In this document: positions 1-64,000 of the stretch, in pieces
How positions within the stretch are numbered: the first letter of the stretch is position 1
Layout of the letters: every line of letters begins with the position of its first letter
Source of the DNA: Salinirussus salinus
GTDB lineage: Archaea; Halobacteriota; Halobacteria; Halobacteriales; Haloarculaceae
Direction of reading: 5' to 3'
NCBI RefSeq assembly: GCF_009831455.1
Contig: NZ_WOWO01000003.1
Span: forward strand, 124,001 to 188,000
Length of the DNA: 64,000 nt
Program-made: the position numbers and the translations under genes
The notes under the pieces: model-generated
What the model was told of the DNA's origin: nothing
Seen by the model: the letters and a program-made list of their open reading frames with translations, nothing else
The model's database searches: none

Positions 1-1137
1 GTAGGGTGAGTCGTCGGTGTAGGCAGAGGGACCGGGGCGGAACTCCGAGACCAGTTCCAGGCTCTCGCCCCTCGTCAGCGCTCCGTTGCTCTCGGGCCCG
101 CCCTGGAGGAGCGCCGCGTTGACGCCGACCTGGGCCAGCGTCGTGAGCAGTTGCGCACGGAACTGGGGACGGAGCGCCGCTGGCAGGATGTCGAAATGCG
201 TTTGGAAGTTCTTCGCCCACGTGACGCCCTTGAGGTGTGTCCAGGCCAGCGAGGAGGGGCTGACCACCTGCGAGGACGCTTCGGGGTCCCAGCGCAGGGT
301 CGCGGCGTTCGGGCGGCCGTCCTGGCCGCCGAAATCCGGCTGCTGTGTGAAGTGAGGGTCCCCCTCGGTGAACGCCGCCATGTTGAGCCAGGGGTTCCGG
401 ATCGGCGGTTTGTCCGCCTCCGAGTTCGCCAGCATGGCCGGCAGGCGTTGCTCGAAGGCCTGTTGCTGTTGCTCGTTGTGGGGAAAGCGCACGCCGTTGC
501 CGCTCATCGCGATGTTGGTACTCATGTTGTACAGCGAGTACCAGTAGGAGTCCCAGGTCGCGGCCTCCCAGCCGTACGCCCGGGTCTCGCCGCCAGCGTC
601 GGGCTGACCGGCGACCACCGCGCCCTTCATTCCCACCCCGCGGTGCGGCGAGCAGAAGTAGCGGGTCGTCCCCTCCGCTTCGAAGGTGTGTTCGAAGGTC
701 GTGTCGGCACCGCCGGCCGGGTCGCCGCTGCGGAAGGAGTCGTCGGCGGCGACGACGTTGTGCGAGCCGCCCTCGCCGGTCCACTCCCACCGGACGGTCG
801 TCCCGGGGTCGACCCACACCGCCGGCGGGCCGAAGCCGAAGGCGCCGCCGTTGGCCTCGACGCCCACCCGGACCGTCACCGTCGACTCGCCGCGGGCGTC
901 GACGGTCGTCCCGTCGTAGTTTTCGGTGTCGGCGAACCAGTCGCCGTAGTCGACCTCGGCGCCGCCCGTGGTGGCGGTCGGCGTGGCGGTGGCCGCCGGC
1001 GTGTCGGCGGGCGTGTCCGCCGGCGTGTCGGCAGCCGTCGGAGTGGCGTCGCCGCCGTCGGTCGGACCGGAGCAGCCCGCAAGCGCCGCGGCGGCAGCGA
1101 TACTTCCGAGGAGGAACTCGCGTCTGTGTCGGGGCAT
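1..1137 (-). CDS. Tat-exported halocyanin-domain lipoprotein (3' end beyond window)
   Basis: The visible part is 379 codons and runs off the left edge. The N-terminus has a twin-arginine signal (RREFLLGS) followed by a lipobox, LAGC with C22, so the protein is probably exported by Tat and lipid-anchored outside. A Thr/Pro/Ala-rich spacer (about residues 30-58) follows. Next is a plastocyanin-like domain (about 84-177) with type 1 copper ligands H126, C162, H165 and M170. The domain therefore probably carries electrons as halocyanins do. Residues from about 178 onward form a Trp/Tyr-rich region that I do not recognise. A TATAAT-like box at 1165-1170 suggests a leaderless transcript. The copper domain is clear; the role of the C-terminal part is unknown. 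Confidence 0.85.
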   Translation of the reverse strand, partial: MPRHRREFLLGSIAAAAALAGCSGPTDGGDATPTAADTPADTPADTPAATATPTATTGGAEVDYGDWFADTENYDGTTVDARGESTVTVRVGVEANGGAFGFGPPAVWVDPGTTVRWEWTGEGGSHNVVAADDSFRSGDPAGGADTTFEHTFEAEGTTRYFCSPHRGVGMKGAVVAGQPDAGGETRAYGWEAATWDSYWYSLYNMSTNIAMSGNGVRFPHNEQQQQAFEQRLPAMLANSEADKPPIRNPWLNMAAFTEGDPHFTQQPDFGGQDGRPNAATLRWDPEASSQVVSPSSLAWTHLKGVTWAKNFQTHFDILPAALRPQFRAQLLTTLAQVGVNAALLQGGPESNGALTRGESLELVSEFRPGPSAYTDDSPY

Positions 1138-1327
1138 GACGGGCGGGACTACCCCGACCGGGGGATTATACCCGCGCCGCTATCGCGGGACCGGCACACC
1201 GGGGAGTCGGTTTATTGGTCCCGTGGCGGTCGCGTATATAACCGTCACCCGTTCGTGCGAGTGTGCGGCAGGCGGGCGCGAGCGCGCGAACGAAGGCTCA
1301 TTACGGTGGCCCCGGTAAGCGGGGACG
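1138..1327. promoter_or_regulatory. Divergent promoter region
   Basis: This stretch separates the leftward halocyanin gene from the rightward gene at 1328. On the minus strand a TATAAT-like box at 1165-1170 lies about 28 bases before the halocyanin ATG at 1137. On the plus strand a TATATAA box at 1235-1241 would start transcription near 1265, leaving a leader of about 60 bases. This is read from sequence only. Confidence 0.5.
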
Positions 1328-1561
1328 ATGAGCGAGCCACTCGTCATCGACGCGGGCGAGCTGGGAGCCGAGGAACTGCTGGAGACCCTGGAGGCGGGTC
1401 GGCGCGTCGTCGTGAACACGGAGTTTCTCGGCTCGGAGCACACCGTCACGCTGCGCCTGGACGGCGGAACCTACTACTGTGACACCCCCACGCGGCTCCA
1501 CACCCACGACTCCGCCGAGGAGATGCGCGAGTGCATCGTGAACCAGGGCTACGCCGAGTAG
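1328..1561 (+). CDS. Small acidic protein of unknown function
   Basis: The product is a 77-residue acidic protein. It has a Leu/Glu-rich first half and a central beta-rich part containing VVVNTEFLGSEHTVTLRLDG, then a Tyr-Tyr-Cys motif and two His residues (RLHTHDSAEEM). Codon use matches the surrounding genes, which supports a real gene. It resembles short conserved haloarchaeal hypotheticals, but I cannot assign a role. A GGCCCCGGTAAGCGGGG leader precedes the ATG with no clear Shine-Dalgarno site. Confidence 0.7.
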   Translation: MSEPLVIDAGELGAEELLETLEAGRRVVVNTEFLGSEHTVTLRLDGGTYYCDTPTRLHTHDSAEEMRECIVNQGYAE

Positions 1562-1623
1562 CGGGAGCGGGGTGAACCGCGGGTAACACGGCGATTTATT
1601 CCGGTGGCAGCCGAACGGGGAGT

Positions 1624-2019
1624 ATGGAGAGCGACCCGTCGCCCGAGCGGTTCCGCGAACTCATGCTGGACGACGAGCCGGGCTTTGCGGACGTGCTGGC
1701 CTGCGTGTTCGACGTCCAGGACCACGAGGTGCGGACCTACCTGGTCCTGCTCGAGACGCCGGGGAGCACCGTCGCCGAGCTGGCCGACCGGCTGGACCGG
1801 GACCGGTCGAACGTCAACCGGTCGCTGTCGACGCTCCGGGAGAAGGAGCTCGCGCGGCGCGAGCGCCGGCTGCTCGACGACGGCGGGCACGTCTACCAGT
1901 ACACCGCCACGCCGCTCCCCGAGGCCCGCGAGCTGATGCACGAGACGCTCGACCAGTGGACCGCCTACGTCCACGAGCGGATCGACGAGTTCGGCCCCGA
2001 GTCGGTTCCCGAGGTGTGA
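1624..2019 (+). CDS. TrmB/MarR-like winged-helix transcriptional regulator
   Basis: The 131-residue protein has a winged helix at about residues 28-90. The recognition segment is TVAELADRLDRDRSNVNRSL, typical of the haloarchaeal TrmB-like/HTH-5 regulators. A short wing (about 72-85) and a C-terminal helix for dimerisation follow. A TTTATT box at 1595-1600 lies 24 bases upstream of the ATG, fitting a leaderless transcript. No sugar-binding domain is attached, so the ligand is unknown. The next gene, thrC, is 77 bases downstream and may or may not be a target. Confidence 0.8.
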   Translation: MESDPSPERFRELMLDDEPGFADVLACVFDVQDHEVRTYLVLLETPGSTVAELADRLDRDRSNVNRSLSTLREKELARRERRLLDDGGHVYQYTATPLPEARELMHETLDQWTAYVHERIDEFGPESVPEV

Positions 2020-2096
2020 GCCCATCCGCGCCAGCGCGGCCGACCACCACACTCCAACCGTCCCACTTTTGCCCGCCCGGACCGTCCGCCCCGGTA

Positions 2097-3356
2097 ATGG
2101 CCGACCTCCAGCTCACCGGCGCGGAGCCCGCCGTCGCCACCGACGGCGTCTGGCTGGCCTGCATCGAGTGTGGCGAGACGTTCCCGCCCTTCGCGGACGT
2201 CCGGTACACCTGTGACGACTGCGACGGGCTGCTGGAGGTCCGCTACGCCGACCTGCCGACCTGGGGCGATTTCCGGGAGGACCGCCGGGGCGTCTGGCGG
2301 TACGCCGCCGCACTCCCCTTCGAGGAGGGGGTCTCGCTGCCGGAGGGCGACACCCAGTTGCACGACGTGCCCGGCCTGGAGGCCGAGACCGGCCTCGAAC
2401 GGCTCCGGGTGAAACACGAGGGGATGAACCCCACCGGGTCGTTCAAGGACCGCGGGATGACCGTCGGCGTCCGCGTCGCGAAGGAAGTGGGCGTCGACCG
2501 GCTGGCCTGCGCGTCGACGGGCAACACCTCCGCGGCGCTCGCAGCGTACGGCGCCCGCGGAAACATGGAGACGCTCGTCCTGTTGCCCGCGGGGAAGGTC
2601 GCCGCCGGCAAGGTCGCCCAGGCCAGCCTCCACGGCGCCCGCATCTTGGAGGTCGACGGCAATTTCGATACCTGTCTGGACATCGTCCAGGACCTCGCCG
2701 CGCGCGGGGAGGCCTACCTGCTGAACTCGCTGAACCCGTTCCGCCTGGAGGGCCAGAAGACCATCGGCCTCGAAATTTTAGAGCAGTTCCGCGACGAGGA
2801 GGGTGCCTACCCCGACCGGGTCGTCCTCCCGGTGGGCAACGCCGGTAACACCGCGGCGCTGTACAAGTGTTTCCGCGAACTCGTCCGCAGCGGCGCGCTC
2901 CCCGAGGAGGAGGTCCCGGCGCTGACCGGCGTCCAGGCCGAGGGGTCGGCCCCGATGGTCGAGGCCATCGAGCACGGCTGGGACCACACCGAACGGTGGG
3001 AGAACGTGGAGACGAAGGCGACGGCGATCCGGATCGGCAACCCCGTCAACGCCCCGAAGGCGCTGCCGGGGATCCGGGCGACCGGCGGGACCGCCGTGGC
3101 CGTCTCCGACGACGCCATCCAGACCGCCCAGCGCGACCTCGCGGAGGAGGGCGTCGGCGTGGAGCCGGCCTCCGCCGCCTCGATTGCCGGCCTGCGGACG
3201 CTCCGCCAGCGGGGCGTCGTGACTGCCGACGAGCGGGTGGTCTGTCTCACGACCGGCCACCTGCTGAAAGACCCCGACGCGGCCGTCGAGGCCGGTAGCG
3301 AGCCCGAGCCCGTCCCCGGCGACACCGAGGGCGTACTCGCCCACCTGCAGGGCTGA
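2097..3356 (+). CDS. thrC: Threonine synthase
   Basis: The enzyme converts O-phosphohomoserine to threonine in the aspartate-family pathway, using PLP. The product is 419 residues. The N-terminus has a four-Cys zinc-ribbon-like segment (CIEC and CDDC, about residues 22-44), common in archaeal forms. The fold-type II PLP motif NPTGSFKDRG follows, with Schiff-base lysine K117. STGNTSAALAAYG binds substrate, and a Gly-rich phosphate loop (PVGNAGN) lies near residue 243. I chose the ATG at 2097 because it begins the conserved protein; the open frame upstream encodes Arg/Pro-rich non-haloarchaeal sequence. Confidence 0.95.
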   Translation: MADLQLTGAEPAVATDGVWLACIECGETFPPFADVRYTCDDCDGLLEVRYADLPTWGDFREDRRGVWRYAAALPFEEGVSLPEGDTQLHDVPGLEAETGLERLRVKHEGMNPTGSFKDRGMTVGVRVAKEVGVDRLACASTGNTSAALAAYGARGNMETLVLLPAGKVAAGKVAQASLHGARILEVDGNFDTCLDIVQDLAARGEAYLLNSLNPFRLEGQKTIGLEILEQFRDEEGAYPDRVVLPVGNAGNTAALYKCFRELVRSGALPEEEVPALTGVQAEGSAPMVEAIEHGWDHTERWENVETKATAIRIGNPVNAPKALPGIRATGGTAVAVSDDAIQTAQRDLAEEGVGVEPASAASIAGLRTLRQRGVVTADERVVCLTTGHLLKDPDAAVEAGSEPEPVPGDTEGVLAHLQG

Positions 3357-3445
3357 ACGGGGTCGCCGCGGCCCGGGCGCCGGGCGACAGACGCCCGTCT
3401 GACGGGTGGTTATGTGTATCCACCGACAACTATCCATCCCGTCTG

Positions 3446-3805
3446 ATGTCCGACAACGCCAGCCAGACACGCGAGTCGATCGACCGCCAGCCGGACGGCG
3501 GGCACGGGTGTCCACCGGGCGTGGCCGTGGTCCGGGAGCGCGGGGACTGCGGGCCACGCCGGGGGGAGAGCGCGGGGTGTGCGTCGACGGCCGCGACCGC
3601 ACTGCGGGTCCCGCCGGCCTCGCGAACCGGCGGCGAACTCGCCGCGTACTACCGGCTCCGGTGTATCGCCCTCGAGGCGGCCGTCGACCGGCTCGGCGAC
3701 GAGCTCGAACGCGAGCGGCAACGTCTCGACGAAGTGGTCGCGCGGTACGAGAGCATCCTCCAGGAGCGCGGCGCGGAGAGCGCGGTCACGGACGGCCGGC
3801 GGTAG
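3446..3805 (+). CDS. Hypothetical protein with C-terminal coiled coil
   Basis: This is a 119-residue protein that I do not recognise. Residues 1-60 are low-complexity and Gly/Arg/Cys-containing. Residues about 63-112 form a long amphipathic helix (ALEAAVDRLGDELERERQRL) typical of a coiled coil. A small acidic gene faces it from the other strand, 36 bases downstream. The N-terminal half is less acidic than usual, so the start may be internal. Confidence 0.55.
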   Translation: MSDNASQTRESIDRQPDGGHGCPPGVAVVRERGDCGPRRGESAGCASTAATALRVPPASRTGGELAAYYRLRCIALEAAVDRLGDELERERQRLDEVVARYESILQERGAESAVTDGRR

Positions 3806-3841
3806 CTCGGGCTCCGGCGCGTGGCCGGGCGGCCGGCCGGG

Positions 3842-4042
3842 CTACCGGGTTCCGTCGGTCCCTTCCCCGGCCGTCTCTTCCCCGACCGTCCCCCCGGTCC
3901 CGCGGCTGCCTTCGGCGTCCTCCGCGGCGTCGTCCTCGTCGTCGGGGGCGGGCTCGCCAGTCATTCCCCCGCGTGCGGGGTGGTCCGGGACCGGCATGAA
4001 CACCTTCGCGACGTAGTCGAGGATCCGGTCGCGCAGTCCCAT
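3842..4042 (-). CDS. Short acidic hypothetical protein
   Basis: The product is 66 residues. The ordered N-terminus (MGLRDRILDYVAKVFMPVPD) looks like an amphipathic helix. It is followed by a disordered Asp/Glu/Gly/Thr tail. The tail composition is typical of haloarchaeal linkers. Function is unknown. The arrangement with the next gene is divergent, and the two starts are about 107 bases apart. Confidence 0.55.
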   Translation of the reverse strand: MGLRDRILDYVAKVFMPVPDHPARGGMTGEPAPDDEDDAAEDAEGSRGTGGTVGEETAGEGTDGTR

Positions 4043-4149
4043 AGCGGGCCTATGCGGTCCGGACGAATATGTCCCCGGGTCGGTCGGCCACGTTCCCGAC
4101 CGGCAGGAACGGCCGGGGGCATTTTATCCACCGGGGTCCTACCGCAGGT

Positions 4150-4941
4150 ATGCTCCTGTCGACTGCCGCCGGAACCGTCGAGGTCGCGACCCTGCTCGCC
4201 TCGGGCGTCGTGACGGTCGGGTCGGCGGTGTTGCTCGCGTACCTGTACGTCTACGCCCGGGACGTGGTGGTCGAGATCGACCTGCGTGACATGTGGCCGC
4301 TGGCGATGGGGATCGGCGCCGGCGTCGTCTACGGCGTGGCCAACATCGCCGACACGCTCGTCTCGGCCGCGTGGCTCGGCCCCTTCGCCGAGGGCGCGAC
4401 GCTGTTTTTCATCCTCGGCGTCGCGCTCGGTATCAGGGGGCTGGCGCTGTCCCGCCGGGACCGGTCGACGACCGCCCTCCCCCAGTGGCTCGACTACGCG
4501 GTCCTCGCGGTCTTCGTCGGCTCGTGGTGGCTCGGCTTCCTGCTCAGCGGCGAGACCAGGCTGGTGGTCGTCGCCGGCTGGGTCGGGGCCTCGCTGTGGG
4601 CGCTGTACTACAGCCTGCTCGCGGTCCGGACCCACGAGGGGACCAGCATCGCCGCGCTCGTTCGAAACCTCCTGCCGGCCGTGATCGCCACCGCCGGCGT
4701 GGTCTTCGCCGACATCGTCGGCCGGTATCTCGGCTACGCGGGGGTCGTCGACGCCGTCTGGCTGGTGGGGACTGTCATCGTCGGGACCTTCCTGTTCACG
4801 ACGGCGGTGGCCATCCGCCAGCAGGGCGGCGAGGTCGAGCGGATGTACGACTGGACGACCTGGCGGGGCAGCGGCGAGCGGAGCGCCGAGGTCGCGCGCG
4901 GCAGCGAGACGGAGGCAGGCGTCGAGGACCGCAGCGACTGA
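4150..4941 (+). CDS. Multi-pass membrane protein of unknown function
   Basis: The 263-residue protein has about seven hydrophobic helices between residues 8 and 222, then an acidic cytoplasmic tail. The first helix begins almost at once (TVEVATLLASGVVTVGSAVL), so no cleaved signal is evident. The layout recalls haloarchaeal seven-helix sensor-like membrane proteins, but no retinal-type Lys motif or kinase domain is visible. A TTTTAT box at 4122-4127 is 23 bases before the ATG, indicating a leaderless mRNA starting at 4150. An upstream in-frame start at 4069 is unlikely because it would include the promoter. Confidence 0.7.
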   Translation: MLLSTAAGTVEVATLLASGVVTVGSAVLLAYLYVYARDVVVEIDLRDMWPLAMGIGAGVVYGVANIADTLVSAAWLGPFAEGATLFFILGVALGIRGLALSRRDRSTTALPQWLDYAVLAVFVGSWWLGFLLSGETRLVVVAGWVGASLWALYYSLLAVRTHEGTSIAALVRNLLPAVIATAGVVFADIVGRYLGYAGVVDAVWLVGTVIVGTFLFTTAVAIRQQGGEVERMYDWTTWRGSGERSAEVARGSETEAGVEDRSD

Positions 4942-5020
4942 GCAGGCGAGTTCCGCCGGTCCGAGCGTTCCGGCCTGGACGTTCCGGCCCGCTGCCGGCG
5001 TCACAACCCCCGGCGTCGGC

Positions 5021-6610
5021 TCACTCCCCGTTGTCCAGCGAGATGTAGGTGGTCTTCATCACCCGCTCGTCGGCCTCGAGCTGTGCGAGCACCTCGTCGG
5101 GGACCGGCTGGTCGAGGTTGTAGACCGACAGCGCCTCGCCGCCGATGGTCTCGCGGCCGTTGAACATCCCGGCGATGTTGAGGTCGTGCTCGCCGAGCAC
5201 GGTGCCGATGAAGCCGATGACGCCCGGGCTGTCCTCGTTACGGACCGCGAGCATGTGGCCGTGGGGGATGGCGTCGATCCGGTAGTCGTCGATCCGGACG
5301 ATCCGCGAGTCGCCGCCGGCGAACTGGGTGCCACAGACGCTGACCTCGCGGTCCCCGTCCCCGACCGTCACCGTGACCAGCGACTGGAAGTCCTCGGACT
5401 GGCGGGTCTTTGACTCGGTGACGTCGATCCCCCGCTTCTCGGCGATGCCGGGAGCGTTGACGGCGTTGGCCTGCCACTCGAGGGGCTGGAAGACGCCTTT
5501 CAGCGCCGACGCCGTGACCAGGTCGACGTCCTCCTCGGCGATCTCGCCGGCGTAGGTGACCTCCACCCGCTCGACGCGGTCGTCGAACATCTGGACGGCG
5601 ACCTTCGCCGCCGTCTCGGCGAGTTCGATGTAGGGCTCGATCGCGGGGAAGGCGCTCTCGTCGACCGAGGGGGCGTTCAGGGCGTTCACGACCGGCTCGT
5701 CCTCGAAGGCGGCGAGCACCTGCTCGGCCGTCGAGACGGCGACGTTCTCCTGGGCGGCCTCCGTCGACGCACCGAGGTGGGGTGTGACGATGACGTCGTC
5801 GACGTGAAGCAGGGGGTTATCGGGTGAGACGGGTTCCTCGGCGAAGACGTCGACGGCTGCGCCCCTGAGCACTCCGTCCTCGACGGCCGCGGCCAGCGCC
5901 GCCTCGTCGACGATCCCCCCGCGGGCGCAGTTGACCACGTAGCCGCCCTCGAGCTTTGCGAGCTCCGCCTCGCCGATCATGTTCTCGGTCTCGCTCGTCA
6001 GCGGCGTGTGGATGGTCAGAAAGTCCGACCGCTCGAGACAGGCGTCGAGGTCGTCGACCAGCTCCGCGCCGAACTGCTCGGCGCGCTCCTCGCTGATGTA
6101 GGGGTCGAAGATCACCAGGTCCGTCCCCAGCGAGGCCAGCCGCTTGCCGACCTCCTGGCCGACGCGACCGAAGCCGACGATCCCCAGCGTCTTGTTGTTG
6201 ACCTCCGTCCCCAGGAAGTCGCCTTTGGCCCACTCGCCGCCGGTCAGCCGGTTGTGGGCCTGGGGGATCGACCGGGCGGTCGCGAATGCCATCGCGACGG
6301 TGTGTTCCGCGGCCGCTCGGACGTTGCCCTCCGGGGCGTTGGCGACGATGACGCCGTGCTCGGTGGCGGCGTCGATGTCGATGTTGTCGACGCCGATGCC
6401 GGCCCGGCCGACGATCACCAGGTCGGGAGCCGCCTCGAACAGCGCGGCGTCGACAGTCGTCCCCGAGCGGACGATCAGGGCGTTGGCGTCCGCGACCGCC
6501 GCGTGCAGCGCCTCACCCTCGACGTCGTAGGCCGTCTCTACCTCGTGACCGGCCGCCCGGAGCCGGTCGATCCCCGCGTCCGCGATGGGGTCGGTGACGA
6601 GTACCTTCAT
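5021..6610 (-). CDS. serA: D-3-phosphoglycerate dehydrogenase
   Basis: The enzyme catalyses the first step of serine synthesis, oxidising 3-phosphoglycerate to 3-phosphohydroxypyruvate with NAD+. The 529-residue length fits the long form. The NAD-binding loop is GFGRVG at 146-151. The catalytic residues R230, E259 and H278 appear in CARGG, FAEEP and TPHLG. An allosteric-substrate-binding-like segment (about 320-450) and a C-terminal ACT domain (about 452-529, containing DSPGVIGFIG) follow; ACT domains usually sense serine. serB, the last step of the same pathway, lies about 19 kb away rather than in an operon. Confidence 0.95.
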   Translation of the reverse strand: MKVLVTDPIADAGIDRLRAAGHEVETAYDVEGEALHAAVADANALIVRSGTTVDAALFEAAPDLVIVGRAGIGVDNIDIDAATEHGVIVANAPEGNVRAAAEHTVAMAFATARSIPQAHNRLTGGEWAKGDFLGTEVNNKTLGIVGFGRVGQEVGKRLASLGTDLVIFDPYISEERAEQFGAELVDDLDACLERSDFLTIHTPLTSETENMIGEAELAKLEGGYVVNCARGGIVDEAALAAAVEDGVLRGAAVDVFAEEPVSPDNPLLHVDDVIVTPHLGASTEAAQENVAVSTAEQVLAAFEDEPVVNALNAPSVDESAFPAIEPYIELAETAAKVAVQMFDDRVERVEVTYAGEIAEEDVDLVTASALKGVFQPLEWQANAVNAPGIAEKRGIDVTESKTRQSEDFQSLVTVTVGDGDREVSVCGTQFAGGDSRIVRIDDYRIDAIPHGHMLAVRNEDSPGVIGFIGTVLGEHDLNIAGMFNGRETIGGEALSVYNLDQPVPDEVLAQLEADERVMKTTYISLDNGE

Positions 6611-6709
6611 ACCGGGGGGAGTCAGCGGCCGGTGAAAACGGTTGTCTTTCGGAGGGCGCCGCTGTGCGGGACGGCACTCCGGACAGGACGAGGAGAAGAC
6701 GGGACGCGG

Positions 6710-6877
6710 CTACCGCCAGGCCGGCAGCGAGGCGGCGTCGGAAAGCGGCAGTGTCAGATAGGCGTCGTCTTTGCTGACATCAGCGATCACGAACGTCTGG
6801 ACGGGGCCGTCCTCGACGGCAGCCATAACTTCCGCGTCGGTCGTCGCCTCCGACGCCGGGATGGTGTCCGGCTCCAT
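6710..6877 (-). CDS. Small hypothetical protein (about 55 residues)
   Basis: The product starts MEPDTIPASEATTDAEVMAA and ends DAASLPAWR. It resembles short conserved haloarchaeal proteins with a central beta hairpin (QTFVIADVSKDDAYLTLPL). I chose the start at 6877 because a TTTATG box at 6902-6907 sits about 26 bases upstream, which fits a leaderless transcript. Longer starts at 6889 and 6904 are possible but would overlap the promoter. Role unknown. Confidence 0.6.
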   Translation of the reverse strand: MEPDTIPASEATTDAEVMAAVEDGPVQTFVIADVSKDDAYLTLPLSDAASLPAWR

Positions 6878-7156
6878 GTGTGTCAACATGTAACACCCAT
6901 ACATAAACCCTCCGGAACGCGGCGGGGCTCGACCGCCCGAGGGCGTGCCCGCACGCGCGTGACTGCGCCGGCCCACTGCGACACGCCGCCCCGTCAGTCC
7001 GGTCCCGGCCCGGTCGGTCCGCCGGAGTCCGTCGTCACCCCCACTGGTCTGTGAGTGTCGGACCCGAAGGTGGGCGCCAGCGGCGGCTGTGGCGACTCGC
7101 AGTCGGCTCGCCGAAGTGTAAGGACTTAGTGGGTGCGGCGTGGAGTAGTGGCCAAT

Positions 7157-8002
7157 ATGAACGTCGCAGACGTCATGACGACCCGGGAGGACACCGTGAC
7201 GGTGGAGGTTCCGGGTACCCGCGACGACGTGCTCGAGTACCTCCAGGATGGCTCCTTCTCCTCGGTCCCCGTCGTCAAGGACGGCGCGGACGGCGAAGAG
7301 TATCGGGGGCTGGTCACCCGGGACGCCCTCATCGACCGGCCCGACGAGGACCAGCTCGCCCTGCTCGCCGAGGAGGTCACGACCACGACCGCCGACACCG
7401 CCATCGAGGAGGTCGCCCGGCAGATGGTCGAGACCGGCGACCGCCGGGTCCCCGTCGTCGACGGCGGGCTCGAGGGGATCGTCACCGTCACCGACGTCGT
7501 CCGGGCGATCGCCAACGACGACCTGCCCGGCGACACGACCGTCGACGCCGTCGCCGGCCGGGAGGTCAACTGCGTCTACGCCGGCACGCCGCTGCCCGTC
7601 GCCGAGCGCGAACTCTCCTTCGCGCGGGTCCCCTACGCCGTCGTGCTCGACGGGGACGGGGAACTGACTGGAATGCTGACCGAGGTGGACGTGCTCGAGG
7701 TCGCCCGGGTCGTCGAGGGCGAGGCCGACACCGGCGAGTCGATCGCGAACCAGGACGACGACTGGGCCTGGGAGGGGATCAAGGCCGTCGGCAACCGCTA
7801 CATGCCCACCCGGAACGTGGAGCTCCCGGCCGAGTCCGTCGAGGAGTTCATGACCCCCGACCTGGTGACTGTCGGGAAACGGCGGACGGTCCGGGACGCC
7901 GCCCAGCTCATGCTCGAACACGACATCGAGCAGATCCCCGTCGTCACCGGCGACGAGCTCTACGGCGTCGTCCGGGACATCGACCTCCTGGAGGCGCTAT
8001 GA
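7157..8002 (+). CDS. Four-CBS-domain protein
   Basis: The 281-residue protein consists of four consecutive CBS motifs, that is, two Bateman modules: about residues 3-60, 74-130, 140-190 and 232-281. CBS pairs normally bind adenosine nucleotides or S-adenosylmethionine and regulate a partner. The stop overlaps the glyS start (ATGA), so the two are almost certainly co-transcribed and translationally coupled. That suggests, but does not prove, a link between nucleotide sensing and glycyl-tRNA charging. A TTAGTG box about 30 bases upstream supports the MNVADVMTT start. Confidence 0.85.
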   Translation: MNVADVMTTREDTVTVEVPGTRDDVLEYLQDGSFSSVPVVKDGADGEEYRGLVTRDALIDRPDEDQLALLAEEVTTTTADTAIEEVARQMVETGDRRVPVVDGGLEGIVTVTDVVRAIANDDLPGDTTVDAVAGREVNCVYAGTPLPVAERELSFARVPYAVVLDGDGELTGMLTEVDVLEVARVVEGEADTGESIANQDDDWAWEGIKAVGNRYMPTRNVELPAESVEEFMTPDLVTVGKRRTVRDAAQLMLEHDIEQIPVVTGDELYGVVRDIDLLEAL

Positions 8003-9810
8003 GCGAGGGCGAAGGCGAGACCGCAGGCGGCGAGGGCCAGCGGCTGACCGAACTCGCAAAGCGGCGGGGCTTTTTCTTCCAGAGCTCCGCCGCCTACGGC
8101 GGCGTCGCCGGCTTCTACACCTACGGCCCCCAGGGGGCGACCCTGAAGACCAACCTCGAGGAGGCCTGGCGGGACCGGTTTGTCACCCGGGAGGGCCACA
8201 TGGAGGTCGACGCCCCGGACGTGATGCCCGAGGCCGTCTTCGAGGCCTCCGGCCACCTCGACACCTTCGACGACATGATCGTCGAGTGCCCGGCGTGTGG
8301 CGCGACCCACCGGGCCGACCACCTCATCGAGGACGCCACGGACATCGAGGAGGCGGAGTCGATGGCGAACGCGGAGGCGATGGAAGTCATCGCCGACAAC
8401 GACATCGGCTGTCCCTCCTGTGGCGAGTCGCTGGCCGACGAGCCCGTCGACAACTTCAACCTCATGTTCGGGACCAACATCGGGCCGGGCGACTCCGCGC
8501 CGGGTTACCTGCGTCCCGAGACCGCCCAGGGCATCTTCGTGGAGTTCCCCCAGCTGGCGGAGTACGCCCGCAACCAGCTCCCCTTCGGCGTCGCGCAGGT
8601 CGGGAAGGCCTACCGCAACGAGATCAGCCCCCGGAAGTCGCTGGTCCGGGTCAGGGAGTTCACCCAGGCCGAACTCGAGCACTTCGTCGACCCCGAGACC
8701 GACGAGCCGCCGCTGGAGCGGGTCGCGGACGTCGAACTCCCGCTGTACTCCGCCGACGCACAGCAACGCGAGGGCGGGGACGGCGACGACACCGGCGAGC
8801 CGGTCGAGATGACCGTCCGCGAGGCCGTCGACGAGGGCGTCGTCGAGAGCGAGTGGGTCGCCTTCTACCTGGGGCTCGCCAAGGGGTGGTACGAGCGGGT
8901 CGGCGTCGACATGGACCGCTTCCGGTACCGCCAGCACCTCCCCGGCGAGCTCTCCCATTACGCCTCGGACACCTGGGACGCCGAGACGGAGATCGACGGC
9001 GACTGGGTCGAGGTCACCGGCTTCGCCTACCGCGGTGACTACGACCTGACGAACCACGCCGCCCACTCCGGCGAGGACTACGACGTCTTCAAGCAGTACG
9101 ACGAGCCGGTCACCGTCGAGCGCCCGACCGTCGACCCCGACATGAGCGAACTCGGCCCCGAATTCGGCGGCGAGGCGGAGGCCGTGGCGGCGGCGCTCGA
9201 AGAACTCGCGGAACGGGACCCCGACGCCTTCCGGACTGAGGACGGGACGGTGACCGTCGAGGTCGACGGCGAGGCGTACGCCGTGCCCGTCGAGCAGACC
9301 GGCTTCGCGGTCGAGGAGGTGACCGAGGCCGGCGAGCGGGTGACGCCACACGTCGTCGAGCCCTCCTTCGGCGTGGGCCGGCTCGTCTACACGGTGCTCG
9401 CACACGCCTACGAGACCGACGAGGTCGACGGGCAGCAGCGGACCTACCTCTCCTTGCCCCCCGCGCTGGCGCCGACCACGGTGGGCGTGTTCCCGCTGAT
9501 GGACCGCGACGGGCTGGGCGAACGGGCCCGGGAGGTCGCCGCGGACCTGCGGGAGGCGGGGCTGTCCGTGACCTACGACGACTCCGGCGCGATCGGTCGC
9601 CGCTACCGCCGGCAGGACGAGGTCGGCACCCCCTTCTGTGTGACCGTCGACTACGACACCCTCGGGGAGGGCGACAGCCCCGAACTCGAGGGGACGGTCA
9701 CCGTCCGGGAGCGGGACACGACCGCCCAACACCGGGTCGCCGTCGAGGAGTTGTCCGGGACGTTGCGGGCGCTCCGGGACGGGAGCCTCGAGTTCGGAGA
9801 GATCGGCTGA
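7999..9810 (+). CDS. glyS: Glycyl-tRNA synthetase
   Basis: This class II synthetase attaches glycine to tRNA-Gly. The 603-residue length and organisation match the archaeal/eukaryotic alpha2 type. The N-terminus contains KRRGFFFQSS and YGPQGATLK. Cys pairs CPAC and CPSC (about 96-138) form a zinc site, and RPETAQGIFVEF is the class-specific ATP/Gly motif. An acidic insertion (about 250-270 and 375-420) is followed by the motif 3 region PSFGVGRLVY and an anticodon-binding domain at the C-terminus (about 495-600). It overlaps the CBS gene by 4 bases and is followed after 3 bases by the next gene, so all three may form one operon. Confidence 0.95.
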   Translation: MSEGEGETAGGEGQRLTELAKRRGFFFQSSAAYGGVAGFYTYGPQGATLKTNLEEAWRDRFVTREGHMEVDAPDVMPEAVFEASGHLDTFDDMIVECPACGATHRADHLIEDATDIEEAESMANAEAMEVIADNDIGCPSCGESLADEPVDNFNLMFGTNIGPGDSAPGYLRPETAQGIFVEFPQLAEYARNQLPFGVAQVGKAYRNEISPRKSLVRVREFTQAELEHFVDPETDEPPLERVADVELPLYSADAQQREGGDGDDTGEPVEMTVREAVDEGVVESEWVAFYLGLAKGWYERVGVDMDRFRYRQHLPGELSHYASDTWDAETEIDGDWVEVTGFAYRGDYDLTNHAAHSGEDYDVFKQYDEPVTVERPTVDPDMSELGPEFGGEAEAVAAALEELAERDPDAFRTEDGTVTVEVDGEAYAVPVEQTGFAVEEVTEAGERVTPHVVEPSFGVGRLVYTVLAHAYETDEVDGQQRTYLSLPPALAPTTVGVFPLMDRDGLGERAREVAADLREAGLSVTYDDSGAIGRRYRRQDEVGTPFCVTVDYDTLGEGDSPELEGTVTVRERDTTAQHRVAVEELSGTLRALRDGSLEFGEIG

Positions 9811-9813
9811 GGG

Positions 9814-10386
9814 ATGGACTACGGCCGCCGGCTCGCACACGTCAGCGGGGTCGCCGTGCCGGGGCTGTACCTGATCGGTCTCGTCGAGTGGCGGACGATA
9901 AGGTACCTGGTCGCCGCGGGCGCGGCCGTCGCGGTCGTCCTGGAGTTCGTCCGGCTGTTCGTCGGGCTGGACTGGGTGGTCTACGACCGGCTCACCCGCG
10001 AATACGAGCAGGACAACCCCGCCGGCTACGCGCTCGCGGTCGTCTCGGCGGCCATCGTCGCGTGGGTCTTCGAGCCGGCCATCGCCGTCGCCGCGATGCT
10101 CCTGCTGGCGATCGCCGACCCGCTCGCGGGCGTCCTCTCGGAAGCCGAGGGGCCCGACACCCGCAAATCGTACGGGGTGATGATGGTCACCTTCGCGGTC
10201 TGTGTCCTCATCGCCCTGCCCTTCCTCCCCCCGCGGGCCGTCCTCCCTGTGGCGGCCGTCGTCGTGGCCGCCGACGCGCTCAAACCCCGGGTCTACGGCT
10301 TCGTCATCGACGACAACTTCTCGATCCCGGTCGGCGCGGCCGTGACGGCGTGGCTGCTCGCGACCTACCTCCCGCCGCTCGTCTGA
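9814..10386 (+). CDS. Dolichol kinase/CTP-transferase-like membrane protein
   Basis: The 190-residue protein has about six membrane helices. It carries a conserved polar block DPLAGVLSEAEGPDTRKSYG (about 107-126), then a C-terminal DALKPRVYGFVIDDNFSIP. These are the hallmarks of the SEC59/DGK1/VTE5 CTP-dependent polyprenol or diacylglycerol kinase family. In archaea such proteins are expected to phosphorylate isoprenoid lipids or dolichol. The ATG is 3 bases after the glyS stop. The precise substrate cannot be told from sequence. Confidence 0.8.
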   Translation: MDYGRRLAHVSGVAVPGLYLIGLVEWRTIRYLVAAGAAVAVVLEFVRLFVGLDWVVYDRLTREYEQDNPAGYALAVVSAAIVAWVFEPAIAVAAMLLLAIADPLAGVLSEAEGPDTRKSYGVMMVTFAVCVLIALPFLPPRAVLPVAAVVVAADALKPRVYGFVIDDNFSIPVGAAVTAWLLATYLPPLV

Positions 10387-10443
10387 CCACTTTCACCCCG
10401 CTACCCGCACGCTTAACCCCGCCGGCCGGTTACGGAGGCCCGA

Positions 10444-12996
10444 ATGGCGACCGGTGCCGAGCGCGACACCGAGACGGTCGACCGCCCGCTCGTGGTCCCC
10501 GGGGCCCTGGAGCGGCGGGCCTACCAGCTCCGGCTGGCCGAGGCCGCCGCCCGCGGCCACACGCTGGTCTGTCTCCCAACGGGGCTGGGGAAGACGGCGG
10601 TGAGCCTGCTCGTGACCGCCAGGCGGCTCCACGAGGCCGGCGGCAAATCGTTGCTGCTCGCCCCCACGAAACCGCTCGTCACCCAGCACGCCGACTTCTA
10701 CCGGGAGGCGCTCGATATTCCTGACGACGACGTGGTGGTGTTCACCGGCGAGGTCAGCCCCGACGACCGGGCAACGCTGTGGGAGGACGCTCAAGTCGTG
10801 GTCGCCACCCCGCAGGTCGTCGAGAACGACCTCGTCGGCAACCGGGTCTCCCTGTCGGCGGTCACCCACTGCACCTTCGACGAGTGTCACCGGGCGACCG
10901 GCGACTACGCCTACAACTACATCGCCGAGCGCTACCACGCCGAGGCCGACGACCCGCTGGTGACGGGGATGAGCGCCTCCCCCGGCGACGACGAGGAGAG
11001 CATCCTCCAGGTCTGTGAGAACCTCGGCCTGGGCAGCGTCGAGGTGATGACCGAGGACGACGCCGACGTCGCGGAGTACACCCACGACACCAGCGTCGAG
11101 TGGGAGCGCGTCGAGTTGCCCGAGACCGTCGAGGAGGTCCGGGACGCGCTCCAGGAAGTCATCCGCGACCGGCTGACCCAGCTCAAGGAACTCGGGGTTA
11201 CCTCCACGACCCAGCCCGACGTCTCCGAGCGGGAGATCCACAAGATCCAGGGCCGGCTCCGTGACCTGATGGACAACGACCAGTCGGAGGGGTACCAGGG
11301 GATGAGCCTCCTGGCGGAGGTCCGCAAACTGCGGACGGCCGTCACCTACGTCGAGACTCAGAGCGTCGAGTCCTTCCGCCAGTACATGGAACGTCAGCGG
11401 GAGGCCGCCCGCTCCTCGGGGGCCTCGAAGGCCGACCAGCGGCTGGTCTCCGAACCCAAGGTCAGGCAGGCAGTCCGGCTGGCCCGGGAGTACGACGACC
11501 TCCACCCGAAGTTCCGCCGGGCGCGGATGAAGATCGCCGAGACGCTGGGCATCCAGGGCGGCGAGCGCGTCATCGTCTTCACCGAATCGAGGGATACCGC
11601 GGAGACGCTGACGGACTTTCTGGGCGAGCACTTCAGCACCGAACGTTTCGTCGGCCAGTCCGATACCGAGGGCAGCGACGGGATGACCCAGACCGAACAA
11701 CAGGACACCCTCGAGCGGTTCCGCGCCGGCGAGTTCGAGGTGCTGGTCTCGACCTCCGTGGCCGAGGAGGGGCTCGACGTCCCCGAGGTCGACCTCGTGC
11801 TCTTCTACGAGCCCGTCCCGACCGCGATCCGCGCCATCCAGCGCAAGGGTCGGACCGGCCGCCAGACCGAGGGCGCGGTGACGGTGCTGCTCGCCGAGGA
11901 CACCCGCGACGAGGCCTACTTCTGGAAGGCTCGAAATGACCAGAAGGAGATGGAACAGGAACTCCGGAATCTCAAGGACGCCGCCGGGACTATCGAGGCC
12001 CGCCTCGAACAGGCCGGGCTGGACACCTACGCGAACGAGGGGACGGATAGCAACGGCGACGGCACCGGCGGTACGGACGCCGACGGCGTGGGGGTGGACG
12101 CCGGCTCCGGCGACGAGACCGCCAGCAGCGATACCAGCGGCGACAGCGCCGGGTCGAGCACTGCCGACGGTGACGACGACGGCCAGGCGGGGCTGGGCGC
12201 GTTCGCCGGCGAGTCGGGCGAGCGAGCGGCGGCTGGCGCGGACGAAACGACGGGCGGCGGCGGTCCCGGCGACGACAGCGACACGGAAACGGGCGACACA
12301 GCAGACGCTGAGGGCGTCGTGGCGGCAGCCGAACCCGACGGGGAGGCGGTCGAGGTCGTCGCCGACCAGCGGGAACTGGACTCGACCATCGCGCGGGACC
12401 TCTCGACCCGGGATGGCGTCGAGACCCGCCTGGAGACGCTGGCGGTCGGGGACTACGTCCTTTCGGACCGGGTGGTCGTCGAGCGCAAGACCGTCGCCGA
12501 CTTCCTGGACACCCTCACGGGCGGGGACCGCTCGCTGTTCGAGCAGGTCGGGGACGCCGCCCGCCACTACGAGCGGCCGGTGGTCGTCATCGAGGGCGAG
12601 GGCCTGTACGGCGAGCGCAACGTCCACCCGAAGGCCATCCACGGGGCGCTGGCATCGCTGGCCGTGGACTTCGGCGCCAGCGTGCTCCGGACGGCCGACG
12701 AGGGCGAGACCGCCGACCTGCTGGAGGTCGTCGCCGAGCGCGAACAGGTCGAAAGCGACCGTGAGGTCTCCGTCCACGGCGAGAAGCAGTCCCGCACCCT
12801 GGCCGAACAGCAGGAGTACGTCGTCGCCGCCATCGCGGAGGTCGGCCCCGTCACCGCGCGGGCGCTGCTCGAGGAGTTCGGCAGCGTCGAGGCGGTCATG
12901 ACCGCCGACGAGGAGGCCCTGCGGGAGGCGGAGGGCGTCGGCGAGGTCACCGCTGAGCGGGTCCGCGAGGTGACCGGCAGCGACTACGAGGGATAG
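10444..12996 (+). CDS. hef: Hef: XPF/FANCM-type helicase-nuclease
   Basis: The product is 850 residues and acts on stalled replication forks and branched DNA. The SF2 helicase part has Walker A PTGLGKT (45-51), a DECH box (146-149), and motif VI (RKGRTGRQ, near 465). An extended acidic, Gly/Ser/Thr/Asp-rich linker (about 530-640) follows. The ERCC4 nuclease motif GD-x6[10 protein letters not shown] has E680, R681, K682 and D686. Tandem helix-hairpin-helix motifs close the C-terminus (about 785-850). A TTAACC box about 30 bases upstream fits a leaderless mRNA. All active residues appear present in both halves. Confidence 0.95.
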
Positions 12997-13036
12997 GGCG
13001 GGTCAGAGGACGGGACAGCAGCCGCCGAACGCGACG

Positions 13037-13819
13037 CTACTGCCGCAGCGCCGCCAGCGTCTCCGCGGCCTCCCGCGCGGCAGCGAGATACTCCCGGGCC
13101 TGCGTGGGGTCCTCGGCGGCCTCGGCCTGCCGGGTCAGCCGCGCGAGCGTCCGCTCGAGCGAGGCGCGGGCCTCGGGGAGCGTGCTGCCCTGCCGCTCGG
13201 TGGTGCCGGCATCGCGGTCGGGGGAACCGCCGCCGGTACCGGCGGCCGGGGACGGGTCGACACTCGGCACCCGCTCGGGGGCCGGTTCCCGCTGCCGGCC
13301 GTCGGCGTCGCGAGCGGATTGCGTCGAGCGGTCCCGGGGGTCACGGCCGGTGTCGTGCTCGGGCTCGTCGGGGGTTCGGTCCGGCTGGGACGGCGACTCC
13401 GACCGGGTGGTCTCGCCGTCGGCGCCGCCGCTGCCGAACTGGACGCGGGTCTCGTCCGGGGACGTCACCTGGATGTGCTCGTCGTCCGGGCCCCCAGCCT
13501 CGCCGTCCGTCCGGTCCGCTCCGTCGCCGTCGCGCTCCCCGGCGGCGCCGTCGTCGCCGGCGTCCCCGTCCTCGCTGTCACTGTCGTCCTCCCCGCTGGC
13601 GCCGTCACCGCGGTCGATGGCCTTCTCGCAGGTGGCACAGAACTCCTGGCCCTCGTACCGGAAGACCGGGTCCCCACAGTCCGAGCAGTGGGCGTTTGTC
13701 ATCGTCGCCCCCTGCAGGAGGAGTTCGCTCATCTTCTCCGTGGCCTGGCGGTCCTGCTGTTCCTGTTCGTACTTCTCGCGGAGGCGCTCGCGTTCGGCTT
13801 CCTCGTCGAAGTCACTCAT
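13037..13819 (-). CDS. Sjogren's/scleroderma autoantigen 1-like zinc-ribbon protein
   Basis: The product is 260 residues. The N-terminal part (about 1-75) has a charged helix followed by a four-Cys zinc ribbon, CSDC and CATC, with the pattern [20 protein letters not shown]. This matches the archaeal Sjogren's syndrome/scleroderma autoantigen 1 (p27) family. The middle (about 76-210) is highly acidic and disordered. The C-terminus (about 215-260) is a helical segment with [19 protein letters not shown]. Function is unknown. It is divergent from mdh with a 94-base gap. Confidence 0.8.
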
Positions 13820-13913
13820 ACACGGAGGGAAGCGAGCGCGAGGAAAAGGGTTTGCGGGAGCCTGCCCGGGGCGTTCCGACATGTTTAACGTCGGTCCGAA
13901 GGGCGTATGTGAC

Positions 13914-14828
13914 ATGGCAAAGGTAAGCATCGTCGGCGCCGCGGGCACCGTCGGCGCCGCAGCGGGTTACAGCATCGCACTCCGCGACATCGCGGACGAA
14001 CTCGTCTTCGTAGACATCCCCGAACAGGAGGACACCACCGTCGGGCAGGCCGCCGACGCCAACCACGGGATCGCGTACGACGCCAACACCGAGGTCTACC
14101 AGGGCGACTACGCCGCCACCGAGGGCTCGGACGTCGTCGTCATCACCGCCGGCCTGCCCCGGTCGCCGGGTGACACCCGGCTGGACCTGGCCGACGACAA
14201 CGCCCCGATCATGGAGGACATCCGGGCGTCACTGGCCGAGCACAACGACGACTTCGTCTCGATCACCACCTCCAACCCCGTCGACCTCCTGAACCGCCAC
14301 CTCTACGAGACCGGCGACCGCGACCGCGGGAAGGTCGTCGGCTTCGGCGGCCGCCTGGACTCGGCGCGCTTTCGCTACGTCCTCTCCGAGCGCTTCGACG
14401 TCCCCGTCCAGAACGTCGACGCGACCATCCTCGGCGAGCACGGCGACGCCCAGGTCCCCGTCTTCTCGAAGGTCCGCGTCGACGGGAAGGACATGACCTT
14501 CTCCGACGAGGAGAAAGAGGAGATCCTCGCCGACCTGCAGGAGTCGGCGATGAACGTCATCGAGCGCAAGGGCGCGACGGAGTGGGGCCCCGCCCGCGGC
14601 GTCGCCCACATGGTCGAGGCCGTCCTCCGGGACACCGGCGAGGTGCTCCCCGGCTCCGTGACGCTCGAGGGCGAGTACGGCCACGAGGGCGTCGCCTTCG
14701 GCGTCCCCGTCAAACTCGGCAGCGACGGCGTCGAGGAGGTCGTCGAGTGGGACCTGGACGAGTTCGAGCGCGAACAGATGCAGGAGGCCGCCGACAAGCT
14801 GGGCGAGCAGTACGAGACGATCAGCTGA
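13914..14828 (+). CDS. mdh: Malate dehydrogenase
   Basis: The NAD-dependent enzyme interconverts malate and oxaloacetate in the TCA cycle. The 304-residue protein is a haloarchaeal [LDH-like] MDH. The Rossmann loop is [11 protein letters not shown] (residues 7-17). The substrate Arg (LPRSPGDTR) lies in the active-site loop, and the catalytic His is in GEHGDAQVP (about 176-184). A GTTTAACG box at about 13883 is 30 bases before the ATG, indicating a leaderless transcript. Within the window it complements the glyoxylate bypass enzymes aceA and aceB, which also produce malate. Confidence 0.95.
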
Positions 14829-14930
14829 ATCCGGGTAGTCCGCGGCCCGCCGTACCGTCTCCGGGTGGTCAAACCGTCATTTGAGTCTCCGGGAGTGTCT
14901 TTATCGAGGCGAACGACGGTCCAAACAGCC

Positions 14931-15158
14931 ATGAGTTCCCGACCGGTCCCCCTCCCGAGCAGCGTCGAGGACACCCCCGCCCCCGCGGTCGCCAGCCAGG
15001 TCCGGCGTCTGGCCTTCTGGGGGTCGGTCCTGTTGCCGTTCGCGTACGTCCCTCTGCTTTCCGGGGTGGCCGGCGACCGGCCGCTGCTCGTCGCTGGCCT
15101 GCTGGCGCTGAACGCCGTCTGTCTGCTGGCCGGCCACGGTCACTCCCCCGACCGATGA
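14931..15158 (+). CDS. Small two-helix membrane protein
   Basis: The product is 75 residues. A Pro/Ser-rich N-terminus precedes two hydrophobic helices (about residues 30-47 and 51-68), ending GHGHSPDR. A TTTATC box at about 14899 lies 30 bases upstream of the ATG. The stop overlaps the next start (ATGA), so the two genes are likely co-translated. Function unknown. Confidence 0.7.
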   Translation: MSSRPVPLPSSVEDTPAPAVASQVRRLAFWGSVLLPFAYVPLLSGVAGDRPLLVAGLLALNAVCLLAGHGHSPDR

Positions 15159-15424
15159 GTCCGGAGACCGCCCCCTCGGACCCGACCCCGGAGGTGAGAC
15201 GCCTGCCGGCGAAAGCCCAGCCGCTTGTGGGGTACCTCCGCTCGCGGGTTCGCGAGGAGGGCGCGTTCTACGTGAAAAGCCGGTTCGTCGCGGAGGACCT
15301 CGACCTCTCGGCGAAGGAGGTGGGGGCGTTCATGCGCCGGCTGCAGGAGTGCGAAGAGGGGCCTGCAGTCGAGGCGTGGGCCTACACGAACGGGACGACG
15401 TGGTACGTCTCGGCGAGGGAGTAG
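15155..15424 (+). CDS. Conserved small winged-helix-like protein (DUF7123-like)
   Basis: The 89-residue protein has the pattern LVGYLRSRVREEGAFYVKSR, then FVAEDLDLSAKEVGAFMRRL, ending in a beta wing (TNGTTWYVSARE). This is a compact winged-helix-like architecture conserved in haloarchaea. No catalytic motif is visible. It overlaps the preceding membrane-protein gene by 4 bases, so the pair is probably an operon. A regulatory or DNA-binding role is inference only. Confidence 0.75.
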   Translation: MSPETAPSDPTPEVRRLPAKAQPLVGYLRSRVREEGAFYVKSRFVAEDLDLSAKEVGAFMRRLQECEEGPAVEAWAYTNGTTWYVSARE

Positions 15425-15531
15425 CAGCGCGAGGTGTGGGTCGGCGCTGCACTCGGGACAGGCTACCGGGGACGGACTTCCGCGCGGTCGTGAGAGGTCC
15501 AGTGTCCCGGTTCTGACCCGCCCGCTTCCCG

Positions 15532-15801
15532 TCAGTGCTCCCCGTCTGAACGGCCCGGTTCGTCGCCATTCCGCTCCTCGGGTGGCGGACCGAGGACCCC
15601 CAGCCCGGCCCGGTACAGCAGGTAGATGGCGACAGCGAAGACGACCAGCTCGATGATGTAGAGTTCGACGAGTTCGAGCGTCGAGAGTTCGGCCGCCACG
15701 AGTGCCTCGGTGAACTGCAGGAACGCGAGCACGAACGCGAGAACCAGTGCCGGAAGGAGGAGGATGACCAGCCCGACGACGATGAGTTTCGGCCGTTCCA
15801 T
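15532..15801 (-). CDS. Small two-helix membrane protein
   Basis: The product is 89 residues. Two long hydrophobic segments lie at about residues 6-35 and 45-70, and the tail is a charged Pro/Glu/Asp-rich segment. The first helix begins at residue 6, suggesting a signal anchor. It lies 87 bases downstream of the oapC stop and on the same strand. A T5 tract on the coding strand in the gap suggests oapABC transcription ends first. Function unknown. Confidence 0.65.
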   Translation of the reverse strand: MERPKLIVVGLVILLLPALVLAFVLAFLQFTEALVAAELSTLELVELYIIELVVFAVAIYLLYRAGLGVLGPPPEERNGDEPGRSDGEH

Positions 15802-15836
15802 GAGCGGGTGCCTGCGAAGGGAGAAGACCCGTGCCG

Positions 15837-15843
15837 CAAAAAG
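15837..15843 (-). terminator. T-tract terminator after oapABC
   Basis: A run of five T on the minus strand (A's at 15838-15842) lies about 47 bases beyond the oapC stop. Archaeal termination commonly needs only a short U-tract, so this may end oapABC transcription before the next leftward gene. Confidence 0.35.
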
Positions 15844-15888
15844 AGTGTGGTCACGGGACCCGGACGGGGCGGCGCACGGACCGCAGCG

Positions 15889-16629
15889 TCACTCCTCGCC
15901 GCCCTTCCAGCGCTCCGGCACCTGGATGGTGTACTTGCCGTCTTCCTGGAGCGCGATGATATACTCCTCGCGGTCGTACAGCTCCATCAGGTTCAGCTCG
16001 TACTGGCCGGGCTCGAGGACGCGGATGGACTCGAACTGGTCGTTGAGCTCCTCGCGGAGGTCGGCGAGGTCGGGCCGGTCCTGGCGGGTCCGCTCGGCGG
16101 TCGTCGGGCTCTCGCCGTGTTTCGCGGTCTCGCTGTGGTCGTCGAGCACCGGTGTGGGGTGGTCCTCGCCCTCGGCGGGACTGGACGTGCCGCTCGGCAG
16201 GTCCTCCATCGGGACGACGTCCGTGCGGGCGCTTGCCTGCGCGGCGTCTTCCGTGGTCGCCTCGGTGGCGTCTCCGGGGCTCGCGTCCTTCGGGGTTCGG
16301 CCCTGCGGGTCGGACGCCGGCGCGGGGTCTGGACGGGTCACACCGGGAGCGGATCCGGTCGGATCGGACCCGGCCTCTGTCTCGGGCTCGGGCGGGTCAG
16401 AGCTAACCAGGTCGCGGACCGCGGTCGCGGCCGAGCCGACGGCACGCGTCACGCCGTCGGCGGCCGGTTCCGGCGGCTCCGGGGGTTCTGCGTCCGGGTC
16501 CGGGTCCGGACTGTCGACGCCGTCGGGCCGGAACTGGAACTTGTTGCCGCCACAGTCGGGACAGCCCGAGAGCATCTCCTTGGAGCCGTCGGCGAACGTG
16601 CGGCCACAGTCCGTGCACTGGTGGGGCAT
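15889..16629 (-). CDS. oapC: OapC/ArvC-type zinc-ribbon protein
   Basis: The 246-residue protein has an N-terminal zinc ribbon with CTDC and CPDC (residues 5-26). A long acidic, Pro/Glu/Asp-rich disordered middle follows (about 40-190). The C-terminal beta domain (about 195-240) contains FESIRVLEPGQYELNLMELY and ends near KYTIQVPERWKG. It is the third gene of a tight operon: oapA, 2 bases, oapB, 2 bases, oapC. In Haloferax volcanii the equivalent genes sit beside oriC1 and were named origin-associated proteins. The GTPase system has since been connected to extracellular vesicle formation (ArvABC). Confidence 0.85.
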   Translation of the reverse strand: MPHQCTDCGRTFADGSKEMLSGCPDCGGNKFQFRPDGVDSPDPDPDAEPPEPPEPAADGVTRAVGSAATAVRDLVSSDPPEPETEAGSDPTGSAPGVTRPDPAPASDPQGRTPKDASPGDATEATTEDAAQASARTDVVPMEDLPSGTSSPAEGEDHPTPVLDDHSETAKHGESPTTAERTRQDRPDLADLREELNDQFESIRVLEPGQYELNLMELYDREEYIIALQEDGKYTIQVPERWKGGEE

Positions 16630-16631
16630 CC

Positions 16632-17015
16632 TTACTTGCGGGAGACGAGGGTCTGGATCAGCGTCTCGTCCTTGTGGAGGGTCTCGATCTGGTTTGCCGG
16701 GCCGATGACGGTGAGCTTCTTGGTCGACTCCCGGCCCATCAGCCGGTCGAGGAAGCTCGCGTCGGCGGTCTCCGAGCGCGGGTAGGTCTCGATCTCGATG
16801 CCGTTGAACTCGTCGGGGCTGATCTCGGTCATCGTCACCTCGATCAGGCGGGACTCCTCGTCGGGCGAGAGTCCCTCCTCGAGGATGACGATGTTGCCCT
16901 CCCGGACGCCGTCGAGGATCATCCGGATCTTCTCCATCGAGGTCTGGCTGGCGAGCCGTTCGCCGCTGATGAGGTCGATCTGCACGCCGTCCTGGGGGTC
17001 CTTGACTTCTGCCAT
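16632..17015 (-). CDS. oapB: OapB (DUF2073 family)
   Basis: The 127-residue protein belongs by pattern to DUF2073: DGVQIDLISGERLASQTSME, then ILDGVREGNIVILEEGLSPD, and a C-terminal strand region ending LIQTLVSRK. Homologues accompany the Era-like GTPase OapA across Euryarchaeota. No enzyme motif is seen. Spacing to oapA and oapC is 2 bases each. It may be a partner or regulator of the GTPase; that is inference from gene order. Confidence 0.9.
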   Translation of the reverse strand: MAEVKDPQDGVQIDLISGERLASQTSMEKIRMILDGVREGNIVILEEGLSPDEESRLIEVTMTEISPDEFNGIEIETYPRSETADASFLDRLMGRESTKKLTVIGPANQIETLHKDETLIQTLVSRK

Positions 17016-17017
17016 GG

Positions 17018-17665
17018 TTATCCGAAGTACTCCGCGATCTTGTCGTACACTTCGTCCATGTTGTCCCCCTCGAGCGCCGAGACCGCGACGGTCTCGTGCT
17101 GCGGGAAGGCGTTGCGGATCCGCTGGACGCTCGACTCCTCGAGGTCGATCTTGTTCGCGAGGATCAGGACCGGGAGGTCCTGGCTCTCGATGATGCCGAT
17201 GAGCATCGTGTTGACCTGGGTAAAGGGGTCCGAGGCGGAGTCGAGGACGTAGACGACCCCGTCGACGTCCTCCCGGAGCCAGTGCATCGCCTCGGCGACG
17301 CCCTCCGTGGCCTCCCGGGAGCGCCGGACGGCGTCCTCCTTCTCCATGTCGTGTTCGAGGAACTCCGTGTAGTCGACCTTCGTGGTCACGCCGGGCGTGT
17401 CCACGATGTCGATGGTGACCGTCTTGCCGTCGCGCTCGATCTCGACGTTCTCCTTGCGGCGGGCGCGGCGGGTCTCGTGGGGAACGTGGCTCTCCGGTCC
17501 CACCGCGTCGCCGTGTTCGGTCCAGTCCCGCGCAATGCGGTTCGCGAGGGTCGTCTTCCCGGCGTTGGGCGGCCCGTAGATCCCGATCCGTTTGGGATCC
17601 TCCGCCGAGAACAGCGTCGATGCTGCGCGTGAAATGCTGGATTTGAGGTCTGTGAGTAGTCCCAT
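17018..17665 (-). CDS. oapA: OapA/ArvA Era-like small GTPase
   Basis: The 215-residue GTPase has G1 GPPNAGKTT (31-39). The G2 region is a conserved Lys/Arg/Thr-rich stretch (HETRRARRKENVE), G3 is DTPGVT, and G4 is NKID. The N-terminus (MGLLTDLKSSISRAASTLFS) is an amphipathic helix that could associate with membrane. The Haloferax homologue has been reported to drive extracellular vesicle formation, and the gene sits next to oriC1. It is the first gene of the oapABC operon. Its promoter is a TATATATAA box at 17734-17742, and its short leader is nearly all hairpin. Confidence 0.9.
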   Translation of the reverse strand: MGLLTDLKSSISRAASTLFSAEDPKRIGIYGPPNAGKTTLANRIARDWTEHGDAVGPESHVPHETRRARRKENVEIERDGKTVTIDIVDTPGVTTKVDYTEFLEHDMEKEDAVRRSREATEGVAEAMHWLREDVDGVVYVLDSASDPFTQVNTMLIGIIESQDLPVLILANKIDLEESSVQRIRNAFPQHETVAVSALEGDNMDEVYDKIAEYFG

Positions 17666-17742
17666 CCTATCTCCCGGCCCTGTGAGGGCTTGGGAGAACT
17701 ACCCGACCCGACTCACTTAATTGTGCGTCAGACATATATAAA
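17666..17742 (-). promoter_or_regulatory. oapA promoter and hairpin leader
   Basis: On the minus strand a strong TATATATAA box covers 17734-17742, so transcription should begin near 17708. The leader of about 43 bases contains an inverted repeat: TCTCCC (17670-17675) with GGGAGA (17692-17697), and inner arms CCCT (17678-17681) with AGGG (17685-17688). Most haloarchaeal genes in this window look leaderless, so a leader made almost wholly of hairpin is unusual. Confidence 0.55.
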
Positions 17743-18042
17743 TTCAACCACATTTCCGGAACGGCCGACAGAACGACCGGAGAGCGTGGTATCCCTGCCG
17801 CTCTCCGCGAGATAAGTGCAAAGATACAGATATTTCGAGGGGAGTGAACCTGTCTTCAGGGGGAGAGAAACAGGAGTCGGGAGGAAAGAGAACGGAGACG
17901 GACGAGAGCGGCCGGGACTCGGGCATCGAAGACCGGGCCGGATTTCCCCACCGTTCTCCCGCCTCTGTTGTCCCCTCCTGTCACCACCGCTCTCCTACGC
18001 CTGCTATCCTCTCCCACCCCTCCACCTCTCCCATCCTTCTCG

Positions 18043-18076
18043 TCCCCCCCCACCCCTTCGTTTCAACTGCAACACC
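18043..18076 (-). repeat. ORB1 (origin recognition box with G-string)
   Basis: Read on the minus strand the element contains GTTGAAACGAAGGGGTGGGG with a further run of G. The core GAAACGAAGGGGT is the canonical archaeal ORB core, and the G-tail is typical of haloarchaeal oriC1. The tail points left, away from the A+T-rich segment. Confidence 0.9.
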
Positions 18077-18119
18077 AGCGAGGAACGGGCAGGGGAAAGT
18101 GAGGTGACCGGGGTCACGG

Positions 18120-18330
18120 AAGTCCAAACCCCGGAGAAAGTGGAGAAAGAGTGTGGCGAACGGCCGTCTCGAGGAGTCGTAAACGGAGGAGTCGATCAAA
18201 CTAGACGAGTAGCCTCACACTAGCTGTCTCCACTAGTCTACCCGAAACCCTACCCGAAAGAAGAATGAGCTCTTTCTAGTGCGGATACGGTTATCATCTA
18301 TCATACTTAAATCCTTCCAACTAGAAGGCC
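18120..18330. other. Candidate DNA unwinding element
   Basis: This is the most A+T-rich part of the origin, roughly half A+T against about 30% around it; the richest stretch is 18291-18312. It sits between the inverted ORB1 and ORB2. It also contains a direct repeat TACCCGAAA (18239-18247 and 18251-18259) and five CTAG tetramers (18201, 18220, 18233, 18276, 18321). Its role as the melting site is inferred from position. Confidence 0.7.
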
Positions 18331-18365
18331 GGATCCAGGGCTGACCCCCCGCCCCTCTCTTGGTC

Positions 18366-18394
18366 GTTCCACCCGAAACAAAGGGGTGGGGGGG
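18366..18394 (+). repeat. ORB2 (origin recognition box with G-string)
   Basis: The plus strand reads GTTCCACCCGAAACAAAGGG and continues into GTGGGGGGG. It is the inverted partner of ORB1 across the A+T-rich segment. Its G-string points right, so both tails face outward, as in characterised haloarchaeal oriC1 origins. Confidence 0.9.
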
Positions 18395-18399
18395 TTCGG

Positions 18400-18660
18400 G
18401 GCGACCTCTCTCTGTCTCGCCTCCCCCTCTCCTTTTCCCCTTGTTTTTTTCCGGTGTGCCCTCTCCCGCTCGACAGTTCCTCTCCATCCCCCTTCGTCCC
18501 CTCTTCTCTCCTTCTCCCCCTTCATCTGTTCTGCTTCCCCGGTCTCTTCCTCTCAGGTCTCTTCCTCTCATCTCTCTTCTCTTTTTCTCCTCTCTCATCC
18601 CTCCCTCATCTACTCCTCTCTCCTCTCCTCTGCCCTTCCTCGCTCCTCGCGTTTTGCTCG
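18400..18660. other. Long polypyrimidine tract in origin
   Basis: For about 260 bases the plus strand is almost entirely C and T. It includes a perfect 15-base tandem repeat GGTCTCTTCCTCTCA at 18541-18555 and 18556-18570. Such asymmetry is extreme for this window and ends before the orc1 promoter. No open frame here looks real. Confidence 0.8.
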
Positions 18661-18824
18661 GTCCGCCCTCCGCCTCCGGCCGTGCCCAGCCGTCCACCCT
18701 GCGCACCCCGATCCCGCGCACCCCGCCTCTACCGACACACCACGACCGCCCCCCTCTTTCGAGTGCGCGCCACACCGACCCCCGACTGCGACGGGTACTG
18801 TGGTATCCTTTCACAACCGAAATC

Positions 18825-18971
18825 TTTAATAGATTCTCAACCGGGGGTTCTTGTGGTTCAGGTGGACACACGCCGGAACGGGAAACGGGGCCGTCAGGGG
18901 CGTTCTCGGCGATGTGGACCCGTACGCGGGGCGCGAAGCGCCCATCTCCAATCGAAACGAAGGGGTTTCCC
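18825..18971 (+). promoter_or_regulatory. orc1 promoter and ORB3
   Basis: A TTTAAT box (18825-18830) preceded by an A/C-rich stretch would start transcription near 18855, leaving a leader of about 120 bases. Within it, at 18945-18971, lies an ORB: CTCCAATCGAAACGAAGGGG. It ends 5 bases before the orc1 ATG. Orc1 bound here could repress its own expression as well as contribute to the origin; this is inference from position. Confidence 0.7.
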
Positions 18972-18976
18972 ACGAC

Positions 18977-20524
18977 ATGACAGACGCGGACGAACCGCGG
19001 GATGGCACGGGCGACGTCGACAGTGACGACCCCGAATTCACCGGTGTATCGGAAGGAGTTGCCGACTCTGTCGCCTCACCCTCCTCGGAGTCGACTCCAC
19101 CCGAAGCGACGCTCGACGACGTCCTCGCCGAAGAGGAGTCCGCCGACGAGGCCTCCCAGGGGCTGTTCGACGACCTGCTGAGCGGCCAGCCCATCTTCGA
19201 GAACAAGGAGGTACTCCGCCCGTCCTACACCCCCCGGAAGCTCCCCCACCGAGAGGAGCAGATCAACAACATGGCGACGATCCTCGTGACGGCCCTGCGC
19301 GGGGACACGCCCTCGAACATCCTCATCTACGGGAAGACGGGGACCGGAAAGACCGCGAGCGCGAAGTTCGTCTCCGACGAACTCGAGTCCACTTCCGAGA
19401 AGTACGAGGTCCCCTGCGAGGTCGAGTACATCAACTGCGAGGTGACCGACACTCAGTACCGCGTGCTCGCCCAGCTCGCGAACAAGTTCATCGAGAAAAA
19501 CCGCGAGTCCATCGACGACGAACTCGCCGACCTCGAGACGCTTCGCGAGGAGGGCGGCGACCTCGCGGGGTCGAGCTACGACTCCCCCCAAGCTGTCGAG
19601 CAGCGCATCGGGGAACTCGAGGACGCCCGCGACCGCTTCGAGGAGGTGCCGATGACCGGGTGGCCGACCGACCGGGTCTACAGTTCCTTCTTCGACGCGG
19701 TCGACTACCGCGAGCGCGTGGTGGTGATCATGCTCGACGAGATCGACAAACTCGTCGAGAAGTCCGGCGACGACACCCTCTACAACCTCTCCCGGATGAA
19801 CTCCGAACTCGAGAACTCCCGGGTGTCGATCATGGGGATCTCCAACGACCTCAAGTTCACCGACTTCCTCGACCCGCGTGTCAAATCCAGCCTCGGCGAG
19901 GAGGAGATCGTCTTCCCGCCCTACGACGCGAACCAGCTTCGGGACATCCTCGAGCACCGCGCGGAGGAGGCCTTCGAGCCGGACGCGCTCACCGACGACG
20001 TCATTCCGCTGTGTGCGGCCTTCGCCGCCCAGGAACACGGCGACGCCCGCCGGGCGCTCGACCTGCTGCGGACCGCCGGCGAACTCGCCGAGCGCGACCA
20101 GACCGACGGCGTCGAGGAGGCCCACGTCCGCAAGGCCCAGGAGAAGATCGAACTCGACCGGGTGGTCGAGGTCGTCCGGACGCTCCCCCAGCAGTCCAAA
20201 CTGGTGCTTTTCTCGATCATCCTGCTCGAGAAACAGGGGGTCCACAACATCAACACCGGCGAGGTGTACAACATCTACAAGCGGCTCTGCGAGGAGATCG
20301 ACACCGACGTGCTCACCCAGCGCCGGGTGACCGACCTCATCTCCGAGCTCGACATGCTCGGGATCGTCAACGCTGTCGTCGTCTCGAAGGGCCGGTACGG
20401 CCGCACGAAGGAGATCAGCCTCTCGGTACCCCTGGAGGAGACCGAGGCCGTGCTCCTCTCCGACTCCCGGCTCGGCGACATCGAGGACGTCCAGCCGTTC
20501 GTCCAGGCCCGCTTCGACAGCTGA
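18977..20524 (+). CDS. orc1: Orc1/Cdc6 replication initiator
   Basis: The AAA+ initiator binds ORBs and recruits the MCM helicase. The product is 515 residues. After an acidic N-terminal extension (1-70) comes the AAA+ domain. Its Walker A is GKTGTGKT (119-126), Walker B is MLDEID with D254 and E255, and sensor 1 is GISNDL. The C-terminal winged helix (about 415-510) contains LCEEIDTDVLTQRRVTDLIS. I chose the ATG at 18977 (MTDADEP) because the upstream frame would read through ORB3 and has atypical residues. It neighbours oapA and the ORBs, so this is the oriC1-linked initiator (Orc7 type in Halobacterium). Confidence 0.95.
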   Translation: MTDADEPRDGTGDVDSDDPEFTGVSEGVADSVASPSSESTPPEATLDDVLAEEESADEASQGLFDDLLSGQPIFENKEVLRPSYTPRKLPHREEQINNMATILVTALRGDTPSNILIYGKTGTGKTASAKFVSDELESTSEKYEVPCEVEYINCEVTDTQYRVLAQLANKFIEKNRESIDDELADLETLREEGGDLAGSSYDSPQAVEQRIGELEDARDRFEEVPMTGWPTDRVYSSFFDAVDYRERVVVIMLDEIDKLVEKSGDDTLYNLSRMNSELENSRVSIMGISNDLKFTDFLDPRVKSSLGEEEIVFPPYDANQLRDILEHRAEEAFEPDALTDDVIPLCAAFAAQEHGDARRALDLLRTAGELAERDQTDGVEEAHVRKAQEKIELDRVVEVVRTLPQQSKLVLFSIILLEKQGVHNINTGEVYNIYKRLCEEIDTDVLTQRRVTDLISELDMLGIVNAVVVSKGRYGRTKEISLSVPLEETEAVLLSDSRLGDIEDVQPFVQARFDS

Positions 20525-20561
20525 ACTCGCGACGGGAGGAGGGCGGCCTCCCCGCGCTCCC

Positions 20562-21335
20562 CTATCCTGCGGACTGCAGCCGGATCCAGCCCAGCCCCGG
20601 GATCTTGAACTCCGCGGTCCCGACGACCCACGCGGGTCTGACCGGCCCGGTCAGCCCCGTGGCCTGGTCGTAGCTGGGGTTGTTGTCACCCTTCGTGATG
20701 AAGCCGGCGTGGTCGGCGACACACCGGGGGTCGTTCGGACTCAGCGCGCCGAGATACGCCGAATCGGCGGCCGTACACCAGTTTTCACCCTCTTCGACCC
20801 AGAACATCGCCCGGTGGATGATCGGTGTCCCGCCCCGGTCGCCGTCGGCCGCAAAGACGATCACGTCACCCGGGTTGCCGAACTTCGTGTAACCGGTCTC
20901 CGCGCCCACGCGCGCGGTGACGACTCCGTACTCCGCGCGTTCCCCGGGGAACCGCTCTTCCTCCATCACGAACACGAGGTCGTTGCGCTCCATGTTCGGG
21001 AGCATGCTCCCGCTCTCGACGGCGACCAGCGGCGGCCAGACGCCGCTCACCGCGAACAGGAAAAAGCCGACGAGCACCACCGCGAACACGCTGCTCGCGA
21101 CGTCGCGGACGAACAGCCGCCAGCCGCCGTTCCCGCCGCCGTTCGTACCCGGCTCGGGGTCCGGCGGGTCGGGGCCACCCCGCCGGTCCCCGACCGGCCG
21201 ACGGGCCCGGTCCCCGGACTCGACGTTCTCCGGCGCTCGCTCCCCGGAGTCGGCGGGGCCGGACCGGGGTCCTCCGGCCGGGGAACCGTCTCTCCCCCCG
21301 CCTCGCCCGTCTCCCTCGCCGGGGCCTCTCATCAC
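20562..21335 (-). CDS. sec11: Signal peptidase I (archaeal Sec11 type)
   Basis: The enzyme cleaves Sec signal peptides at the membrane. Of 257 residues, the first 75 or so are Gly/Pro/Asp/Arg-rich and disordered. A membrane helix (about 80-103) then leads to the catalytic serine box VESGSMLPNM. IIHRAMF gives the histidine that replaces the bacterial lysine, and ITKGDNN carries the conserved Asp. It faces orc1 convergently with a 37-base gap and is divergent from polD1. The same gene lies between orc1 and polD1 in Haloferax. Confidence 0.9.
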   Translation of the reverse strand: MMRGPGEGDGRGGGRDGSPAGGPRSGPADSGERAPENVESGDRARRPVGDRRGGPDPPDPEPGTNGGGNGGWRLFVRDVASSVFAVVLVGFFLFAVSGVWPPLVAVESGSMLPNMERNDLVFVMEEERFPGERAEYGVVTARVGAETGYTKFGNPGDVIVFAADGDRGGTPIIHRAMFWVEEGENWCTAADSAYLGALSPNDPRCVADHAGFITKGDNNPSYDQATGLTGPVRPAWVVGTAEFKIPGLGWIRLQSAG

Positions 21336-21411
21336 AGCCCCGTCCGGGGCAGCGTCGAATCAATCTTCTGGAACGCGATACCCTTTTGACCGCCTGCCCC
21401 GACCTACCGGT

Positions 21412-22953
21412 GTGTCACTCGAGGGGGCCGCCAGGGTCGTCAGCGAACTCGCCAGCCGGGGGTACAACGCCGACCGCGAGGCCGTCACCTTGCTGGCGAA
21501 CGCTCCGGACCCCGAAACCGCCCTCGAGCGCGCAGTCGAACAGGCCCCCGACGACGCGCTCAAACTCTCGACCGACCACGTCCGCGAGGCGCTCGACGGC
21601 GCGCAGTCCTCCGGTTCTCCGCCCACGCCGGCCGACGCCAGTGAGGGGCCGACGGGCGCTGCCGACCCGGACTCGACCCCCTCCATTTCGACTGGAACCG
21701 ACCGAGAAAACACGCGCGACGGTGGGCGGGGTGTTCCAGTCGAAACGAAGGGGTCGGCGGTCGTCGAGACCAGCGGGGACATCGCGAGTACGGGCACCGG
21801 GGAGTACCGCGACTTCCTCGCGGTCTTCCGGGACCGCTACGAGAAACTCTCCGCGCACCTCCGGAGTCGGGTCAACCACCGGCCCGCGGCCACCATCGCC
21901 GACATGAGTCCCAGTAGCGACGCCGCCCTGGTCGGACTGGTCTCGGACATCCGCTCGACGGCCGGGGGCCACTGGCTGGTCGAACTGGAGGATACCACCG
22001 GTACCTTCCCCTGCCTGGTGATGAGCGACCGCGACTTCGCCGACGACGTCCGGGAACTGCTGTACGACGAGGTCGTCGCCGTCGAGGGGACGCTGGCCGA
22101 CGACGGCGGGATCCTCTTCGTCGACGACCTCTACTTCCCCGATATCCCCCGGACCCACACCCCCTCGACGGCCGACCGCCCGGTCCGGGCCGCGCTGGTC
22201 TCGGACGTCCACGTCGGCAGCCAGGAGTTCCGGGCCGACGCCTGGGAGCGCTTTGCCGACTGGCTCCACACCGAAGAGGCCGAAGACGTCGAGTACCTCC
22301 TCGTCGGGGGGGACATGGTCGAGGGCGTCGGCGTCTACCCCGACCAGGACGAGGAGCTGGACATCGTGGACATCTACGACCAGTACGAGCGGTTCAGCGA
22401 GCACCTCAAGTCGGTGCCCGGCGACCTCGAGGTGGTCATGATCCCCGGCAACCACGACGCCGTCCGGCTGGCCGAGCCCCAGCCGGCCTTCGACGAGGAA
22501 CTCCGCTCTATCATGTCGGCTCACGACGCCGAGATAGCGGCAAACCCTGCCACCGTCACCGTCGAAGGGGTGACCGTGCTGATGTACCACGGCGTCTCGC
22601 TGGACGAGGTGATCGCCGAACTCCCCGACGAGGCCGCGAGCTACGACCGGCCCCACGAGGCGATGTACCAGCTCCTGCGGAAACGCCACGTCGCACCGCA
22701 GTACGGCGGCCGGACCCGCCTGGCCCCGGAGGAGGAGGACCACCTCGTCATCGAGGAGGTGCCCGACGTCTTCCACGCCGGCCACGTCCACAAGCTGGGC
22801 TACGGCAAGTATCACGGCGTGCTCACCGTCAACTCCGCGTGCTGGCAGTCCCAGACCGCTTTCCAGGAGAGCGTCAACCTCGACCCCGACGTCGGCTACG
22901 CCCCCATCGTCGACCTCCAGACGCTCGACCTCACAGTACGGAAGTTCGTCTGA
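21412..22953 (+). CDS. polD1: DNA polymerase D small subunit (DP1)
   Basis: DP1 is the proofreading 3'-5' exonuclease subunit of the archaeal replicative polymerase PolD. The product is 513 residues from a GTG start at 21412, supported by a CTTTT box about 30 bases upstream. The N-terminal helical domain covers about 1-75, and a disordered linker about 75-125. An OB fold follows (about 160-235). The phosphoesterase domain has D265 and H267 (DVHVGS), D301 (GGDMVEG), N347/H348/D349 (GNHD), and H455/H458/H460 (HAGHVH). Metal ligands all appear intact. The linker codons coincide with two ORB-like sequences. Confidence 0.93.
   Translation: MSLEGAARVVSELASRGYNADREAVTLLANAPDPETALERAVEQAPDDALKLSTDHVREALDGAQSSGSPPTPADASEGPTGAADPDSTPSISTGTDRENTRDGGRGVPVETKGSAVVETSGDIASTGTGEYRDFLAVFRDRYEKLSAHLRSRVNHRPAATIADMSPSSDAALVGLVSDIRSTAGGHWLVELEDTTGTFPCLVMSDRDFADDVRELLYDEVVAVEGTLADDGGILFVDDLYFPDIPRTHTPSTADRPVRAALVSDVHVGSQEFRADAWERFADWLHTEEAEDVEYLLVGGDMVEGVGVYPDQDEELDIVDIYDQYERFSEHLKSVPGDLEVVMIPGNHDAVRLAEPQPAFDEELRSIMSAHDAEIAANPATVTVEGVTVLMYHGVSLDEVIAELPDEAASYDRPHEAMYQLLRKRHVAPQYGGRTRLAPEEEDHLVIEEVPDVFHAGHVHKLGYGKYHGVLTVNSACWQSQTAFQESVNLDPDVGYAPIVDLQTLDLTVRKFV
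21676..21699 (-). repeat. ORB-like element inside polD1 (left arm)
   Basis: The minus strand reads GGTTCCAGTCGAAATGGAGG and continues GGGTC. It shares the 13-base core GTTCCAGTCGAAA (21686-21698 on this strand) with the element at 21731. Its G-rich end points left. It covers codons about 89-96 of polD1. Confidence 0.65.
21731..21755 (+). repeat. ORB-like element inside polD1 (right arm)
   Basis: The plus strand reads TTCCAGTCGAAACGAAGGGG, an excellent match to the archaeal ORB core. It is inverted relative to the copy at 21676-21699; the perfect 13-base arms are separated by 34 bases. It encodes VPVETKGS in the disordered linker of DP1. Confidence 0.75.
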
Positions 22954-23060
22954 GCCGGTTACACCGGCGCCTGCAGCCCCGGCCGCGAGCGCCGTCCGAG
23001 ATGCCGGCAGAGCGTGCCGCCCGAGTGAAGACTTTTCGGGCGGCGCCGCCAGGGGCGTGT

Positions 23061-24350
23061 ATGTCCGACGACTACGACTTCGCGACGAGCGCACTCCACG
23101 TTGGCCAGGAAGAGCCCGACCCCGCCACCGGCGCGCGCGCGCCGCCCATCTACCAGACCACCTCCTACGTCTTCGAGGACGCGGAGGACGCCGCCGCCCA
23201 GTTCGCCCTCGAGAAGCCGGGGCACATCTACTCGCGGCTGATGAACCCCACGAACGCGATGCTCGAGGAGCGGCTCGCGGCCCTCGAGGGTGGTGTGGGG
23301 GCCGTCGCCACCGCCTCCGGGATGGCCGCGCTTAACCTCGCGACCTTCCTGCTCGCGGACGCCGGCGACAACGTCGTCACCGCCTCCTCACTCTATGGGG
23401 GGACCTACACATACTACACCCACACCGCCCCCCGGCAGGGCGTGGAGGCCCGCTTTGTCGACACGCTCGATTACGACGCCTACGCCGAGAACATCGACGA
23501 CGACACCGCCTACGTCCACCTGGAGACAATCGGCAACCCCGCGCTGGTGACCCCCGACATCGAGCGCATTGCGGACATCGCCCACGACCACGGCGTCCCG
23601 CTGTTCGTGGACAACACCTTCGCCACGCCCTACCTCTGCCGGCCCCTGGAGCGGGGCGCGGACCTCGTCTGGGAGTCCACCACGAAGTGGCTCCACGGCT
23701 CCGGGACGACGGTCGGCGGCGCGCTGGTCGACGGGGGGTCGTTCCCATGGGACGAGCACGCCGACCGGTTCCCCGAGGTCGCCGCCGACAACCCCGCCTA
23801 CCACGGCGTCAACTTCCGGGAGCGCTTTGGCGAGGCCGCCTTTACCTACGCCGCGGTCGCCCGCGGCTGCCGGGACCTGGGCAACCAGCAGTCCCCCTTC
23901 GACGCCTGGCAGACGATGCAGGGTGTCGAGTCCCTGCCGATGCGGATGGAACGGCACTGCGAGAACGCGATGGCCGTCGCGGAGCACCTCCAGGACCACC
24001 CGGAAGTCGCCTGGGTCACCTATCCCGGCCTCGACGACCACGAGACCCACGACCTCGCCAGCGAATACCTGGAGGGTGGCTACGGCGGGATGATCACTTT
24101 CGGGCTGGAAGCCGGATACGACGCCGCGCAGGCCACCGTCGAGAACACCGAACTCGCCTCGCTGCTCGCGAACGTCGGGGACGCGAAGACGCTCGTCATC
24201 CACCCGGCCTCGACCACCCACCAGCAGCTCACCGAGGACGAACAGCGCGCCGCGGGCGTCACCCCCGACATGGTCCGGCTCTCGGTCGGGCTGGAGTCAC
24301 CCGCTGACATCCTCGCCGACCTCGACCAGGCCATCGAGTCCGCGACCTGA
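23061..24350 (+). CDS. metY: O-acetylhomoserine sulfhydrylase / Cys-Met metabolism PLP enzyme
   Basis: This fold-type I PLP enzyme most likely makes homocysteine from O-acetylhomoserine and sulfide. The product is 429 residues, the length of the sulfhydrylase branch; cystathionine gamma-synthases are nearer 385. The motifs are SRLMNPTNAMLEERLAALEG, then ASGMAAL for PLP phosphate binding, and the Schiff-base lysine K209 in WESTTKWLHGSGT. The C-terminus has the substrate Arg in RLSVGLE. The usual partner, homoserine acetyltransferase, is not adjacent. A cystathionine gamma-lyase/synthase role cannot be fully excluded. Confidence 0.85.
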   Translation: MSDDYDFATSALHVGQEEPDPATGARAPPIYQTTSYVFEDAEDAAAQFALEKPGHIYSRLMNPTNAMLEERLAALEGGVGAVATASGMAALNLATFLLADAGDNVVTASSLYGGTYTYYTHTAPRQGVEARFVDTLDYDAYAENIDDDTAYVHLETIGNPALVTPDIERIADIAHDHGVPLFVDNTFATPYLCRPLERGADLVWESTTKWLHGSGTTVGGALVDGGSFPWDEHADRFPEVAADNPAYHGVNFRERFGEAAFTYAAVARGCRDLGNQQSPFDAWQTMQGVESLPMRMERHCENAMAVAEHLQDHPEVAWVTYPGLDDHETHDLASEYLEGGYGGMITFGLEAGYDAAQATVENTELASLLANVGDAKTLVIHPASTTHQQLTEDEQRAAGVTPDMVRLSVGLESPADILADLDQAIESAT

Positions 24351-24383
24351 AACCGGTCGACGACAGGAGACCGGGTCAGCGAC

Positions 24384-24683
24384 TCACCCCTGGCCGTTCG
24401 CCAGCCGGGCGTCCTGCTGTTCGGTTCCCGTGCGCTCGCCACCGGGGCTGCTGCGGGCGCGCGGCGCTCGCCGGCTCGCGGGCGCGTCCGGAGCGCCGGC
24501 CCGAGTGTACCATCCCCGGAGCAACACCGTCACGGCGGCGCCGGCCGCGGCGCCTACGGCGACGCGGGGGTAGCTCGCGACCGCGAGGGTCGCCAGCAGG
24601 ATGGCGAGCACGGCGAGGCTCCCCGCGAGGGAGGGTCGGCCGGGCCCGCGGGTCCGGGCTGCGTTCGAGAGGTCTTTCTGCAT
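24384..24683 (-). CDS. Small membrane protein of unknown function
   Basis: The 99-residue product has a basic N-terminus (MQKDLSNAARTRGPGRP), two hydrophobic helices (about 21-40 and 44-59) and a disordered Arg/Gly/Ser tail. A TTAAT-type box at about 24709-24714 would allow a leaderless start at 24683. It converges on the metY-like gene with a gap of 33 bases. The tail is less acidic than usual. Function unknown. Confidence 0.55.
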   Translation of the reverse strand: MQKDLSNAARTRGPGRPSLAGSLAVLAILLATLAVASYPRVAVGAAAGAAVTVLLRGWYTRAGAPDAPASRRAPRARSSPGGERTGTEQQDARLANGQG

Positions 24684-24903
24684 ATCTACACGGAGCGTCC
24701 CGACCCACTTAATCATAATCTGAAGAACATTTCTGTAAGCGCGTTTTCTGAAACGTCTTTCTGTAAGAGTTATGACTGCTCGACGGACTCGGTTCGACCG
24801 CTGGCTGGGACGTGTGGCAGTTCCTTCGACGCCCGGGCGATATTCCTCTCGTGGAACTGATACCGCCGCCGGGTTTAGGTAGCCGGTCGGCATATCGGGA
24901 TGC
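24684..24903. promoter_or_regulatory. Divergent intergenic region with 10-base direct repeat
   Basis: The stretch is A+T-richer than its surroundings. TTTCTGTAAG occurs at 24730-24739 and again at 24758-24767, a spacing of 28 bases. A GTTTAGG box at about 24872 lies 31 bases before the ATG at 24904. The repeats lie between the two divergent genes and could be operator sites. Confidence 0.45.
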
Positions 24904-25857
24904 ATGTCAGGCGACGGTGACAGCGAGCGGCTCTCCCCCGACGACGCCTTCGCCACGCTGGGCAACGAGACCCGGCTGGGGATCCTCCAGGCGCTCGGGC
25001 GGGCGGGGGAGGACCTCTCTTTCTCGGAGCTTCGCGACCGGGTCGGCGTTGCGGATTCGGGGCAGTTCAACTACCACCTGGAGCAGCTGGTCGGGCACTT
25101 CGTCCGGAAGACCGACGAGGGCTACCAGCTCCGGCGGGCCGGCCGGCGGGTCGTGGAGGCGGTGCTCTCGGGTGCGGTGACCGATGCCCCCGACCTGGAC
25201 CGGACGCGGGTCGAGGAGACCTGCGAGCTCTGTGGCGCCCCCATCGAGGTGGCCCGCGACGGGGGGAGCATCGCCATGTACTGCACGGAGTGTGCCGGCC
25301 GCTACAGCCACGCCTACGGGGAGGACCGGACCGGCCGCAGGGCGGACGAGGGGTATCTCGGCCGGCTCCCCCTGCCGCCGGCGGGGCTCCGGGACCGCAC
25401 GCCGACGGAAGTGCTGCGCGCGGCCTGGACGTGGGGCAACCTGGAGATCCTCGCCATCTCGGCCGGGATCTGCCCGCGGTGTTCGGCCACTGTCGACCAT
25501 ACGCTGCGGGTCTGTGAGGACCACGACGCCAGCGACGGGCTCTGCGCGGAGTGTCGCGGCCGGCAGGCGGTCCGGCTCACGGTCTCCTGTACCAACTGCA
25601 TCTTCGGGAGCGGCGGCATCTTCAGTATCAACCTGGTCTCGAACACGCACCTGCTGGACCTGCTCACCGACCACGGCCTCAACCCCGTCGTCCCCGACTC
25701 GATCCGGCAGGTCAACGAGATACACGGGGACTACGAGGAGGAACTGCTCTCCCGGGACCCCTTCCGCGCCCGCTTCACCTTCGACGTCGACGGCGACACG
25801 CTCGGCCTCGTCGTCGACGACGACCTCGAGGTCGTCGAGGCCGAACGCTCAGAGTAG
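24904..25857 (+). CDS. ArsR-type winged-helix regulator with zinc-ribbon domain
   Basis: The 317-residue protein has a winged helix at about 12-90 (LGNETRLGILQALGRAGEDL). A four-Cys zinc ribbon at about 103-125 has CELC and CTEC, and a second Cys cluster lies at about 197-240 (CPRC, CEDH, CAEC, CTNC). The C-terminal beta domain (to 317) is acidic. The pattern matches a haloarchaeal family of HTH-zinc proteins of unknown ligand. Its 3' end overlaps the convergent serB gene by 9 bases. Confidence 0.85.
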   Translation: MSGDGDSERLSPDDAFATLGNETRLGILQALGRAGEDLSFSELRDRVGVADSGQFNYHLEQLVGHFVRKTDEGYQLRRAGRRVVEAVLSGAVTDAPDLDRTRVEETCELCGAPIEVARDGGSIAMYCTECAGRYSHAYGEDRTGRRADEGYLGRLPLPPAGLRDRTPTEVLRAAWTWGNLEILAISAGICPRCSATVDHTLRVCEDHDASDGLCAECRGRQAVRLTVSCTNCIFGSGGIFSINLVSNTHLLDLLTDHGLNPVVPDSIRQVNEIHGDYEEELLSRDPFRARFTFDVDGDTLGLVVDDDLEVVEAERSE

Positions 25858-26475
25858 GCCCCGGCTCTCGAACAGCGCCAGCAGCTCGTCCATCGAGCCG
25901 ACGACCACGTCGCAGGCGGGCTCGACGTTGGGCTTGGGCTCGAACCCCACCGCCAGGCCCGCGACCTCCAGCATCGGGAGGTCGTTGGCGCCGTCGCCGA
26001 CCGCGACCGTCTCGTCGTCGCCGACGACCGCCCGCAACACCTCCAGGGCGTCGTCTTTGGTCCCCTCGATCAGCGGCCCCTCGACTTCGCCCGTGAGTGC
26101 GCCGTCCGCGACCGGCAGCCGGTTCGCCACGACCGCGTCCACCTCGACGCCCTCGCGGGCGAGTGCCGCCTCGACCCCGCGCTCGAATCCCCCGGTGAGG
26201 ATGGCGACGTAGACCCCCGCCTCACGGAACGCCTCGATGACCTCGGCCGCGCCGGGGCGCAGGCGGACTTCCTCGAAGGCGGCCTCCGCGTCGGCGTCGT
26301 CCAGCCCCTCCAGCAGCGCACACCGCTCCCGGAGGCTCTCGGCATAAGCGATCTCGTCGTTCATCGCCCGCTCCGTGATCTGCTCCATCTCGTCGGCGAC
26401 GCCACACCGCTGGCCGAGCAACACGGTCATCTCGGAATCGGAGAGCGTCCCGTCGAAGTCGAAGGCGACGATCAT
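25849..26475 (-). CDS. serB: Phosphoserine phosphatase
   Basis: This haloacid dehalogenase-family phosphatase performs the last step of serine synthesis. The 208-residue protein has motif I DFDGT (residues 5-9: D5 nucleophile, D7 acid/base), motif II LTGGF, and a motif III Lys (TKDDALE). Motif IV is VGDGANDLPML. The cap region spans about 15-80. Length and motifs fit SerB. Other HAD enzymes of this subgroup (for example a homoserine phosphotransferase) remain possible. It overlaps the convergent regulator gene by 9 bases. Confidence 0.9.
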   Translation of the reverse strand: MIVAFDFDGTLSDSEMTVLLGQRCGVADEMEQITERAMNDEIAYAESLRERCALLEGLDDADAEAAFEEVRLRPGAAEVIEAFREAGVYVAILTGGFERGVEAALAREGVEVDAVVANRLPVADGALTGEVEGPLIEGTKDDALEVLRAVVGDDETVAVGDGANDLPMLEVAGLAVGFEPKPNVEPACDVVVGSMDELLALFESRGLL

Positions 26476-26562
26476 GGGCCGGGTTCGCGGCCAGGGGATT
26501 CAAAGCCGGCGGTTCCCGGCGGGGTCCGCGGACCGTCGCGTCCCGTCGCTCGCGGCCCGGCT

Positions 26563-27273
26563 CTACAGCCCGGGCTGCTCGACGTGGCGCCGCCAGAACG
26601 ACCCTTCCAGATACCGTTTCTCGACGCCGTCCCGCCCGAGCAGGCGCGCGACGCGTCCGACCGTCGCCCACAGCGCCCGCTGGAGCCCGACCGGCGCAGC
26701 CGTCATCGTCGTCTCGTCGTGCATATCCGCGCCGACCAGCAGCGCCCGGAGCGCGCCCGGGCTGCCGTACTCCCCGTCACCGCCGCGCTCGTGGGTAGCT
26801 CCCCACGCCGTGTACAGCCCCTCGACCATCAGCATCGACGGGACCTCGGCCCGGAACGCGACGACCCCGTCGGTGTCGTTGCGGAAGGTGTGTTCGCGGC
26901 CGGGCTCGACCGTCGCCGTCTCGCCGGAAGCGAGGCGGGTCGGCTCCCCCTCGACGACCACGGTCAGCTCCCCCTCGACGGCGGTGAACGTCTCCGCCGT
27001 CGGGTGGACGTGGGCGGGTGGCCGGGCCGCGTCGGGCGCGAGCCACTGGAGCAGCTCCGGACGCTCGCCACGCTCCAGCAGGGTGGCCCAGCTCCGCCCG
27101 GCGGGGTCCGAGACCAGCGGGGCCGACGAGCGCCGGAAGAGGGCGGCAGCCCGGCCCTCGGGGTCCAGGTTCAGCACTGGCCCCGCGACCGGTTCGCCGT
27201 CGCCGTCGAGTGGCCGCCCGGTCCGCACCGTGGCCGCCTCCCCGTTTCGCTCGTGCGTCCGCGTCTGACTCAT
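26563..27273 (-). CDS. Cupin-domain protein
   Basis: The product is 236 residues. The cupin core (about 75-150) shows HVHPTAETFTAVEGELTVVV, then GETATVEPGREHTFRND. The His/Glu pattern would hold a metal ion. The C-terminal part (about 165-236) is helical, with ALRALLVGADMHDETTMTAA. It may be a single-domain metal cupin with an added helical tail. Substrate unknown. The gene is divergent from the regulator at 27357 with an 83-base gap. Confidence 0.75.
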   Translation of the reverse strand: MSQTRTHERNGEAATVRTGRPLDGDGEPVAGPVLNLDPEGRAAALFRRSSAPLVSDPAGRSWATLLERGERPELLQWLAPDAARPPAHVHPTAETFTAVEGELTVVVEGEPTRLASGETATVEPGREHTFRNDTDGVVAFRAEVPSMLMVEGLYTAWGATHERGGDGEYGSPGALRALLVGADMHDETTMTAAPVGLQRALWATVGRVARLLGRDGVEKRYLEGSFWRRHVEQPGL

Positions 27274-27356
27274 ACCCGGGCTACGACCACCGTTCGGGAG
27301 ACGCTTCTGTGGGGTATGGGAGGGGGATTTACAAGGGTCCCGGCGATAGCCCGCCC

Positions 27357-28025
27357 GTGAAACAGCTCCGGGTGACCGCCAGCGTCGACCCCGACCGGGC
27401 GCCGGCGTTTTTCGACCTGCTGGCGAACTCGCCCGGGATCACGGAGACCCGGCTGCTGGACTGGAACACCGCTGCCGACCGGGACACCGTCCTCTACGCC
27501 ATCCGTGGCGACGCGACGCCGTTCACCGAGGCGGCCCCCGAGGCGCCCGCTGTCGCGTCCGTCGAGACCGCCACAGCGGGGCCCGAGTGGACCCACGCGC
27601 TCGTGGAGGTCCGAACCGCCGAGACCGAGACCTTCGACGCCGTCCGCCGGGCCCGGAGCCGGCCGGGGTTGGTCGTCCGCAAGCCCATCGTCTACCGCGA
27701 GGGGGCCATGCACTTCCGGGTGGTCGGCGACCCGGCGCCGCTGCAGGCGGCACTCGAGGCGGCTCCCGGAGGAGTCGACGTCGAGGTGGAGTCAGTCGGC
27801 CGGTTCCGCGGAGCGCCGGACGCCCCCGTGGCGGCCCTGAGCGACCGCCAGCGCGAGGCCGTCGAGGCGGCGCTGGCGGCCGGCTACTACGACCAGCCAC
27901 GCGGCGCGACTCACGAGGACGTGGCAGACCGGCTGGGATGTGCGCCGGCGACGGCCAGCGACCACCTCCAGAAAGCCGAGGCCAAACTCGTCCGCGCGGC
28001 TCTCGACGACCTGCGGCCGCGCTAG
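27357..28025 (+). CDS. Bacterio-opsin-activator-type HTH regulator
   Basis: The 222-residue protein has an N-terminal sensor-like alpha/beta region (about 1-155) and a C-terminal HTH-10 domain (about 160-218). The HTH begins LSDRQREAVEAALAAGYYDQ, followed by the recognition helix CAPATASDHLQKAEAK. Start is GTG at 27357, and a GATTTA box 31 bases upstream supports a leaderless transcript. This is one of four such regulators in the window. Effector unknown; the divergent cupin gene is a possible target. Confidence 0.85.
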   Translation: MKQLRVTASVDPDRAPAFFDLLANSPGITETRLLDWNTAADRDTVLYAIRGDATPFTEAAPEAPAVASVETATAGPEWTHALVEVRTAETETFDAVRRARSRPGLVVRKPIVYREGAMHFRVVGDPAPLQAALEAAPGGVDVEVESVGRFRGAPDAPVAALSDRQREAVEAALAAGYYDQPRGATHEDVADRLGCAPATASDHLQKAEAKLVRAALDDLRPR

Positions 28026-28044
28026 TGACCGACCGGAGCCCGCG

Positions 28045-28692
28045 CTACCGCTCGCCGCGGACCTCGCGGTCGAACCGCGCCACGAACGCCCGCAGGAACG
28101 CCGCCCGGTCCGCGGCGATCCGGCGGCCCGCGTCGGTATACATCCGGTCGGGCAGGTCGAGCAGCTTCTTGTGGACGTGGTTGTACTGGGTCGCCCCCTC
28201 GGCGGTGTCGTCGTCCGTCGGTGGCCGGTCGGGGTCGTGGATCACTTCGCCGCGCTCCCCGCCGTAGGTGAAACACCGGGCGAGCCCGACCGCCCCCAGC
28301 GCGTCGAGGTTGTCGGCGTCACAGACCAGTTTCGCCTCCGGACTCCCGGGCTCGTGGTCGTTCGAGTACCGGTGGACCCGGACCGCGTGACAGACTGCGT
28401 CGACCCGCTCCGGGTCGACACTCCGTTTCTCGAGCAGCCGCCGGGCCTCCCGTGCACCCCACTCGGCGTGGTCGTCGACGACCCCGCGGTCCTCCCGGGA
28501 CCGCCCGATGTCGTGCAGCAGGACCGCCAGCCGGACCGTCTCCGGGTCGGCGTCTCCCTCGTGCTCGGCCAGCAGCCGCTCCGCGAGCGCCTCGACGCGC
28601 TGGACGTGGTGCCAGTCGTGCGCCGGGCTCACGCTCTCGAAGTACGACCGCGCGACTGCCCGCATGTCGCCGACGAGACTCACCGCGCGCAC
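28045..28692 (-). CDS. HD-domain phosphohydrolase
   Basis: The 215-residue protein has the HD signature: His in HDWHHVQRVEAL (about 25-36), HDIGRS (HD pair near 60), and a later Asp in CDADNLDALGA. It resembles archaeal HD hydrolases of the YedJ/uncharacterised metal-dependent type that act on nucleotides or similar phosphates. It starts 13 bases after the XPD stop, on the same strand, so the two are likely co-transcribed. Substrate unknown. Confidence 0.85.
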   Translation of the reverse strand: MRAVSLVGDMRAVARSYFESVSPAHDWHHVQRVEALAERLLAEHEGDADPETVRLAVLLHDIGRSREDRGVVDDHAEWGAREARRLLEKRSVDPERVDAVCHAVRVHRYSNDHEPGSPEAKLVCDADNLDALGAVGLARCFTYGGERGEVIHDPDRPPTDDDTAEGATQYNHVHKKLLDLPDRMYTDAGRRIAADRAAFLRAFVARFDREVRGER

Positions 28693-28705
28693 CTCCCGGA
28701 CGGCG

Positions 28706-31015
28706 TCATGGTGCCGGTGGATCCCCCTCGTAGCCGTCCATGTCCTGGTAGAAATTCAACATCGCGAACTTGAGTTTCCCGGGGTCGAGGTCGACCATTT
28801 CGGCGCGCTCCTCGGGCGGGAAGGCCCCGCGGACGGCGTACTCGCCCATCTCCACCTCCGCGCGCTCGGTGTAGCGGGCGTCCAGCAGCACCCGCACCCC
28901 GAAGTCCTCCGGCGAGCGGACCACCCGGCCCAGCGCCTGGCGGGTCTTCCGGACCGTCGGGACCTCGACGGCGTAGTGCCAGCCGGCGTCCTCGCCGGCG
29001 ACGGTCGCGCCGACCGCCTCGTCCTCGCCGACCTCGAAGGCCCCGTCGTAGGCCTCCTGGACGGCCTCCATCCGTTCGTCGAGGTGGGGGTAGGGGACGC
29101 CCACGACGACGACGGTCCGGGCGTCGTCGCCGTCGAAGCTGACCCCCTCGCCCAGCGTCCCCCACAGCGACGTGAAGAGGACTCCGTCGTCGTCCCCGGC
29201 GAAGCGCTCGCGAAGTTCGCGCGCGGGCGTGCCCGCCTCGTCGAGATACCGGGTCCCGACGGAGACCCGCTCGTGGTAGCGGGCCGCCTCCGCGTACGAG
29301 GGGAAGAAGGCGAGCGTGTTCCCGGGGGTCATCCGGGCGGCGTCCTCCAGGACCTCCGTGACGGTCTCCTGGACGCGCCGGTCGTCGCGCCTGCTCGCGA
29401 ACAGGGCGGGCCCGTCGACCGCGTAAGTCCGCCGCCGACCCTCGGGGAACTGCGGGCCGTAGGCCAGCGTTTCGGGACTCTCGAGCCCCAGCACGTCCTC
29501 GGTCACCGCGAACGGCCGCAGCGTCGCGCTCATCAGCACGCTCGCGTGCAGCGACCCGAACAGCGAACTCGTGACCTCCTCCGGGATGCAGGTGTAGAGT
29601 TCGGCGCGGCCGTAGACCTCCCCCCCACTCCGGCCGCCCTCGCTTCCCGCCCCGTCCGGCCCACCGCCGTCGCCGCCGGTGCCGGCAGCGTCTCCGCCCC
29701 TGCTGCCCTGCTCTCGCCGGACGCTCACCACGGGATACGTCCCGGCGGCGTCGCCCTCCTCCAGCCACGCGGCCAGAAACCGGGCGGCCTGGAGGGTCTG
29801 ACACTCCTTGCGGACGCTCGTCTCCCCCGACCGGTAGGCGTCCTCGTAGCGCTCGTCGAGCTCCCGGCCGAGTTCGACCGCCCGGTCGAGTTCCCCCTCG
29901 ACGCCCGGCCCCGTGTACGCCCGCAGGAAGGCCAGCGTGAGCTCGTCCCGGCCCTCCTCGTTGTCGACCGCGAGGTCCTCCCAGTCCTCGCCGACCGTCC
30001 GCTCGGCCGGGCTCTCGGGCCCCGAGAGCGCCTCGCCGTAGGCCGTCGCGAGCGCGTCCCGGAACGTCGAGAGGACGTTCTCGGCAGCCTCCCGGCGGGG
30101 GTCCTCGACGCCGGTCAGCTCGTCGAGTGCCTCCTCCAGCGTGGTCTCGGTCAGGGTCCGCCGGGCGTGCTCGCGGGCGGCGTCCTCGACGTTGTGGGCC
30201 TCGTCGAAGACCGCGATGACGTCCTCGGGGTCCCGGCCCAGCCACCGGAAGAACTGCTCGCGGATGACCGGGTCCAGCAGGTGGTGGTAGTTGCAGACGA
30301 CGAGGTCGACTCCCTCGACGCCCTCCTTGAGGAGTTCGTACCCGCACATCCCCGCCCCCTCGGCGTACTCGTAGATCTCGTCGGGGGTGCGGACGTCGTC
30401 GTACAGCCACGCGAAGAAGTCGTCGGTGTCGGCGGTCAGGTTTTGATAGTAGTGATCGCAGGTCGCCCGGTCGCCGAAGTCCGCCAGTTCCTCCTCGACG
30501 GCCTCGAGTTCGTCCATCACGGCGCCGCGGGCCTCGCCGGCCTCGCTGTCCCCGGCCTGGCTCTCCTCCAGGAGTTCGCGCTGTTTGCGCTCGAGCTCGG
30601 CCTGGTCGCGCTCGGTCTCGACCAGCTCGCGGGTGGTATCCCGCAGCGCCTGACACTCCTGGTAGCCGACGTCGATGTGACACATCGATGCCTTCCCGCG
30701 GAAGACGACCGCCCGGAGGTCGGTCGCGTCGGCGATGGCCGAGGCCTCCCGGCGGAACTGACGGGTCTGCTGGTGGACGTTGGTGGTGATGACGACCGTC
30801 TTGTCGGTCTCGCGGGCGTGTTCCAGGGCGGGAGCCAGCGCCGCCAGCGTCTTCCCGGTCCCGGTCGCCCCCTCGAAGAGGACGTCCGTCCCCGCCTCCA
30901 GCGCCTCGTGGATGGTCCCCATCGCCTCCCGCTGGTGGTCGTAGGGCTCGTCGTAGGGGAAAAAGCGCAGGTAGGAGGGCGACGAGCCCGCCGGGGGCCC
31001 CGAGGTCTCTGACAC
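28706..31015 (-). CDS. xpd: XPD/Rad3-family Fe-S DNA helicase
   Basis: The SF2 helicase unwinds DNA 5'-3' and is implicated in repair. The product is 769 residues. Walker A is EGATGTGKT (48-56) and DEAH is at 271-274. The four Fe-S cysteines C112, C121, C186 and C224 are all present. Motif VI is RQALGRVVRSPEDFG. A Gly/Asp-rich insertion at about 440-475 is typical of haloarchaeal linkers. The iron-sulfur cluster and helicase motifs look intact. An ATP-dependent DinG-type role is possible. Confidence 0.93.
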   Translation of the reverse strand: MSETSGPPAGSSPSYLRFFPYDEPYDHQREAMGTIHEALEAGTDVLFEGATGTGKTLAALAPALEHARETDKTVVITTNVHQQTRQFRREASAIADATDLRAVVFRGKASMCHIDVGYQECQALRDTTRELVETERDQAELERKQRELLEESQAGDSEAGEARGAVMDELEAVEEELADFGDRATCDHYYQNLTADTDDFFAWLYDDVRTPDEIYEYAEGAGMCGYELLKEGVEGVDLVVCNYHHLLDPVIREQFFRWLGRDPEDVIAVFDEAHNVEDAAREHARRTLTETTLEEALDELTGVEDPRREAAENVLSTFRDALATAYGEALSGPESPAERTVGEDWEDLAVDNEEGRDELTLAFLRAYTGPGVEGELDRAVELGRELDERYEDAYRSGETSVRKECQTLQAARFLAAWLEEGDAAGTYPVVSVRREQGSRGGDAAGTGGDGGGPDGAGSEGGRSGGEVYGRAELYTCIPEEVTSSLFGSLHASVLMSATLRPFAVTEDVLGLESPETLAYGPQFPEGRRRTYAVDGPALFASRRDDRRVQETVTEVLEDAARMTPGNTLAFFPSYAEAARYHERVSVGTRYLDEAGTPARELRERFAGDDDGVLFTSLWGTLGEGVSFDGDDARTVVVVGVPYPHLDERMEAVQEAYDGAFEVGEDEAVGATVAGEDAGWHYAVEVPTVRKTRQALGRVVRSPEDFGVRVLLDARYTERAEVEMGEYAVRGAFPPEERAEMVDLDPGKLKFAMLNFYQDMDGYEGDPPAP

Positions 31016-31111
31016 ACCGGGGGTTGTGCGCTCCCGGATATAAACTCCGGCCCCGGGGCGGATGTGGACGCCCCCGGAGCGGGTGTCGGGCCGGGGCTTC
31101 GCTCTCCCGAG

Positions 31112-32149
31112 TCACCGCGAGCCGGTGTCGACCCGCGGGTCCAGCGCCCGGTAGGAGAGGTCCTGGACGACGCTTCCGACGACCCCGACGCCGATGATGA
31201 CGACCGTTCCGCCGAGCACGACCGGGAGGTCACGGCTCTCGATGGCCCTGACGAGCACGAGCCCGAGCCCCTCGATGCCGAACAGGGCCTCGATGACGAA
31301 GACCGCGAGCACGAGCAGCGTGAGCACCTCGGTGAAGAGCATCGACACCACGGGGATGGCGGCGTTGCGGAGCACGTGGACCGCGACCCGGCGCTCGCTC
31401 GCGCCCTTCGCGCGCACCAGGTCGACGAACTCCGCGGTCGCGTACTCCCGGCCGTAGGCCCGCGTGTAACTCGCGTACCCGCCCAGCAGCGCCGTCGTCG
31501 TCAGCAGCACCGGCAGGAGGTGCTCGAAGACCAGCGCCGACTCCCCGACGACGCCGTCGAGCGCCAGCGAGAGGACGATCCCCCCGACCCAGAAGTTCGG
31601 CAGCGCGAAGACGAGGTAGGCCGTCCCCATCCCCGTGCTCGCCAGCCGGCCCTCGGGGCGCAACGCGGCGTAAAGCCCGATGAGCAGGCCGGCCACGACC
31701 GCCAGCGCGACCGCCGGGAGAACGTACATCGCGGTCCGGGTCGCGGCGTCGACCACGAGCGAGAACGCGGGCTCGCCGGTGGCAAACGACGGTCCCCAGT
31801 CCAGCGTCACCATGTTGCCGAGCCAGTCGAGATACTGGTCAAGCAGCGGGCGGTCCAGCCCGCGGGAGGCCAGATACTCCTGGCGGAGGGTCTCGACCGA
31901 CGTCTCCGAGGCGCCACTCCACCTGGCCAGCCCGACCTCTTCCTGTAACACCCAGTCGCCCGTCAGCGTGAAGAGGGCGAACACCGTCGTCAGCACGCCC
32001 CAGACGGCCACCAGTCCCAGACCGACCCGCTTCGCGACCACGCCCCCGACGGTCACAGCGACCACCGACGCCGTGGACGGACATCCGTGCGTGCACGCTC
32101 TCTGGAGGGCATACCGCGTGTCTGTCACCCGACGCTCAAAAAAATGCAT
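31112..32149 (-). CDS. ABC transporter permease (DppB/OppB family)
   Basis: The product is 345 residues if started at the ATG at 32149. The first 28 residues (MHFFERRVTD...) have poor codon composition and may be untranslated; GTG at 32065 would give 318 residues. Six hydrophobic helices are spaced as in dipeptide/nickel permeases. A periplasmic loop follows helix 1 (about residues 70-120). The EAA loop VDLVRAKGASERRVAVHVLR meets the ATPase. Its permease partner starts 67 bases away on the opposite strand. Confidence 0.85.
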   Translation of the reverse strand: MHFFERRVTDTRYALQRACTHGCPSTASVVAVTVGGVVAKRVGLGLVAVWGVLTTVFALFTLTGDWVLQEEVGLARWSGASETSVETLRQEYLASRGLDRPLLDQYLDWLGNMVTLDWGPSFATGEPAFSLVVDAATRTAMYVLPAVALAVVAGLLIGLYAALRPEGRLASTGMGTAYLVFALPNFWVGGIVLSLALDGVVGESALVFEHLLPVLLTTTALLGGYASYTRAYGREYATAEFVDLVRAKGASERRVAVHVLRNAAIPVVSMLFTEVLTLLVLAVFVIEALFGIEGLGLVLVRAIESRDLPVVLGGTVVIIGVGVVGSVVQDLSYRALDPRVDTGSR

Positions 32150-32215
32150 CCATACCGGTAGCCACGGTGACAAAAAACGTTTAGGGTGTTGGCCACTCCC
32201 CCCGTGTATCCCTCC
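32150..32215. promoter_or_regulatory. Divergent promoter between permease genes
   Basis: The 66-base gap holds a TTTAGG box (32180-32185) about 31 bases upstream of the rightward ATG at 32216. On the other strand is an A/T stretch (32171-32181) that may serve the leftward permease. Two halves of one transporter read from this shared region. Confidence 0.45.
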
Positions 32216-33427
32216 ATGCCCTCCCCGTCCGCCGACCCTCCGGAGTTCAAGCAGGTCCCGTGGGACGAGGTCGAGCCGCCCCGCCGGCTGCTCACCGCCG
32301 AGCGGGCCGTCCTCGTCGCCGGCCTGGCCGCCGTCGCGGCACTGCTCGCGTACGACCTGACCGTCGAACCGCCGACGCTCGCCGCCGGCTGGGACGTCTC
32401 GCAGATCGAGTGGGGCGTCCTGGTCTCGGCGGTCGTCCTGCTCGCCTACGGGCTGGTCCCGGTGTTGCGCCGGCGGGCCGGGCTCCGGCGGGTGCTCGGC
32501 CGGCTCCGCTCGCGGCCGGCCGCCCTCGCCGCCGCGGCCTTCCTGACCCTCTTCGCGCTCGTCGCGCTTCTCGGACCGGTCGTCCTCTCCCGCCCCCGGC
32601 TCCAGTTCCAGCATGCCTTCCACCCGCCGGTGGGCTTCTCGACGGGGGTCGACGTCTACCAGTGTGTCGGCGAGACGACCGGCTCGGTGTTCGAACAGCG
32701 GTGTCACGGCACGATGGAGTTTCCGCTTGGAACCAACCGCCGGGGCCACCCGGTGGGTCACCTGCTCGTCAACGGCGCCCGGACCGCCCTGAACGTGCTC
32801 CTGGTGACGGCGGCGCTGGTCGTCCCCGTGGCCGTGCTCACCGGTCTCGTCGCCGGCACCCGCGGCGGCCTCGTCGACGACCTCCTGATGGCCTACGTCG
32901 ACGTCCAGATCTCTGTCCCTGCGGTCATGGTCTACTTCATCGGCTTCGTCTACCTGGGCCCCTCGCTGCTGTTGCTCGTGGTCGCCTTCGGCCTCTTCAG
33001 CTGGGGCGGGATCGCCCGGCTGGTCCGCAGCGAGGTGCTCCAGCGCCGCGAGAGCGGCTACGTCACCGTCGCCGAGAGCCTGGGGGCCTCCCGCTCCTAC
33101 ATCGCCCGCAGACACGTCCTCCCGAACGTCACCAGCACGGTCGTCCCGGCGGTGTTCCAGCTGCTCGCCCTGCTGGTGCTGGTCGAGGCCGGCGTGGCCT
33201 TTCTGGGCTTTCACGACATCCAGGTCTACTCCTGGGGCGCGACGATAAGCGAGGGGCTCAACGCCGTGGTGGCCGGCCAGGTCCAGAACCGGGCGCAGGT
33301 GCCCGCCTACCGGATCTGGTGGGTGTCGACGTTCCCGGCGCTGGCGCTGGCGGCGACGATGCTCTCGCTGAAGCTGCTCGGCGACGCCCTCCGGGACGCG
33401 CTGGACCCGCGGGGTGGTGAGGAATGA
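32216..33427 (+). CDS. ABC transporter permease (DppC/OppC family)
   Basis: The product is 403 residues. A charged N-terminus and two extra hydrophobic helices (about 30-50 and 66-84) precede the usual domain. Then comes a predicted outward loop with two Cys, CVGETTG and CHGTMEF, about 13 residues apart. The BPD-transporter domain has the EAA loop YVTVAESLGASRSYIARRHV. The stop overlaps the next ATG (ATGA). It would pair with the divergent permease and the two ATPases downstream. Substrate cannot be assigned: dipeptide, oligopeptide or nickel. Confidence 0.87.
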   Translation: MPSPSADPPEFKQVPWDEVEPPRRLLTAERAVLVAGLAAVAALLAYDLTVEPPTLAAGWDVSQIEWGVLVSAVVLLAYGLVPVLRRRAGLRRVLGRLRSRPAALAAAAFLTLFALVALLGPVVLSRPRLQFQHAFHPPVGFSTGVDVYQCVGETTGSVFEQRCHGTMEFPLGTNRRGHPVGHLLVNGARTALNVLLVTAALVVPVAVLTGLVAGTRGGLVDDLLMAYVDVQISVPAVMVYFIGFVYLGPSLLLLVVAFGLFSWGGIARLVRSEVLQRRESGYVTVAESLGASRSYIARRHVLPNVTSTVVPAVFQLLALLVLVEAGVAFLGFHDIQVYSWGATISEGLNAVVAGQVQNRAQVPAYRIWWVSTFPALALAATMLSLKLLGDALRDALDPRGGEE

Positions 33428-34479
33428 CCGACCCGTTGCTCGCCGTCGAGGGGCTGGAGACGACCGTCCCGGCTGACGGGGGGACGGTCCGGGCGGTCGA
33501 CGGCGTCGACTTCACCGTCGGGCGCGGCGAGACGGTCTGTCTGGTGGGCGAATCGGGGAGCGGAAAGACGCTGACCTGTCAGTCGCTGACGGGGCTGGTC
33601 CGGCCGCCGGTCGAGGTCACCGGGGGGTCGGTCCGGTTCGACGGGACCGAACTCGTCGGCGCCGGCGCGGCGACGCTGCGGCGGGTCCGCGGTGACCGGG
33701 TCGCCCACGTCTTCCAGAACCCACAGCAGGCGCTGGACCCGGTCTACACCGTCGGCGCCCAGGTCGCCGAGGCGCTGACCGTCCACCGCGACGTCGGTGA
33801 CGCGGCCGCCCGCGAGCGGGCGGTCGACCTGCTCGACCGCGTGGGGATCCCCCGGGCGGACGTCCGGGTCGACGACTACCCCCACGAGTTCTCCGGCGGG
33901 ATGCGCCAGCGGGTCGCCATCGCGGTCGCACTCGCGGCCGACCCCGACCTCGTCGTCGCCGACGAGCCTACCACTGCGGTCGACGTGACCGTCCAGGCCC
34001 GCTTGCTGGAACTGCTCGGCGACGTGACCGCCGACGGGACCGCCCTCCTGCTCGTGACCCACGACCTCCGGGTGGTGGCCGCCCTCGCCGACCGCGTGCT
34101 CGCGATGTACGGCGGCACCGTCGTCGAGCGCGGCCCCGTCGGACGGGTGTTCGAGGCGCCCGCCCACCCCTACACCCAGGCGCTGTTCGACAGCTTCCGG
34201 ACTGGCGGGGGCCCACCGGCGGAACCCGCGGCCGACCGCGACGCCCGCGCCCGGGAGGACCTCCCCGCGGACGGCTGCCGGTTCCGCGGGGAGTGCCCCC
34301 ACGCCGTCGAGGCGTGTGCCGGCGGCGACCAGCCGTCCTTCCACGCTGTCGACGGGGCCGCCGCTCCGGCCGACCGCGACGGCCACGCCGCCTCGTGTGT
34401 CTACTACGGTCCTGATCGGGATCCCGCGCGGGTCCTCGCGGACAGCGCCTCGCTGTCCGGGGGTGAGGGGGATGACTGA
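33424..34479 (+). CDS. ABC transporter ATP-binding protein (DppD type)
   Basis: The ATPase is 351 residues. Walker A is GESGSGKT (about 41-48). The Q-loop QNPQQALDP and signature [15 protein letters not shown] are present. Walker B is [12 protein letters not shown], and the H-loop His is in LLVTHDLR. The C-terminal OppD-type domain carries a [14 protein letters not shown] cysteine pattern. It overlaps the preceding permease by 4 bases and the next ATPase by 8. With its partner it would power uptake. Confidence 0.9.
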
Positions 34480-35752
34480 CGGCGCGAGCGGCGCCGGGCG
34501 CGACGGGGACGGCGACCCGCTGCTCGCCGTCGAGGACCTGGAGACCCACTACCCCGTCACCGAGGGCTGGCTCCGCCGCGAGGTCGGCCGGGTCCGGGCG
34601 GTCGACGGCGTGAGCTTCCGGGTCGGGCGCGGGGAAGCGTTCGGGCTGGTCGGCGAATCGGGGAGCGGCAAGACGACGCTCGCGCACACGCTGCTGGGTC
34701 TGGAGGAGCCCACCGCCGGCGAGGTCCGCTTCGACGGTCAGGCGGTCGGGGAGCGCTCGGGGGCGGCCCTGCGGACCTTCCGCCGGCGCGCCCAGCTGGT
34801 CGTCCAGGACCCCACCGACGCGTTCAACCCCCGGATGCGCGTCGGCGAGGCCGTCGCCGAGCCGCTCGCGGTCCACGGGGTCGACGACGCCGACCGCCGC
34901 GAGACCATCGTCGCGGACCTGCTCGAACGGGTCGGGCTCGACCCGGCGGACGCCGGCCAGTACCCCCACGAGTTCTCCACGGGCGAGCAACAGCGGATCG
35001 CCATCGCGCGGGCGCTCGTGCTCGACCCGGACCTGCTCGTGCTCGACGAGCCGACGAGCGCGCTGGACGGCCGCACCCGGACCGACATCCTCGCCCTGCT
35101 GGAGCGGGTCCGCCGGGACTTCGGCGTCGCGATGCTGGTCGTCAGCCACGACATCGACGTCGTCCGGCAGTTCTGCGAGCGGGTGGCGGTGATGTACCTC
35201 GGGGAGTTCGTCGAGAGAGGGCCCGTCGACGCCGTCCTCGCGGAGCCCGCCCACCCCTACACGCGGGTGCTGCTCGACTCCGTGCCCAGCCTGGACCCGG
35301 CGGCCGACCCGGTCGCGCGCCCGCTGACCGAGACGATGCCCGAGCCCGCCGACCCGCCCGACGGCTGTCGGTTCCACACCCGGTGTCCCGCGGTGATCCC
35401 CCCCGAGGACCTCGACCTCCCGGAGTCGCTGTGGCGCTCGCTCGCGGCGTTTCGCTTTTCGGTCGCGGCCGGCGACCTCCCCGCCGCGGAGGGGCCGGCA
35501 CCGTTGCGGGCGGCCTTCGACCTTCCCGACCCGGTCCCCGACGGGGACGTCGAGGCGGCGGTCGCCGACGCGCTCGCCGCGCTCGACCGCGAGGACGGCG
35601 AGCGGGACCGCGAGGCCGCCGCGGACCGGCTGGCGGAGGCGCTCCCGACGGTCTGCGCGCAGGCCGTCCCCGAGGAGGTCGAGGTGGAGGGCCGGCCGGT
35701 CGCCTGTCACCGCTACGACCCGGAGATGGCCGGCGAGCCACGGCCGCGGTGA
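34472..35752 (+). CDS. ABC transporter ATP-binding protein (DppF type)
   Basis: The product is 426 residues, longer than the usual 320-340. Walker A is GESGSGKTT, the Q-loop is QDPTDAFNP, and the signature is [15 protein letters not shown]. The signature has FSTG in place of the usual LSGG, as tolerated in some members. Walker B is [12 protein letters not shown], and the switch His is in VVSHDID. Cys-rich CRFHTRCP precedes a C-terminal acidic helical extension (about 330-426) not found in standard DppF. No solute-binding protein gene follows within the window. Confidence 0.87.
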
Positions 35753-35813
35753 CGGGGAGCGCGGCCGCTCCGCGTTCGGGGGGCGGCGCGAAAAAGCGGA
35801 CCGCGGTGGGGGG

Positions 35814-37124
35814 TTACTGCCCGACGTCGGTCGCCCGCTCGACGACTTCCGCGCCGTACAGGTCGGCGAGGTCGTCGTGCTGGTCGGGGCGGTTCTCGTA
35901 GACGTCCTGGAACAGCGTGATCGGGGTCTGCAGCGCCTGGTAGGTGGCCTCGTCCCACATCCGGTCGCGGCTGACCTCGACCTCGACGCCGTCGACCCGG
36001 ACGGTGGCGGCCTGGGTCATCGCGATGGCGCCCTTGCCGGCCTCCTTGGCGGCCTCGAACTCCTCCATCGAGTCGACGATGTCGTCCATGCTCGGGACGT
36101 AGGAGACCAGGTCGAGCAGCTCCTCCTGGAGCTGTTCGCCGGTGACCTCGCGCTCGTCGCCGCCGACCTCGAGTTCGTAGCGGTCATCGCCGAGTTCCTC
36201 GAGTTCGATCCGGTCGCCGGCGTAGACCTCGACGCCGTCCTCGCTTTCCAGTTCGACCTCGCGGCCGTCGGCGTCGATGGTCCAGTACCCCTCCGCGGGC
36301 GGGAGCGGCGACTTGTTGGCCTCGACGACCTGGCCCGGGGTGAGCGACCAGATGCCCAGCATCCCCTTGGCCTGGTTGTCGGTCATCCGCTCGTGGTAGC
36401 CCTCGATGTCGCGGATGTCGTCGTAGGGGCCGTCGACGGCGATGAGGCCGGCGGCGCTGGCTCCCCGGGAGGTGTTGTGGCGGAGTTCCGGCCACGGCGG
36501 GAGCTCGCCCGTGGGGGTGATGGCGCGCATGTCCTTGGTGTAGTCGACCTCGCCGTCGACGAGCAGGAACATCCGCTGGAGGTTGTTGGTGGGCTTGCCG
36601 ATCTCGTCGCGCAGTTTGCCCATCGCGAGTTCGGCGGAGCCGCTCTCGATGATGACCGACATCTTCAGGCTGCCCTCCTCGAGGCCGTGCTCGTTCTCGA
36701 CGATGGTGAAGAACTCGTCGGCCTTCTTCCAGTCGTCGATGTCGCCGACCTCGGGGATGACGAAGCCGTCGAGGTTCTCGACGGCCCCGTTAGCGGGGTC
36801 GGCGATCTCGAGCATGTGCTGGAAGCCCTGGTAGCGGGTCTCGGGGCTGTCGCGGTGCCAGACCACGCGGGGGTGGACCTCGCCGGGGAAGTCGGCGCCC
36901 TCCTCGGCGAGCACGTCGATGATATTCTGTGCGCCCTCGTCGCGCATGTTGGGCGCGGTGGCGTCCTCGTTGTCCGGGACCCAGACGTCCGGGGCCTCCA
37001 TCCCCCGGAGTCCGGCGGCCTGTCGCAGCATCTTCGCGGTGTCCTCCTCGCCCTCGACGGCGGTCGGCGTGGTGAAGAAGGACCGAACGAACTTCCGGTC
37101 GTGGATGCGCTCGTCGACACTCAT
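35814..37124 (-). CDS. aceB: Malate synthase, haloarchaeal type
   Basis: The enzyme condenses acetyl-CoA and glyoxylate to malate in the glyoxylate bypass. The product is 436 residues, matching the short haloarchaeal malate synthase, which is related to HpcH/citrate-lyase beta enzymes. Conserved blocks include KMSVIIESGSAELAMGKLRD, then PELRHNTSRGASAAGLIAVD, and a C-terminal RDRMWDEATYQAL. I chose ATG 37124 because a TTTATTA box at 37152-37159 lies about 28 bases upstream. Isocitrate lyase is 3 kb away, on the same strand. Confidence 0.92.
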   Translation of the reverse strand: MSVDERIHDRKFVRSFFTTPTAVEGEEDTAKMLRQAAGLRGMEAPDVWVPDNEDATAPNMRDEGAQNIIDVLAEEGADFPGEVHPRVVWHRDSPETRYQGFQHMLEIADPANGAVENLDGFVIPEVGDIDDWKKADEFFTIVENEHGLEEGSLKMSVIIESGSAELAMGKLRDEIGKPTNNLQRMFLLVDGEVDYTKDMRAITPTGELPPWPELRHNTSRGASAAGLIAVDGPYDDIRDIEGYHERMTDNQAKGMLGIWSLTPGQVVEANKSPLPPAEGYWTIDADGREVELESEDGVEVYAGDRIELEELGDDRYELEVGGDEREVTGEQLQEELLDLVSYVPSMDDIVDSMEEFEAAKEAGKGAIAMTQAATVRVDGVEVEVSRDRMWDEATYQALQTPITLFQDVYENRPDQHDDLADLYGAEVVERATDVGQ

Positions 37125-37207
37125 GAGAGTCACTCGGTGAGAGCGGCCGGCGAGTAATAAACCCCACCGGATCGACTCCAGCGCGGCCCTGCCGGCCGAA
37201 CCGCCGG

Positions 37208-37555
37208 TCAGGGGTCGACGGCCTCGATGGCCGACAGACACCGCTCCAGCAGGTCGTCGCCGCGGTAGACTACCTGGCCGTCCTCCGGGTCGTAGTGGAC
37301 CGCCCCCATCTCCGCCAGCTTGGGGAGGAAGACGTGATGAAGCTTCACGCGCAGCGCGTCGACCTCGTGGGTGCGTCCGTCCGGGCCCGCGACCCGCTCG
37401 GCCAGCCCGCGCACCGACAGCGACTCCCCGCGGGTGCCGGCCAGTTCGTCGACCAGCGGCCGGGCGTCCGGGTCCGCGAGCAGGGCCAGCCGGACCCCGA
37501 GCCCGCCGGCTCGGCCCCGCTTCGTCGCCCCCGTCCCGTTTTCGCGTTCTTCCAT
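37208..37555 (-). CDS. DUF7344-like small winged-helix protein
   Basis: The 115-residue protein starts MEERENGTGATKRG and has a winged-helix-like core (about 30-95). The core includes SLSVRGLAERVAGPDGRTHE, then LRVKLHHVFLPKLAEMGAVH, and VVYRGDDLLERCLSAIEAVD. The HHxxLPKLxxxGxxxYD pattern is characteristic of the haloarchaeal DUF7344 helix-turn-helix family. It lies 83 bases upstream of aceB on the same strand, and 74 bases beyond the stop of the bat-type regulator. A regulatory role is inference. Confidence 0.8.
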   Translation of the reverse strand: MEERENGTGATKRGRAGGLGVRLALLADPDARPLVDELAGTRGESLSVRGLAERVAGPDGRTHEVDALRVKLHHVFLPKLAEMGAVHYDPEDGQVVYRGDDLLERCLSAIEAVDP

Positions 37556-37629
37556 CCTGGCTGTTTGTCTCCCGTCCGAGGCGTCCGGGAAAATCGATGT
37601 CGCCTGATACACCAGGCTGCGGCCGGCGG

Positions 37630-38295
37630 TCAGTCTTTCTTGTCCTCGGCGGCCAGCAGCGTGTTGGAGACGACGTTGACGATGGCCCGCCGGAGCCGCT
37701 CGGTCACCGCCTGGTCGGAGATGCCCAGTTTGTCGGCGAGTTCGACGGTGGTGCAGGTTCGCGGGATGTCGTAGTAGCCGGCCTCGACGGCCAGCACGAG
37801 CGCCTCGCGCTGGCTCGGGGTCAGCCCGTACCACGGCCCGGCGTCGGGTCTGGTGGGGTTGTAGACCCGCATCACCTCGAAGGTCACGCCGTCGTCGTCG
37901 AGGTCGGCCCGGAACGACCCCAAGTCGTCGTGGGAAGCAAACCGCACCTCGAAGTCCCACTCCCGGGCGAAACCGGTCGCGTTCAGGATGCTTCCCTCGT
38001 TTCCCACGACGGCCTGGAAAAATTGGTCCGAGCCGACCGCCCAATCCATGGCGTACAGCGCCCGGTCCTCGAAGATATCGACCGCCGTGATACTGTTGAC
38101 CGACTTGTGGCTCCGTATGGACGCCTCAAAGGTGTCGCTGTCGATGTCGGCACTGTAGACCCAGAACAGCGGAATCGTCCGTTCCGCAGCCGGCACGACG
38201 GCCTCCATCTCGATATGCGTACCCGCGGGCACCTGCAGGATCCGGCCCAGGTCGAACTCGTGGGCCGCGACCTCCAGTTCCACGATGACACTCAT
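37630..38295 (-). CDS. Bacterio-opsin-activator-type HTH regulator
   Basis: The product is 221 residues. The N-terminal GAF-like/BAT sensor region covers about 1-150. The C-terminal HTH-10 domain (about 158-215) is LTPSQREALVLAVEAGYYDI, followed by LADKLGISDQAVTERLRRA. A GGGAGG sequence lies 10 bases before the ATG. It sits between aceB and aceA together with a small HTH protein and a sensor kinase, so involvement in acetate/glyoxylate control is plausible but unproven. Confidence 0.88.
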   Translation of the reverse strand: MSVIVELEVAAHEFDLGRILQVPAGTHIEMEAVVPAAERTIPLFWVYSADIDSDTFEASIRSHKSVNSITAVDIFEDRALYAMDWAVGSDQFFQAVVGNEGSILNATGFAREWDFEVRFASHDDLGSFRADLDDDGVTFEVMRVYNPTRPDAGPWYGLTPSQREALVLAVEAGYYDIPRTCTTVELADKLGISDQAVTERLRRAIVNVVSNTLLAAEDKKD

Positions 38296-38635
38296 AAACG
38301 GCTACGCCTCCCGATTCTGAACCGAGGAACAAAGCATGATGCCTTGGTGTACAAAGCTATGTTACCGTGTCACAAACCTTCGTCGGCTCACCCGACAGAA
38401 CTGACAGACGATCATAGAGTCGCGTGTCTGTTCACAGAGGTCTGCCGAACGTACAAAACAGGAGGAGCACAACGAACGCACGTTTTATATCTGGCATACC
38501 ATGCGTATCGGTACCGGTTTACGTATTCACGCCCACCGTTACGTACGGACCCTGTACACTGGCCGTTACGGCCCCGGGCACCGCGACAGCCGGTCTCCAA
38601 CGTAACGCGAGTCGCTGCACGTTCCGGGAGTATCT
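38296..38635. promoter_or_regulatory. Intergenic region rich in CGTTACG-type palindromes
   Basis: These 340 bases carry no credible gene. A TTTATAT box lies at about 38484-38490. Two inverted repeats lie close together: CCGTTACGTACGG (38536-38548) and GGCCGTTACGGCC (38561-38573), and AACGTAACG follows at 38589-38597. A 34-codon ATG frame at 38500 is basic and improbable. The repeats could be operators for the divergent bat-type gene or the downstream small gene. Confidence 0.45.
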
Positions 38636-38812
38636 ATGGCACCTGATATTACTGACGTGACCGACGAAGAGACGTTCGAGAGCGTCCTCGCGGCGCTGGT
38701 CAAGATTGCACACACCAACGGGATGGCCGTCGACGGCGGCTGGGAGGTCGATGGCGACGACGGCCACCCCGACTGGGACGTGGTCGTGACCGTCGTCGAG
38801 CGCGGCGACTAG
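38636..38812 (+). CDS. Small acidic protein (58 residues)
   Basis: The product begins MAPDITDVTDEETFESVLAA and continues with LVKIAHTNGMAVDGGWEVDG, ending PDWDVVVTVVERGD. It is short and strongly acidic, with a helix then beta strands. This pattern is common among haloarchaeal micro-proteins that I cannot assign a function. It ends 4 bases inside the convergent kinase gene. Confidence 0.65.
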   Translation: MAPDITDVTDEETFESVLAALVKIAHTNGMAVDGGWEVDGDDGHPDWDVVVTVVERGD

Positions 38813-39933
38813 ACCCCGCTCGCGCCCTGGCGTGTCCCCTCTCCGGGTTCGTCCCCGTCTTCGGCCACCGGCAGTTCGAGGACGAACACCGCCCCGTCGT
38901 CGCCGGCCCCCGGTTCGCGGTCCTCGACCCATACGTCCCCGCCGTAGCTGTCGACCAGCGTCCGGACGAGATACAGCCCCAGTCCCGCCCCCTCGCTCTC
39001 CAGGCCCTTCTCGCCTTTCCCGAAGACCTCCTCTTTCCGGTCGTCGGGGACGCCGGGGCCGTTGTCCGCGACCCGGACGACCACGGATTCCTCGCCGGCC
39101 TCGACCGAGACAGTCACCTCCGGCACGTCCGCGTCGTTGTGCTGGATGGCGTTTTTCAGGAGATTGCGAACGACGGAGTCGAGCATGTCGTCGGCCAGCA
39201 CCGTCACCGAGGGGACTGCCCCGTCGACGGTGACCAGCGCCCCGGGGTAGGTCGACCGGACCTCGTCGAGTTCCCGCTCCAGGGTGGCCCGGATGTCGAC
39301 GGGCTGGCGCTGGCTGCCCGCCGAGAGCATCACGTCGGCCATGTCCCGCGCGGTCCGCGTGAGGTCGACCGCGTGGTCGGCCCGCTCGCGCAGGGTCTCG
39401 ACGTACCCGCGGCCCTCCTCGTCGACCCGGTCGGCCAGAAGCTCCGCGTACGCGGTGACCACCTGGAGGTCGTTGCGGATGTCGTGGCGCACCACCTCGT
39501 TGAGCAGCCGCAGGCCGTCCCGCTGTTCCTCCAGGCGCTCGGTGGACCTGACGCGCTCGCTGATGTCCCGGCTCGTGGTGATGTACCCCTCCAGGGGACC
39601 GTCGGGGTCCGCGGCCGCCCCCGTCACCGCCAGCCAGATCCACTCCCCGGATTTCGTCTCGAACCGGAACTCCAGTTCCTCGTCGATGTGGCCGGTCTCC
39701 TCGGCGAGGGCCCCGAACCGCTCCGCCACGCGGTCCCGGTCGTCGGGGTGGACGTACTCCAGGATGTTCTCCCCGCGCATCTCTTCCGGGCGCCAGCCCT
39801 TGACGCGTTCGGAGCTCGGGGACTGGTAGCGCACGGTCCCGTCCTCGTCGACGACGGTGACGACGTCCGAGGTGTGGCCGATCAGCGCCCGGTACTGCTC
39901 GGCCGTCAGCTCGCCCGCCGGTAGCTCTCCCAT
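38809..39933 (-). CDS. PAS-domain sensor histidine kinase
   Basis: The product is 374 residues with no membrane helix, so it is cytoplasmic. A PAS domain (about 10-125) includes DVVTVVDEDGTVRYQSPSSE. A short helix follows, then an H-box LLNEVVRHDIRNDLQ. HATPase motifs are N box NLLKNAIQHN, G1 ADNGPGVPDD and G2 GAGLGLYLV. It probably autophosphorylates and signals to a separate receiver, none of which lies adjacent. It is encoded between aceB and aceA. Confidence 0.9.
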   Translation of the reverse strand: MGELPAGELTAEQYRALIGHTSDVVTVVDEDGTVRYQSPSSERVKGWRPEEMRGENILEYVHPDDRDRVAERFGALAEETGHIDEELEFRFETKSGEWIWLAVTGAAADPDGPLEGYITTSRDISERVRSTERLEEQRDGLRLLNEVVRHDIRNDLQVVTAYAELLADRVDEEGRGYVETLRERADHAVDLTRTARDMADVMLSAGSQRQPVDIRATLERELDEVRSTYPGALVTVDGAVPSVTVLADDMLDSVVRNLLKNAIQHNDADVPEVTVSVEAGEESVVVRVADNGPGVPDDRKEEVFGKGEKGLESEGAGLGLYLVRTLVDSYGGDVWVEDREPGAGDDGAVFVLELPVAEDGDEPGEGTRQGASGV

Positions 39934-40076
39934 CTCGGCGGCCGTACGCCACCGCGTAATAAATAAGACAGGACATCGGGTCGGGCGCGACCGGCGACGG
40001 CGTCGTGTGGCGGCGTTGTGGCCTGTGTCCCGCAGCCGGGCCGGTCCGGCCGCTGCTGTCCGGTCACGCGCGCCGC

Positions 40077-40082
40077 AAAAAA
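40077..40082 (-). terminator. T6 terminator after aceA
   Basis: A run of six T on the minus strand lies 13 bases after the isocitrate lyase stop. It follows a G+C-rich 3' end, and short T-runs are common archaeal terminators. Confidence 0.45.
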
Positions 40083-40095
40083 GGCGAGGACGTCG

Positions 40096-41166
40096 TCAGT
40101 CGTCGTCGGTCTCGCTGGTCAGCACGGAGTCGCCTTCCTCGGTGAAGCCGGCGGACTCCTCCTGACGGGCCTGGGCCTCGGGGTCGAACTTCGCCTCGAT
40201 CTCCTGGAACCGCGGGACGAAGGAGAGCTCGTGGTGGCTCTCGGTCGGGTGGCCGAGGTAGCGGTCCTCGAGGTCGAACTGGGCCTGCTCGTCGTTCTCG
40301 GCGATGTTGGTGAAGTCCTCGTAGATGGCGTGGGCGCCGGAGTGCAGGGCGTACAGCGTGATGAAGATGTACTTGTAGCCCATGTCGCCGAGCTCCTGGA
40401 ACGTGAGCGGGTCCTCCTCCTCGCTCCAGGCGAAACTGGAGGAGTAGTTGAAGGCCAGCTTCACGTCGGGGTGGGTCTCGTGCAGCGTCTCGGCGTACTC
40501 GATGGCGTCCTCGCGGGAGGGGTCGGGCATCTCGGGCCAGACCAGGTCGACGCCGGCGTCGGCGTAGAGCCGGCCGCGCTCGAGGTGTTCCTCCCAGTCG
40601 CCGTTCGCGGAGCCGTAGGCGTCGGTCCGGGCGATGATGACCGTGTCCTCGTCCTGCTTGGCGTCGACGGCCGCACGGAAGCGGGCCTCGGCCTCGTCGC
40701 GGGAGACGATCTTCTTGCCGGCGATGTGACCGCATCGCTTGGGCGTGGTCTGGTCCTCGATGTGGACCGCGGCGACGCCGGCCTTCTCGTACTCCCGCAC
40801 CGCGCGGCGGACGTTGTGGACGCCGCCGTAGCCGGTGTCACAGTCGGCGATGACCGGCAGGTTCGTCGCCTCGACCTGGCGCTTTGCGTTCTCGACCATC
40901 TCGCGCATGTCGACCATCTCCAGGTCCGGGAAGGCGAACTGGCCCAGCACCGTCGAGTAGCCGGACATGTAGACGGCGTCGAGGTCGGCCATCTCGGCCA
41001 GCCGGGCGTCCAGCGCGTCGTAGGTGCCCGGCGCGAAGACGTAGTCCTGGTTGTTCAGCATGTCCCGGAACTCCCGTGCCGCTTCGTTGTCCACGTCGCG
41101 GATGTAGGGGTCCGTGCTCTTGACTCGGCTCGCAACTTCGTCGGTTCCGGAATCGTCCTGTGTCAT
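40096..41166 (-). CDS. aceA: Isocitrate lyase
   Basis: The enzyme cleaves isocitrate to succinate and glyoxylate, allowing growth on acetate or fatty acids. The product is 356 residues, short like other haloarchaeal isocitrate lyases. The catalytic loop KRCGH (143-147) matches the isocitrate-lyase KKCGH signature, with the catalytic Cys C145. DCDTGYGG binds metal and substrate, and NYSSSFAW is a conserved substrate segment. The related methylisocitrate lyase is less likely given the malate synthase nearby. I chose ATG 41166. Confidence 0.92.
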
Positions 41167-41361
41167 GGTTGAGAGACCGCGATCGGGTCGCGTCTGATGC
41201 ACTCGGGGAGAATCCCCTGTCGTAGAAAAATGTTATGAACTATAATGATAATATTCTTTCTAATCGGTTTAGGGTCCTAAATTGAGTGTGGTTCACACCC
41301 GTGCGACGCGGTGGCGTGGGCCGCCGGGCGGGGTGGGTCGGCGTCCGGGGGTCCCGGCCCG
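41167..41361. promoter_or_regulatory. aceA promoter with inverted repeat
   Basis: This A+T-rich stretch lies upstream of aceA. On the minus strand a TATA-like element near 41238-41246 would give a leader of about 50 bases. Upstream of it is the 14-base near-palindrome TTTAGGGTCCTAAA (41268-41281), with arms TTTAGG and CCTAAA, where an activator could bind. Acetate-responsive control is inference. Confidence 0.5.
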
Positions 41362-42138
41362 TCAGCTGCGGTTGTAGCCGCCGTTGACGCTGAGCACGCG
41401 GCCGGTGACCCAGGAGGCGGCGTCGCTACAGAGGAAGGTGACGGCGTCGGCGATGTCCTCGGGCTCGCCCAGCCGGTCCATCGCGTAGCTCTCGAGGATC
41501 TTCTCCTCGTACTCCTCGATCCACTCCTCGGTGGCGGGGGTGCGGGTGGTCCCCGGCGAGACGCAGTTGACCCGGACGCCGTCCTCGCCGACCTCCTGGG
41601 AGACCGTGCCCGTGAAGGAGACGTTTGCGGCCTTCGCGGCGCCGTAGACCGCGAGGCCGGGGTCGTTGCCCTTGTAGGAGTCGCTGGCGAAGTTGACGAT
41701 GGCGCCCTCGCCGCGCTCGGTCATGTGCGGCAGGGCGGCGTGGGTACAGTTCATCGTCCCGTAGAAACAGACCCCGACGGCGGTGTCCCACTGTTCGGGG
41801 TCCGACTCCATGAAACTCGGGGCCGGGGTGCCGACGCCCGCGTTGTTGATGAGGTAGTCGAGTGCGCCGAACTCGTCGACGGCCGTCTCGACCATCGCCT
41901 CGGCGTCCTCGTACTCGGTGACGTCGCACTCGATGCCGACGGCGTCGACGCCGTACTCCTCGGCGACCTCTGCGGCAGTCTCTTCGGCCTCGTCGGCCTG
42001 GACGTCCGCGACGCCCACGTTCGCGCCGCTGGCCGCGAAGGACTCGCAGATCGCCTTGCCGATACCCTGTGCGCCGCCCGTGACGACGGCGGCGTCTCCC
42101 GTGAAGTCGACCTTTTCTCCGACGCTTTGTTCGCGCAT
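41362..42138 (-). CDS. Short-chain dehydrogenase/reductase
   Basis: This 258-residue NAD(P)-dependent oxidoreductase is of the classical SDR type. The cofactor loop is GGAQGIGKAI (about residues 17-26), NNAG is conserved, and the active-site Tyr/Lys pair is YGAAK. The catalytic Ser is in NFASDSYK, and PG(T) lies in the specificity loop. It ends with GYNRS. It is encoded on the same strand as the CoA-transferase and FAH-like hydrolase, 90 bases after the CoA-transferase stop, so it may act in the same unknown pathway. The substrate is not predicted. Confidence 0.88.
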   Translation of the reverse strand: MREQSVGEKVDFTGDAAVVTGGAQGIGKAICESFAASGANVGVADVQADEAEETAAEVAEEYGVDAVGIECDVTEYEDAEAMVETAVDEFGALDYLINNAGVGTPAPSFMESDPEQWDTAVGVCFYGTMNCTHAALPHMTERGEGAIVNFASDSYKGNDPGLAVYGAAKAANVSFTGTVSQEVGEDGVRVNCVSPGTTRTPATEEWIEEYEEKILESYAMDRLGEPEDIADAVTFLCSDAASWVTGRVLSVNGGYNRS

Positions 42139-42228
42139 ACGCCCACACCACCGGCCGGTGCCCACATAAAACCGCCCCGTTTCGGTCGCCACGCGGTACC
42201 CCCTCCGCCCCGGCCGTTTGCCGGGTCG

Positions 42229-43515
42229 CTACTCGCCCCCGCCACCGCGGCCATCGGCGACCGCCGTCACGCCCTCCTCGACCAGTGCGTCTATCTCCCC
42301 GTCGCTCAGCCCCGCCCGCTCGCGCAGGACCGCGCGGGCGTGGGCGCCCAGTTCGGGCCCCGGATAGTCGACCCGTCCCGGCGTCTCGCTCAGTTTCGGG
42401 ACGACCCCGCGCATCGCCACCTCCTCGCTTTCACTTCCCCCGCTGTCCTCCGTCGCTCCCTCGTTTCCGCCCGCGCGCTCGCGCTCGACGACCACCACGG
42501 CGTCGCGGGCGTCGAAGTGCTCGTCCTCGAAGATGTCGGCCATGTCGTAGACCGGGCCGAGCGCGGCCTCGTGGGCCTCGAAGGTCTCGACGACCTCCTC
42601 GCGGGTGCGCTCGCCGACCCACTCCGCGATCCGGGCGTCGATCTCCGCTGTGGCTGCCAGCCGGCTCTCCATGTCCGGGTACCGCTCGACGAGGTCGTCG
42701 CCGCCGACGATCCGGAGGATGCGGCGGGCGACGGCCTCCGTGCTCCCCGACAGTGCGACCCACCGGCCGTCGGCGGTCTCGTAGGTGTTGCGCGGGACGG
42801 TCATCCGCGAGGTGTTGCCGTTGCGCCGGTAGCGGTCGCCGCTGGCGTGGTACCGCGTGACGACGTCGCCCATCAGCGCGAACATCGACTCCAGGATCGA
42901 GGCGTCGATGTACTGGCCGGTCCCGCCGGCGTCGCGCCAGTACAGCGCGGCCACCGCCGCGAACGCGGAGTGCAGCGCACACACCGAGTCGGCGAGCGCG
43001 ATGGGGGGAAGCGTCGGCGGCCCGTCGGCCTGCCCCGTCGAGTACGCGAAGCCGGACATGGCCTCGACAAGCGAACCGAAACCGGGCCGGTCGCTGTAGG
43101 GGCCGGTCTGGCCGAAGCCGGTCGTCCGCACCATCACCAGGCCCGGGTTCCGCTCGGAAAGCGTCTCCCAGCCGACCCCCCACTCCTCCAGCGTGCCGGG
43201 CCGGAAGGACTCGACGAGGACGTCCGCCTCCGCCACGAGGTCGGCGAAGGCCTCCCGTCCCGCCTCGTCGTTGAGGTCGAGCGGCACCGACTGCTTGTTT
43301 CGCCCGACCCAGTCCCACGAGCGGCCGTCGCCGCCGAACTGCCGGAGCGGGTCCCCGCCCTCCGGGTGTTCGACCTTCACGACCTCCGCGCCGAAGTCGC
43401 CCAGGTAGGTGGCCGCCAGCGGCCCGGCGTACAGCGATGCGGCGTCGACGACGGTCACGCCCGAAAGCGGCCCCGCCTCGCGGCCCCGCCGTGCCGTCTC
43501 CGCTCGCTCACTCAT
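42229..43515 (-). CDS. CaiB/BaiF family CoA-transferase
   Basis: This class III CoA-transferase moves CoA between acids. The product is 428 residues. The N-terminal motif is GVTVVDAASLYAGPLAATYL, the nucleotide-binding region includes FGAEVVKVEHPEGGDPLRQ, and the probable catalytic Asp is D176 in IALADSVCALHS. An acidic Gly/Ser/Glu insertion (about 345-362) is haloarchaeal in style. The gene follows the FAH-like gene after 11 bases. Donor and acceptor acids are not evident. Confidence 0.88.
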   Translation of the reverse strand: MSERAETARRGREAGPLSGVTVVDAASLYAGPLAATYLGDFGAEVVKVEHPEGGDPLRQFGGDGRSWDWVGRNKQSVPLDLNDEAGREAFADLVAEADVLVESFRPGTLEEWGVGWETLSERNPGLVMVRTTGFGQTGPYSDRPGFGSLVEAMSGFAYSTGQADGPPTLPPIALADSVCALHSAFAAVAALYWRDAGGTGQYIDASILESMFALMGDVVTRYHASGDRYRRNGNTSRMTVPRNTYETADGRWVALSGSTEAVARRILRIVGGDDLVERYPDMESRLAATAEIDARIAEWVGERTREEVVETFEAHEAALGPVYDMADIFEDEHFDARDAVVVVERERAGGNEGATEDSGGSESEEVAMRGVVPKLSETPGRVDYPGPELGAHARAVLRERAGLSDGEIDALVEEGVTAVADGRGGGGE

Positions 43516-43526
43516 ACCGTCTCTCC

Positions 43527-44258
43527 TCACTCGCCCCCGTCTCCGGGTGCGACGACGGTGTTGCGCAGGGTCCCGACCCCCTCGTAGGTGATGGCGACCT
43601 CCTGGCCGGGCTCCAGCAGGCCGGGGTTGGCGGGGCTCCCGAACGAAATCACGTCGCCGGGCCGGAAGGTGTACCGCTCGGAGAGGAAGGCCACCGTCTC
43701 GTAGGGGTCGAAGATCATCCAGTCGGTGGTGGCGTCCTGGCGGAGTTCGCCGCCGACGTAGGTCTCGATGTCGATCCCGCGGGGGTCGATGTCGGTCTCG
43801 ATGACCGGCCCCAGCGGCGCCGACCCGTCGAAGGCCTTCCGGGCGGTCCGGCGCTCCTGGTCGAGCGCGTCCAGGTCGTTCAGCACCGTCCACCCGCGGA
43901 GGACATCCCTGACCTCGCTCTCCCCCTCCAGGTCCGTACACTCCTCGTCGACGACGGCGGCGAGTTCGCCCGCGTAGGTCAGTTCCTCGGTCCACTCCGG
44001 GTAGACGATGGGGTCGCCGGGGTGGTGCAGCGAGACCGCTGGCTTGATGAACCAGTCCGGCCGGTCGGGCACGTCGTAGTCCATCTGGTCGATCTTCTCG
44101 GCGAAGTTCCGGCCGACGCAGTAGAAGGTACCCGGCTCGCAGGGCGCGAGCAGGTCCTCCGGGCTGACCTCGTAGCTGCCGGTCCCGGTGTGCAGGGCCC
44201 CGTCGTCGTACTCGCCGGTACGGACTCCGTCGGGAGTCTCGGCGCGCGCGAGTTTCAT
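43527..44258 (-). CDS. FAH-family hydrolase/isomerase
   Basis: The 243-residue protein belongs to the fumarylacetoacetase superfamily. It starts MKLARAETPDGVRTGEYDDG and carries CVGRNFAEKI, then FIKPAVSLHHPGDPIVYP. The metal-binding acid pattern is in ELTYAGELAAVVDEEC, and DVISFGSPANPG closes the active site. These enzymes act in aromatic or beta-keto acid breakdown. It appears to lead a three-gene operon with a CoA-transferase and an SDR. The pathway is unknown. Confidence 0.87.
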   Translation of the reverse strand: MKLARAETPDGVRTGEYDDGALHTGTGSYEVSPEDLLAPCEPGTFYCVGRNFAEKIDQMDYDVPDRPDWFIKPAVSLHHPGDPIVYPEWTEELTYAGELAAVVDEECTDLEGESEVRDVLRGWTVLNDLDALDQERRTARKAFDGSAPLGPVIETDIDPRGIDIETYVGGELRQDATTDWMIFDPYETVAFLSERYTFRPGDVISFGSPANPGLLEPGQEVAITYEGVGTLRNTVVAPGDGGE

Positions 44259-44310
44259 GCGCGGCGTTCGGGGAGCGACCCTTTAGAGGCTCCGTCTCGC
44301 CGGTCCCGGC

Positions 44311-45330
44311 TCAGGCCCCGCCGGACGGGCTCCCGCCGGCGGCGCCACCGGCCCCGCCGGCCGACGGCTCGCCGTCCTTCTCGACCTCGACGTAGACGGT
44401 CTTGGCGTCGGGTTCGACCTCCCTGACTGCGGCCTCGACCTCGTCGATGCGGTCGTCGATCTCCCGGCCGGACATACCGGTCCGGAACGCCACGTCGACC
44501 GTGACGAGGACGCTCCGGGGCCCGAAGTAGACGGTCCGGAGGTCGACCACCCGCTCGACGTCGGCGACCCCTGCGACGGCCCCCCGAAGGTCGGCCTCGA
44601 CGTCGTCGGGGAGACTCTCCCCCAGCAGCAGCCGCTTGTTCTCCCAGGCCAGCGCGACCGCGAAGCCCATCAGCATGAACCCGATCAGCAGCGCCGAGGC
44701 GGCGTCGTAGATGGGGTCGCCGAGCGTCCGGGTGAGGAAGACGCCGACGAGCGCCAGCCCGGCCCCGGCCAGCGCGATGGTGTCCTCGGTGAGCGCCGTG
44801 AGCGTGGTGGTGTCGGCGGTCTTCCGGAAAGCCTCCCGGTAGCCCGACCAGTCGTGCGCCGCCATCTGGCGTTTCATCTCCGCGCGGGCCTTCCAGAGCG
44901 CCCACGTCTCGAAGACGATCGCGCCGAGGAGGACGGCGTAGTTGACGTACACCGGGGGAAACGTCTGCCCGAACAGGGTCACCGACTCGGCGCCGCCGTG
45001 TTCGGCCGCCCCGCCCAGCGCGACCTGGACCTCGTGGAACCCGTGTTTCGTCGACTCCCAGCCCGCGATCCCGAACAGCAGGACCGACACGAGGAAGCTG
45101 TAGAAGAACTGCGCTTTCCCGTAGCCGAAGGGGTGGCGGTCGTCGGCGCTCTGTCCGCTGTACCGGATCCCGATCAGCAGGAAGACCTGGTTGCCGGTGT
45201 CGGAGATGGAGTGGTAGGTCTCCGAGAGCATCGCCGGGCTCCCCGTCAGCGTGAACCCGACGAACTTCAGGACCGCGATGGCCCCGTTCGCTATCAGCGC
45301 CGCGACGACGACCGACGTGCTCCCGGCCAT
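44311..45330 (-). CDS. Cation diffusion facilitator (ZnT9-like)
   Basis: The product is 339 residues with six hydrophobic helices. Helix 2 has the metal site HSISD (SETYHSISDTGNQ), and DDRHPFGYGKAQFF forms the loop. Helix 5 has LTEDTIALAG instead of the common HxxxD, as in the SLC30A9/ZnT9 branch. The C-terminal cytoplasmic domain (about 235-310) carries VDVAFRTGMSGREIDDRIDE. The tail is Gly/Ala-rich. It exports divalent metals or acts in another transport mode; exact substrate unproven. Confidence 0.88.
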   Translation of the reverse strand: MAGSTSVVVAALIANGAIAVLKFVGFTLTGSPAMLSETYHSISDTGNQVFLLIGIRYSGQSADDRHPFGYGKAQFFYSFLVSVLLFGIAGWESTKHGFHEVQVALGGAAEHGGAESVTLFGQTFPPVYVNYAVLLGAIVFETWALWKARAEMKRQMAAHDWSGYREAFRKTADTTTLTALTEDTIALAGAGLALVGVFLTRTLGDPIYDAASALLIGFMLMGFAVALAWENKRLLLGESLPDDVEADLRGAVAGVADVERVVDLRTVYFGPRSVLVTVDVAFRTGMSGREIDDRIDEVEAAVREVEPDAKTVYVEVEKDGEPSAGGAGGAAGGSPSGGA

Positions 45331-45426
45331 ACCGGGCTCTCGGCCGCCGCTCCCAAGTAGGCCGGGGGTCCGTGACCGCCGTGACACCACAATCCGCTTT
45401 TGTCCCGCAGGTGCGTACGCGGCCCC

Positions 45427-46008
45427 GTGCTCGTCGCGCTCGCGGACACCCATGCCACCGGCGACCCGCCGCTGACCGACCACCTCCGGGCGACGCTCCG
45501 GGACGCCGAGGCCGTGGTCCACGCCGGCGATTTCACCGCGGCGGCGACGCTCGCCGCGTTTCGCGACCTGGCCGACGACCACGGCTTCGCGTTCGCCGCG
45601 GTCCACGGCAACAGCGACAGCGCCGCCGTCCGGGCCGACCTGCCGGCGGTCCGGACGGTCGAGGCACTCGGCGAACGGTTCCTGCTCGTCCACGGCCACG
45701 AGCACGACCGGACGCGCCTGTCCGTGCTCGCACGGCAGGAAGGGGCCGGCCTGGCCGTGGTGGGACACACCCACCAGCCCGGGGTGACGCGGCTCGGGGG
45801 CTCGGGTGTCGCGCAGGGGAACCGGAGTGGGGAAGGGTCCGAAAACGGGGGTGGGGAACAACAGGGTGGATTGACGGTCGTCAATCCGGGCAGCCACGCC
45901 GACCCGCGGGGCGGCCAGCCGGCGTACGCGCGCGTCCACCGCCGGGCAGGAACGGTGGACGTCGAGTTGCGCTCGCCGGCCGGCGACGTGCTCCGAGGGG
46001 TGAGATGA
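45427..46008 (+). CDS. YfcE/MJ0936-type metallophosphoesterase
   Basis: The product is 193 residues. The two-metal motifs are ADTHA (D, H), HAGDF (D), GNSD (N, D), LVHGHEHD (H) and VGHTHQPG (H). A Gly/Ser/Glu insertion (about 134-152) is haloarchaeal. A GTG start at 45427 seems best; an upstream TTG at 45400 would add nine residues. It is divergent from the CDF gene with a 96-base gap. It probably acts on phosphodiesters, but no substrate is known. Confidence 0.87.
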   Translation: MLVALADTHATGDPPLTDHLRATLRDAEAVVHAGDFTAAATLAAFRDLADDHGFAFAAVHGNSDSAAVRADLPAVRTVEALGERFLLVHGHEHDRTRLSVLARQEGAGLAVVGHTHQPGVTRLGGSGVAQGNRSGEGSENGGGEQQGGLTVVNPGSHADPRGGQPAYARVHRRAGTVDVELRSPAGDVLRGVR

Positions 46009-46098
46009 GGGAGGGCCGAAGCGTCCGCGGGGCCGACGCATCCGTTCCTATGCGGGGGGATAAAAAGTAGACGGCGGAAACTCAAACGCCGATTTGAG

Positions 46099-46944
46099 CT
46101 ACTTGACCGAAAGCGCCACGGCGACGACGCCGACCGCGACCAGCCCGCCGGCGAAAAAGAGCAGCCCCGGCGGGAGGGACGCGACGCCGTCCGCGGCCGT
46201 CCGGGTGACCTCCTCGGGCGGGGCGGTCCCGCTGACGGTCTCGGTGACGGTTTCCGTGACGTTTCTCGCGGCGGTCGCCGCGGTGTCCGCGACGGCTTCG
46301 ACCGGCGTCTCCGTCGTCGTCTCCTCGATGGACTGGGCGTTGAACCCCCCCGCGCCATCCGTGGTCGCCGGCTCCGGAGTCGGGGTCGCTCCGGCGGCGT
46401 CCTCCGCGACCGCGGCGTCGCCGCCGTTCGGGGCGGCGCCTCCGTCGCCGCCGCTGCCTCCGCCCGCTGCCCCGGCGCCGCCGGCCCCCGTCGGGGAGTC
46501 GAGCAGCCCCCCCTCGCCGACCAGCGCCTGGACCGCGAGGCTCGCGACCGCGAGCACACCCACCGAACCCAGCAGCCGCGAGAGCGCCGACCGGAGCGTC
46601 GACTCCCCCTCGTCACCGGCGAAGATGACGAGCGGCTGGTCGGCCGGCGCGTAGACGTCCATCTCCCGGCCCTTCTCGGAGTAGGCGGTGTCGACGACCT
46701 CGACCGCGCCCGCCGTTTCGAGTTTCTCGAGGTGGTACTGGGCGTTCTGCAGCGAGGTGTCGACCTCGTCGGCCAGCCGGGAGGGCGGGGCGGGCTCCTC
46801 GTGGAGCACCGACAGCAACTCGCGGGCGGTACCGGAGGAGAGCGCGGCGAGGACGTCCTCGGCGTCCTCGCTGTCGACGCCGATGACGCGGGGGCCCGCG
46901 TCGGGGGGCTCGGTGTCGGGTTCGGAGGGCAACAGCGACATCAC
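46099..46944 (-). CDS. Membrane-tethered ArsR-type regulator
   Basis: The 281-residue protein has an N-terminal winged helix (about 24-100) with SSGTARELLSVLHEEPAPPS, then VDTSLQNAQYHLEKLETAGA. A first hydrophobic segment lies at about 124-142. A long Gly/Ala/Thr-rich low-complexity stretch (about 145-250) follows, and a C-terminal membrane helix (about 257-278) ends in VALSVK. It probably binds DNA on the inside and has an exposed linker. Targets unknown. Confidence 0.82.
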   Translation of the reverse strand: MMSLLPSEPDTEPPDAGPRVIGVDSEDAEDVLAALSSGTARELLSVLHEEPAPPSRLADEVDTSLQNAQYHLEKLETAGAVEVVDTAYSEKGREMDVYAPADQPLVIFAGDEGESTLRSALSRLLGSVGVLAVASLAVQALVGEGGLLDSPTGAGGAGAAGGGSGGDGGAAPNGGDAAVAEDAAGATPTPEPATTDGAGGFNAQSIEETTTETPVEAVADTAATAARNVTETVTETVSGTAPPEEVTRTAADGVASLPPGLLFFAGGLVAVGVVAVALSVK

Positions 46945-47058
46945 TCCCCCATTTCGCGTCGACCGCTATCAGTTTTGTCTCCGTTCGCCGCGGACCGCCG
47001 GCGCTGACCGCCGCGGGAGACGCCACAGATTCAAGACCGGCCACTTCCCAGTCGGGGT

Positions 47059-47577
47059 ATGTCCAACGCGAAAGGGGACCGCCGCGAGCGGGAACTCGTC
47101 AACGCGCTCGACGGGGCCGGCTTCGCGGTGATGCGCGCGCCCGCAAGCGGGAGCGCGACCGAGCGGGACCTCCCGGACGTGCTGGCCGGCGACGGCGAGA
47201 CCTTCTACGCCATCGAGGCCAAGTCCTCCGCCGGCGACCCCATCTACCTCACCGGTGAGGAGGTAGAGGCCCTGGTCTACTTCTCGCGGAGCTTCGGCGC
47301 CGCCCCCCGCATCGGCGTCCGGTTCGACCGCGAGGACTGGTACTTCTTTCACCCCGACGACTGCCACACCACCGACGGCGGCAACTACCGCGTCAAGAAG
47401 GAGACGGCGCTCGCGGAGGGGACCGACTTCGCGGAGCTGACCGGCCACTCCGAGCGGACGACCCTCGCCGAGGCCGCACGCGAGGAGGAGGACGACGACG
47501 GTGGCGTCCGCGAGGTGCTCGAGGCCTTCGACCGCGGCGACATCTCGCTCGAGGACGCGGCGGCGATGCTGGAGTGA
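47059..47577 (+). CDS. hjc: Holliday junction resolvase Hjc
   Basis: This archaeal enzyme cuts four-way DNA junctions in recombination and repair. The product is 172 residues. The catalytic set is E12 ([10 protein letters not shown]), D40 (ERDLPDVLA), and E53 with K55 (FYAIEAKSS). The remainder of the fold includes [17 protein letters not shown]. The acidic C-terminal extension (about 135-172) contains [18 protein letters not shown] and is longer than in thermophile Hjc. Divergent arrangement with the membrane regulator. Confidence 0.93.
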
Positions 47578-47696
47578 CCGCGCCCCGTTCGTGAGGCCGA
47601 CCCGCCGGGGCGCCGGTTCACCCGGAGTTCCTCCCGGTCGACAACGCTTAAGCCGGGGAACGTCGATCTCAACCACTGGAGGAGTGGTATGTTGTC

Positions 47697-47759
47697 ATGT
47701 ACCACGGACGAACCAACCCTCCGGCGAGAAACGACAGTCGGTCCCGGGGTGACGGCTGA
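47697..47759 (+). CDS. Possible 20-codon leader peptide
   Basis: A GGAGGAG sequence (47678-47684) precedes ATG codons at 47689 and 47697. The frame from 47697 encodes MYHGRTNPPARNDSRSRGDG and its TGA overlaps the ATG of the next gene (TGATG). A short coupled leader is therefore possible. A CTTAAG box lies at about 47647. The basic composition is atypical, so it may be non-coding. Confidence 0.3.
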   Translation: MYHGRTNPPARNDSRSRGDG

Positions 47760-48493
47760 TGGGAGCAAGCGCGACCGACACCGGGACCGCGACCGGCGCC
47801 AGCGTCTACTGGCTCGGGCTGCGCGTGGTGTTCTTGCTGTACGCGCTCTTCGTTTTCCTGCGGCTGCTGGGGCCGGCGGCGCGGGCGCTCGGGCTGGCCT
47901 CGGAGACGGGAGCCTACCGCCCGGAGACGAGCGGCGCCATCCTCCTCCTGCTGGCGGTGGGCGCGCTCTTCGCTCTCTTCGTCGGGCTGTTCTACGCGAC
48001 GTTCCTGTTCGTCGCGGTCCACGGGACCGGCGTGGTGGTGACGTCCTCGGCGGCCCTGAACGACGACCTGGCCTCGCTCGTGACGGGCCAGGCCGGCACG
48101 GTGGCCCCCGGGACGGCCCGCGGGGTCGTTCCCGTCGACCCCGCGTTGCTGTTCCCGCCGGACCTCGCCCAGCTGTTTTACCTGCTCCCGCCGGCGCTGC
48201 TGGTGTACGCCGGGTTCGCGCGCCGTCGGCGGGGCGGGGGGCTCGTCGAGGCCGTCGTAGCGGTCGCCGTCGGCTACGCGGCGATGGCGCTTTTGACCAT
48301 CCTTCCGGTGGTCTGGCTGTTCAACAACGTCGTCGCGGACGCACTCACCGACGCGTTCTCGACGGCCGTAGCGGGCGTCACGCTCCGGGCCTCGGTCCCG
48401 GACCCGGTCCGGGCACACCTCCTCGTCGGCGTCGTCTACCCGCTGGTGTTCGGCGGGGCGGGGGCGCTCGTCGGCGAGGCGGTCACCGACTGA
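47759..48493 (+). CDS. Multi-pass membrane protein of unknown function
   Basis: The product is 244 residues with about five or six hydrophobic helices (near 17-38, 60-90, 138-155, 163-190, 219-240). It has an external loop between about 92 and 137. No transport or enzyme motif stands out. The start overlaps the stop of a possible 20-codon leader. It lies alone between hjc and the SWIM-domain gene. Many haloarchaea encode such transporter-like membrane proteins without assigned function. Confidence 0.72.
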   Translation: MGASATDTGTATGASVYWLGLRVVFLLYALFVFLRLLGPAARALGLASETGAYRPETSGAILLLLAVGALFALFVGLFYATFLFVAVHGTGVVVTSSAALNDDLASLVTGQAGTVAPGTARGVVPVDPALLFPPDLAQLFYLLPPALLVYAGFARRRRGGGLVEAVVAVAVGYAAMALLTILPVVWLFNNVVADALTDAFSTAVAGVTLRASVPDPVRAHLLVGVVYPLVFGGAGALVGEAVTD

Positions 48494-48531
48494 CCAGTCA
48501 CCGCAACGCCCGCCTCACACGCCCGCCGGTG

Positions 48532-49155
48532 TCACTCGAGCATCGCCGTTCCGGTCGCCGACAGCCGGGAGTGGGGAAACCGGTAGACGCGGGGCTCCTC
48601 TTCGCGCCAGGCCCGCAGATAGACCGCCTCGACCACCGGGTCCCCGGCCGGGTAGCCCTCGTTCGTGGGGTAGCCGGCCACGGTCGTCCCGGCGTCGGGG
48701 ACGACCACCTCGTCGGCCCGCTCGTCGCGAACCCGCTCGACGACCAGCCGGTCGCCGGTCTCGCGGTCCCGGACCACCTCCCCGGGTTCGAGTTCGCAGG
48801 CCGGGCACAGCGGCGGTCCGTCGGCGGGGACGAACCCCGCCTCGCCACAGACGGGACAGGTCCCGCGGCGCCGGCCCGGCGGCGGAACCCGCCCGGTCGT
48901 CACCTCGATCGCGACCCGCCGGCGGTGTTTACAGGTCGCCCCGCGGAGGGTACTGTCGGGGCAGGTACAGCTCCCCGCGTCGGGGTCGACGACGTAGGTC
49001 GCGCCGCTCTCGCTGTCGACGGCGTATCTCCCGTCCGGAAGCGGGCGGACGGCCATGCGCTCGGCCCAGGCGCGGGCGGCACGGTCGGGCATCGCCCGGA
49101 GGTCCGGTGCGAGTGCAGTCTTGCGGTCGGCTGCGGAAGGCTCGATATCGGTCAT
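48532..49155 (-). CDS. SWIM zinc-finger protein with zinc ribbon
   Basis: The product is 207 residues. A SWIM motif CxCx..CxH (SCTCPDSTLRGATCKH) lies at about 62-77. A four-Cys ribbon (CPVC, CPAC) is at about 100-123. A beta-rich domain covers the rest and includes VERVRDERADEVVVPDAGTT. SWIM motifs bind DNA or proteins and occur in recombination factors. An ORB-like sequence lies 33 bases upstream of the start. Function inferred only from motifs. Confidence 0.85.
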   Translation of the reverse strand: MTDIEPSAADRKTALAPDLRAMPDRAARAWAERMAVRPLPDGRYAVDSESGATYVVDPDAGSCTCPDSTLRGATCKHRRRVAIEVTTGRVPPPGRRRGTCPVCGEAGFVPADGPPLCPACELEPGEVVRDRETGDRLVVERVRDERADEVVVPDAGTTVAGYPTNEGYPAGDPVVEAVYLRAWREEEPRVYRFPHSRLSATGTAMLE

Positions 49156-49366
49156 AGCGGTCCGGACACGGCTTGTTTTTCGGGCTGTGTCCAGTCGAAA
49201 CGTAGGTGTTTGGCGGTGATGAGTCTTCGGGCTGGTCGGCTCCGTTCGGCCCGCACGTCTGCTGCCCCGTCGCTCCGTCGTCATCGCTCTGGGGCCATCG
49301 AGTCCGGCGATTTCCCGGAACGGGCGCTTCGAAGCGCTTTTCCTACTCCCTGTGAAAGCCGGCGGC
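49156..49366. promoter_or_regulatory. Intergenic region with ORB-like sequence
   Basis: This 211-base divergent gap separates the SWIM gene and the next rightward gene. At 49188-49212 the plus strand contains TCCAGTCGAAACGTAGGTGT. The 13-base core TCCAGTCGAAACG matches the ORB in polD1 exactly. It could be an Orc1-binding site or a promoter operator. No other feature stands out. Confidence 0.5.
49188..49212 (+). repeat. ORB-like element, isolated
   Basis: The core TCCAGTCGAAACG (49190-49202) is identical to that in polD1, followed by TAGGTGTT where an ORB has AAGGGGT. It is about 31 kb from the origin. The match is strong in the core but weaker in the G-rich half. Confidence 0.5.
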
Positions 49367-49864
49367 ATGGACGTAGACTCGGAGACGGTCAGACAGGTCG
49401 GGCTGTCGGTCGGCGCTGTGCTCCTTTTCATTCTCGCGGTGTCGGCCGCCAGCACCGTCTTCGGGGCCCCTCCAGCGGTCGACCGGGAGGTCAGCGGTCA
49501 GCTGACCGGAACCGCCAACGCCTCCGGTCCCGGGCTCGTTCAGGCGGAGTTCGACGGCGAGTTCGACGGCCCCCTCGCGGGCTCGGTCGACGGCACGCTC
49601 TCCGGGGCGGTCAACGAGACCGGCGACTTCGACGGCCAGCTCTCGGGCAACATCTCCGGGGAAGTGACCGGCGAGATCGAGGGCCAGGTCTCGGGCACAC
49701 TCTCGAACGGGACCTTCGAGGGTCGCTTCGACGGCCGGGTGAACGGAACCGCGAGCACCGTCTCCCTGGGACAGACCGGCGGCGTCCTGATCGTCGCGCT
49801 CATCGCCGGCTTCATCCTCCTGATGGCAGCCGGCGGCGTCTGGCTCTCCCGGCAGGACGACTGA
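49367..49864 (+). CDS. Two-helix protein with Gly-rich repeat ectodomain
   Basis: The product is 165 residues. A hydrophobic helix at about 10-33 and one at about 136-158 enclose an outside segment (about 38-130). That segment has a short repeat of roughly 8-10 residues: DGEFDGPLAGSVDGTLSGAV, then GQLSGNISGEVTGEIEGQVS. It has at least five N-x-S/T sequons. The repeats resemble beta-helix or bactofilin-like stacked strands. I chose ATG 49367 over an in-frame GTG at 49352. Function unknown. Confidence 0.65.
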   Translation: MDVDSETVRQVGLSVGAVLLFILAVSAASTVFGAPPAVDREVSGQLTGTANASGPGLVQAEFDGEFDGPLAGSVDGTLSGAVNETGDFDGQLSGNISGEVTGEIEGQVSGTLSNGTFEGRFDGRVNGTASTVSLGQTGGVLIVALIAGFILLMAAGGVWLSRQDD

Positions 49865-50133
49865 CCGCTCCTTCCGGCCACCCGCTTTACCGCTCCGCTT
49901 CTCCGAGACTGACGTGACCAGCGGTCACGTCTCTCGCTGCTCACGGGTCGTTCCTCCCCGCGGCTCCCGACCGTCGCCGCTCGGAGTTCCGAGGCTCTCA
50001 TTCCGTTCGAGCCTCGCGCTCCCCGCTCGCTGTTCCGGGAGTGACTCGCTCACTTTGTTCGCTTGTCACTCCCGCTGCTCGCGGCTATCGCCGCTCGCAT
50101 TCCCGAGACTGAGTCGCGCCGCGACTCAGTCTC
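49865..50133. terminator. Hairpin-rich convergent terminator region
   Basis: Between two convergent genes lie three clear inverted repeats. GACGTGACC (49911-49919) pairs with GGTCACGTC (49923-49931). GGGAGTGAC (50037-50045) pairs with GTCACTCCC (50065-50073). GAGACTGAGTCGC (50105-50117) pairs with GCGACTCAGTCTC (50121-50133), and this third hairpin overlaps the priL stop. They could end transcription from both sides. Confidence 0.55.
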
Positions 50134-51184
50134 GCTCCTCTCGCCAGTCGGTGACCTCCTCCTCGTCGGCGTCGTCCAGCGCGTCTTCGTAGTAGGCCAT
50201 CGGGTGGGCGATGGTCTCACACCGGTCGTCCATGTTGACGCAGTCGCCGTAGGACTGCATCGTGGCACAGGAGGGCGGGGAGTACTCGGTGGGGCTGGTC
50301 TGGCCGCGGATGTGGTTGACCTGGTAGCGGGTGGCCTCCTCGCCGAAGCCGGGGTTGACCTCGAAGAGGTCGACGATGTCGTCGGTCGACATCCCGATGC
50401 TCGTCAGGAAGGAGGCGATGGCAAAGCGGGAGTGGTGTTCGAGGTGCTCGCCCTTCTGGACTCGGTCGAGCAGCGCCCGCATACACGGCGGGAACAGCTC
50501 GGGAACGACGGTGTCGATGTCCCGGGTGAAATCAAGGTCCGCGAGCAGCTCCTCCAGATACTCGACCGGTCCCGACAGCTCCTCGGCGATGGGCTCCGGG
50601 ACCGACAGCGGCAGCCCCTCGGTGACCCGAGCGCGGACCGCCGCCTCGAGCAGCACGTCGAGTTCACCCTCCTCCAGTGGGACCTCGCCGTCCCGGAGTT
50701 CGCGGTTGACGAGCCGCCACTCGTCGTCGCGCTGGTCGGCCGCCAGCTGGAGGTACGTGCCTACCGACACCCGGTACTCCCCGCCGACGGCCCGCACGGA
50801 GCCGGTCAGGTCGAACTCCGCGAGCAGCTCCGCCCGCGTGAGGCTGGTGTCGGCGGTCGAGCGCAACTCCGTCTCCGTCGCGAAGTCGGCGGTGAACCGC
50901 TCGTGGGCCGTCCGCGCCTCCGCGCGGGCGTACTTGCGCGTGAGGACGTGCTCGTCGACCAGCGAGACCAGTACCCGGGCGACGGGATAGGAGAGCAGCT
51001 CCACGCGCGGCCGGCGGTGGGTGTCGCCGACCGACCCCTCCTCCAGGGCGTACTCGACGCGCTCGACGGCGCGCTCGACGGGCGGGCCGCCCTCCGTGAC
51101 CAGCGCCGCCAGGTCGACCCCCGCCTCCTCGACGGCGGCGCGGGACTCGCCCAGAAACGGGTAGCGCGCGTGCAGCGGCTCCAT
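50126..51184 (-). CDS. priL: DNA primase large subunit PriL
   Basis: PriL partners the catalytic small subunit in making RNA primers. The product is 352 residues. The four Fe-S cysteines are C234 (PPCMRAL), C306 (PPSCATM), C315 (GDCVNM) and C322 (DRCETI). The helical N-terminal region (1-200) carries MEPLHARYPFLGESRAAVEE. The C-terminus is acidic. I chose ATG 51184 because the upstream frame encodes atypical residues. pcn lies 0.8 kb away, with a membrane protein between. Confidence 0.93.
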   Translation of the reverse strand: MEPLHARYPFLGESRAAVEEAGVDLAALVTEGGPPVERAVERVEYALEEGSVGDTHRRPRVELLSYPVARVLVSLVDEHVLTRKYARAEARTAHERFTADFATETELRSTADTSLTRAELLAEFDLTGSVRAVGGEYRVSVGTYLQLAADQRDDEWRLVNRELRDGEVPLEEGELDVLLEAAVRARVTEGLPLSVPEPIAEELSGPVEYLEELLADLDFTRDIDTVVPELFPPCMRALLDRVQKGEHLEHHSRFAIASFLTSIGMSTDDIVDLFEVNPGFGEEATRYQVNHIRGQTSPTEYSPPSCATMQSYGDCVNMDDRCETIAHPMAYYEDALDDADEEEVTDWREERD

Positions 51185-51255
51185 CGGCCACCTGCTTGCG
51201 CGCGGCGGCGAATAAACCTCCCGGTGAGCGGCCTGCATGCCGCGGGGCTGGCGGG

Positions 51256-51825
51256 TTACTCCTCGAGCAGGTCCTCGAGGACCTCGCTCTCCCCGCCGTC
51301 GCCCACGGCCTGGCGGACGCGGCGGTACTCCCGTCGGCTCACCTCCACCGTTTCGGTGCCGCCGTCGCGAGTCACCTCCAGCGTGACCGTCCCCGCGGGG
51401 CTGTTGCGCCGCCGGAAGGTGGCGACCGCCGAGAAGACGAAGGAGAGTGCGACCGCCCCGCCCAGCGCGTAGACGGCCGTGGTCTCGAAGGCCATTCCGC
51501 CGGGACCGGTCCACCGCGCCGGGTAGGCGGTCCAGAACAGCCCGACGCCGGCCAGCGTGAGGGCGCTGCCGGCGACGACGCCCAGCCGGGCCCGCGTGCT
51601 CGCGGGGAGGACGACGACCACCGCCAGGAGCATCGCGGGGATGCCCAGCCCGGCACAGAGCCCGGCGTACCGGCGGGCGGCGTAGGACTCGCCGGCGACC
51701 GCCACCAGCAGGATGGCGACGAGCACCGCGAGAGCGCCCGCGGCCCCGAGGGCGGCGCCGGCGAGCACCCGGTGTGGCTCCCGGTCGGTCGGCGTCCGGC
51801 TGTACGCCTCGTCGAGACGCTGCAT
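51256..51825 (-). CDS. Membrane protein of unknown function (DUF7139-like)
   Basis: The product is 189 residues. About four hydrophobic helices lie between residues 20 and 140. The C-terminal soluble tail is acidic and includes VTLEVTRDGGTETVEVSRRE and ends GESEVLEDLLEE. Genes like this recur between priL and pcn in haloarchaea. No enzyme motif seen. It follows pcn on the same strand after 160 bases. Function unknown. Confidence 0.75.
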   Translation of the reverse strand: MQRLDEAYSRTPTDREPHRVLAGAALGAAGALAVLVAILLVAVAGESYAARRYAGLCAGLGIPAMLLAVVVVLPASTRARLGVVAGSALTLAGVGLFWTAYPARWTGPGGMAFETTAVYALGGAVALSFVFSAVATFRRRNSPAGTVTLEVTRDGGTETVEVSRREYRRVRQAVGDGGESEVLEDLLEE

Positions 51826-51985
51826 ACCCGACAGTTACCATCCACGTACAAAACGGTGCGTCAGACGCGCGTGCGACGGCTCGCGTCGGGCGTGTGCGTG
51901 GCTGGACGGGGTACAAAAGGGGAGAAGCCGCGAGCGCGGACCCGGCGGCGCGGGCGTGGCTGGGAGCTGGGGAGTATGCGGGCGG

Positions 51986-52729
51986 TCAGTTGCTCTGGAT
52001 CCGGGGGGCGAGCATGTAGGTGACCGTGCCCTGCCCCTCGGCGATGTCGAAGTGGAGCTTGACGGGGAACTCCTCGCCCAGTTCCATGGTCACCTCGGCG
52101 TCGCCGGGGATGGCGGAGTTCATGTCGTCCAGGTAGTCGAGCGAGAACAGCGAGGAGGCGGGGCCGACGGTCAGGTCGATGAGGTCCTCCTCGTCGAGTT
52201 CGAGGTGGACGTCGTCGGTATCGCCCTCCGCTTTCACGTAGAAGACCTCCGCCTCCTCGTCGACGCCGAGCTCGATGTGGTCGCTCACCATGTCCGCGGC
52301 AGTCACGGCGCGGTCGATGTCGCGGCCCTCGATGACGATCTCCGCCGGCAGGTCGAGGTCCGGCAGGTCGGGCTCCTCCCGGATCGACTCGGGGTCGATC
52401 AGCGCCAGCGTGTACTCCAGGCCGTCGATAGAGATATGCAGTTTGCGGGTCTCCTCGTCGAGTTCGAGGTGGACGAGCTGGCCGGCGTCGGCCATCCCGG
52501 CGATGTCCTGGAGCCGGGCGAGGTTGACGCCGATGAGCCCGCCGTCGGTCTCGTAGGACTCGAAGGCCGCCGAATCGAGGGTGAGGTCGACCATCCCCAC
52601 GTTGGCGGGGTCGACGGCCCGGATCTCCAGCCCGTCCTCCTCGAGGTGGATCTTGCACTCCTCGACCAGCACGCCCACGGAGCCCAGCGTCGCCTGGAGC
52701 GTGTCCGCGCTCACGATGGCGTTGAACAT
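51986..52729 (-). CDS. pcn: Proliferating cell nuclear antigen (sliding clamp)
   Basis: PCNA encircles DNA as a homotrimer and tethers polymerase and other factors. The product is 247 residues. The [20 protein letters not shown] start and [21 protein letters not shown] are characteristic of the first clamp fold. The interdomain connector is about 116-130, and the C-terminus has [10 protein letters not shown]. The surface is very acidic, as in halophilic PCNA. An alternative start nine codons upstream is less likely. Confidence 0.95.
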
Positions 52730-52818
52730 CTTGACGCGAGGTACGCCCGCATCCATTAAAAACCCCGCCGTCTCGTCTTCGCCGGCGTGCGCGCCGCTAC
52801 GGCAGTGCTGTCATCGGC

Positions 52819-53469
52819 TCAGCCCCGCTCGCCGAGGGCCGCCGCGACCAGCCGGCGCTCGGCCCGCCGGAGCAGGTCCGAGGCGGTCGACGTGCCACAC
52901 CCCAGCCTGTCGGCCACGTCGGCCAGCCCGCCGGTCCGGGGCAAGTCGTAGTAGCCAGCCGCCCAGGCCGCCCGGACCGCCTCGCGCTGGCGCCCGCTCA
53001 GCGGTGCGCCGTCCTCGCGCTCGTAGGACCCCGTCCGGAGGACCTCGACGCCGACCTCCCCGGGGAGCCCCTCCAGGGCCGCGGTGAGCTGGTCGCTGTG
53101 GCCGACCATCGTCTGCCGGACTGTCCGGTCCGCTCGGAGTTCGACCGGCGGGACGACCAGCACCGAGTCCCGGTCGAGCGCCTCCCGGTAGCCCGCCTCG
53201 CGCTCGCGGAGGTCCGTCCGGACGTAGAGATAAAAGCCCTCGCCGCCGTCGCCCTCCGTGGTCCACTCCTCGACCTGCGGGACCGCACGCAGGCGCCGCT
53301 CGTAGGCCTCGCGGTCGCCGTCGACGTACAGCAGCAGGGTCGTCACCTCGCCCCGGGCGTCGCGTTCGAGGATCGTCTCGCGGTCGACTGCCGGGGACTC
53401 GCAGACGAAGGCGTGCATCGGGTGGAGGTACTCCTCCGGGATCTCCAGCGCGACGCGGGCCGTGTGCAT
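52819..53469 (-). CDS. Bacterio-opsin-activator-type HTH regulator
   Basis: The product is 216 residues. An alpha/beta sensor region (about 1-150) precedes the HTH-10 domain (about 155-212), LSGRQREAVRAAWAAGYYDL, then VADRLGCGTSTASDLLRRAE. It is closest in appearance to the regulator at 27357-28025. An 89-base gap separates it from the start of pcn, which lies downstream on the same strand. Effector and targets unknown. Confidence 0.87.
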   Translation of the reverse strand: MHTARVALEIPEEYLHPMHAFVCESPAVDRETILERDARGEVTTLLLYVDGDREAYERRLRAVPQVEEWTTEGDGGEGFYLYVRTDLREREAGYREALDRDSVLVVPPVELRADRTVRQTMVGHSDQLTAALEGLPGEVGVEVLRTGSYEREDGAPLSGRQREAVRAAWAAGYYDLPRTGGLADVADRLGCGTSTASDLLRRAERRLVAAALGERG

Positions 53470-53523
53470 ACGCCGTGGTGGGCGCGAGCGACCTTCACGT
53501 TCAGGGCCGGTGGAGCTTCGCGT

Positions 53524-54450
53524 TCAGGGGCGGTCGGGGTCGACGGCGTGGACCAGCACCTCGCAGTCGGACTCCAGGGGCGGCGTCAGAACCTCCCCGG
53601 GGTCCTCGAAGACCCGCCGCATCGCCCAGTCCGAGAACCGCACTTCCCAGTTGTCCGAGGCCTCGTAGGCCTCGTAGAGGCGGTCCATGTCCTCGGCCTC
53701 CATGTAGTAGTGCAGGACGAGCCGGTTCCCGACGGGCTCGAGCAGGAGCGACTCGGTGTACATCGCCTCCGCTTCCAGGGTGTCGGTCTGGTCGCGGAGC
53801 CAGGCGTGGACGCGGCCGAACCGCTTCAGCCAGTTCCCGACGTCGACCAGGCGGGCGACGACCCGGCTCCGCAGTCCCGGTCTCAGTGGAACTGACACCA
53901 CGACGACCGGGACCGGCAGCTCCTCGCCGGCGACGGGCGCGACCAGGGGGGGTCCGACGGCCTCCACGTACCGCTCGCTCCGGTGGGGGTTCGTGGCGTG
54001 GGTCACCAGCCGGCAGCCGTCCCGGCCATCGGCGTAGACGGTGCCCGAATCCTCGAGCAGCCCCTCCAGCCCCGCGGCGAACAGCGGCGATCCCCTCACT
54101 GCCGCGCCGGGGTCGGTCCACGGCCCGTCGTCGTCGTCCGCCACCTCCACGTACCAGACGAGGGCGTCTTCGCCGCTACCGGCGTCGCCGCCCGGCCCGC
54201 CGACGCCGAACCCGCCCCGGTCCAGAAAGAGGGTGACCAGATTGACGCCCGCGACCGGCAGCAGCGTCCGGGCGTCGCCGTCGCTGTGTTCCCGTGCCCA
54301 CTCCGCGATCAGGTCCCGGACGGCCCCGGTCTCGCCGGGCCGGACCGGCTGGCGGACCAGCAGCGAGTCGAAGACGTCGATCCCGCCCCGGGGACGGTCG
54401 GTGGCTGCGTCGGCCGGGTCGTGTGTGGCTCCCGTCGCCGCGTCGCTCAT
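53524..54450 (-). CDS. Uncharacterised acidic protein (DUF6176-like C-terminus)
   Basis: The product is 308 residues with no membrane helix. The N-terminal half (about 25-170) reads like a beta-alpha domain. A linker with short Pro/Val-rich strands (about 180-200) follows. The C-terminal block ALMYTES-like MYTESLLLEPVGNRLVLHYY, with MDRLYEAYEASDNWEVRFSD, resembles a haloarchaeal family of ferredoxin-like domains (DUF6176-type). I do not recognise a function. It precedes the HTH regulator on the same strand by 54 bases. Confidence 0.68.
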   Translation of the reverse strand: MSDAATGATHDPADAATDRPRGGIDVFDSLLVRQPVRPGETGAVRDLIAEWAREHSDGDARTLLPVAGVNLVTLFLDRGGFGVGGPGGDAGSGEDALVWYVEVADDDDGPWTDPGAAVRGSPLFAAGLEGLLEDSGTVYADGRDGCRLVTHATNPHRSERYVEAVGPPLVAPVAGEELPVPVVVVSVPLRPGLRSRVVARLVDVGNWLKRFGRVHAWLRDQTDTLEAEAMYTESLLLEPVGNRLVLHYYMEAEDMDRLYEAYEASDNWEVRFSDWAMRRVFEDPGEVLTPPLESDCEVLVHAVDPDRP

Positions 54451-54545
54451 GTGGCCCAGTTGGACCGACCGAGTAAGACCGTTCAGGCGGCAGGTTCCGC
54501 CCGTTTAAGTACGACCGACCGCTGCCTGTCACCGTGCGCCGCCGC

Positions 54546-55989
54546 TCACTCCCGGTAGCGGCGCTCCCACCTCGGGACCGACCGCCGGAACAGTCCGAGG
54601 CCGACCGCTCCCAGCAGCAGGCTCCCGGCGGCCAGCCCAGCCAGCACCGGCGGGGACAGGTCGACGGCAAACCCCACGAGGAGCACGGGCACCAGCGGGA
54701 CGACCATGGCGGCCCCGAAGACCGCGTAGAGGGCGGTGTCGAAGAGGAACTCGTCGGGGGAGAGCCCGGTCAGGTAGACGGTCACGCCGAAGATGTAGCA
54801 GGCCACGCCGACGAGCAGGGCGGCACCGACGGCCGCCTCCAGGGGCGGGCCCCCGCGCCAGGCCAGCGCCAGCGCGTAAAAGCCCAGTCCGACCAGCGGC
54901 CCGAGCAGGAGAAACGCCCGGAGCTTCCCCGCGAACACGTCGCCCACGCCCAGGGGGTGGGCGAGGTAGGAGTCGACGTCCTCGGCCTGCGTCAGCCAGT
55001 TGTAGGTCGTGAAGCCCGAGAGGCCGAGGACGGCCCCGAAGGAGACGCCGACCGAGGGGGAGACGCCGGTGATCCGGCCGGCGAGGTCGACGAGCGCGGC
55101 GGTGACGCCAAAGAGGATGGCGCCGGAGAAGAGCACTTTTCCCACCCCGCCGGCGCTGCGGTGGACGTCGAGCAGGGTTTTCGCCGCGACGGGGTCGCCG
55201 ACCCGCCCCAGCCAGCGCCGGAAGGCCGGTCCGACGGTGCGGGTCTCCGGCCGGGTCGTCGGTCCGAAGGTGAGCGCGCCGACCAGAAAGACCGCGGCGA
55301 CGAGGGCGGCCGCCCCGGCGGCCCGCGGGAGCGCCGGCGCGAGGAAGACGCCGTAGGGCGTGTAGGCGACGACGTCGACCCCGCCGACCCACGCGGCCCC
55401 GGCCGCGGCGCCGGCGGCCGCGAGGCCCGCCCAGCCCGGCAGCCCCAGCCGGGACAGCCCCAAGCCGGCAAGCGTCGCCCCGATGCCGAGCACGAAGGTC
55501 AGCGTCAGCGTCGCCCACACCAGCAGGACCGATGTCGCGACCCCGCCAGCCCCGGCGGCGCCGGCAGTCGCCCCACCTTCCCCCGCGAGCACGGCCGGCA
55601 GCGTGCCGAGCGCCATCGGCAGCAGGAACAGCGCCGTGTAGTAGACGACGTCCTTGACGACGAAGACGCCGAGCAGCCGCCCCCGGGAGAGCGGCAGCGT
55701 CCGGGCCGAGAAGACCAGAAGCGTCAGGTCGCCCAGCAGTCCCCGGAGCGCGTCCCGGCCGACGAGGCCGATAGAGCCGGTGTGGAGCCCGAAGACCAAG
55801 GCCAGTGCGTGGAGCCCCGCGAAGACGGTGTCGGGGGCGGTGCCGGTGACGACGAGCAGTTCGGTCGTCGCCGCCACGAGCGCGGCCACGAGCAGCGGGA
55901 ACGCCGCGAACCGGCCGCCGCCGAACAGCCGGCTGTGCAGGCGCCACTCCTCGCGGAACATCTCGACGAACACCCGGCGGGTCCGCCCG

Positions 55990-55997
<8 letters not shown>
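54546..55997 (-). CDS. ABC exporter permease (ABC-2-like)
   Basis: The product is 483 residues with about 12 hydrophobic helices. It begins MTDGRTRRVFVEMFREEWRL, a cytoplasmic N-terminus, and has no binding-protein-dependent EAA loop. Its start overlaps the ATPase stop by 8 bases. It and the ATPase probably make a drug, lipid or polysaccharide exporter. Substrate unknown. Confidence 0.82.
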
Positions 55998-56775
<778 letters not shown>

Positions 56776-56982
56776 GGTACTTCCGGTAGCGTCGGGCCGG
56801 GGCCGATATAAAAACACGCGTCTCCACAGAGCCGGCGTCGCCGGCGGCGCCGAAGCGCGTGTCGCCCACCAGCCGTAACGACCCGTGGCCTCTCCCTCCT
56901 GGCTCGCGTCGCGGGCTGACGGCGACAGGGGCCGGCCCTCGGCGGCCCGACGTGTTATGCCTCGCCGGCGCCAAGAGCGCCC
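56776..56982. promoter_or_regulatory. Divergent promoter region
   Basis: A GATATAAAAA box on the plus strand (about 56802-56812) reads as TTTTTATATC on the minus strand. It lies about 27-37 bases before the leftward GTG at 56775, so it fits the ABC exporter promoter. On the other side the GTTATGCC stretch (about 56953) sits about 30 bases before the rightward ATG at 56983. No further motif stands out. Confidence 0.45.
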
Positions 56983-57729
56983 ATGCGCGAACTCGTCTTC
57001 GCCCTCGAGTACACCCCCGGCTGTAACCGGGTGGCGGACACCCTCGCCGACCACCCGGCCGTCCGGGTCCGCTCGCTCTCGCTGCACGCGACTGCCGACA
57101 GCCTCTGGCGCGTCGACCACGCGACCGGGACCCCCGAGTCCCTCGAAGCGGTCGAAGATGCATTCCTCAACAGCGACTACTACGCGGACTGTCTCGCGGC
57201 CGAGGACTGCGGCGCGACCCAGACGACCCGCGTCCTCGACCGGACCGACGACACGCTCGTCCTGTACTCCCACTGGGAGCGGACGCCCACCTGCGAATCC
57301 GTTCCCCACATCGCCCGCGACCACCTCGGCGACGGGGTGCTGTTCGAGACCCGCCACGAGGGCCGCCACTACACGTGGCGGCTCATCCACTCCGGCGAGG
57401 GCGACGTGACGGCGTTTTTCGACGACCTCGAGGCGGCCGTCGGGGAGTGCGCCCGGATGGAGATGCTCCGAACCGCGGAGACGAGCGCACCGGCAGGGGC
57501 GGGCGAGGGGGGCCCGAGCGGGCTGTCCCCGGCACAGGAGGCCGCGCTCCGTGCCGCCGTCGAGCACGGCTACTACGAGTCCCCGCGGGAGGTCGACGTC
57601 GGCGAGCTGGCCGAGCACCTCGGCGTCCCGCGGTCGACGCTCACCTACCGACTCCGGCGGGCGGAGGAGCAGCTGGCGAAACAGCACGTCGCAGGCGAGG
57701 GGGTCGAGGAGCCGCCGGTCTCGCTCTGA
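56983..57729 (+). CDS. Cysteine-rich bacterio-opsin-activator-type regulator
   Basis: The product is 248 residues. The sensor part (about 1-160) has five Cys: C14, C70, C76, C104 and C156. Such density is unusual for haloarchaeal proteins. The HTH-10 domain (about 178-235) has LSPAQEAALRAAVEHGYYES, then LAEHLGVPRSTLTYRLRRAE. It lies 60 bases upstream of a metal-transporting P1B-ATPase, so it may be its metal-responsive regulator. That link is inference from Cys content and position. Confidence 0.87.
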   Translation: MRELVFALEYTPGCNRVADTLADHPAVRVRSLSLHATADSLWRVDHATGTPESLEAVEDAFLNSDYYADCLAAEDCGATQTTRVLDRTDDTLVLYSHWERTPTCESVPHIARDHLGDGVLFETRHEGRHYTWRLIHSGEGDVTAFFDDLEAAVGECARMEMLRTAETSAPAGAGEGGPSGLSPAQEAALRAAVEHGYYESPREVDVGELAEHLGVPRSTLTYRLRRAEEQLAKQHVAGEGVEEPPVSL

Positions 57730-57738
57730 GGTCCCGGT

Positions 57739-57752
57739 TTGGAATATTCCAA
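57739..57752. promoter_or_regulatory. Perfect 14-base palindrome before metal ATPase
   Basis: TTGGAATATTCCAA reads identically on both strands. It lies 37 bases before the P1B-ATPase ATG and 7 bases before a TATATC-like box at about 57759. It is positioned to act as an operator, over or next to the BRE/TATA of the transporter. Confidence 0.6.
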
Positions 57753-57789
57753 CAAAGAGATATCGAACTCCCGTTCCTACCCCCACGTG

Positions 57790-60150
57790 ATGACAGAGAA
57801 CCCGGACGCCGCGGGGCAGACGGGCGGGGGCGGACAGCGACGGGAGCTGACTGCCCGCCTCGCCGTCCCCGAGATGGACTGTCCCTCGTGTGCACAGAAG
57901 GTCGACAGGAGCCTCCAGCGCGTCGACGGCGTCGTCGACGCCACGCTCCAGCCGACCACCGGCACGGCCACCGTCACCTACGACTCCGACCGCGTCGCCG
58001 AGGCCGACGTCGTCCGGGCCATCGAGAACGCGGGCTACGAGGTCGTCGGCGGGGACGACGCGTCGTCGGATGCCGGTCCGGAGGTCGCGCCCCCGTCGGA
58101 GATCTGGACGAGTCCGCGCGCCCTCAAGACGTGGACCGGTGCGGTGTTGGTCGTACTCGGCCTCCTCTTCGAGTTCGTCCTCACCGGGCAGAACGTCTCC
58201 GTGGCGACCGTTCTCGACTACCCCCTCCACCTCGCCGACGTCCTGTTTCTCGGCGCGACTGCCGTCAGCGGCTACCCGGTCGTCCGCGGCGGCTACTACT
58301 CGGCGAGAAACCTGAGCCTCGACATCGACCTGCTGATGGGGACGGCGATCATCGCCGCGACCGGTATCGGCTACTTCGTCGAGGCCGCGACGCTGGCGGT
58401 CCTGTTCAGCATCGCCGAGTTGCTGGAGGACTACGCGATGGACAGGGCGCGTGACTCCCTGCGCGAACTGATGGAGCTGTCGCCCGACGAGGCCACCGTC
58501 CGCCGCGATGGGGACGAGGTGACCGTCCCCGCCGACGAGGTCGAGGTCGGCGAGACCGTGGTCGTCCGCCCCGGCGAAGAGATACCGCTCGACGGCACCG
58601 TCGTCGAGGGCGGGAGCGCCGTCGACGAATCGCCGATCACCGGCGAGAGCGTCCCCGTCGACAAGACCGTCGGCGACGAGGTGTACGCCGGCAGCATCAC
58701 CGAGGAAGGGTATCTCGAGTTCGAGGTCACCGCGCCCGCCTCGGAGTCGACGCTCTCGCAGGTCATCGAGATGGTGCAGGGCGCACAGGAGAAGAAAACG
58801 GAGAAAGAGCAGTTCGTCGACCGGTTCGCGGGCTACTACACCCCGACGGTCGTCGTCCTGGCGCTCCTGACCGCCGCGCTCCCGCCGCTGCTCATCAGCG
58901 GGGGAGCCACCGTCAGTCTCGCCGGCCTCTCGCACACCTTCACCGGGAGCTGGCAGACGTGGTTCATCCGCGGACTCACCCTGCTGGTGATCGCCTGCCC
59001 GTGTGCGTTCGTCATCTCGACGCCCGTCTCCGTGGTGTCGGGGATCACCAGCGCCGCCAGGAACGGCGTCCTGGTCAAGGGCGGCAACCACCTCGAAGCG
59101 ATGGGCGACGTGGACGCTATCGCCCTCGACAAGACGGGCACCCTCACGAAGGGCGAACTCGCCGTCACGGACGTGGTGGCGCTCGACGGTGCGAGCGACG
59201 AGGAGGTACTCCGGTACGCGGCCGCGCTCGAGCGGCGCAGCGAACACCCTATCGCCCAAGCGGTCCTCGCCCGGGCCGAAGACGAAGACGTCGGCGACCT
59301 GCCGCCGGTCGAGACGTTCGAGAGCATCACCGGGAAGGGGATCCGCGCGGCTGTCGACGGCGAGACGTACTACGCGGGCAAACCTGCCCTCTTCGAGGAA
59401 CTGGGTTTTGACCTGTCTCACGCCCACCTCCGTACCGACGGTGGCGCGGCCGCCGAGGTGGCCGACGAGTGCGAGCGCGAGGACTGCGCCGACATCGAGA
59501 GCGGCGCACTCTCCCGGTTCGAGGCCGAGGGGAAGACGGTCGTCCTCGTGGGGACGGACACCGAACTGGTCGGTATCGTCGCCATCGCCGACGAGGTGCG
59601 AGCGGGCGCCGAGCGGGCGGTCGAGCGGCTGCACGACCTCGGCGTCGCGCACGTGGTGATGCTGACCGGCGACAACGAGGGGACGGCCCGCGCCATCGCC
59701 GAGCGCGTCGGCGTCGACGAGTACCGCGCCGAACTGCTTCCCGACGAGAAGGTCGACGCCGTGGAGGCGCTGCAGGCGGAGTACGGCGAGGTCGCGATGG
59801 TCGGCGACGGGATCAACGACGCGCCCGCGCTGGCGACCGCCGACGTCGGGGTCGCGATGGGTGCCGCGGGGACGGACACCGCCCTCGAGACTGCCGACAT
59901 CGCGCTGATGGGCGACGACATCGGCAAGCTGCCGTACCTCTACGCGCTGTCGCACAAGGCAAACGGCGTGATCCGTCAGAACATCTGGGGGAGCCTCGGC
60001 GTGAAGGCACTGCTCGCGCTCGGCGTCCCGCTGGGACTGGTGAGCGTCGCCCTCGCGGTCGTCGTCGGCGACATGGGGATGAGCCTCGGCGTGACCGGCA
60101 ACGCGATGCGGCTGTCGCGGATGAAGCCCGACCGGCTTTTCGGTGCCTGA
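57790..60150 (+). CDS. zntA: Heavy-metal P1B-type ATPase (Zn/Cd/Pb-like)
   Basis: The product is 786 residues. An N-terminal heavy-metal domain has DCPSC (C31, C34). The transmembrane metal site is CPC (C403-C405) in VIACPCAFVISTPVSVVSG, close to the ZntA sequence. The phosphorylated Asp is D447 (DKTGT), the HP locus is SEHP, and GDGINDAP is the hinge. The last helices contain GDMGMSLGVTGNAMRL with the D-x-G of Zn/Cd pumps. A Cys pair (C561, C566) lies in an acidic insert. The start MTENPDAAG follows a promoter region with a 14-base palindrome. Copper cannot be wholly excluded. Confidence 0.9.
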   Translation: MTENPDAAGQTGGGGQRRELTARLAVPEMDCPSCAQKVDRSLQRVDGVVDATLQPTTGTATVTYDSDRVAEADVVRAIENAGYEVVGGDDASSDAGPEVAPPSEIWTSPRALKTWTGAVLVVLGLLFEFVLTGQNVSVATVLDYPLHLADVLFLGATAVSGYPVVRGGYYSARNLSLDIDLLMGTAIIAATGIGYFVEAATLAVLFSIAELLEDYAMDRARDSLRELMELSPDEATVRRDGDEVTVPADEVEVGETVVVRPGEEIPLDGTVVEGGSAVDESPITGESVPVDKTVGDEVYAGSITEEGYLEFEVTAPASESTLSQVIEMVQGAQEKKTEKEQFVDRFAGYYTPTVVVLALLTAALPPLLISGGATVSLAGLSHTFTGSWQTWFIRGLTLLVIACPCAFVISTPVSVVSGITSAARNGVLVKGGNHLEAMGDVDAIALDKTGTLTKGELAVTDVVALDGASDEEVLRYAAALERRSEHPIAQAVLARAEDEDVGDLPPVETFESITGKGIRAAVDGETYYAGKPALFEELGFDLSHAHLRTDGGAAAEVADECEREDCADIESGALSRFEAEGKTVVLVGTDTELVGIVAIADEVRAGAERAVERLHDLGVAHVVMLTGDNEGTARAIAERVGVDEYRAELLPDEKVDAVEALQAEYGEVAMVGDGINDAPALATADVGVAMGAAGTDTALETADIALMGDDIGKLPYLYALSHKANGVIRQNIWGSLGVKALLALGVPLGLVSVALAVVVGDMGMSLGVTGNAMRLSRMKPDRLFGA

Positions 60151-60182
60151 ATCCGGCGGGATGACGGAGCGGGTTCTCCCGG

Positions 60183-60671
60183 TCAGTCCCCGAGCTCGCG
60201 GAGCCGCTTTTGCACCTGCGAGTAGACCTTCGGATGCAGGTTCATCCCCTCGTCCACGAGGTCGTACAGGAGGTCGGTCGCCCCGTCCGCCGTCAGGTCA
60301 CCGTTCTTGGTACAACTGAGCAACAGCGTCGTCACCCACCAACAGTCGACGCCGTGGCTCCGGGCGACCTCGACCAGTCCCCTGTCGTTGGCGAGGAGGA
60401 CCTCCTCGTCGGCCTCCGCCAGCAGGATCACGGACGCGTCGGCCACCGCGATCCCCTCCATCGACGCAACCTCCGCGGCCCGGGCCGGCGTGTCGTGAAC
60501 GGCAACGTCCGCCAGAAACTTCTCGAGTGTCACGGTACCACGCTTTCCCTCGGCGAGGACTTCCTCTCGTACCTCCTCAGTCGTTCGAATCTCGTCGAAG
60601 GCGGTCGGGATGAGGTCGAGCCGGCCGACCCACGCGAGCGGAATCAGCGCGGAAGAGTCGACGACAACCAT
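60183..60671 (-). CDS. PIN-domain toxin/RNase
   Basis: The product is 162 residues. The N-terminus is VVVDSSALIPLAWVG with the first catalytic Asp at D5. Additional acids are in TTEEVREEVL, VADASVILL, and NDRGLVEVA. It is translated from the ATG that directly follows the stop of the antitoxin gene. This layout is a classic type II toxin-antitoxin locus, in which the PIN ribonuclease is neutralised by the upstream partner. Target RNA unknown. Confidence 0.87.
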   Translation of the reverse strand: MVVVDSSALIPLAWVGRLDLIPTAFDEIRTTEEVREEVLAEGKRGTVTLEKFLADVAVHDTPARAAEVASMEGIAVADASVILLAEADEEVLLANDRGLVEVARSHGVDCWWVTTLLLSCTKNGDLTADGATDLLYDLVDEGMNLHPKVYSQVQKRLRELGD

Positions 60672-60965
60672 CTACATGCGGTCGAGGTCGCGCTCGAGAT
60701 CGTCGGTCGTGTATCCGACGTCGATGCCCTCCTCGGCGGCGAGGGTCAGCATCTCGACATACGGGACGTCTGCGAGTTCCGCCGCCCTCCGGAGCGTGAT
60801 GCTGTGGTCGCGGAGCTGGTCGAGCGCCCGTTCCTTGCGCCAATCGTCCAGCCCCTGGCGGATGAGACGCCGAAGTACCTCCGACCGGTCGGCACTCATC
60901 TCCTCCTCGAGTTCGGCGAGTGCCTCCTCGTCGTCCTCCGGGATGCGCGTGGTCACCGTCTTCAT
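60672..60965 (-). CDS. RHH/UPF0175-type antitoxin
   Basis: The product is 97 residues. The N-terminus MKTVTTRIPEDDEEALAELE is ribbon-helix-helix-like, followed by VLRRLIRQGLDDWRKERALD. The C-terminal section (about 50-97) has the UPF0175-like pattern SITLRRAAELADVPYVEMLT. It probably binds DNA at its own promoter and the PIN toxin. The stop adjoins the toxin ATG with no gap. Confidence 0.83.
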   Translation of the reverse strand: MKTVTTRIPEDDEEALAELEEEMSADRSEVLRRLIRQGLDDWRKERALDQLRDHSITLRRAAELADVPYVEMLTLAAEEGIDVGYTTDDLERDLDRM

Positions 60966-61163
60966 CGTTACGACCGAGTACGTTACGATACGCCATAGCT
61001 GTAACGGCAGTCGGGAACGCCCGTGGTCGCACCGAGAGGGGGTGAGTTCGGGTCCGGCACTCTTCGATGTCCCTTTCCGGTTCCGTGGCGTGCGTTCCGG
61101 TATGACTCCGAGTTCGGTGACCGTCTCCGCCCGACCCACGTTCAGAGTTCCGGCGAGGTGACC
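60966..61163. promoter_or_regulatory. Toxin-antitoxin promoter with direct repeats
   Basis: CGTTACGA occurs at 60966-60973 and at 60981-60988, that is, every 15 bases. The first copy abuts the antitoxin ATG. They fit an autoregulatory operator for the RHH antitoxin. The remaining sequence up to the rlmE ATG at 61164 holds no evident gene. Confidence 0.5.
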
Positions 61164-61937
61164 ATGTCCGGAAAAGACGAATACTACAACAAGGCCAAAC
61201 AGCAGGGCTACCGCGCCCGGTCGGCCTACAAGCTCCAGCAGCTCGACGAGACTGCCGGCCTGCTGGGGGAGGGCCGGACGGTGGTCGACCTCGGGGCCGC
61301 GCCGGGCGGGTGGCTCCAGGTCGCCGCCGAGCGGGTGGGCGAACGCGGCCGGGTGGTCGGCGTCGACCGCCAGTCCATCGACCCGCTGGAGGAGCCCGCA
61401 GCGACGGTCGAGTACGTCCGCGGCGACATCACCGACGAGGAGACCGTCGCGCGGGTCCGCGAGGCCGTCGGCGGCGAGGCCGACGTCGTCCTCTCGGACA
61501 TGGCGCCGAACATGACCGGCGAGTACGACCTCGACCACGCCCGCTCGGTCCACCTCGCCCGGCAGGCTTTCTCTATCGCCGAGGACCTCCTGGAAGCGGG
61601 CGGGGACCTCGCCGTGAAGGTCTTCGACGGCCGCGACCTCGACGACCTCCAGGCCGACATGGAGGGGGAGTTCGAGTACGTCCGCCAGGTCCGCCCCGAC
61701 GCCTCGCGGGACTCCTCCTCGGAGCTGTATCTCGTCGCGAAGAACCGCCTGACCGCACCCGTCCGGACCGGCGACCGGCTGACCGTCGACGTGGTCGACG
61801 AGGGGGAGGACGGCGACGGCGTCGCGAAGGTCGACGGCTTTACGCTCTTTGTCCCCGGCGCCGACCCCGGCGAGACCGTCGAGGTGGCAGTGACGGACGT
61901 GAAACCGCGGTACGGCTTCGCCGAGCGGGTGGAGTAA
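61164..61937 (+). CDS. rlmE: rRNA 2'-O-methyltransferase RlmE/FtsJ with TRAM domain
   Basis: The enzyme methylates a uridine ribose in 23S rRNA. The product is 257 residues. SAM loop is VDLGAAPGGWLQVA. The catalytic Lys-Asp-Lys-Glu pattern appears as SAYKLQQLD, SDMAPNMTG, VKVFDG and SSELYLV. The C-terminal TRAM domain (about 193-255) adds an RNA-binding beta barrel, a fusion typical of haloarchaea. ATG 61164 is supported by the family start MSGKDEYYNKAKQ. Confidence 0.93.
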   Translation: MSGKDEYYNKAKQQGYRARSAYKLQQLDETAGLLGEGRTVVDLGAAPGGWLQVAAERVGERGRVVGVDRQSIDPLEEPAATVEYVRGDITDEETVARVREAVGGEADVVLSDMAPNMTGEYDLDHARSVHLARQAFSIAEDLLEAGGDLAVKVFDGRDLDDLQADMEGEFEYVRQVRPDASRDSSSELYLVAKNRLTAPVRTGDRLTVDVVDEGEDGDGVAKVDGFTLFVPGADPGETVEVAVTDVKPRYGFAERVE

Positions 61938-61967
61938 CGTCTCGCCGGCCCCGCGTCGTGACCGCCG

Positions 61968-62690
61968 TCAGTCGCCTATCCCTGCCGCCGGGGCCGGCCC
62001 GTCCTCGCGAGCGCGCACCGCGGCCACGACGGCGTAGACGAAGGGGGTGTCGAGCACGGCCACCCCGACCTTGACGACGTACTGGCCGACGATCAGGCCG
62101 ATCGCCTCCCCGGGCGGGAGTCCCTGGAAGACGACGAAGGCGACGGTGATGAAGATGACCGTGTCGATGAACTGGCTCGTGAGCGTCGAGCCGAGGTTGC
62201 GCAGCCACAGCCGCTCGCCGCCGGTGTACGCCCGGATCCGGTGGAAGACGAACACGTCCCAGTGCTGGCTGACGAGGTAGGCCAGCAGGCTCCCGGCCAC
62301 GATGCCCGTACTCGCGCCGAGCACCCGCGCGAAGGGGGCCTGTTCGACCGGCGATGCCGGTGCGAACACCGGGGCCGCGATGGCCAGCCAGACCAGCCCC
62401 AAGAGGACGAAGTTCATCAGGAAGGCGACGTTCACCAGCCTGGTTGCCGCCTTCCGGCCGTAGAGTTCGGCATAACAGTCCGAGGCGAAGAAGGTCACCG
62501 CGTAGGCGAAGGCGGCCGCCGGCACGAGCAGCGTCTCGCCCGCCAGCGGGAGCGCAACTGGCAGTTCCACCCCGACGAGCTTCGCGGCGGTCACCTGGGA
62601 GGTGACCAACGCGGTGACGAAAAGCGCCACCAGCCCCAGCTGCGGGACCGGGAGCCGTCCCCCGCTTGTGGGCGACTCCTCACTCGTCAT
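61968..62690 (-). CDS. yhhQ: YhhQ/VUT-family queuosine-precursor transporter
   Basis: The product is 240 residues with about six hydrophobic helices. The conserved motifs include ASDCYAELYGRKAA in loop 2-3, and LVSQHWDVFVFHRIRAYTGG, then LRNLGSTLTSQFIDTVIF. These match the YhhQ (DUF165) family that imports 7-deazaguanine precursors. Archaea use these for archaeosine in tRNA. The gene starts inside the last codons of the upstream RHH gene (11-base overlap), so the two are co-transcribed. Confidence 0.88.
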   Translation of the reverse strand: MTSEESPTSGGRLPVPQLGLVALFVTALVTSQVTAAKLVGVELPVALPLAGETLLVPAAAFAYAVTFFASDCYAELYGRKAATRLVNVAFLMNFVLLGLVWLAIAAPVFAPASPVEQAPFARVLGASTGIVAGSLLAYLVSQHWDVFVFHRIRAYTGGERLWLRNLGSTLTSQFIDTVIFITVAFVVFQGLPPGEAIGLIVGQYVVKVGVAVLDTPFVYAVVAAVRAREDGPAPAAGIGD

Positions 62691-62856
62691 CGTCGAGCCG
62701 GCCGTGGCGGGCGTCGACCTCGTCGAGGATGTCGAGGGTCTTCCGGACCGAGGCCCGGACCGCCTCGCTGCGGTTGACGAACTTCCCGTCCTCGCCGACG
62801 TGCTCGTCGAGGTCCTCCAGCAGCTCGCGTGGCACCTCGACGCTGATTTTGGGCAC
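62680..62856 (-). CDS. Ribbon-helix-helix DNA-binding protein
   Basis: The product is 58 residues from a GTG start. A strong GGAGGTGA sequence lies 6 bases before the GTG, which decides the start. The protein reads VPKISVEVPRELLEDLDEHV, then VNRSEAVRASVRKTLDILDE. This is a CopG/Arc-type RHH fold. It overlaps yhhQ by 11 bases. It may repress its own operon, and possibly respond to a queuosine precursor; that is speculation. Confidence 0.85.
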   Translation of the reverse strand: MPKISVEVPRELLEDLDEHVGEDGKFVNRSEAVRASVRKTLDILDEVDARHGRLDDDE

Positions 62857-63005
62857 TCGGCTCACCTCCCCCGGGAACCGCGGTCGCAGGCTCTCCGGGC
62901 GACGCCACCGGCGTTCGGCTCTGATGCTCGCACAGTCATCGCCGGAGAATATCCCGGCCGATGGCAAAACAGCACCGCTTTCGGGCTACCGGGGTGTGGG
63001 GCCGG

Positions 63006-63314
63006 TCACAGGTCCAGTTCGGACATCTCGTCGACGTCGAACCGCACCACCTCGGGCTCGCCGGCCAGCCACCCCGGCAGCGCCTCCGCGAAGGCCTGGT
63101 AGTGGTCGGTCTGGGAGTGGGCGGCCAGGGCCTGTTCGTCCTCGTAGCGCTCGAAAAAGCGGACGACGTTGGGGTCGTTGACGTCCGTCGTCGCGCGGTA
63201 GTCGAGGACGCCCGGTTCCTCCTCACGGACCGTCTCGGCCAGGTCACGGATGTGCTCGAGTGCCTCTTCGCGGTGTTCGGGGTCCAGCGGCATGCTGGCG
63301 TGGATGACGAGCAT
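63006..63314 (-). CDS. Antibiotic-biosynthesis-monooxygenase-like (ABM) protein
   Basis: The product is 102 residues. MLVIHASMPLDPEHREEALE begins the ferredoxin-like fold, and EPGVLDYRATTDVNDPNVVR and FFERYEDEQALAAHSQTDHY are the conserved ABM segments. These small dimeric proteins have varied oxidative or unknown roles. The ATG at 63314 is the natural family start. It is on the same strand as tatC, which is read toward it, with a gap of about 150 bases. Function unspecified. Confidence 0.85.
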   Translation of the reverse strand: MLVIHASMPLDPEHREEALEHIRDLAETVREEEPGVLDYRATTDVNDPNVVRFFERYEDEQALAAHSQTDHYQAFAEALPGWLAGEPEVVRFDVDEMSELDL

Positions 63315-63463
63315 TGCGTCCCGACCGTCGCGGGGCACCACGAAAAAGGCGTGGGTCCAAGCGGCCGCCCGACCCGCCAGTCCGCCGGCCCGCGTCCCGG
63401 TCCGGCCCGCCGCGACGGGCCGGGGCGAACTGCCGGCCGTCGCGACGGCTGGCGGCACCGGTG

Positions 63464-64000
63464 TCAGTCCGCGGCCTCGCCTTTGGCCTTGGGCGTGCGG
63501 GTGCCCGTGATGCGGGTGTACAGCCACAGCAGCCCGAGCCCGATCCCGTAGGCGAAGGACGCGGGGATGGCGAGGATGAGCATCGTGAACACGCCCTTCG
63601 GGGAGACGAGGCCGCCGACGGCGAAGAAGCCGAGCACGACCACCCGCCAGTGTTTGCGCATCGTGGTGTAGGAGACGATCCGGCCGCGGTGAAAGAGGAT
63701 CATCGTCACGGGGATCTCGACGAGGACCCCGACCCCGACAGTGGTGAAGATGACGAGCCAGCCGAAGTTGTTGACCCGGTAGGCGATCACCATCGCGGAG
63801 GTCAGCGCGTCCGTCGCCAGGAAGCCGATGATGGCGGGCGCGATGTAGAAGAACCCAAGCAGCGTGCCGCCGACCAGCGCGAGGATGATCGTCCCGCCCC
63901 AGACGCCCAGGATGCTGCGGTTGCCGGTCGTGATCCCCCGCTGTTCGATGGCCGGCCACGCGAAGTAGACGACGAGGGGGATAACGGCCACGACGGCCAG
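63464..64000 (-). CDS. tatC: Sec-independent translocase TatC (5' end beyond window)
   Basis: Only the C-terminal part is visible (179 codons). It contains hydrophobic helices and the conserved segments FYIAPAIIGFLATDALTSAM, then VGVLVEIPVTMILFHRG, and TMRKHWRVVVLGFFAVGG. The final segment LVSPKGVFTMLILAIPAS is the TatC C-terminal signature with Lys in place of the usual Asp after SP. TatC binds the twin-arginine signal, the main export route in haloarchaea. The gene could be TatCo or one half of the fused TatCt form. Confidence 0.9.
   Translation of the reverse strand: MAVVAVIPLVVYFAWPAIEQRGITTGNRSILGVWGGTIILALVGGTLLGFFYIAPAIIGFLATDALTSAMVIAYRVNNFGWLVIFTTVGVGVLVEIPVTMILFHRGRIVSYTTMRKHWRVVVLGFFAVGGLVSPKGVFTMLILAIPASFAYGIGLGLLWLYTRITGTRTPKAKGEAAD

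Follow-up and report, generated by a model that had tools for sequence, protein, structure and literature searches.

A divergent pair of ORBs resides within the gene for DP1, the small subunit of DNA polymerase D, and appears to be kept across the Halobacteria by selection on the DNA itself; probably, the pair represents a non-origin Orc1-binding site which would tune the supply of the initiator and/or the expression of PolD. The 64,000-nt stretch of DNA that was analysed here (the window) had previously been described as harboring a complete oriC1-type replication origin at positions 17743-18976, a claim that is supported by our analysis, as nearly every testable sequence feature was found and is conserved in relatives. 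In addition, the set of Orc1-type sites extends past this marked span. The DP1 pair had been overlooked in the preliminary description, as had a cluster of CTAG within the origin. ORB B of the pair, about 3 kb downstream of the origin, is the sole ORB in the genome that matches perfectly. The features concerned are:

21412 to 22953, plus strand: DP1, small subunit of DNA polymerase D, with a GTG start (NF003116, 900 bits)
21678 to 21698, minus strand: DP1-internal ORB A, 2 mismatches, with codon-level constraint
21733 to 21753, plus strand: DP1-internal ORB B, 0 mismatches, with codon-level constraint

ORB matches refer to the haloarchaeal ORB pattern GTTCCANTNGAAACNAAGGGG, which was borne out by the alignments. 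At no more than 3 mismatches, the window contains 5 matches, whereas shuffled sequences contain 0.01 on average and never more than 1. The whole 3.37-Mb genome likewise contains 5 matches at this threshold, all of them at the oriC1-DP1 locus, and the reversed-pattern control yielded 0. A looser pattern returned further, weaker places, but the control went up as well (21 versus 11). Accumulation of strong matches (at most 2 mismatches) at the oriC1 locus was similarly observed in ten relatives' genomes, where 38 out of 56 reside within the locus and the control again gave 0. For the origin locus itself, the comparison set comprised 80 relatives and the window, that is, 81 loci; the relatives are not independent, and the codon counts given below are numbers of sequences, not of events.

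The marked span and its surroundings contain the following elements:

15889 to 16629, minus strand: oapC (PF09845, 101 bits)
16632 to 17015, minus strand: oapB (PF09846, 142 bits)
17018 to 17665, minus strand: oapA-like GTPase (MMR_HSR1 hit), present in 74 of the 81 loci
18053 to 18073, minus strand: left origin ORB, 1 mismatch to GTTCCANTNGAAACNAAGGGG, with the extended G-string directed outward (complement of about 18045-18052)
18074 to 18365, no strand: A+T-rich segment between the ORBs, the presumed unwinding element, 45% A+T, with five CTAG at 18201-18321
18366 to 18386, plus strand: right origin ORB, 1 mismatch, with the extended G-string reaching to 18394
18400 to 18660, plus strand: polypyrimidine tract with a C+T content of about 86%, following the right ORB and preceding the orc1 promoter
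18945 to 18965, plus strand: leader ORB, 2 mismatches, with its end 11 nt upstream of the orc1 ATG and without extended G-string
18977 to 20524, plus strand: orc1/cdc6 of the oriC1 family (NF001625, 658 bits; best solved relative 2qby_A, E 9.6e-107)
20562 to 21335, minus strand: gene separating orc1 from DP1, probably for signal peptidase I (TIGR02228, 42.3 bits, under the cut-off of 51.85)

Based on these sequence features, the marked span is supported as the oriC1 of the chromosome, an origin of an already known kind whose activity is predicted. The two ORBs with outward G-strings, previously placed at 18043-18076 (minus) and 18366-18394 (plus), were recovered within a few bases and with 1 mismatch each, and in both of them GGGGTGGGGGGG runs outward. 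The segment between them had been described as richer in A+T, and its A+T content indeed amounts to 45%, rising to 54% in a 150-bp core, versus 30% in the window. In A+T content, this core is among the top two places of the window; the most A+T-rich 150 bp are located at 41121-41300, around an intergenic stretch near 41228-41281. The window's cumulative GC skew reaches its maximum at 17937. The proposed adjacency to orc1/cdc6 and an oapABC operon is borne out by the NF001625 match of 658 bits, by Pfam hits for OapB and OapC and by a GTPase in the position of OapA. The gene order was likewise confirmed as the conserved haloarchaeal one, with oapA in 74 of the 81 homologous loci and the origin ORB pair in 76. 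Many relatives likewise have a signal peptidase homologue in the interval from orc1 to DP1.

This arrangement corresponds to that of Haloarcula hispanica oriC1-cdc6A (PMC3936714, PMC3528665), with inverted ORBs, extended G-strings, an A+T-rich segment, a position upstream of orc1/cdc6 and a shared synteny. Nothing essential is different; ORBs are here also present in the orc1 leader and in DP1. Immediately inward of the ORBs, the known haloarchaeal oriC1 has a G-rich inverted repeat, a nonessential enhancer; the repeat is imperfect here, with its arms at about 18087 and 18347. According to the mechanism put forward in the literature, Orc1 would contact the two outward ORBs by its winged helix and the extended G-strings by its AAA+ part, and would then open or mark the A+T-rich, CTAG-rich segment and recruit MCM. 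The polypyrimidine tract was also considered as a part of this mechanism and rejected; although conspicuous in the window, it is weakly shared, with only 17 of 76 relatives above the 99th percentile at the corresponding position.

From base composition, 174 copies of the tetranucleotide CTAG would be expected in the window. It contains 7, five of which are located between the origin ORBs (18201-18321). Across the 76 loci with an origin pair, CTAG is 68-fold denser in the inter-ORB segment than elsewhere in these loci, 67 of them have at least one, and the enrichment between the ORBs is far above that of other A+T-containing palindromes. The genome of the window encodes one PF01555 methyltransferase. 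Of the 75 relatives whose loci have an origin pair, 50 were submitted to a search for the enzyme and 48 genomes were covered; among these, CTAG was missing between the ORBs in 4 out of 6 genomes without a PF01555 enzyme versus 4 out of 42 with one (p 0.005). One clear exception is L010, a metagenome assembly which has ten CTAG and no PF01555 hit. CTAG clusters at the starts of haloarchaeal orc1/cdc6 genes and an orphan CTAG methyltransferase are already described in PMC4752239, and the cluster was therefore rejected as a novel finding. As in that description, the present oriC1, a candidate methylation-marked origin, has a CTAG cluster together with one PF01555 enzyme in the genome; the difference is that CTAG is here localized to the inter-ORB segment of oriC1.

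A third ORB had been noted ahead of the orc1 start. This site is present at 18945-18965, with 2 mismatches, but it lies outside the minimal origin and is devoid of an extended G-string. A plus-strand ORB precedes orc1 in 70 of the 76 loci that possess the origin pair. Its distance to the first in-frame start codon could be measured in 68 loci and is no more than 20 nt in 61 of them, mostly 5-15 nt, values of 5-17 nt covering most loci. The GGGG of the leader ORB would thereby occupy the position of a Shine-Dalgarno sequence, a natural place for autoregulation. Accordingly positioned at the start codon, the leader ORB looks autoregulatory for orc1, and its occupation should allow Orc1 to repress its own gene. 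In one relative, a cluster of ORB-like sites was observed about 5.5 kb upstream of orc1 (L017:4420-4719).

Origin and non-origin ORBs differ in the extended G-string, here defined as at least 6 G within the next 10 nt. At the origin, 70 of 75 left ORBs and 73 of 76 right ones possess it, compared to 0 of 88 ORBs located between the origin pair and orc1; it occurs in 6 of 58 and 8 of 58 DP1 ORBs, respectively, and is absent from the DP1 pair of the window. Because mutation of either extended G-string abolishes the ARS activity of oriC1 in H. hispanica (PMC3936714), the leader and DP1 ORBs should bind Orc1 without making an origin. The distribution suggests a simple sequence rule in which presence or absence of the extended G-string would tell origin ORBs from regulatory ORBs.

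The DP1 pair displays the core, the polarity and the G-string core GGGG of archaeal ORBs, with 0 and 2 mismatches. The two sites lie 267 and 322 nt into the coding sequence of DP1, between the N-terminal segment and the OB-fold, and are divergent, that is, they have the same outward polarity as the origin pair; the 34 bp between them do not include an A+T-rich segment. When at most 4 mismatches were allowed per ORB, 44 of 67 loci containing DP1 possess the divergent pair, 21 a single ORB and 2 none; the pair is also found in the relative H. amylolytica (L029). The spacing within the 44 pairs is 55 bp in 35 loci, 73 bp in 4, 70 bp in 2, 67 bp in 2 and 52 bp in 1. The differences between these values are divisible by three and the codon phase is constant with few exceptions, as expected for a site within a reading frame. 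Out of 145 genomes belonging to the class, 53 carry the exact pair pattern and none the reversed control. Of the 54 places at which it occurs, 52 lie within DP1, and 47 have the 55-bp spacing; the exceptions are found in G068 and G120. In these two genomes, extra divergent ORB pairs are located beside or inside orc1 (G068:C1:1580260-1580326) and upstream of orc1 (G120:C15:30664-30741).

A further 60 DP1 regions, 57 from genomes without an exact match together with those of G152, G068 and G120, which have one, were screened for the best pair. It had at most 8 mismatches in total in 16 regions and at most 9 in 29, with 0 in the control in both cases, while 10 of the 60, as read from the individual rows, were at the level of the control; the pair is thus degraded in part of the class. 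This applies to the Haloferax loci L066, L073, L074, L078 and L084, in which the origin ORBs are kept and the DP1 pair is degraded, leaving no clear plus ORB. No convincing pair was found in 19 non-haloarchaeal DP1 loci, taken from 68 out-of-class genomes with a DP1 match by our own count, the candidate in L199 having 11 mismatches in total and a spacing of 119 bp. An ancient archaeal origin of the DP1 pair is, at 0 of these 19 loci, not supported.

DP1 is usually located 2-4 kb from orc1. The exact pair is kept in DP1 genes that are 11-193 kb away from orc1 in six genomes of the class, and on another contig in one more. In 16 genomes, DP1 is missing, partial (L071) or inverted (L081) at the locus, some of these loci merely having ended at a contig end, and in 12 of the 16 both ORBs were found in DP1 with at most 5 mismatches. 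In a number of relocated DP1 genes, the ORBs are weak or just one is present, so that the result on a dependence on distance is mixed. The position of the pair relative to the DP1 start varies between about 190 and 660 nt.

The peptides encoded at the two sites (PSVSTG ... PVETKG) recur in the linker of DP1 and their codon phase is constant, as might be expected if a peptide motif of DP1 merely resembled ORBs. However, the synonymous codons are fixed on rare choices. At DP1 ORB positions, GTT is used for 45 of 45 valines, compared to 4.7% elsewhere in the same genes, and similar shifts occur for ACT (44 of 44 versus 5.8%), GGA (45 of 45 versus 8.2%), CCA (49 of 50 versus 7.3%) and GAA (58 of 58 versus 27.5%). 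This count is partly circular, as 58 of the 67 genes were picked by their ORB match, leaving out L039, L044, L045, L048, L052, L071, L074, L080 and L085. A second test, free of this circularity, relied on positions taken from a protein alignment and hence blind to the DNA motif; it included all DP1 genes free of stops, 65 of the 67, L048 and L058 having been dropped because of apparent frameshifts. Here, the five most strongly biased of 513 codons all fall within the two ORBs, and the smoothed codon-bias signal peaks on the DP1 ORBs. Also, the first residue encoded by the plus ORB varies (V, S, A, T or I), while the third base is T in the commonest cases. A peptide motif alone was thus rejected on synonymous codon usage, and we consider its probability to be close to negligible. 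The arms of the pair are, furthermore, inverted repeats and the transcript could fold, so that they might form a stem-loop in the DP1 mRNA regulating translation or termination. Among 85 sequences, no pairing covariation between the arms was detected, their complementarity being 0.748 compared to 0.750 after shuffling; one position is mismatched in most sequences, and each arm follows the ORB consensus independently. This lack of excess complementarity indicates that the arms are constrained separately, as protein-binding sites would be, and a stem-loop, rejected for its lack of covariation, appears highly improbable.

Motif, polarity, locus and selection make binding of Orc1 to the DP1 pair very likely, and we infer that the pair does not initiate replication, as it is devoid of the extended G-string and leaves no room for an unwinding element. 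The same Orc1 would bind to the leader ORB and the divergent DP1 pair, both belonging to the classes poor in extended G-strings. At the DP1 pair, Orc1 would most likely act as a roadblock within the open reading frame that lowers transcription of DP1 and would, at the same time, be withheld from oriC1 soon after firing, since replication normally reaches the DP1 site shortly after it has left the origin. It could, alternatively, be speculated that the pair exclusively soaks up Orc1 against re-initiation, similar to datA, and that its place in DP1 is a historical accident. Such pure titration would be in line with oriC2D of H. hispanica, an ORB-rich non-origin which lowers the activity of oriC2 (PMC3936714), and with the usual position of the pair 2-4 kb from orc1, due to which it is doubled right after firing. 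Yet, the pair provides two sites only, compared to 11 in oriC2D, a titrator requires neither a fixed codon phase nor a single gene nor a 55-bp spacing throughout the class, and DP1 may lie 193 kb away from orc1 and still retain the pair. We therefore favor control of DP1, or both functions together, over titration alone, which we regard as rather unlikely: gene, phase and spacing are kept, and a pair of ORBs would make a small sink. That the pair is a second origin module, or a helicase-loading platform working with oriC1, might be suggested by its divergent polarity, as in the origin pair, and its normally close position. Against this stand the 34 bp between the ORBs, the missing A+T-rich segment and extended G-string, the latter being essential for ARS activity of oriC1 according to PMC3936714, and the retention of the pair in DP1 11-193 kb from orc1 in six genomes; this possibility thus appears improbable.

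A regulatory, non-origin Orc1-binding site, the reading that we prefer, also has evidence against it: the pair is degraded in part of the class, relocated DP1 genes give a mixed picture, two sites are few for titration, and the variable distance from the DP1 start (about 190-660 nt) does not favor a promoter-proximal block. In its most far-reaching form, Orc1 would directly control PolD via the DP1 pair, so that one protein would set the firing of the origin, its own synthesis and the supply of polymerase, with the extended G-string separating origin from regulatory ORBs. We put this forward tentatively, as a possibility somewhat short of an even chance.

Withholding of an initiator has a precedent by analogy in oriC2D of H. 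hispanica, which, according to PMC3936714, is ORB-rich but not an origin and represses oriC2. Similar to the DP1 pair, oriC2D has ORBs outside the minimal origin and downstream of an initiator gene, for which initiator binding without initiation has been proposed. It contains 11 intergenic ORBs, is thought to be bound by Cdc6E and is specific to oriC2, whereas the DP1 element, found class-wide, consists of just two ORBs that are a fixed distance apart and reside in the coding sequence of a polymerase subunit. A regulatory role of an Orc1-family protein also has a precedent in Orc1-2 (PMC9738581). The datA locus and dnaA autoregulation of E. coli, as named in PMC3936714, are alike in that initiator boxes are situated away from the origin and at the gene of the initiator. 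Initiator, boxes and location are different, and titration at the DP1 pair is a proposal.

ORBs inside DP1/polD1 are not mentioned in the available text of the literature searched, including PMC3528665, PMC3936714, PMC4595724, PMC2841640 and PMC7776575. In two of these, the origin predictions in PMC3528665 and PMC4595724, ORBs were, according to the text available, sought in intergenic regions only, and sites such as the DP1 pair would be invisible to such a search. How archaea limit initiation and match the supply of polymerase to it is poorly known, and a site selected at the DNA level outside the classic origin, within a gene essential for replication, is open to a direct genetic test. Two minor observations concern DP1 itself. 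In several relatives, GTTCGAGTGGAAAC-type sites are located downstream of the gene, and its start codon (21412-21414 in the window) is GTG in 64 out of 64 aligned genes, an unusually fixed non-ATG start.

Follow-up and report, generated by a model that had tools for sequence, protein, structure and literature searches.

An inverted pair of oriC1-type ORBs kept at the DNA level inside the coding sequence of haloarchaeal polD1

Why would boxes of the type found at a replication origin lie inside the coding sequence of a DNA polymerase gene? The question is raised by a 64-kb stretch of DNA (hereafter the window) from a haloarchaeon whose 3.37-Mb genome is assembled in 4 contigs. The genes of interest, identified with NCBIfam, are ordered as a GTPase (minus strand), oriC1, orc1 (plus), a signal peptidase (minus; a tentative name, the match being under the curated cut-off) and polD1 (plus). 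The gene orc1 (ATG, 18977..20524, plus strand; NF001625, E 3.1e-198) encodes the Orc1/Cdc6 initiator, the presumed ligand of origin recognition boxes (ORBs), and polD1 (GTG, 21412..22953, plus strand; NF003116, E 5.8e-271) encodes the DNA polymerase II small subunit, i.e., DP1 of DNA polymerase D (PolD). An earlier note had reported in polD1 two perfect 13-base inverted arms that continue into G-rich tails and encode part of a disordered linker. This observation holds, and the case for it is stronger than the note had claimed. The arms, GTTCCAGTCGAAA, are confirmed at 21686-21698 (minus strand) and 21733-21745 (plus strand), and are the only exact copies of this sequence in the genome. They belong to two full ORB units, both with outward G-runs: a minus-strand ORB at 21678..21697 (TTCCAGTCGAAATGGAGGGG), where the sense strand encodes PSISTG, and a plus-strand ORB at 21734..21753 (TTCCAGTCGAAACGAAGGGG), which encodes VPVETKG. 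The two sites start 56 bp apart, around a 36-bp spacer (21698..21733) of constant length and variable sequence. The pair encodes approximately residues 89-114 of DP1 and falls within a segment (residues 66-131) with predicted pLDDT below 50, in agreement with the tolerant linker that had been proposed.

The boxes closely resemble those of the origin. Scanning the window with TTCCANNNGAAACRAAGGGG, allowing up to 3 mismatches, gave 6 matches, against a mean of 0.13 in dinucleotide shuffles. With up to 2 mismatches to the ORB consensus, the whole genome has five sites only, all inside 3.7 kb: 18053 (minus), 18367 (plus) and 18946 (plus) at the origin, and 21678 (minus) and 21734 (plus) in polD1. 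We trained an ORB position matrix exclusively on 164 origin ORBs, all from upstream of orc1 in the loci sampled. By this matrix, the polD1 plus box ranks first in the 64 kb, with 35.6 bits, and the minus box scores 25.8 bits; the canonical origin ORBs score 34.2 and 29.8 bits. The polD1 boxes match the oriC1-type core TTCCANNNGAAAC followed by GGGG with 0 and 2 mismatches. At the origin itself, the left ORB (18053..18072, minus strand) and the right ORB (18367..18386, plus strand) carry the extended G-string GGGGTGGGGGG. The third ORB of the region (18946..18965, plus strand; CTCCAATCGAAACGAAGGGG), which adds to the earlier account, is without this extension, and 11 bp separate its end from the orc1 ATG. 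Similar unextended ORBs recur shortly upstream of orc1 in many species, which suggests that orc1 may be autoregulated. A weaker ORB-like site of 10.3 bits (49189-49208 of the window) falls across the 5' part of an ORF on the minus strand (48532-49455) and may be a chance match.

Is the pair an oddity of a single genome? We rejected this possibility after surveying 80 polD1 loci from named haloarchaea, to which we added loci from a sample of 145 genomes across the class Halobacteria; the removal of duplicates left 145 distinct loci. The inverted pair, defined by at most 2 mismatches per box relative to YTCCANNNGAAACNRAGGGG, is present in 106 of them. The other 39 have the plus box alone (19), the minus box alone (3), a weak pair (9) or none (8). 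Within the sample, box losses and single boxes are concentrated in two families, f2 and f4, and a deep-branching genome (G022, 48% identity) has a perfect minus box alone. The start-to-start spacing of the 106 pairs is 56 bp in 98, 53 bp in 6 and 68 bp in 2, and the linker flanks vary in length with standard deviations of 10 and 13 residues. The reading frame of the pair is constant in the 80-genome set, the peptides PSVSTG and PVETKG surrounding 12-13 variable residues. We also considered helix phasing of the boxes: their dyad centres lie ~47 bp apart (44 or 59 bp in variants), giving no consistent face. The ORB sequence, its conservation and its fixed geometry are thereby shown, and the pair, which we take to be old, is kept across most of the class. 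Ancestry at the level of the phylum was rejected because the pair is absent from the polD1 linkers of the sampled outgroup families. In one of these (f18), polD1 has single ORB-like matches located in the catalytic part, which we read as chance resemblance to a conserved peptide.

The earlier note had suspected DNA-level selection in this tolerant linker, and the comparison of synonymous sites among relatives, the check that the note itself had named, strongly supports the idea, since the ORB pair is kept through codon choice. When codons were shuffled among identical amino acids inside each gene (300 shuffles), the mean number of mismatches of the pair was 1.6 in the observed genes and 9.6 in the shuffled ones, and in 80 of 81 genes none of the 300 shuffles matched the observed pair. 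When the null was free to take its best pair from any part of the gene, 103 of the 145 genes exceed all 5800 null maxima, with spacings of 56 bp (95 genes), 53 bp (6) and 68 bp (2). A or T is an uncommon third base over most of polD1 (13% of codons), yet the six third positions where the ORB requires A or T have one of these bases in 78-81 of the 81 genes. Among 500 codon columns ranked by silent conservation, those fixed by the ORB take ranks 1, 2, 3, 6, 7, 9, 10, 14 and 16. The third positions within the boxes that the ORB leaves free (residues 91, 93, 110 and 112) rank 291, 343, 311 and 92, and the spacer codons are unremarkable (ranks 266-493 of 500). Because the ORB-fixed silent sites are conserved and the free sites of the boxes and the spacer are not, selection sees the DNA, independently of the peptide. 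One could argue that DP1 conserves PSVSTG and PVETKG as linear motifs and that their likeness to ORBs is a by-product, as these peptide motifs are conserved and their spacing is constant. However, the signal resides in codon choice rather than in the amino acids, the DNA motif is retained despite changes in the peptide (e.g., AADETEG in L008), the origin ORB is matched on both strands, and silent positions free of ORB demand are not conserved. We find this reading scarcely credible, and a protein motif as the sole cause is ruled out by the synonymous shuffles and the column ranking. In our judgment, the pair is very probably a real Orc1-binding element under selection.

If the boxes bind the initiator, they could be thought to be part of an origin. 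Inverted, outward ORBs resemble origins, and dormant origins are known in haloarchaea (PMC4595724), which could point to a cryptic one within polD1. However, the polD1 boxes end at GGGGTC, without the extended halophile-specific G-string (the G fraction of the tails is 0.29-0.32, vs 0.75-0.81 at origins), an element that oriC1 of Haloarcula hispanica cannot function without (PMC3936714). There is no AT-rich unwinding element between the boxes, since the spacer has only 36 bp and a mean GC of 66%. They also lie inside a gene instead of an intergenic region, and apart from orc1 in a number of genomes. Given the absence of both the extended G-string and the AT-rich element, the pair is probably not an origin, and a dormant one strikes us as very improbable. 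A different possibility, raised in the earlier note, is that the pair extends the origin; in our reading of it, Orc1 on the polD1 boxes could contact the Orc1 bound at oriC1, by looping or handcuffing, or aid helicase loading. The shared ORB type and outward orientation favor it, as does the short distance to the origin (~2.8-5.4 kb) in species where the two are linked.

The rearranged genomes are informative in this respect. The neighborhood count was limited to the 94 loci whose upstream sequence extends for 4 kb or more; orc1 lies upstream of polD1 in 82 of them and not in the other 12. The distance from polD1 to orc1 is 13-19 kb in G037, G038, G118 and G152, 30 kb in G121, 54 kb in G143, 78 and ~94 kb in two Halovenus, and 194 kb in G046; in G132 and G148 the genes are on separate contigs. 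The pair is whole, or almost so, in G037, G038, G121, G132, G148, G152 and G046, and in the latter ~1.5 Mb separates it from the canonical ORB pair of origin type. One of the two boxes is weakened in G118 and in G143 (whose plus site has 2 mismatches), the minus boxes are weaker in the two Halovenus, and one good box is left in G009, G010, G016, G031, G096, G100 and G109. Many of the single-box cases belong to family f4, which often lacks the minus box anyway. Both boxes are degraded in G125, ~222 kb from orc1, a case that better fits a role tied to the proximity of the origin, and they are also degraded in L140 (G043), at 5 kb. As the pair persists in several genomes with polD1 13-194 kb from orc1, it is not simply an extension of the origin, and the cases of Halovenus and G046 argue that something other than adjacency to the origin maintains it. 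Together with the lack of the G-string needed for oriC1 function (PMC3936714), this disfavors a role in origin architecture, which we regard as improbable; given the mixed record, proximity to the origin may nevertheless contribute. As a side observation, the canonical pair with G-strings no longer adjoins orc1 in the genus of G046 and G047 (L242, L243, L069). In G046 an origin-type pair is found ~1.35 Mb away and the near-start ORB alone is still with orc1; an assembly error is possible. In Haladaptatus, where polD1 was relocated, extra perfect ORBs lie ~3.7-4.6 kb downstream of orc1, and one lies right after the end of polD1 (L190, 1529; L191, 4746; L192, 2027).

What could the pair do? The earlier note had suggested that it stores Orc1 or couples Orc1 binding to polD1 expression. 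We propose a dual-coding regulatory element made of two inverted oriC1-type boxes, with 56-bp spacing, in the linker of polD1, an explanation that as a whole we consider evenly balanced between right and wrong. In this view, two Orc1 proteins would sit on the pair of boxes in a defined complex, ~270-340 bp beyond the start codon of polD1, and would act in cis on this gene; the simplest form would be an operator or a roadblock that depends on Orc1. The synthesis of a subunit of the replicative polymerase could thereby be tied to free Orc1, with a sink for Orc1 as a secondary effect. We prefer action in cis on two grounds: it is polD1, and not the origin, that the element accompanies, and its geometry is fixed. 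That action in cis is the main role has, in our judgment, nearly an even chance. Against it, 39 of the 145 loci have no pair, a degraded pair or a single box; hence the element is not needed in every genome, and a box can survive on its own. Control from ~300 bp inside a gene would also be unusual. The main rival is a reservoir: the boxes would hold spare Orc1, duplicate soon after firing because they are near oriC1 in most species, and delay re-initiation. This has a direct precedent in Haloarcula hispanica, where oriC2 is held in check, probably by titration, by a region rich in ORBs that lies downstream of cdc6E (PMC3936714). It is also consistent with orc1 being upstream of polD1 in most loci (the 82 of 94) and with separated genes often being still less than 100 kb apart, and the sporadic ORBs of other genes, such as hef (see below), fit a general sink or regulon better than a role specific to polD1. 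However, two boxes are few compared with the eleven of oriC2D, and titration requires neither the fixed 56-bp geometry nor one conserved gene, both of which are kept even at 194 kb (G046). We see the reservoir as rather unlikely to be the main role.

Comparison with known systems clarifies what is specific to the polD1 pair. It shares with the haloarchaeal oriC1 ORBs, which are intergenic and upstream of orc1/cdc6, the core followed by GGGG and the inverted, outward arrangement, but it lies within a coding gene, has a fixed 56-bp spacing instead of ~200-320 bp, and is devoid of the AT-rich element and of the extended G-string. Like oriC2D of Haloarcula hispanica, proposed to titrate Cdc6E, it consists of ORBs outside the origin proper and downstream of the initiator gene (PMC3936714). 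The two are also alike in a possible control of initiator availability. Yet oriC2D has eleven oriC2-type ORBs in a 722-bp intergenic region, whereas polD1 has two oriC1-type boxes in coding sequence, conserved class-wide and following the gene when it moves. In bacteria, datA titrates DnaA, and clusters of DnaA boxes at other places than the origin adjust initiation or the expression of genes. These are also initiator boxes off the origin, but they involve another initiator and another domain of life, and the polD1 boxes form a pair of fixed geometry in a polymerase gene. Previous ORB predictions were confined to intergenic regions flanking orc/cdc6 genes, both in the analysis of Wu et al. 2012 (PMC3528665) and in that of Haloferax mediterranei (PMC4595724), and the reviews consulted describe ORBs as located at origins or in clusters downstream of them. 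We found no mention of ORBs within polD1 in the open-access literature that we searched. Surveys of origin boxes restricted to intergenic regions miss selected sites such as these.

The pair suggests that the initiator of replication and PolD, the enzyme that copies the DNA, are connected in a way that had gone unreported. How archaea limit and coordinate initiation is poorly understood, and this is a precise, conserved cis-element that joins the recognition sequence of the initiator and a polymerase gene. It is also an unusually clean example of overlap between DNA-level and protein-level coding. Synonymous recoding alone could remove the pair, so its role can be tested with the proteins unaltered.

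Intragenic ORBs are not restricted to polD1. The linker region of hef, the gene of the Hef nuclease, also carries the ORB motif, with at most 1 mismatch, in 11 of the 35 genes examined, five of which had been preselected for a match. These boxes use two reading frames (VPDETKG and SSRNEG), are seldom reproduced by shuffles, and are limited to some lineages: L186 (1602), L187 (1643), L188 (1661), L189 (1669), L193 (1616), L197, L198, L210 and L226. The window's own hef (~10624-12990) has no ORB, its best site showing 4 mismatches. ORBs in disordered linkers may thus be a wider habit of haloarchaea. We can tentatively imagine, with some doubt, a hidden intragenic regulon of Orc1, in which the initiator would directly control the replicative polymerase gene class-wide, through origin boxes of fixed geometry in a disordered linker, and other replication or repair genes such as hef would recruit similar boxes. 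Finally, in the outgroup family f12 a single ORB-like sequence is found ~300-420 bp after polD1 ends, in each of the six genomes listed (loci L182, at 4082, and L163, L167, L169, L170, L173 and L175); in L182 it falls within the next gene, which is radical-SAM-like, and encodes the peptide DSPVEIVGS.
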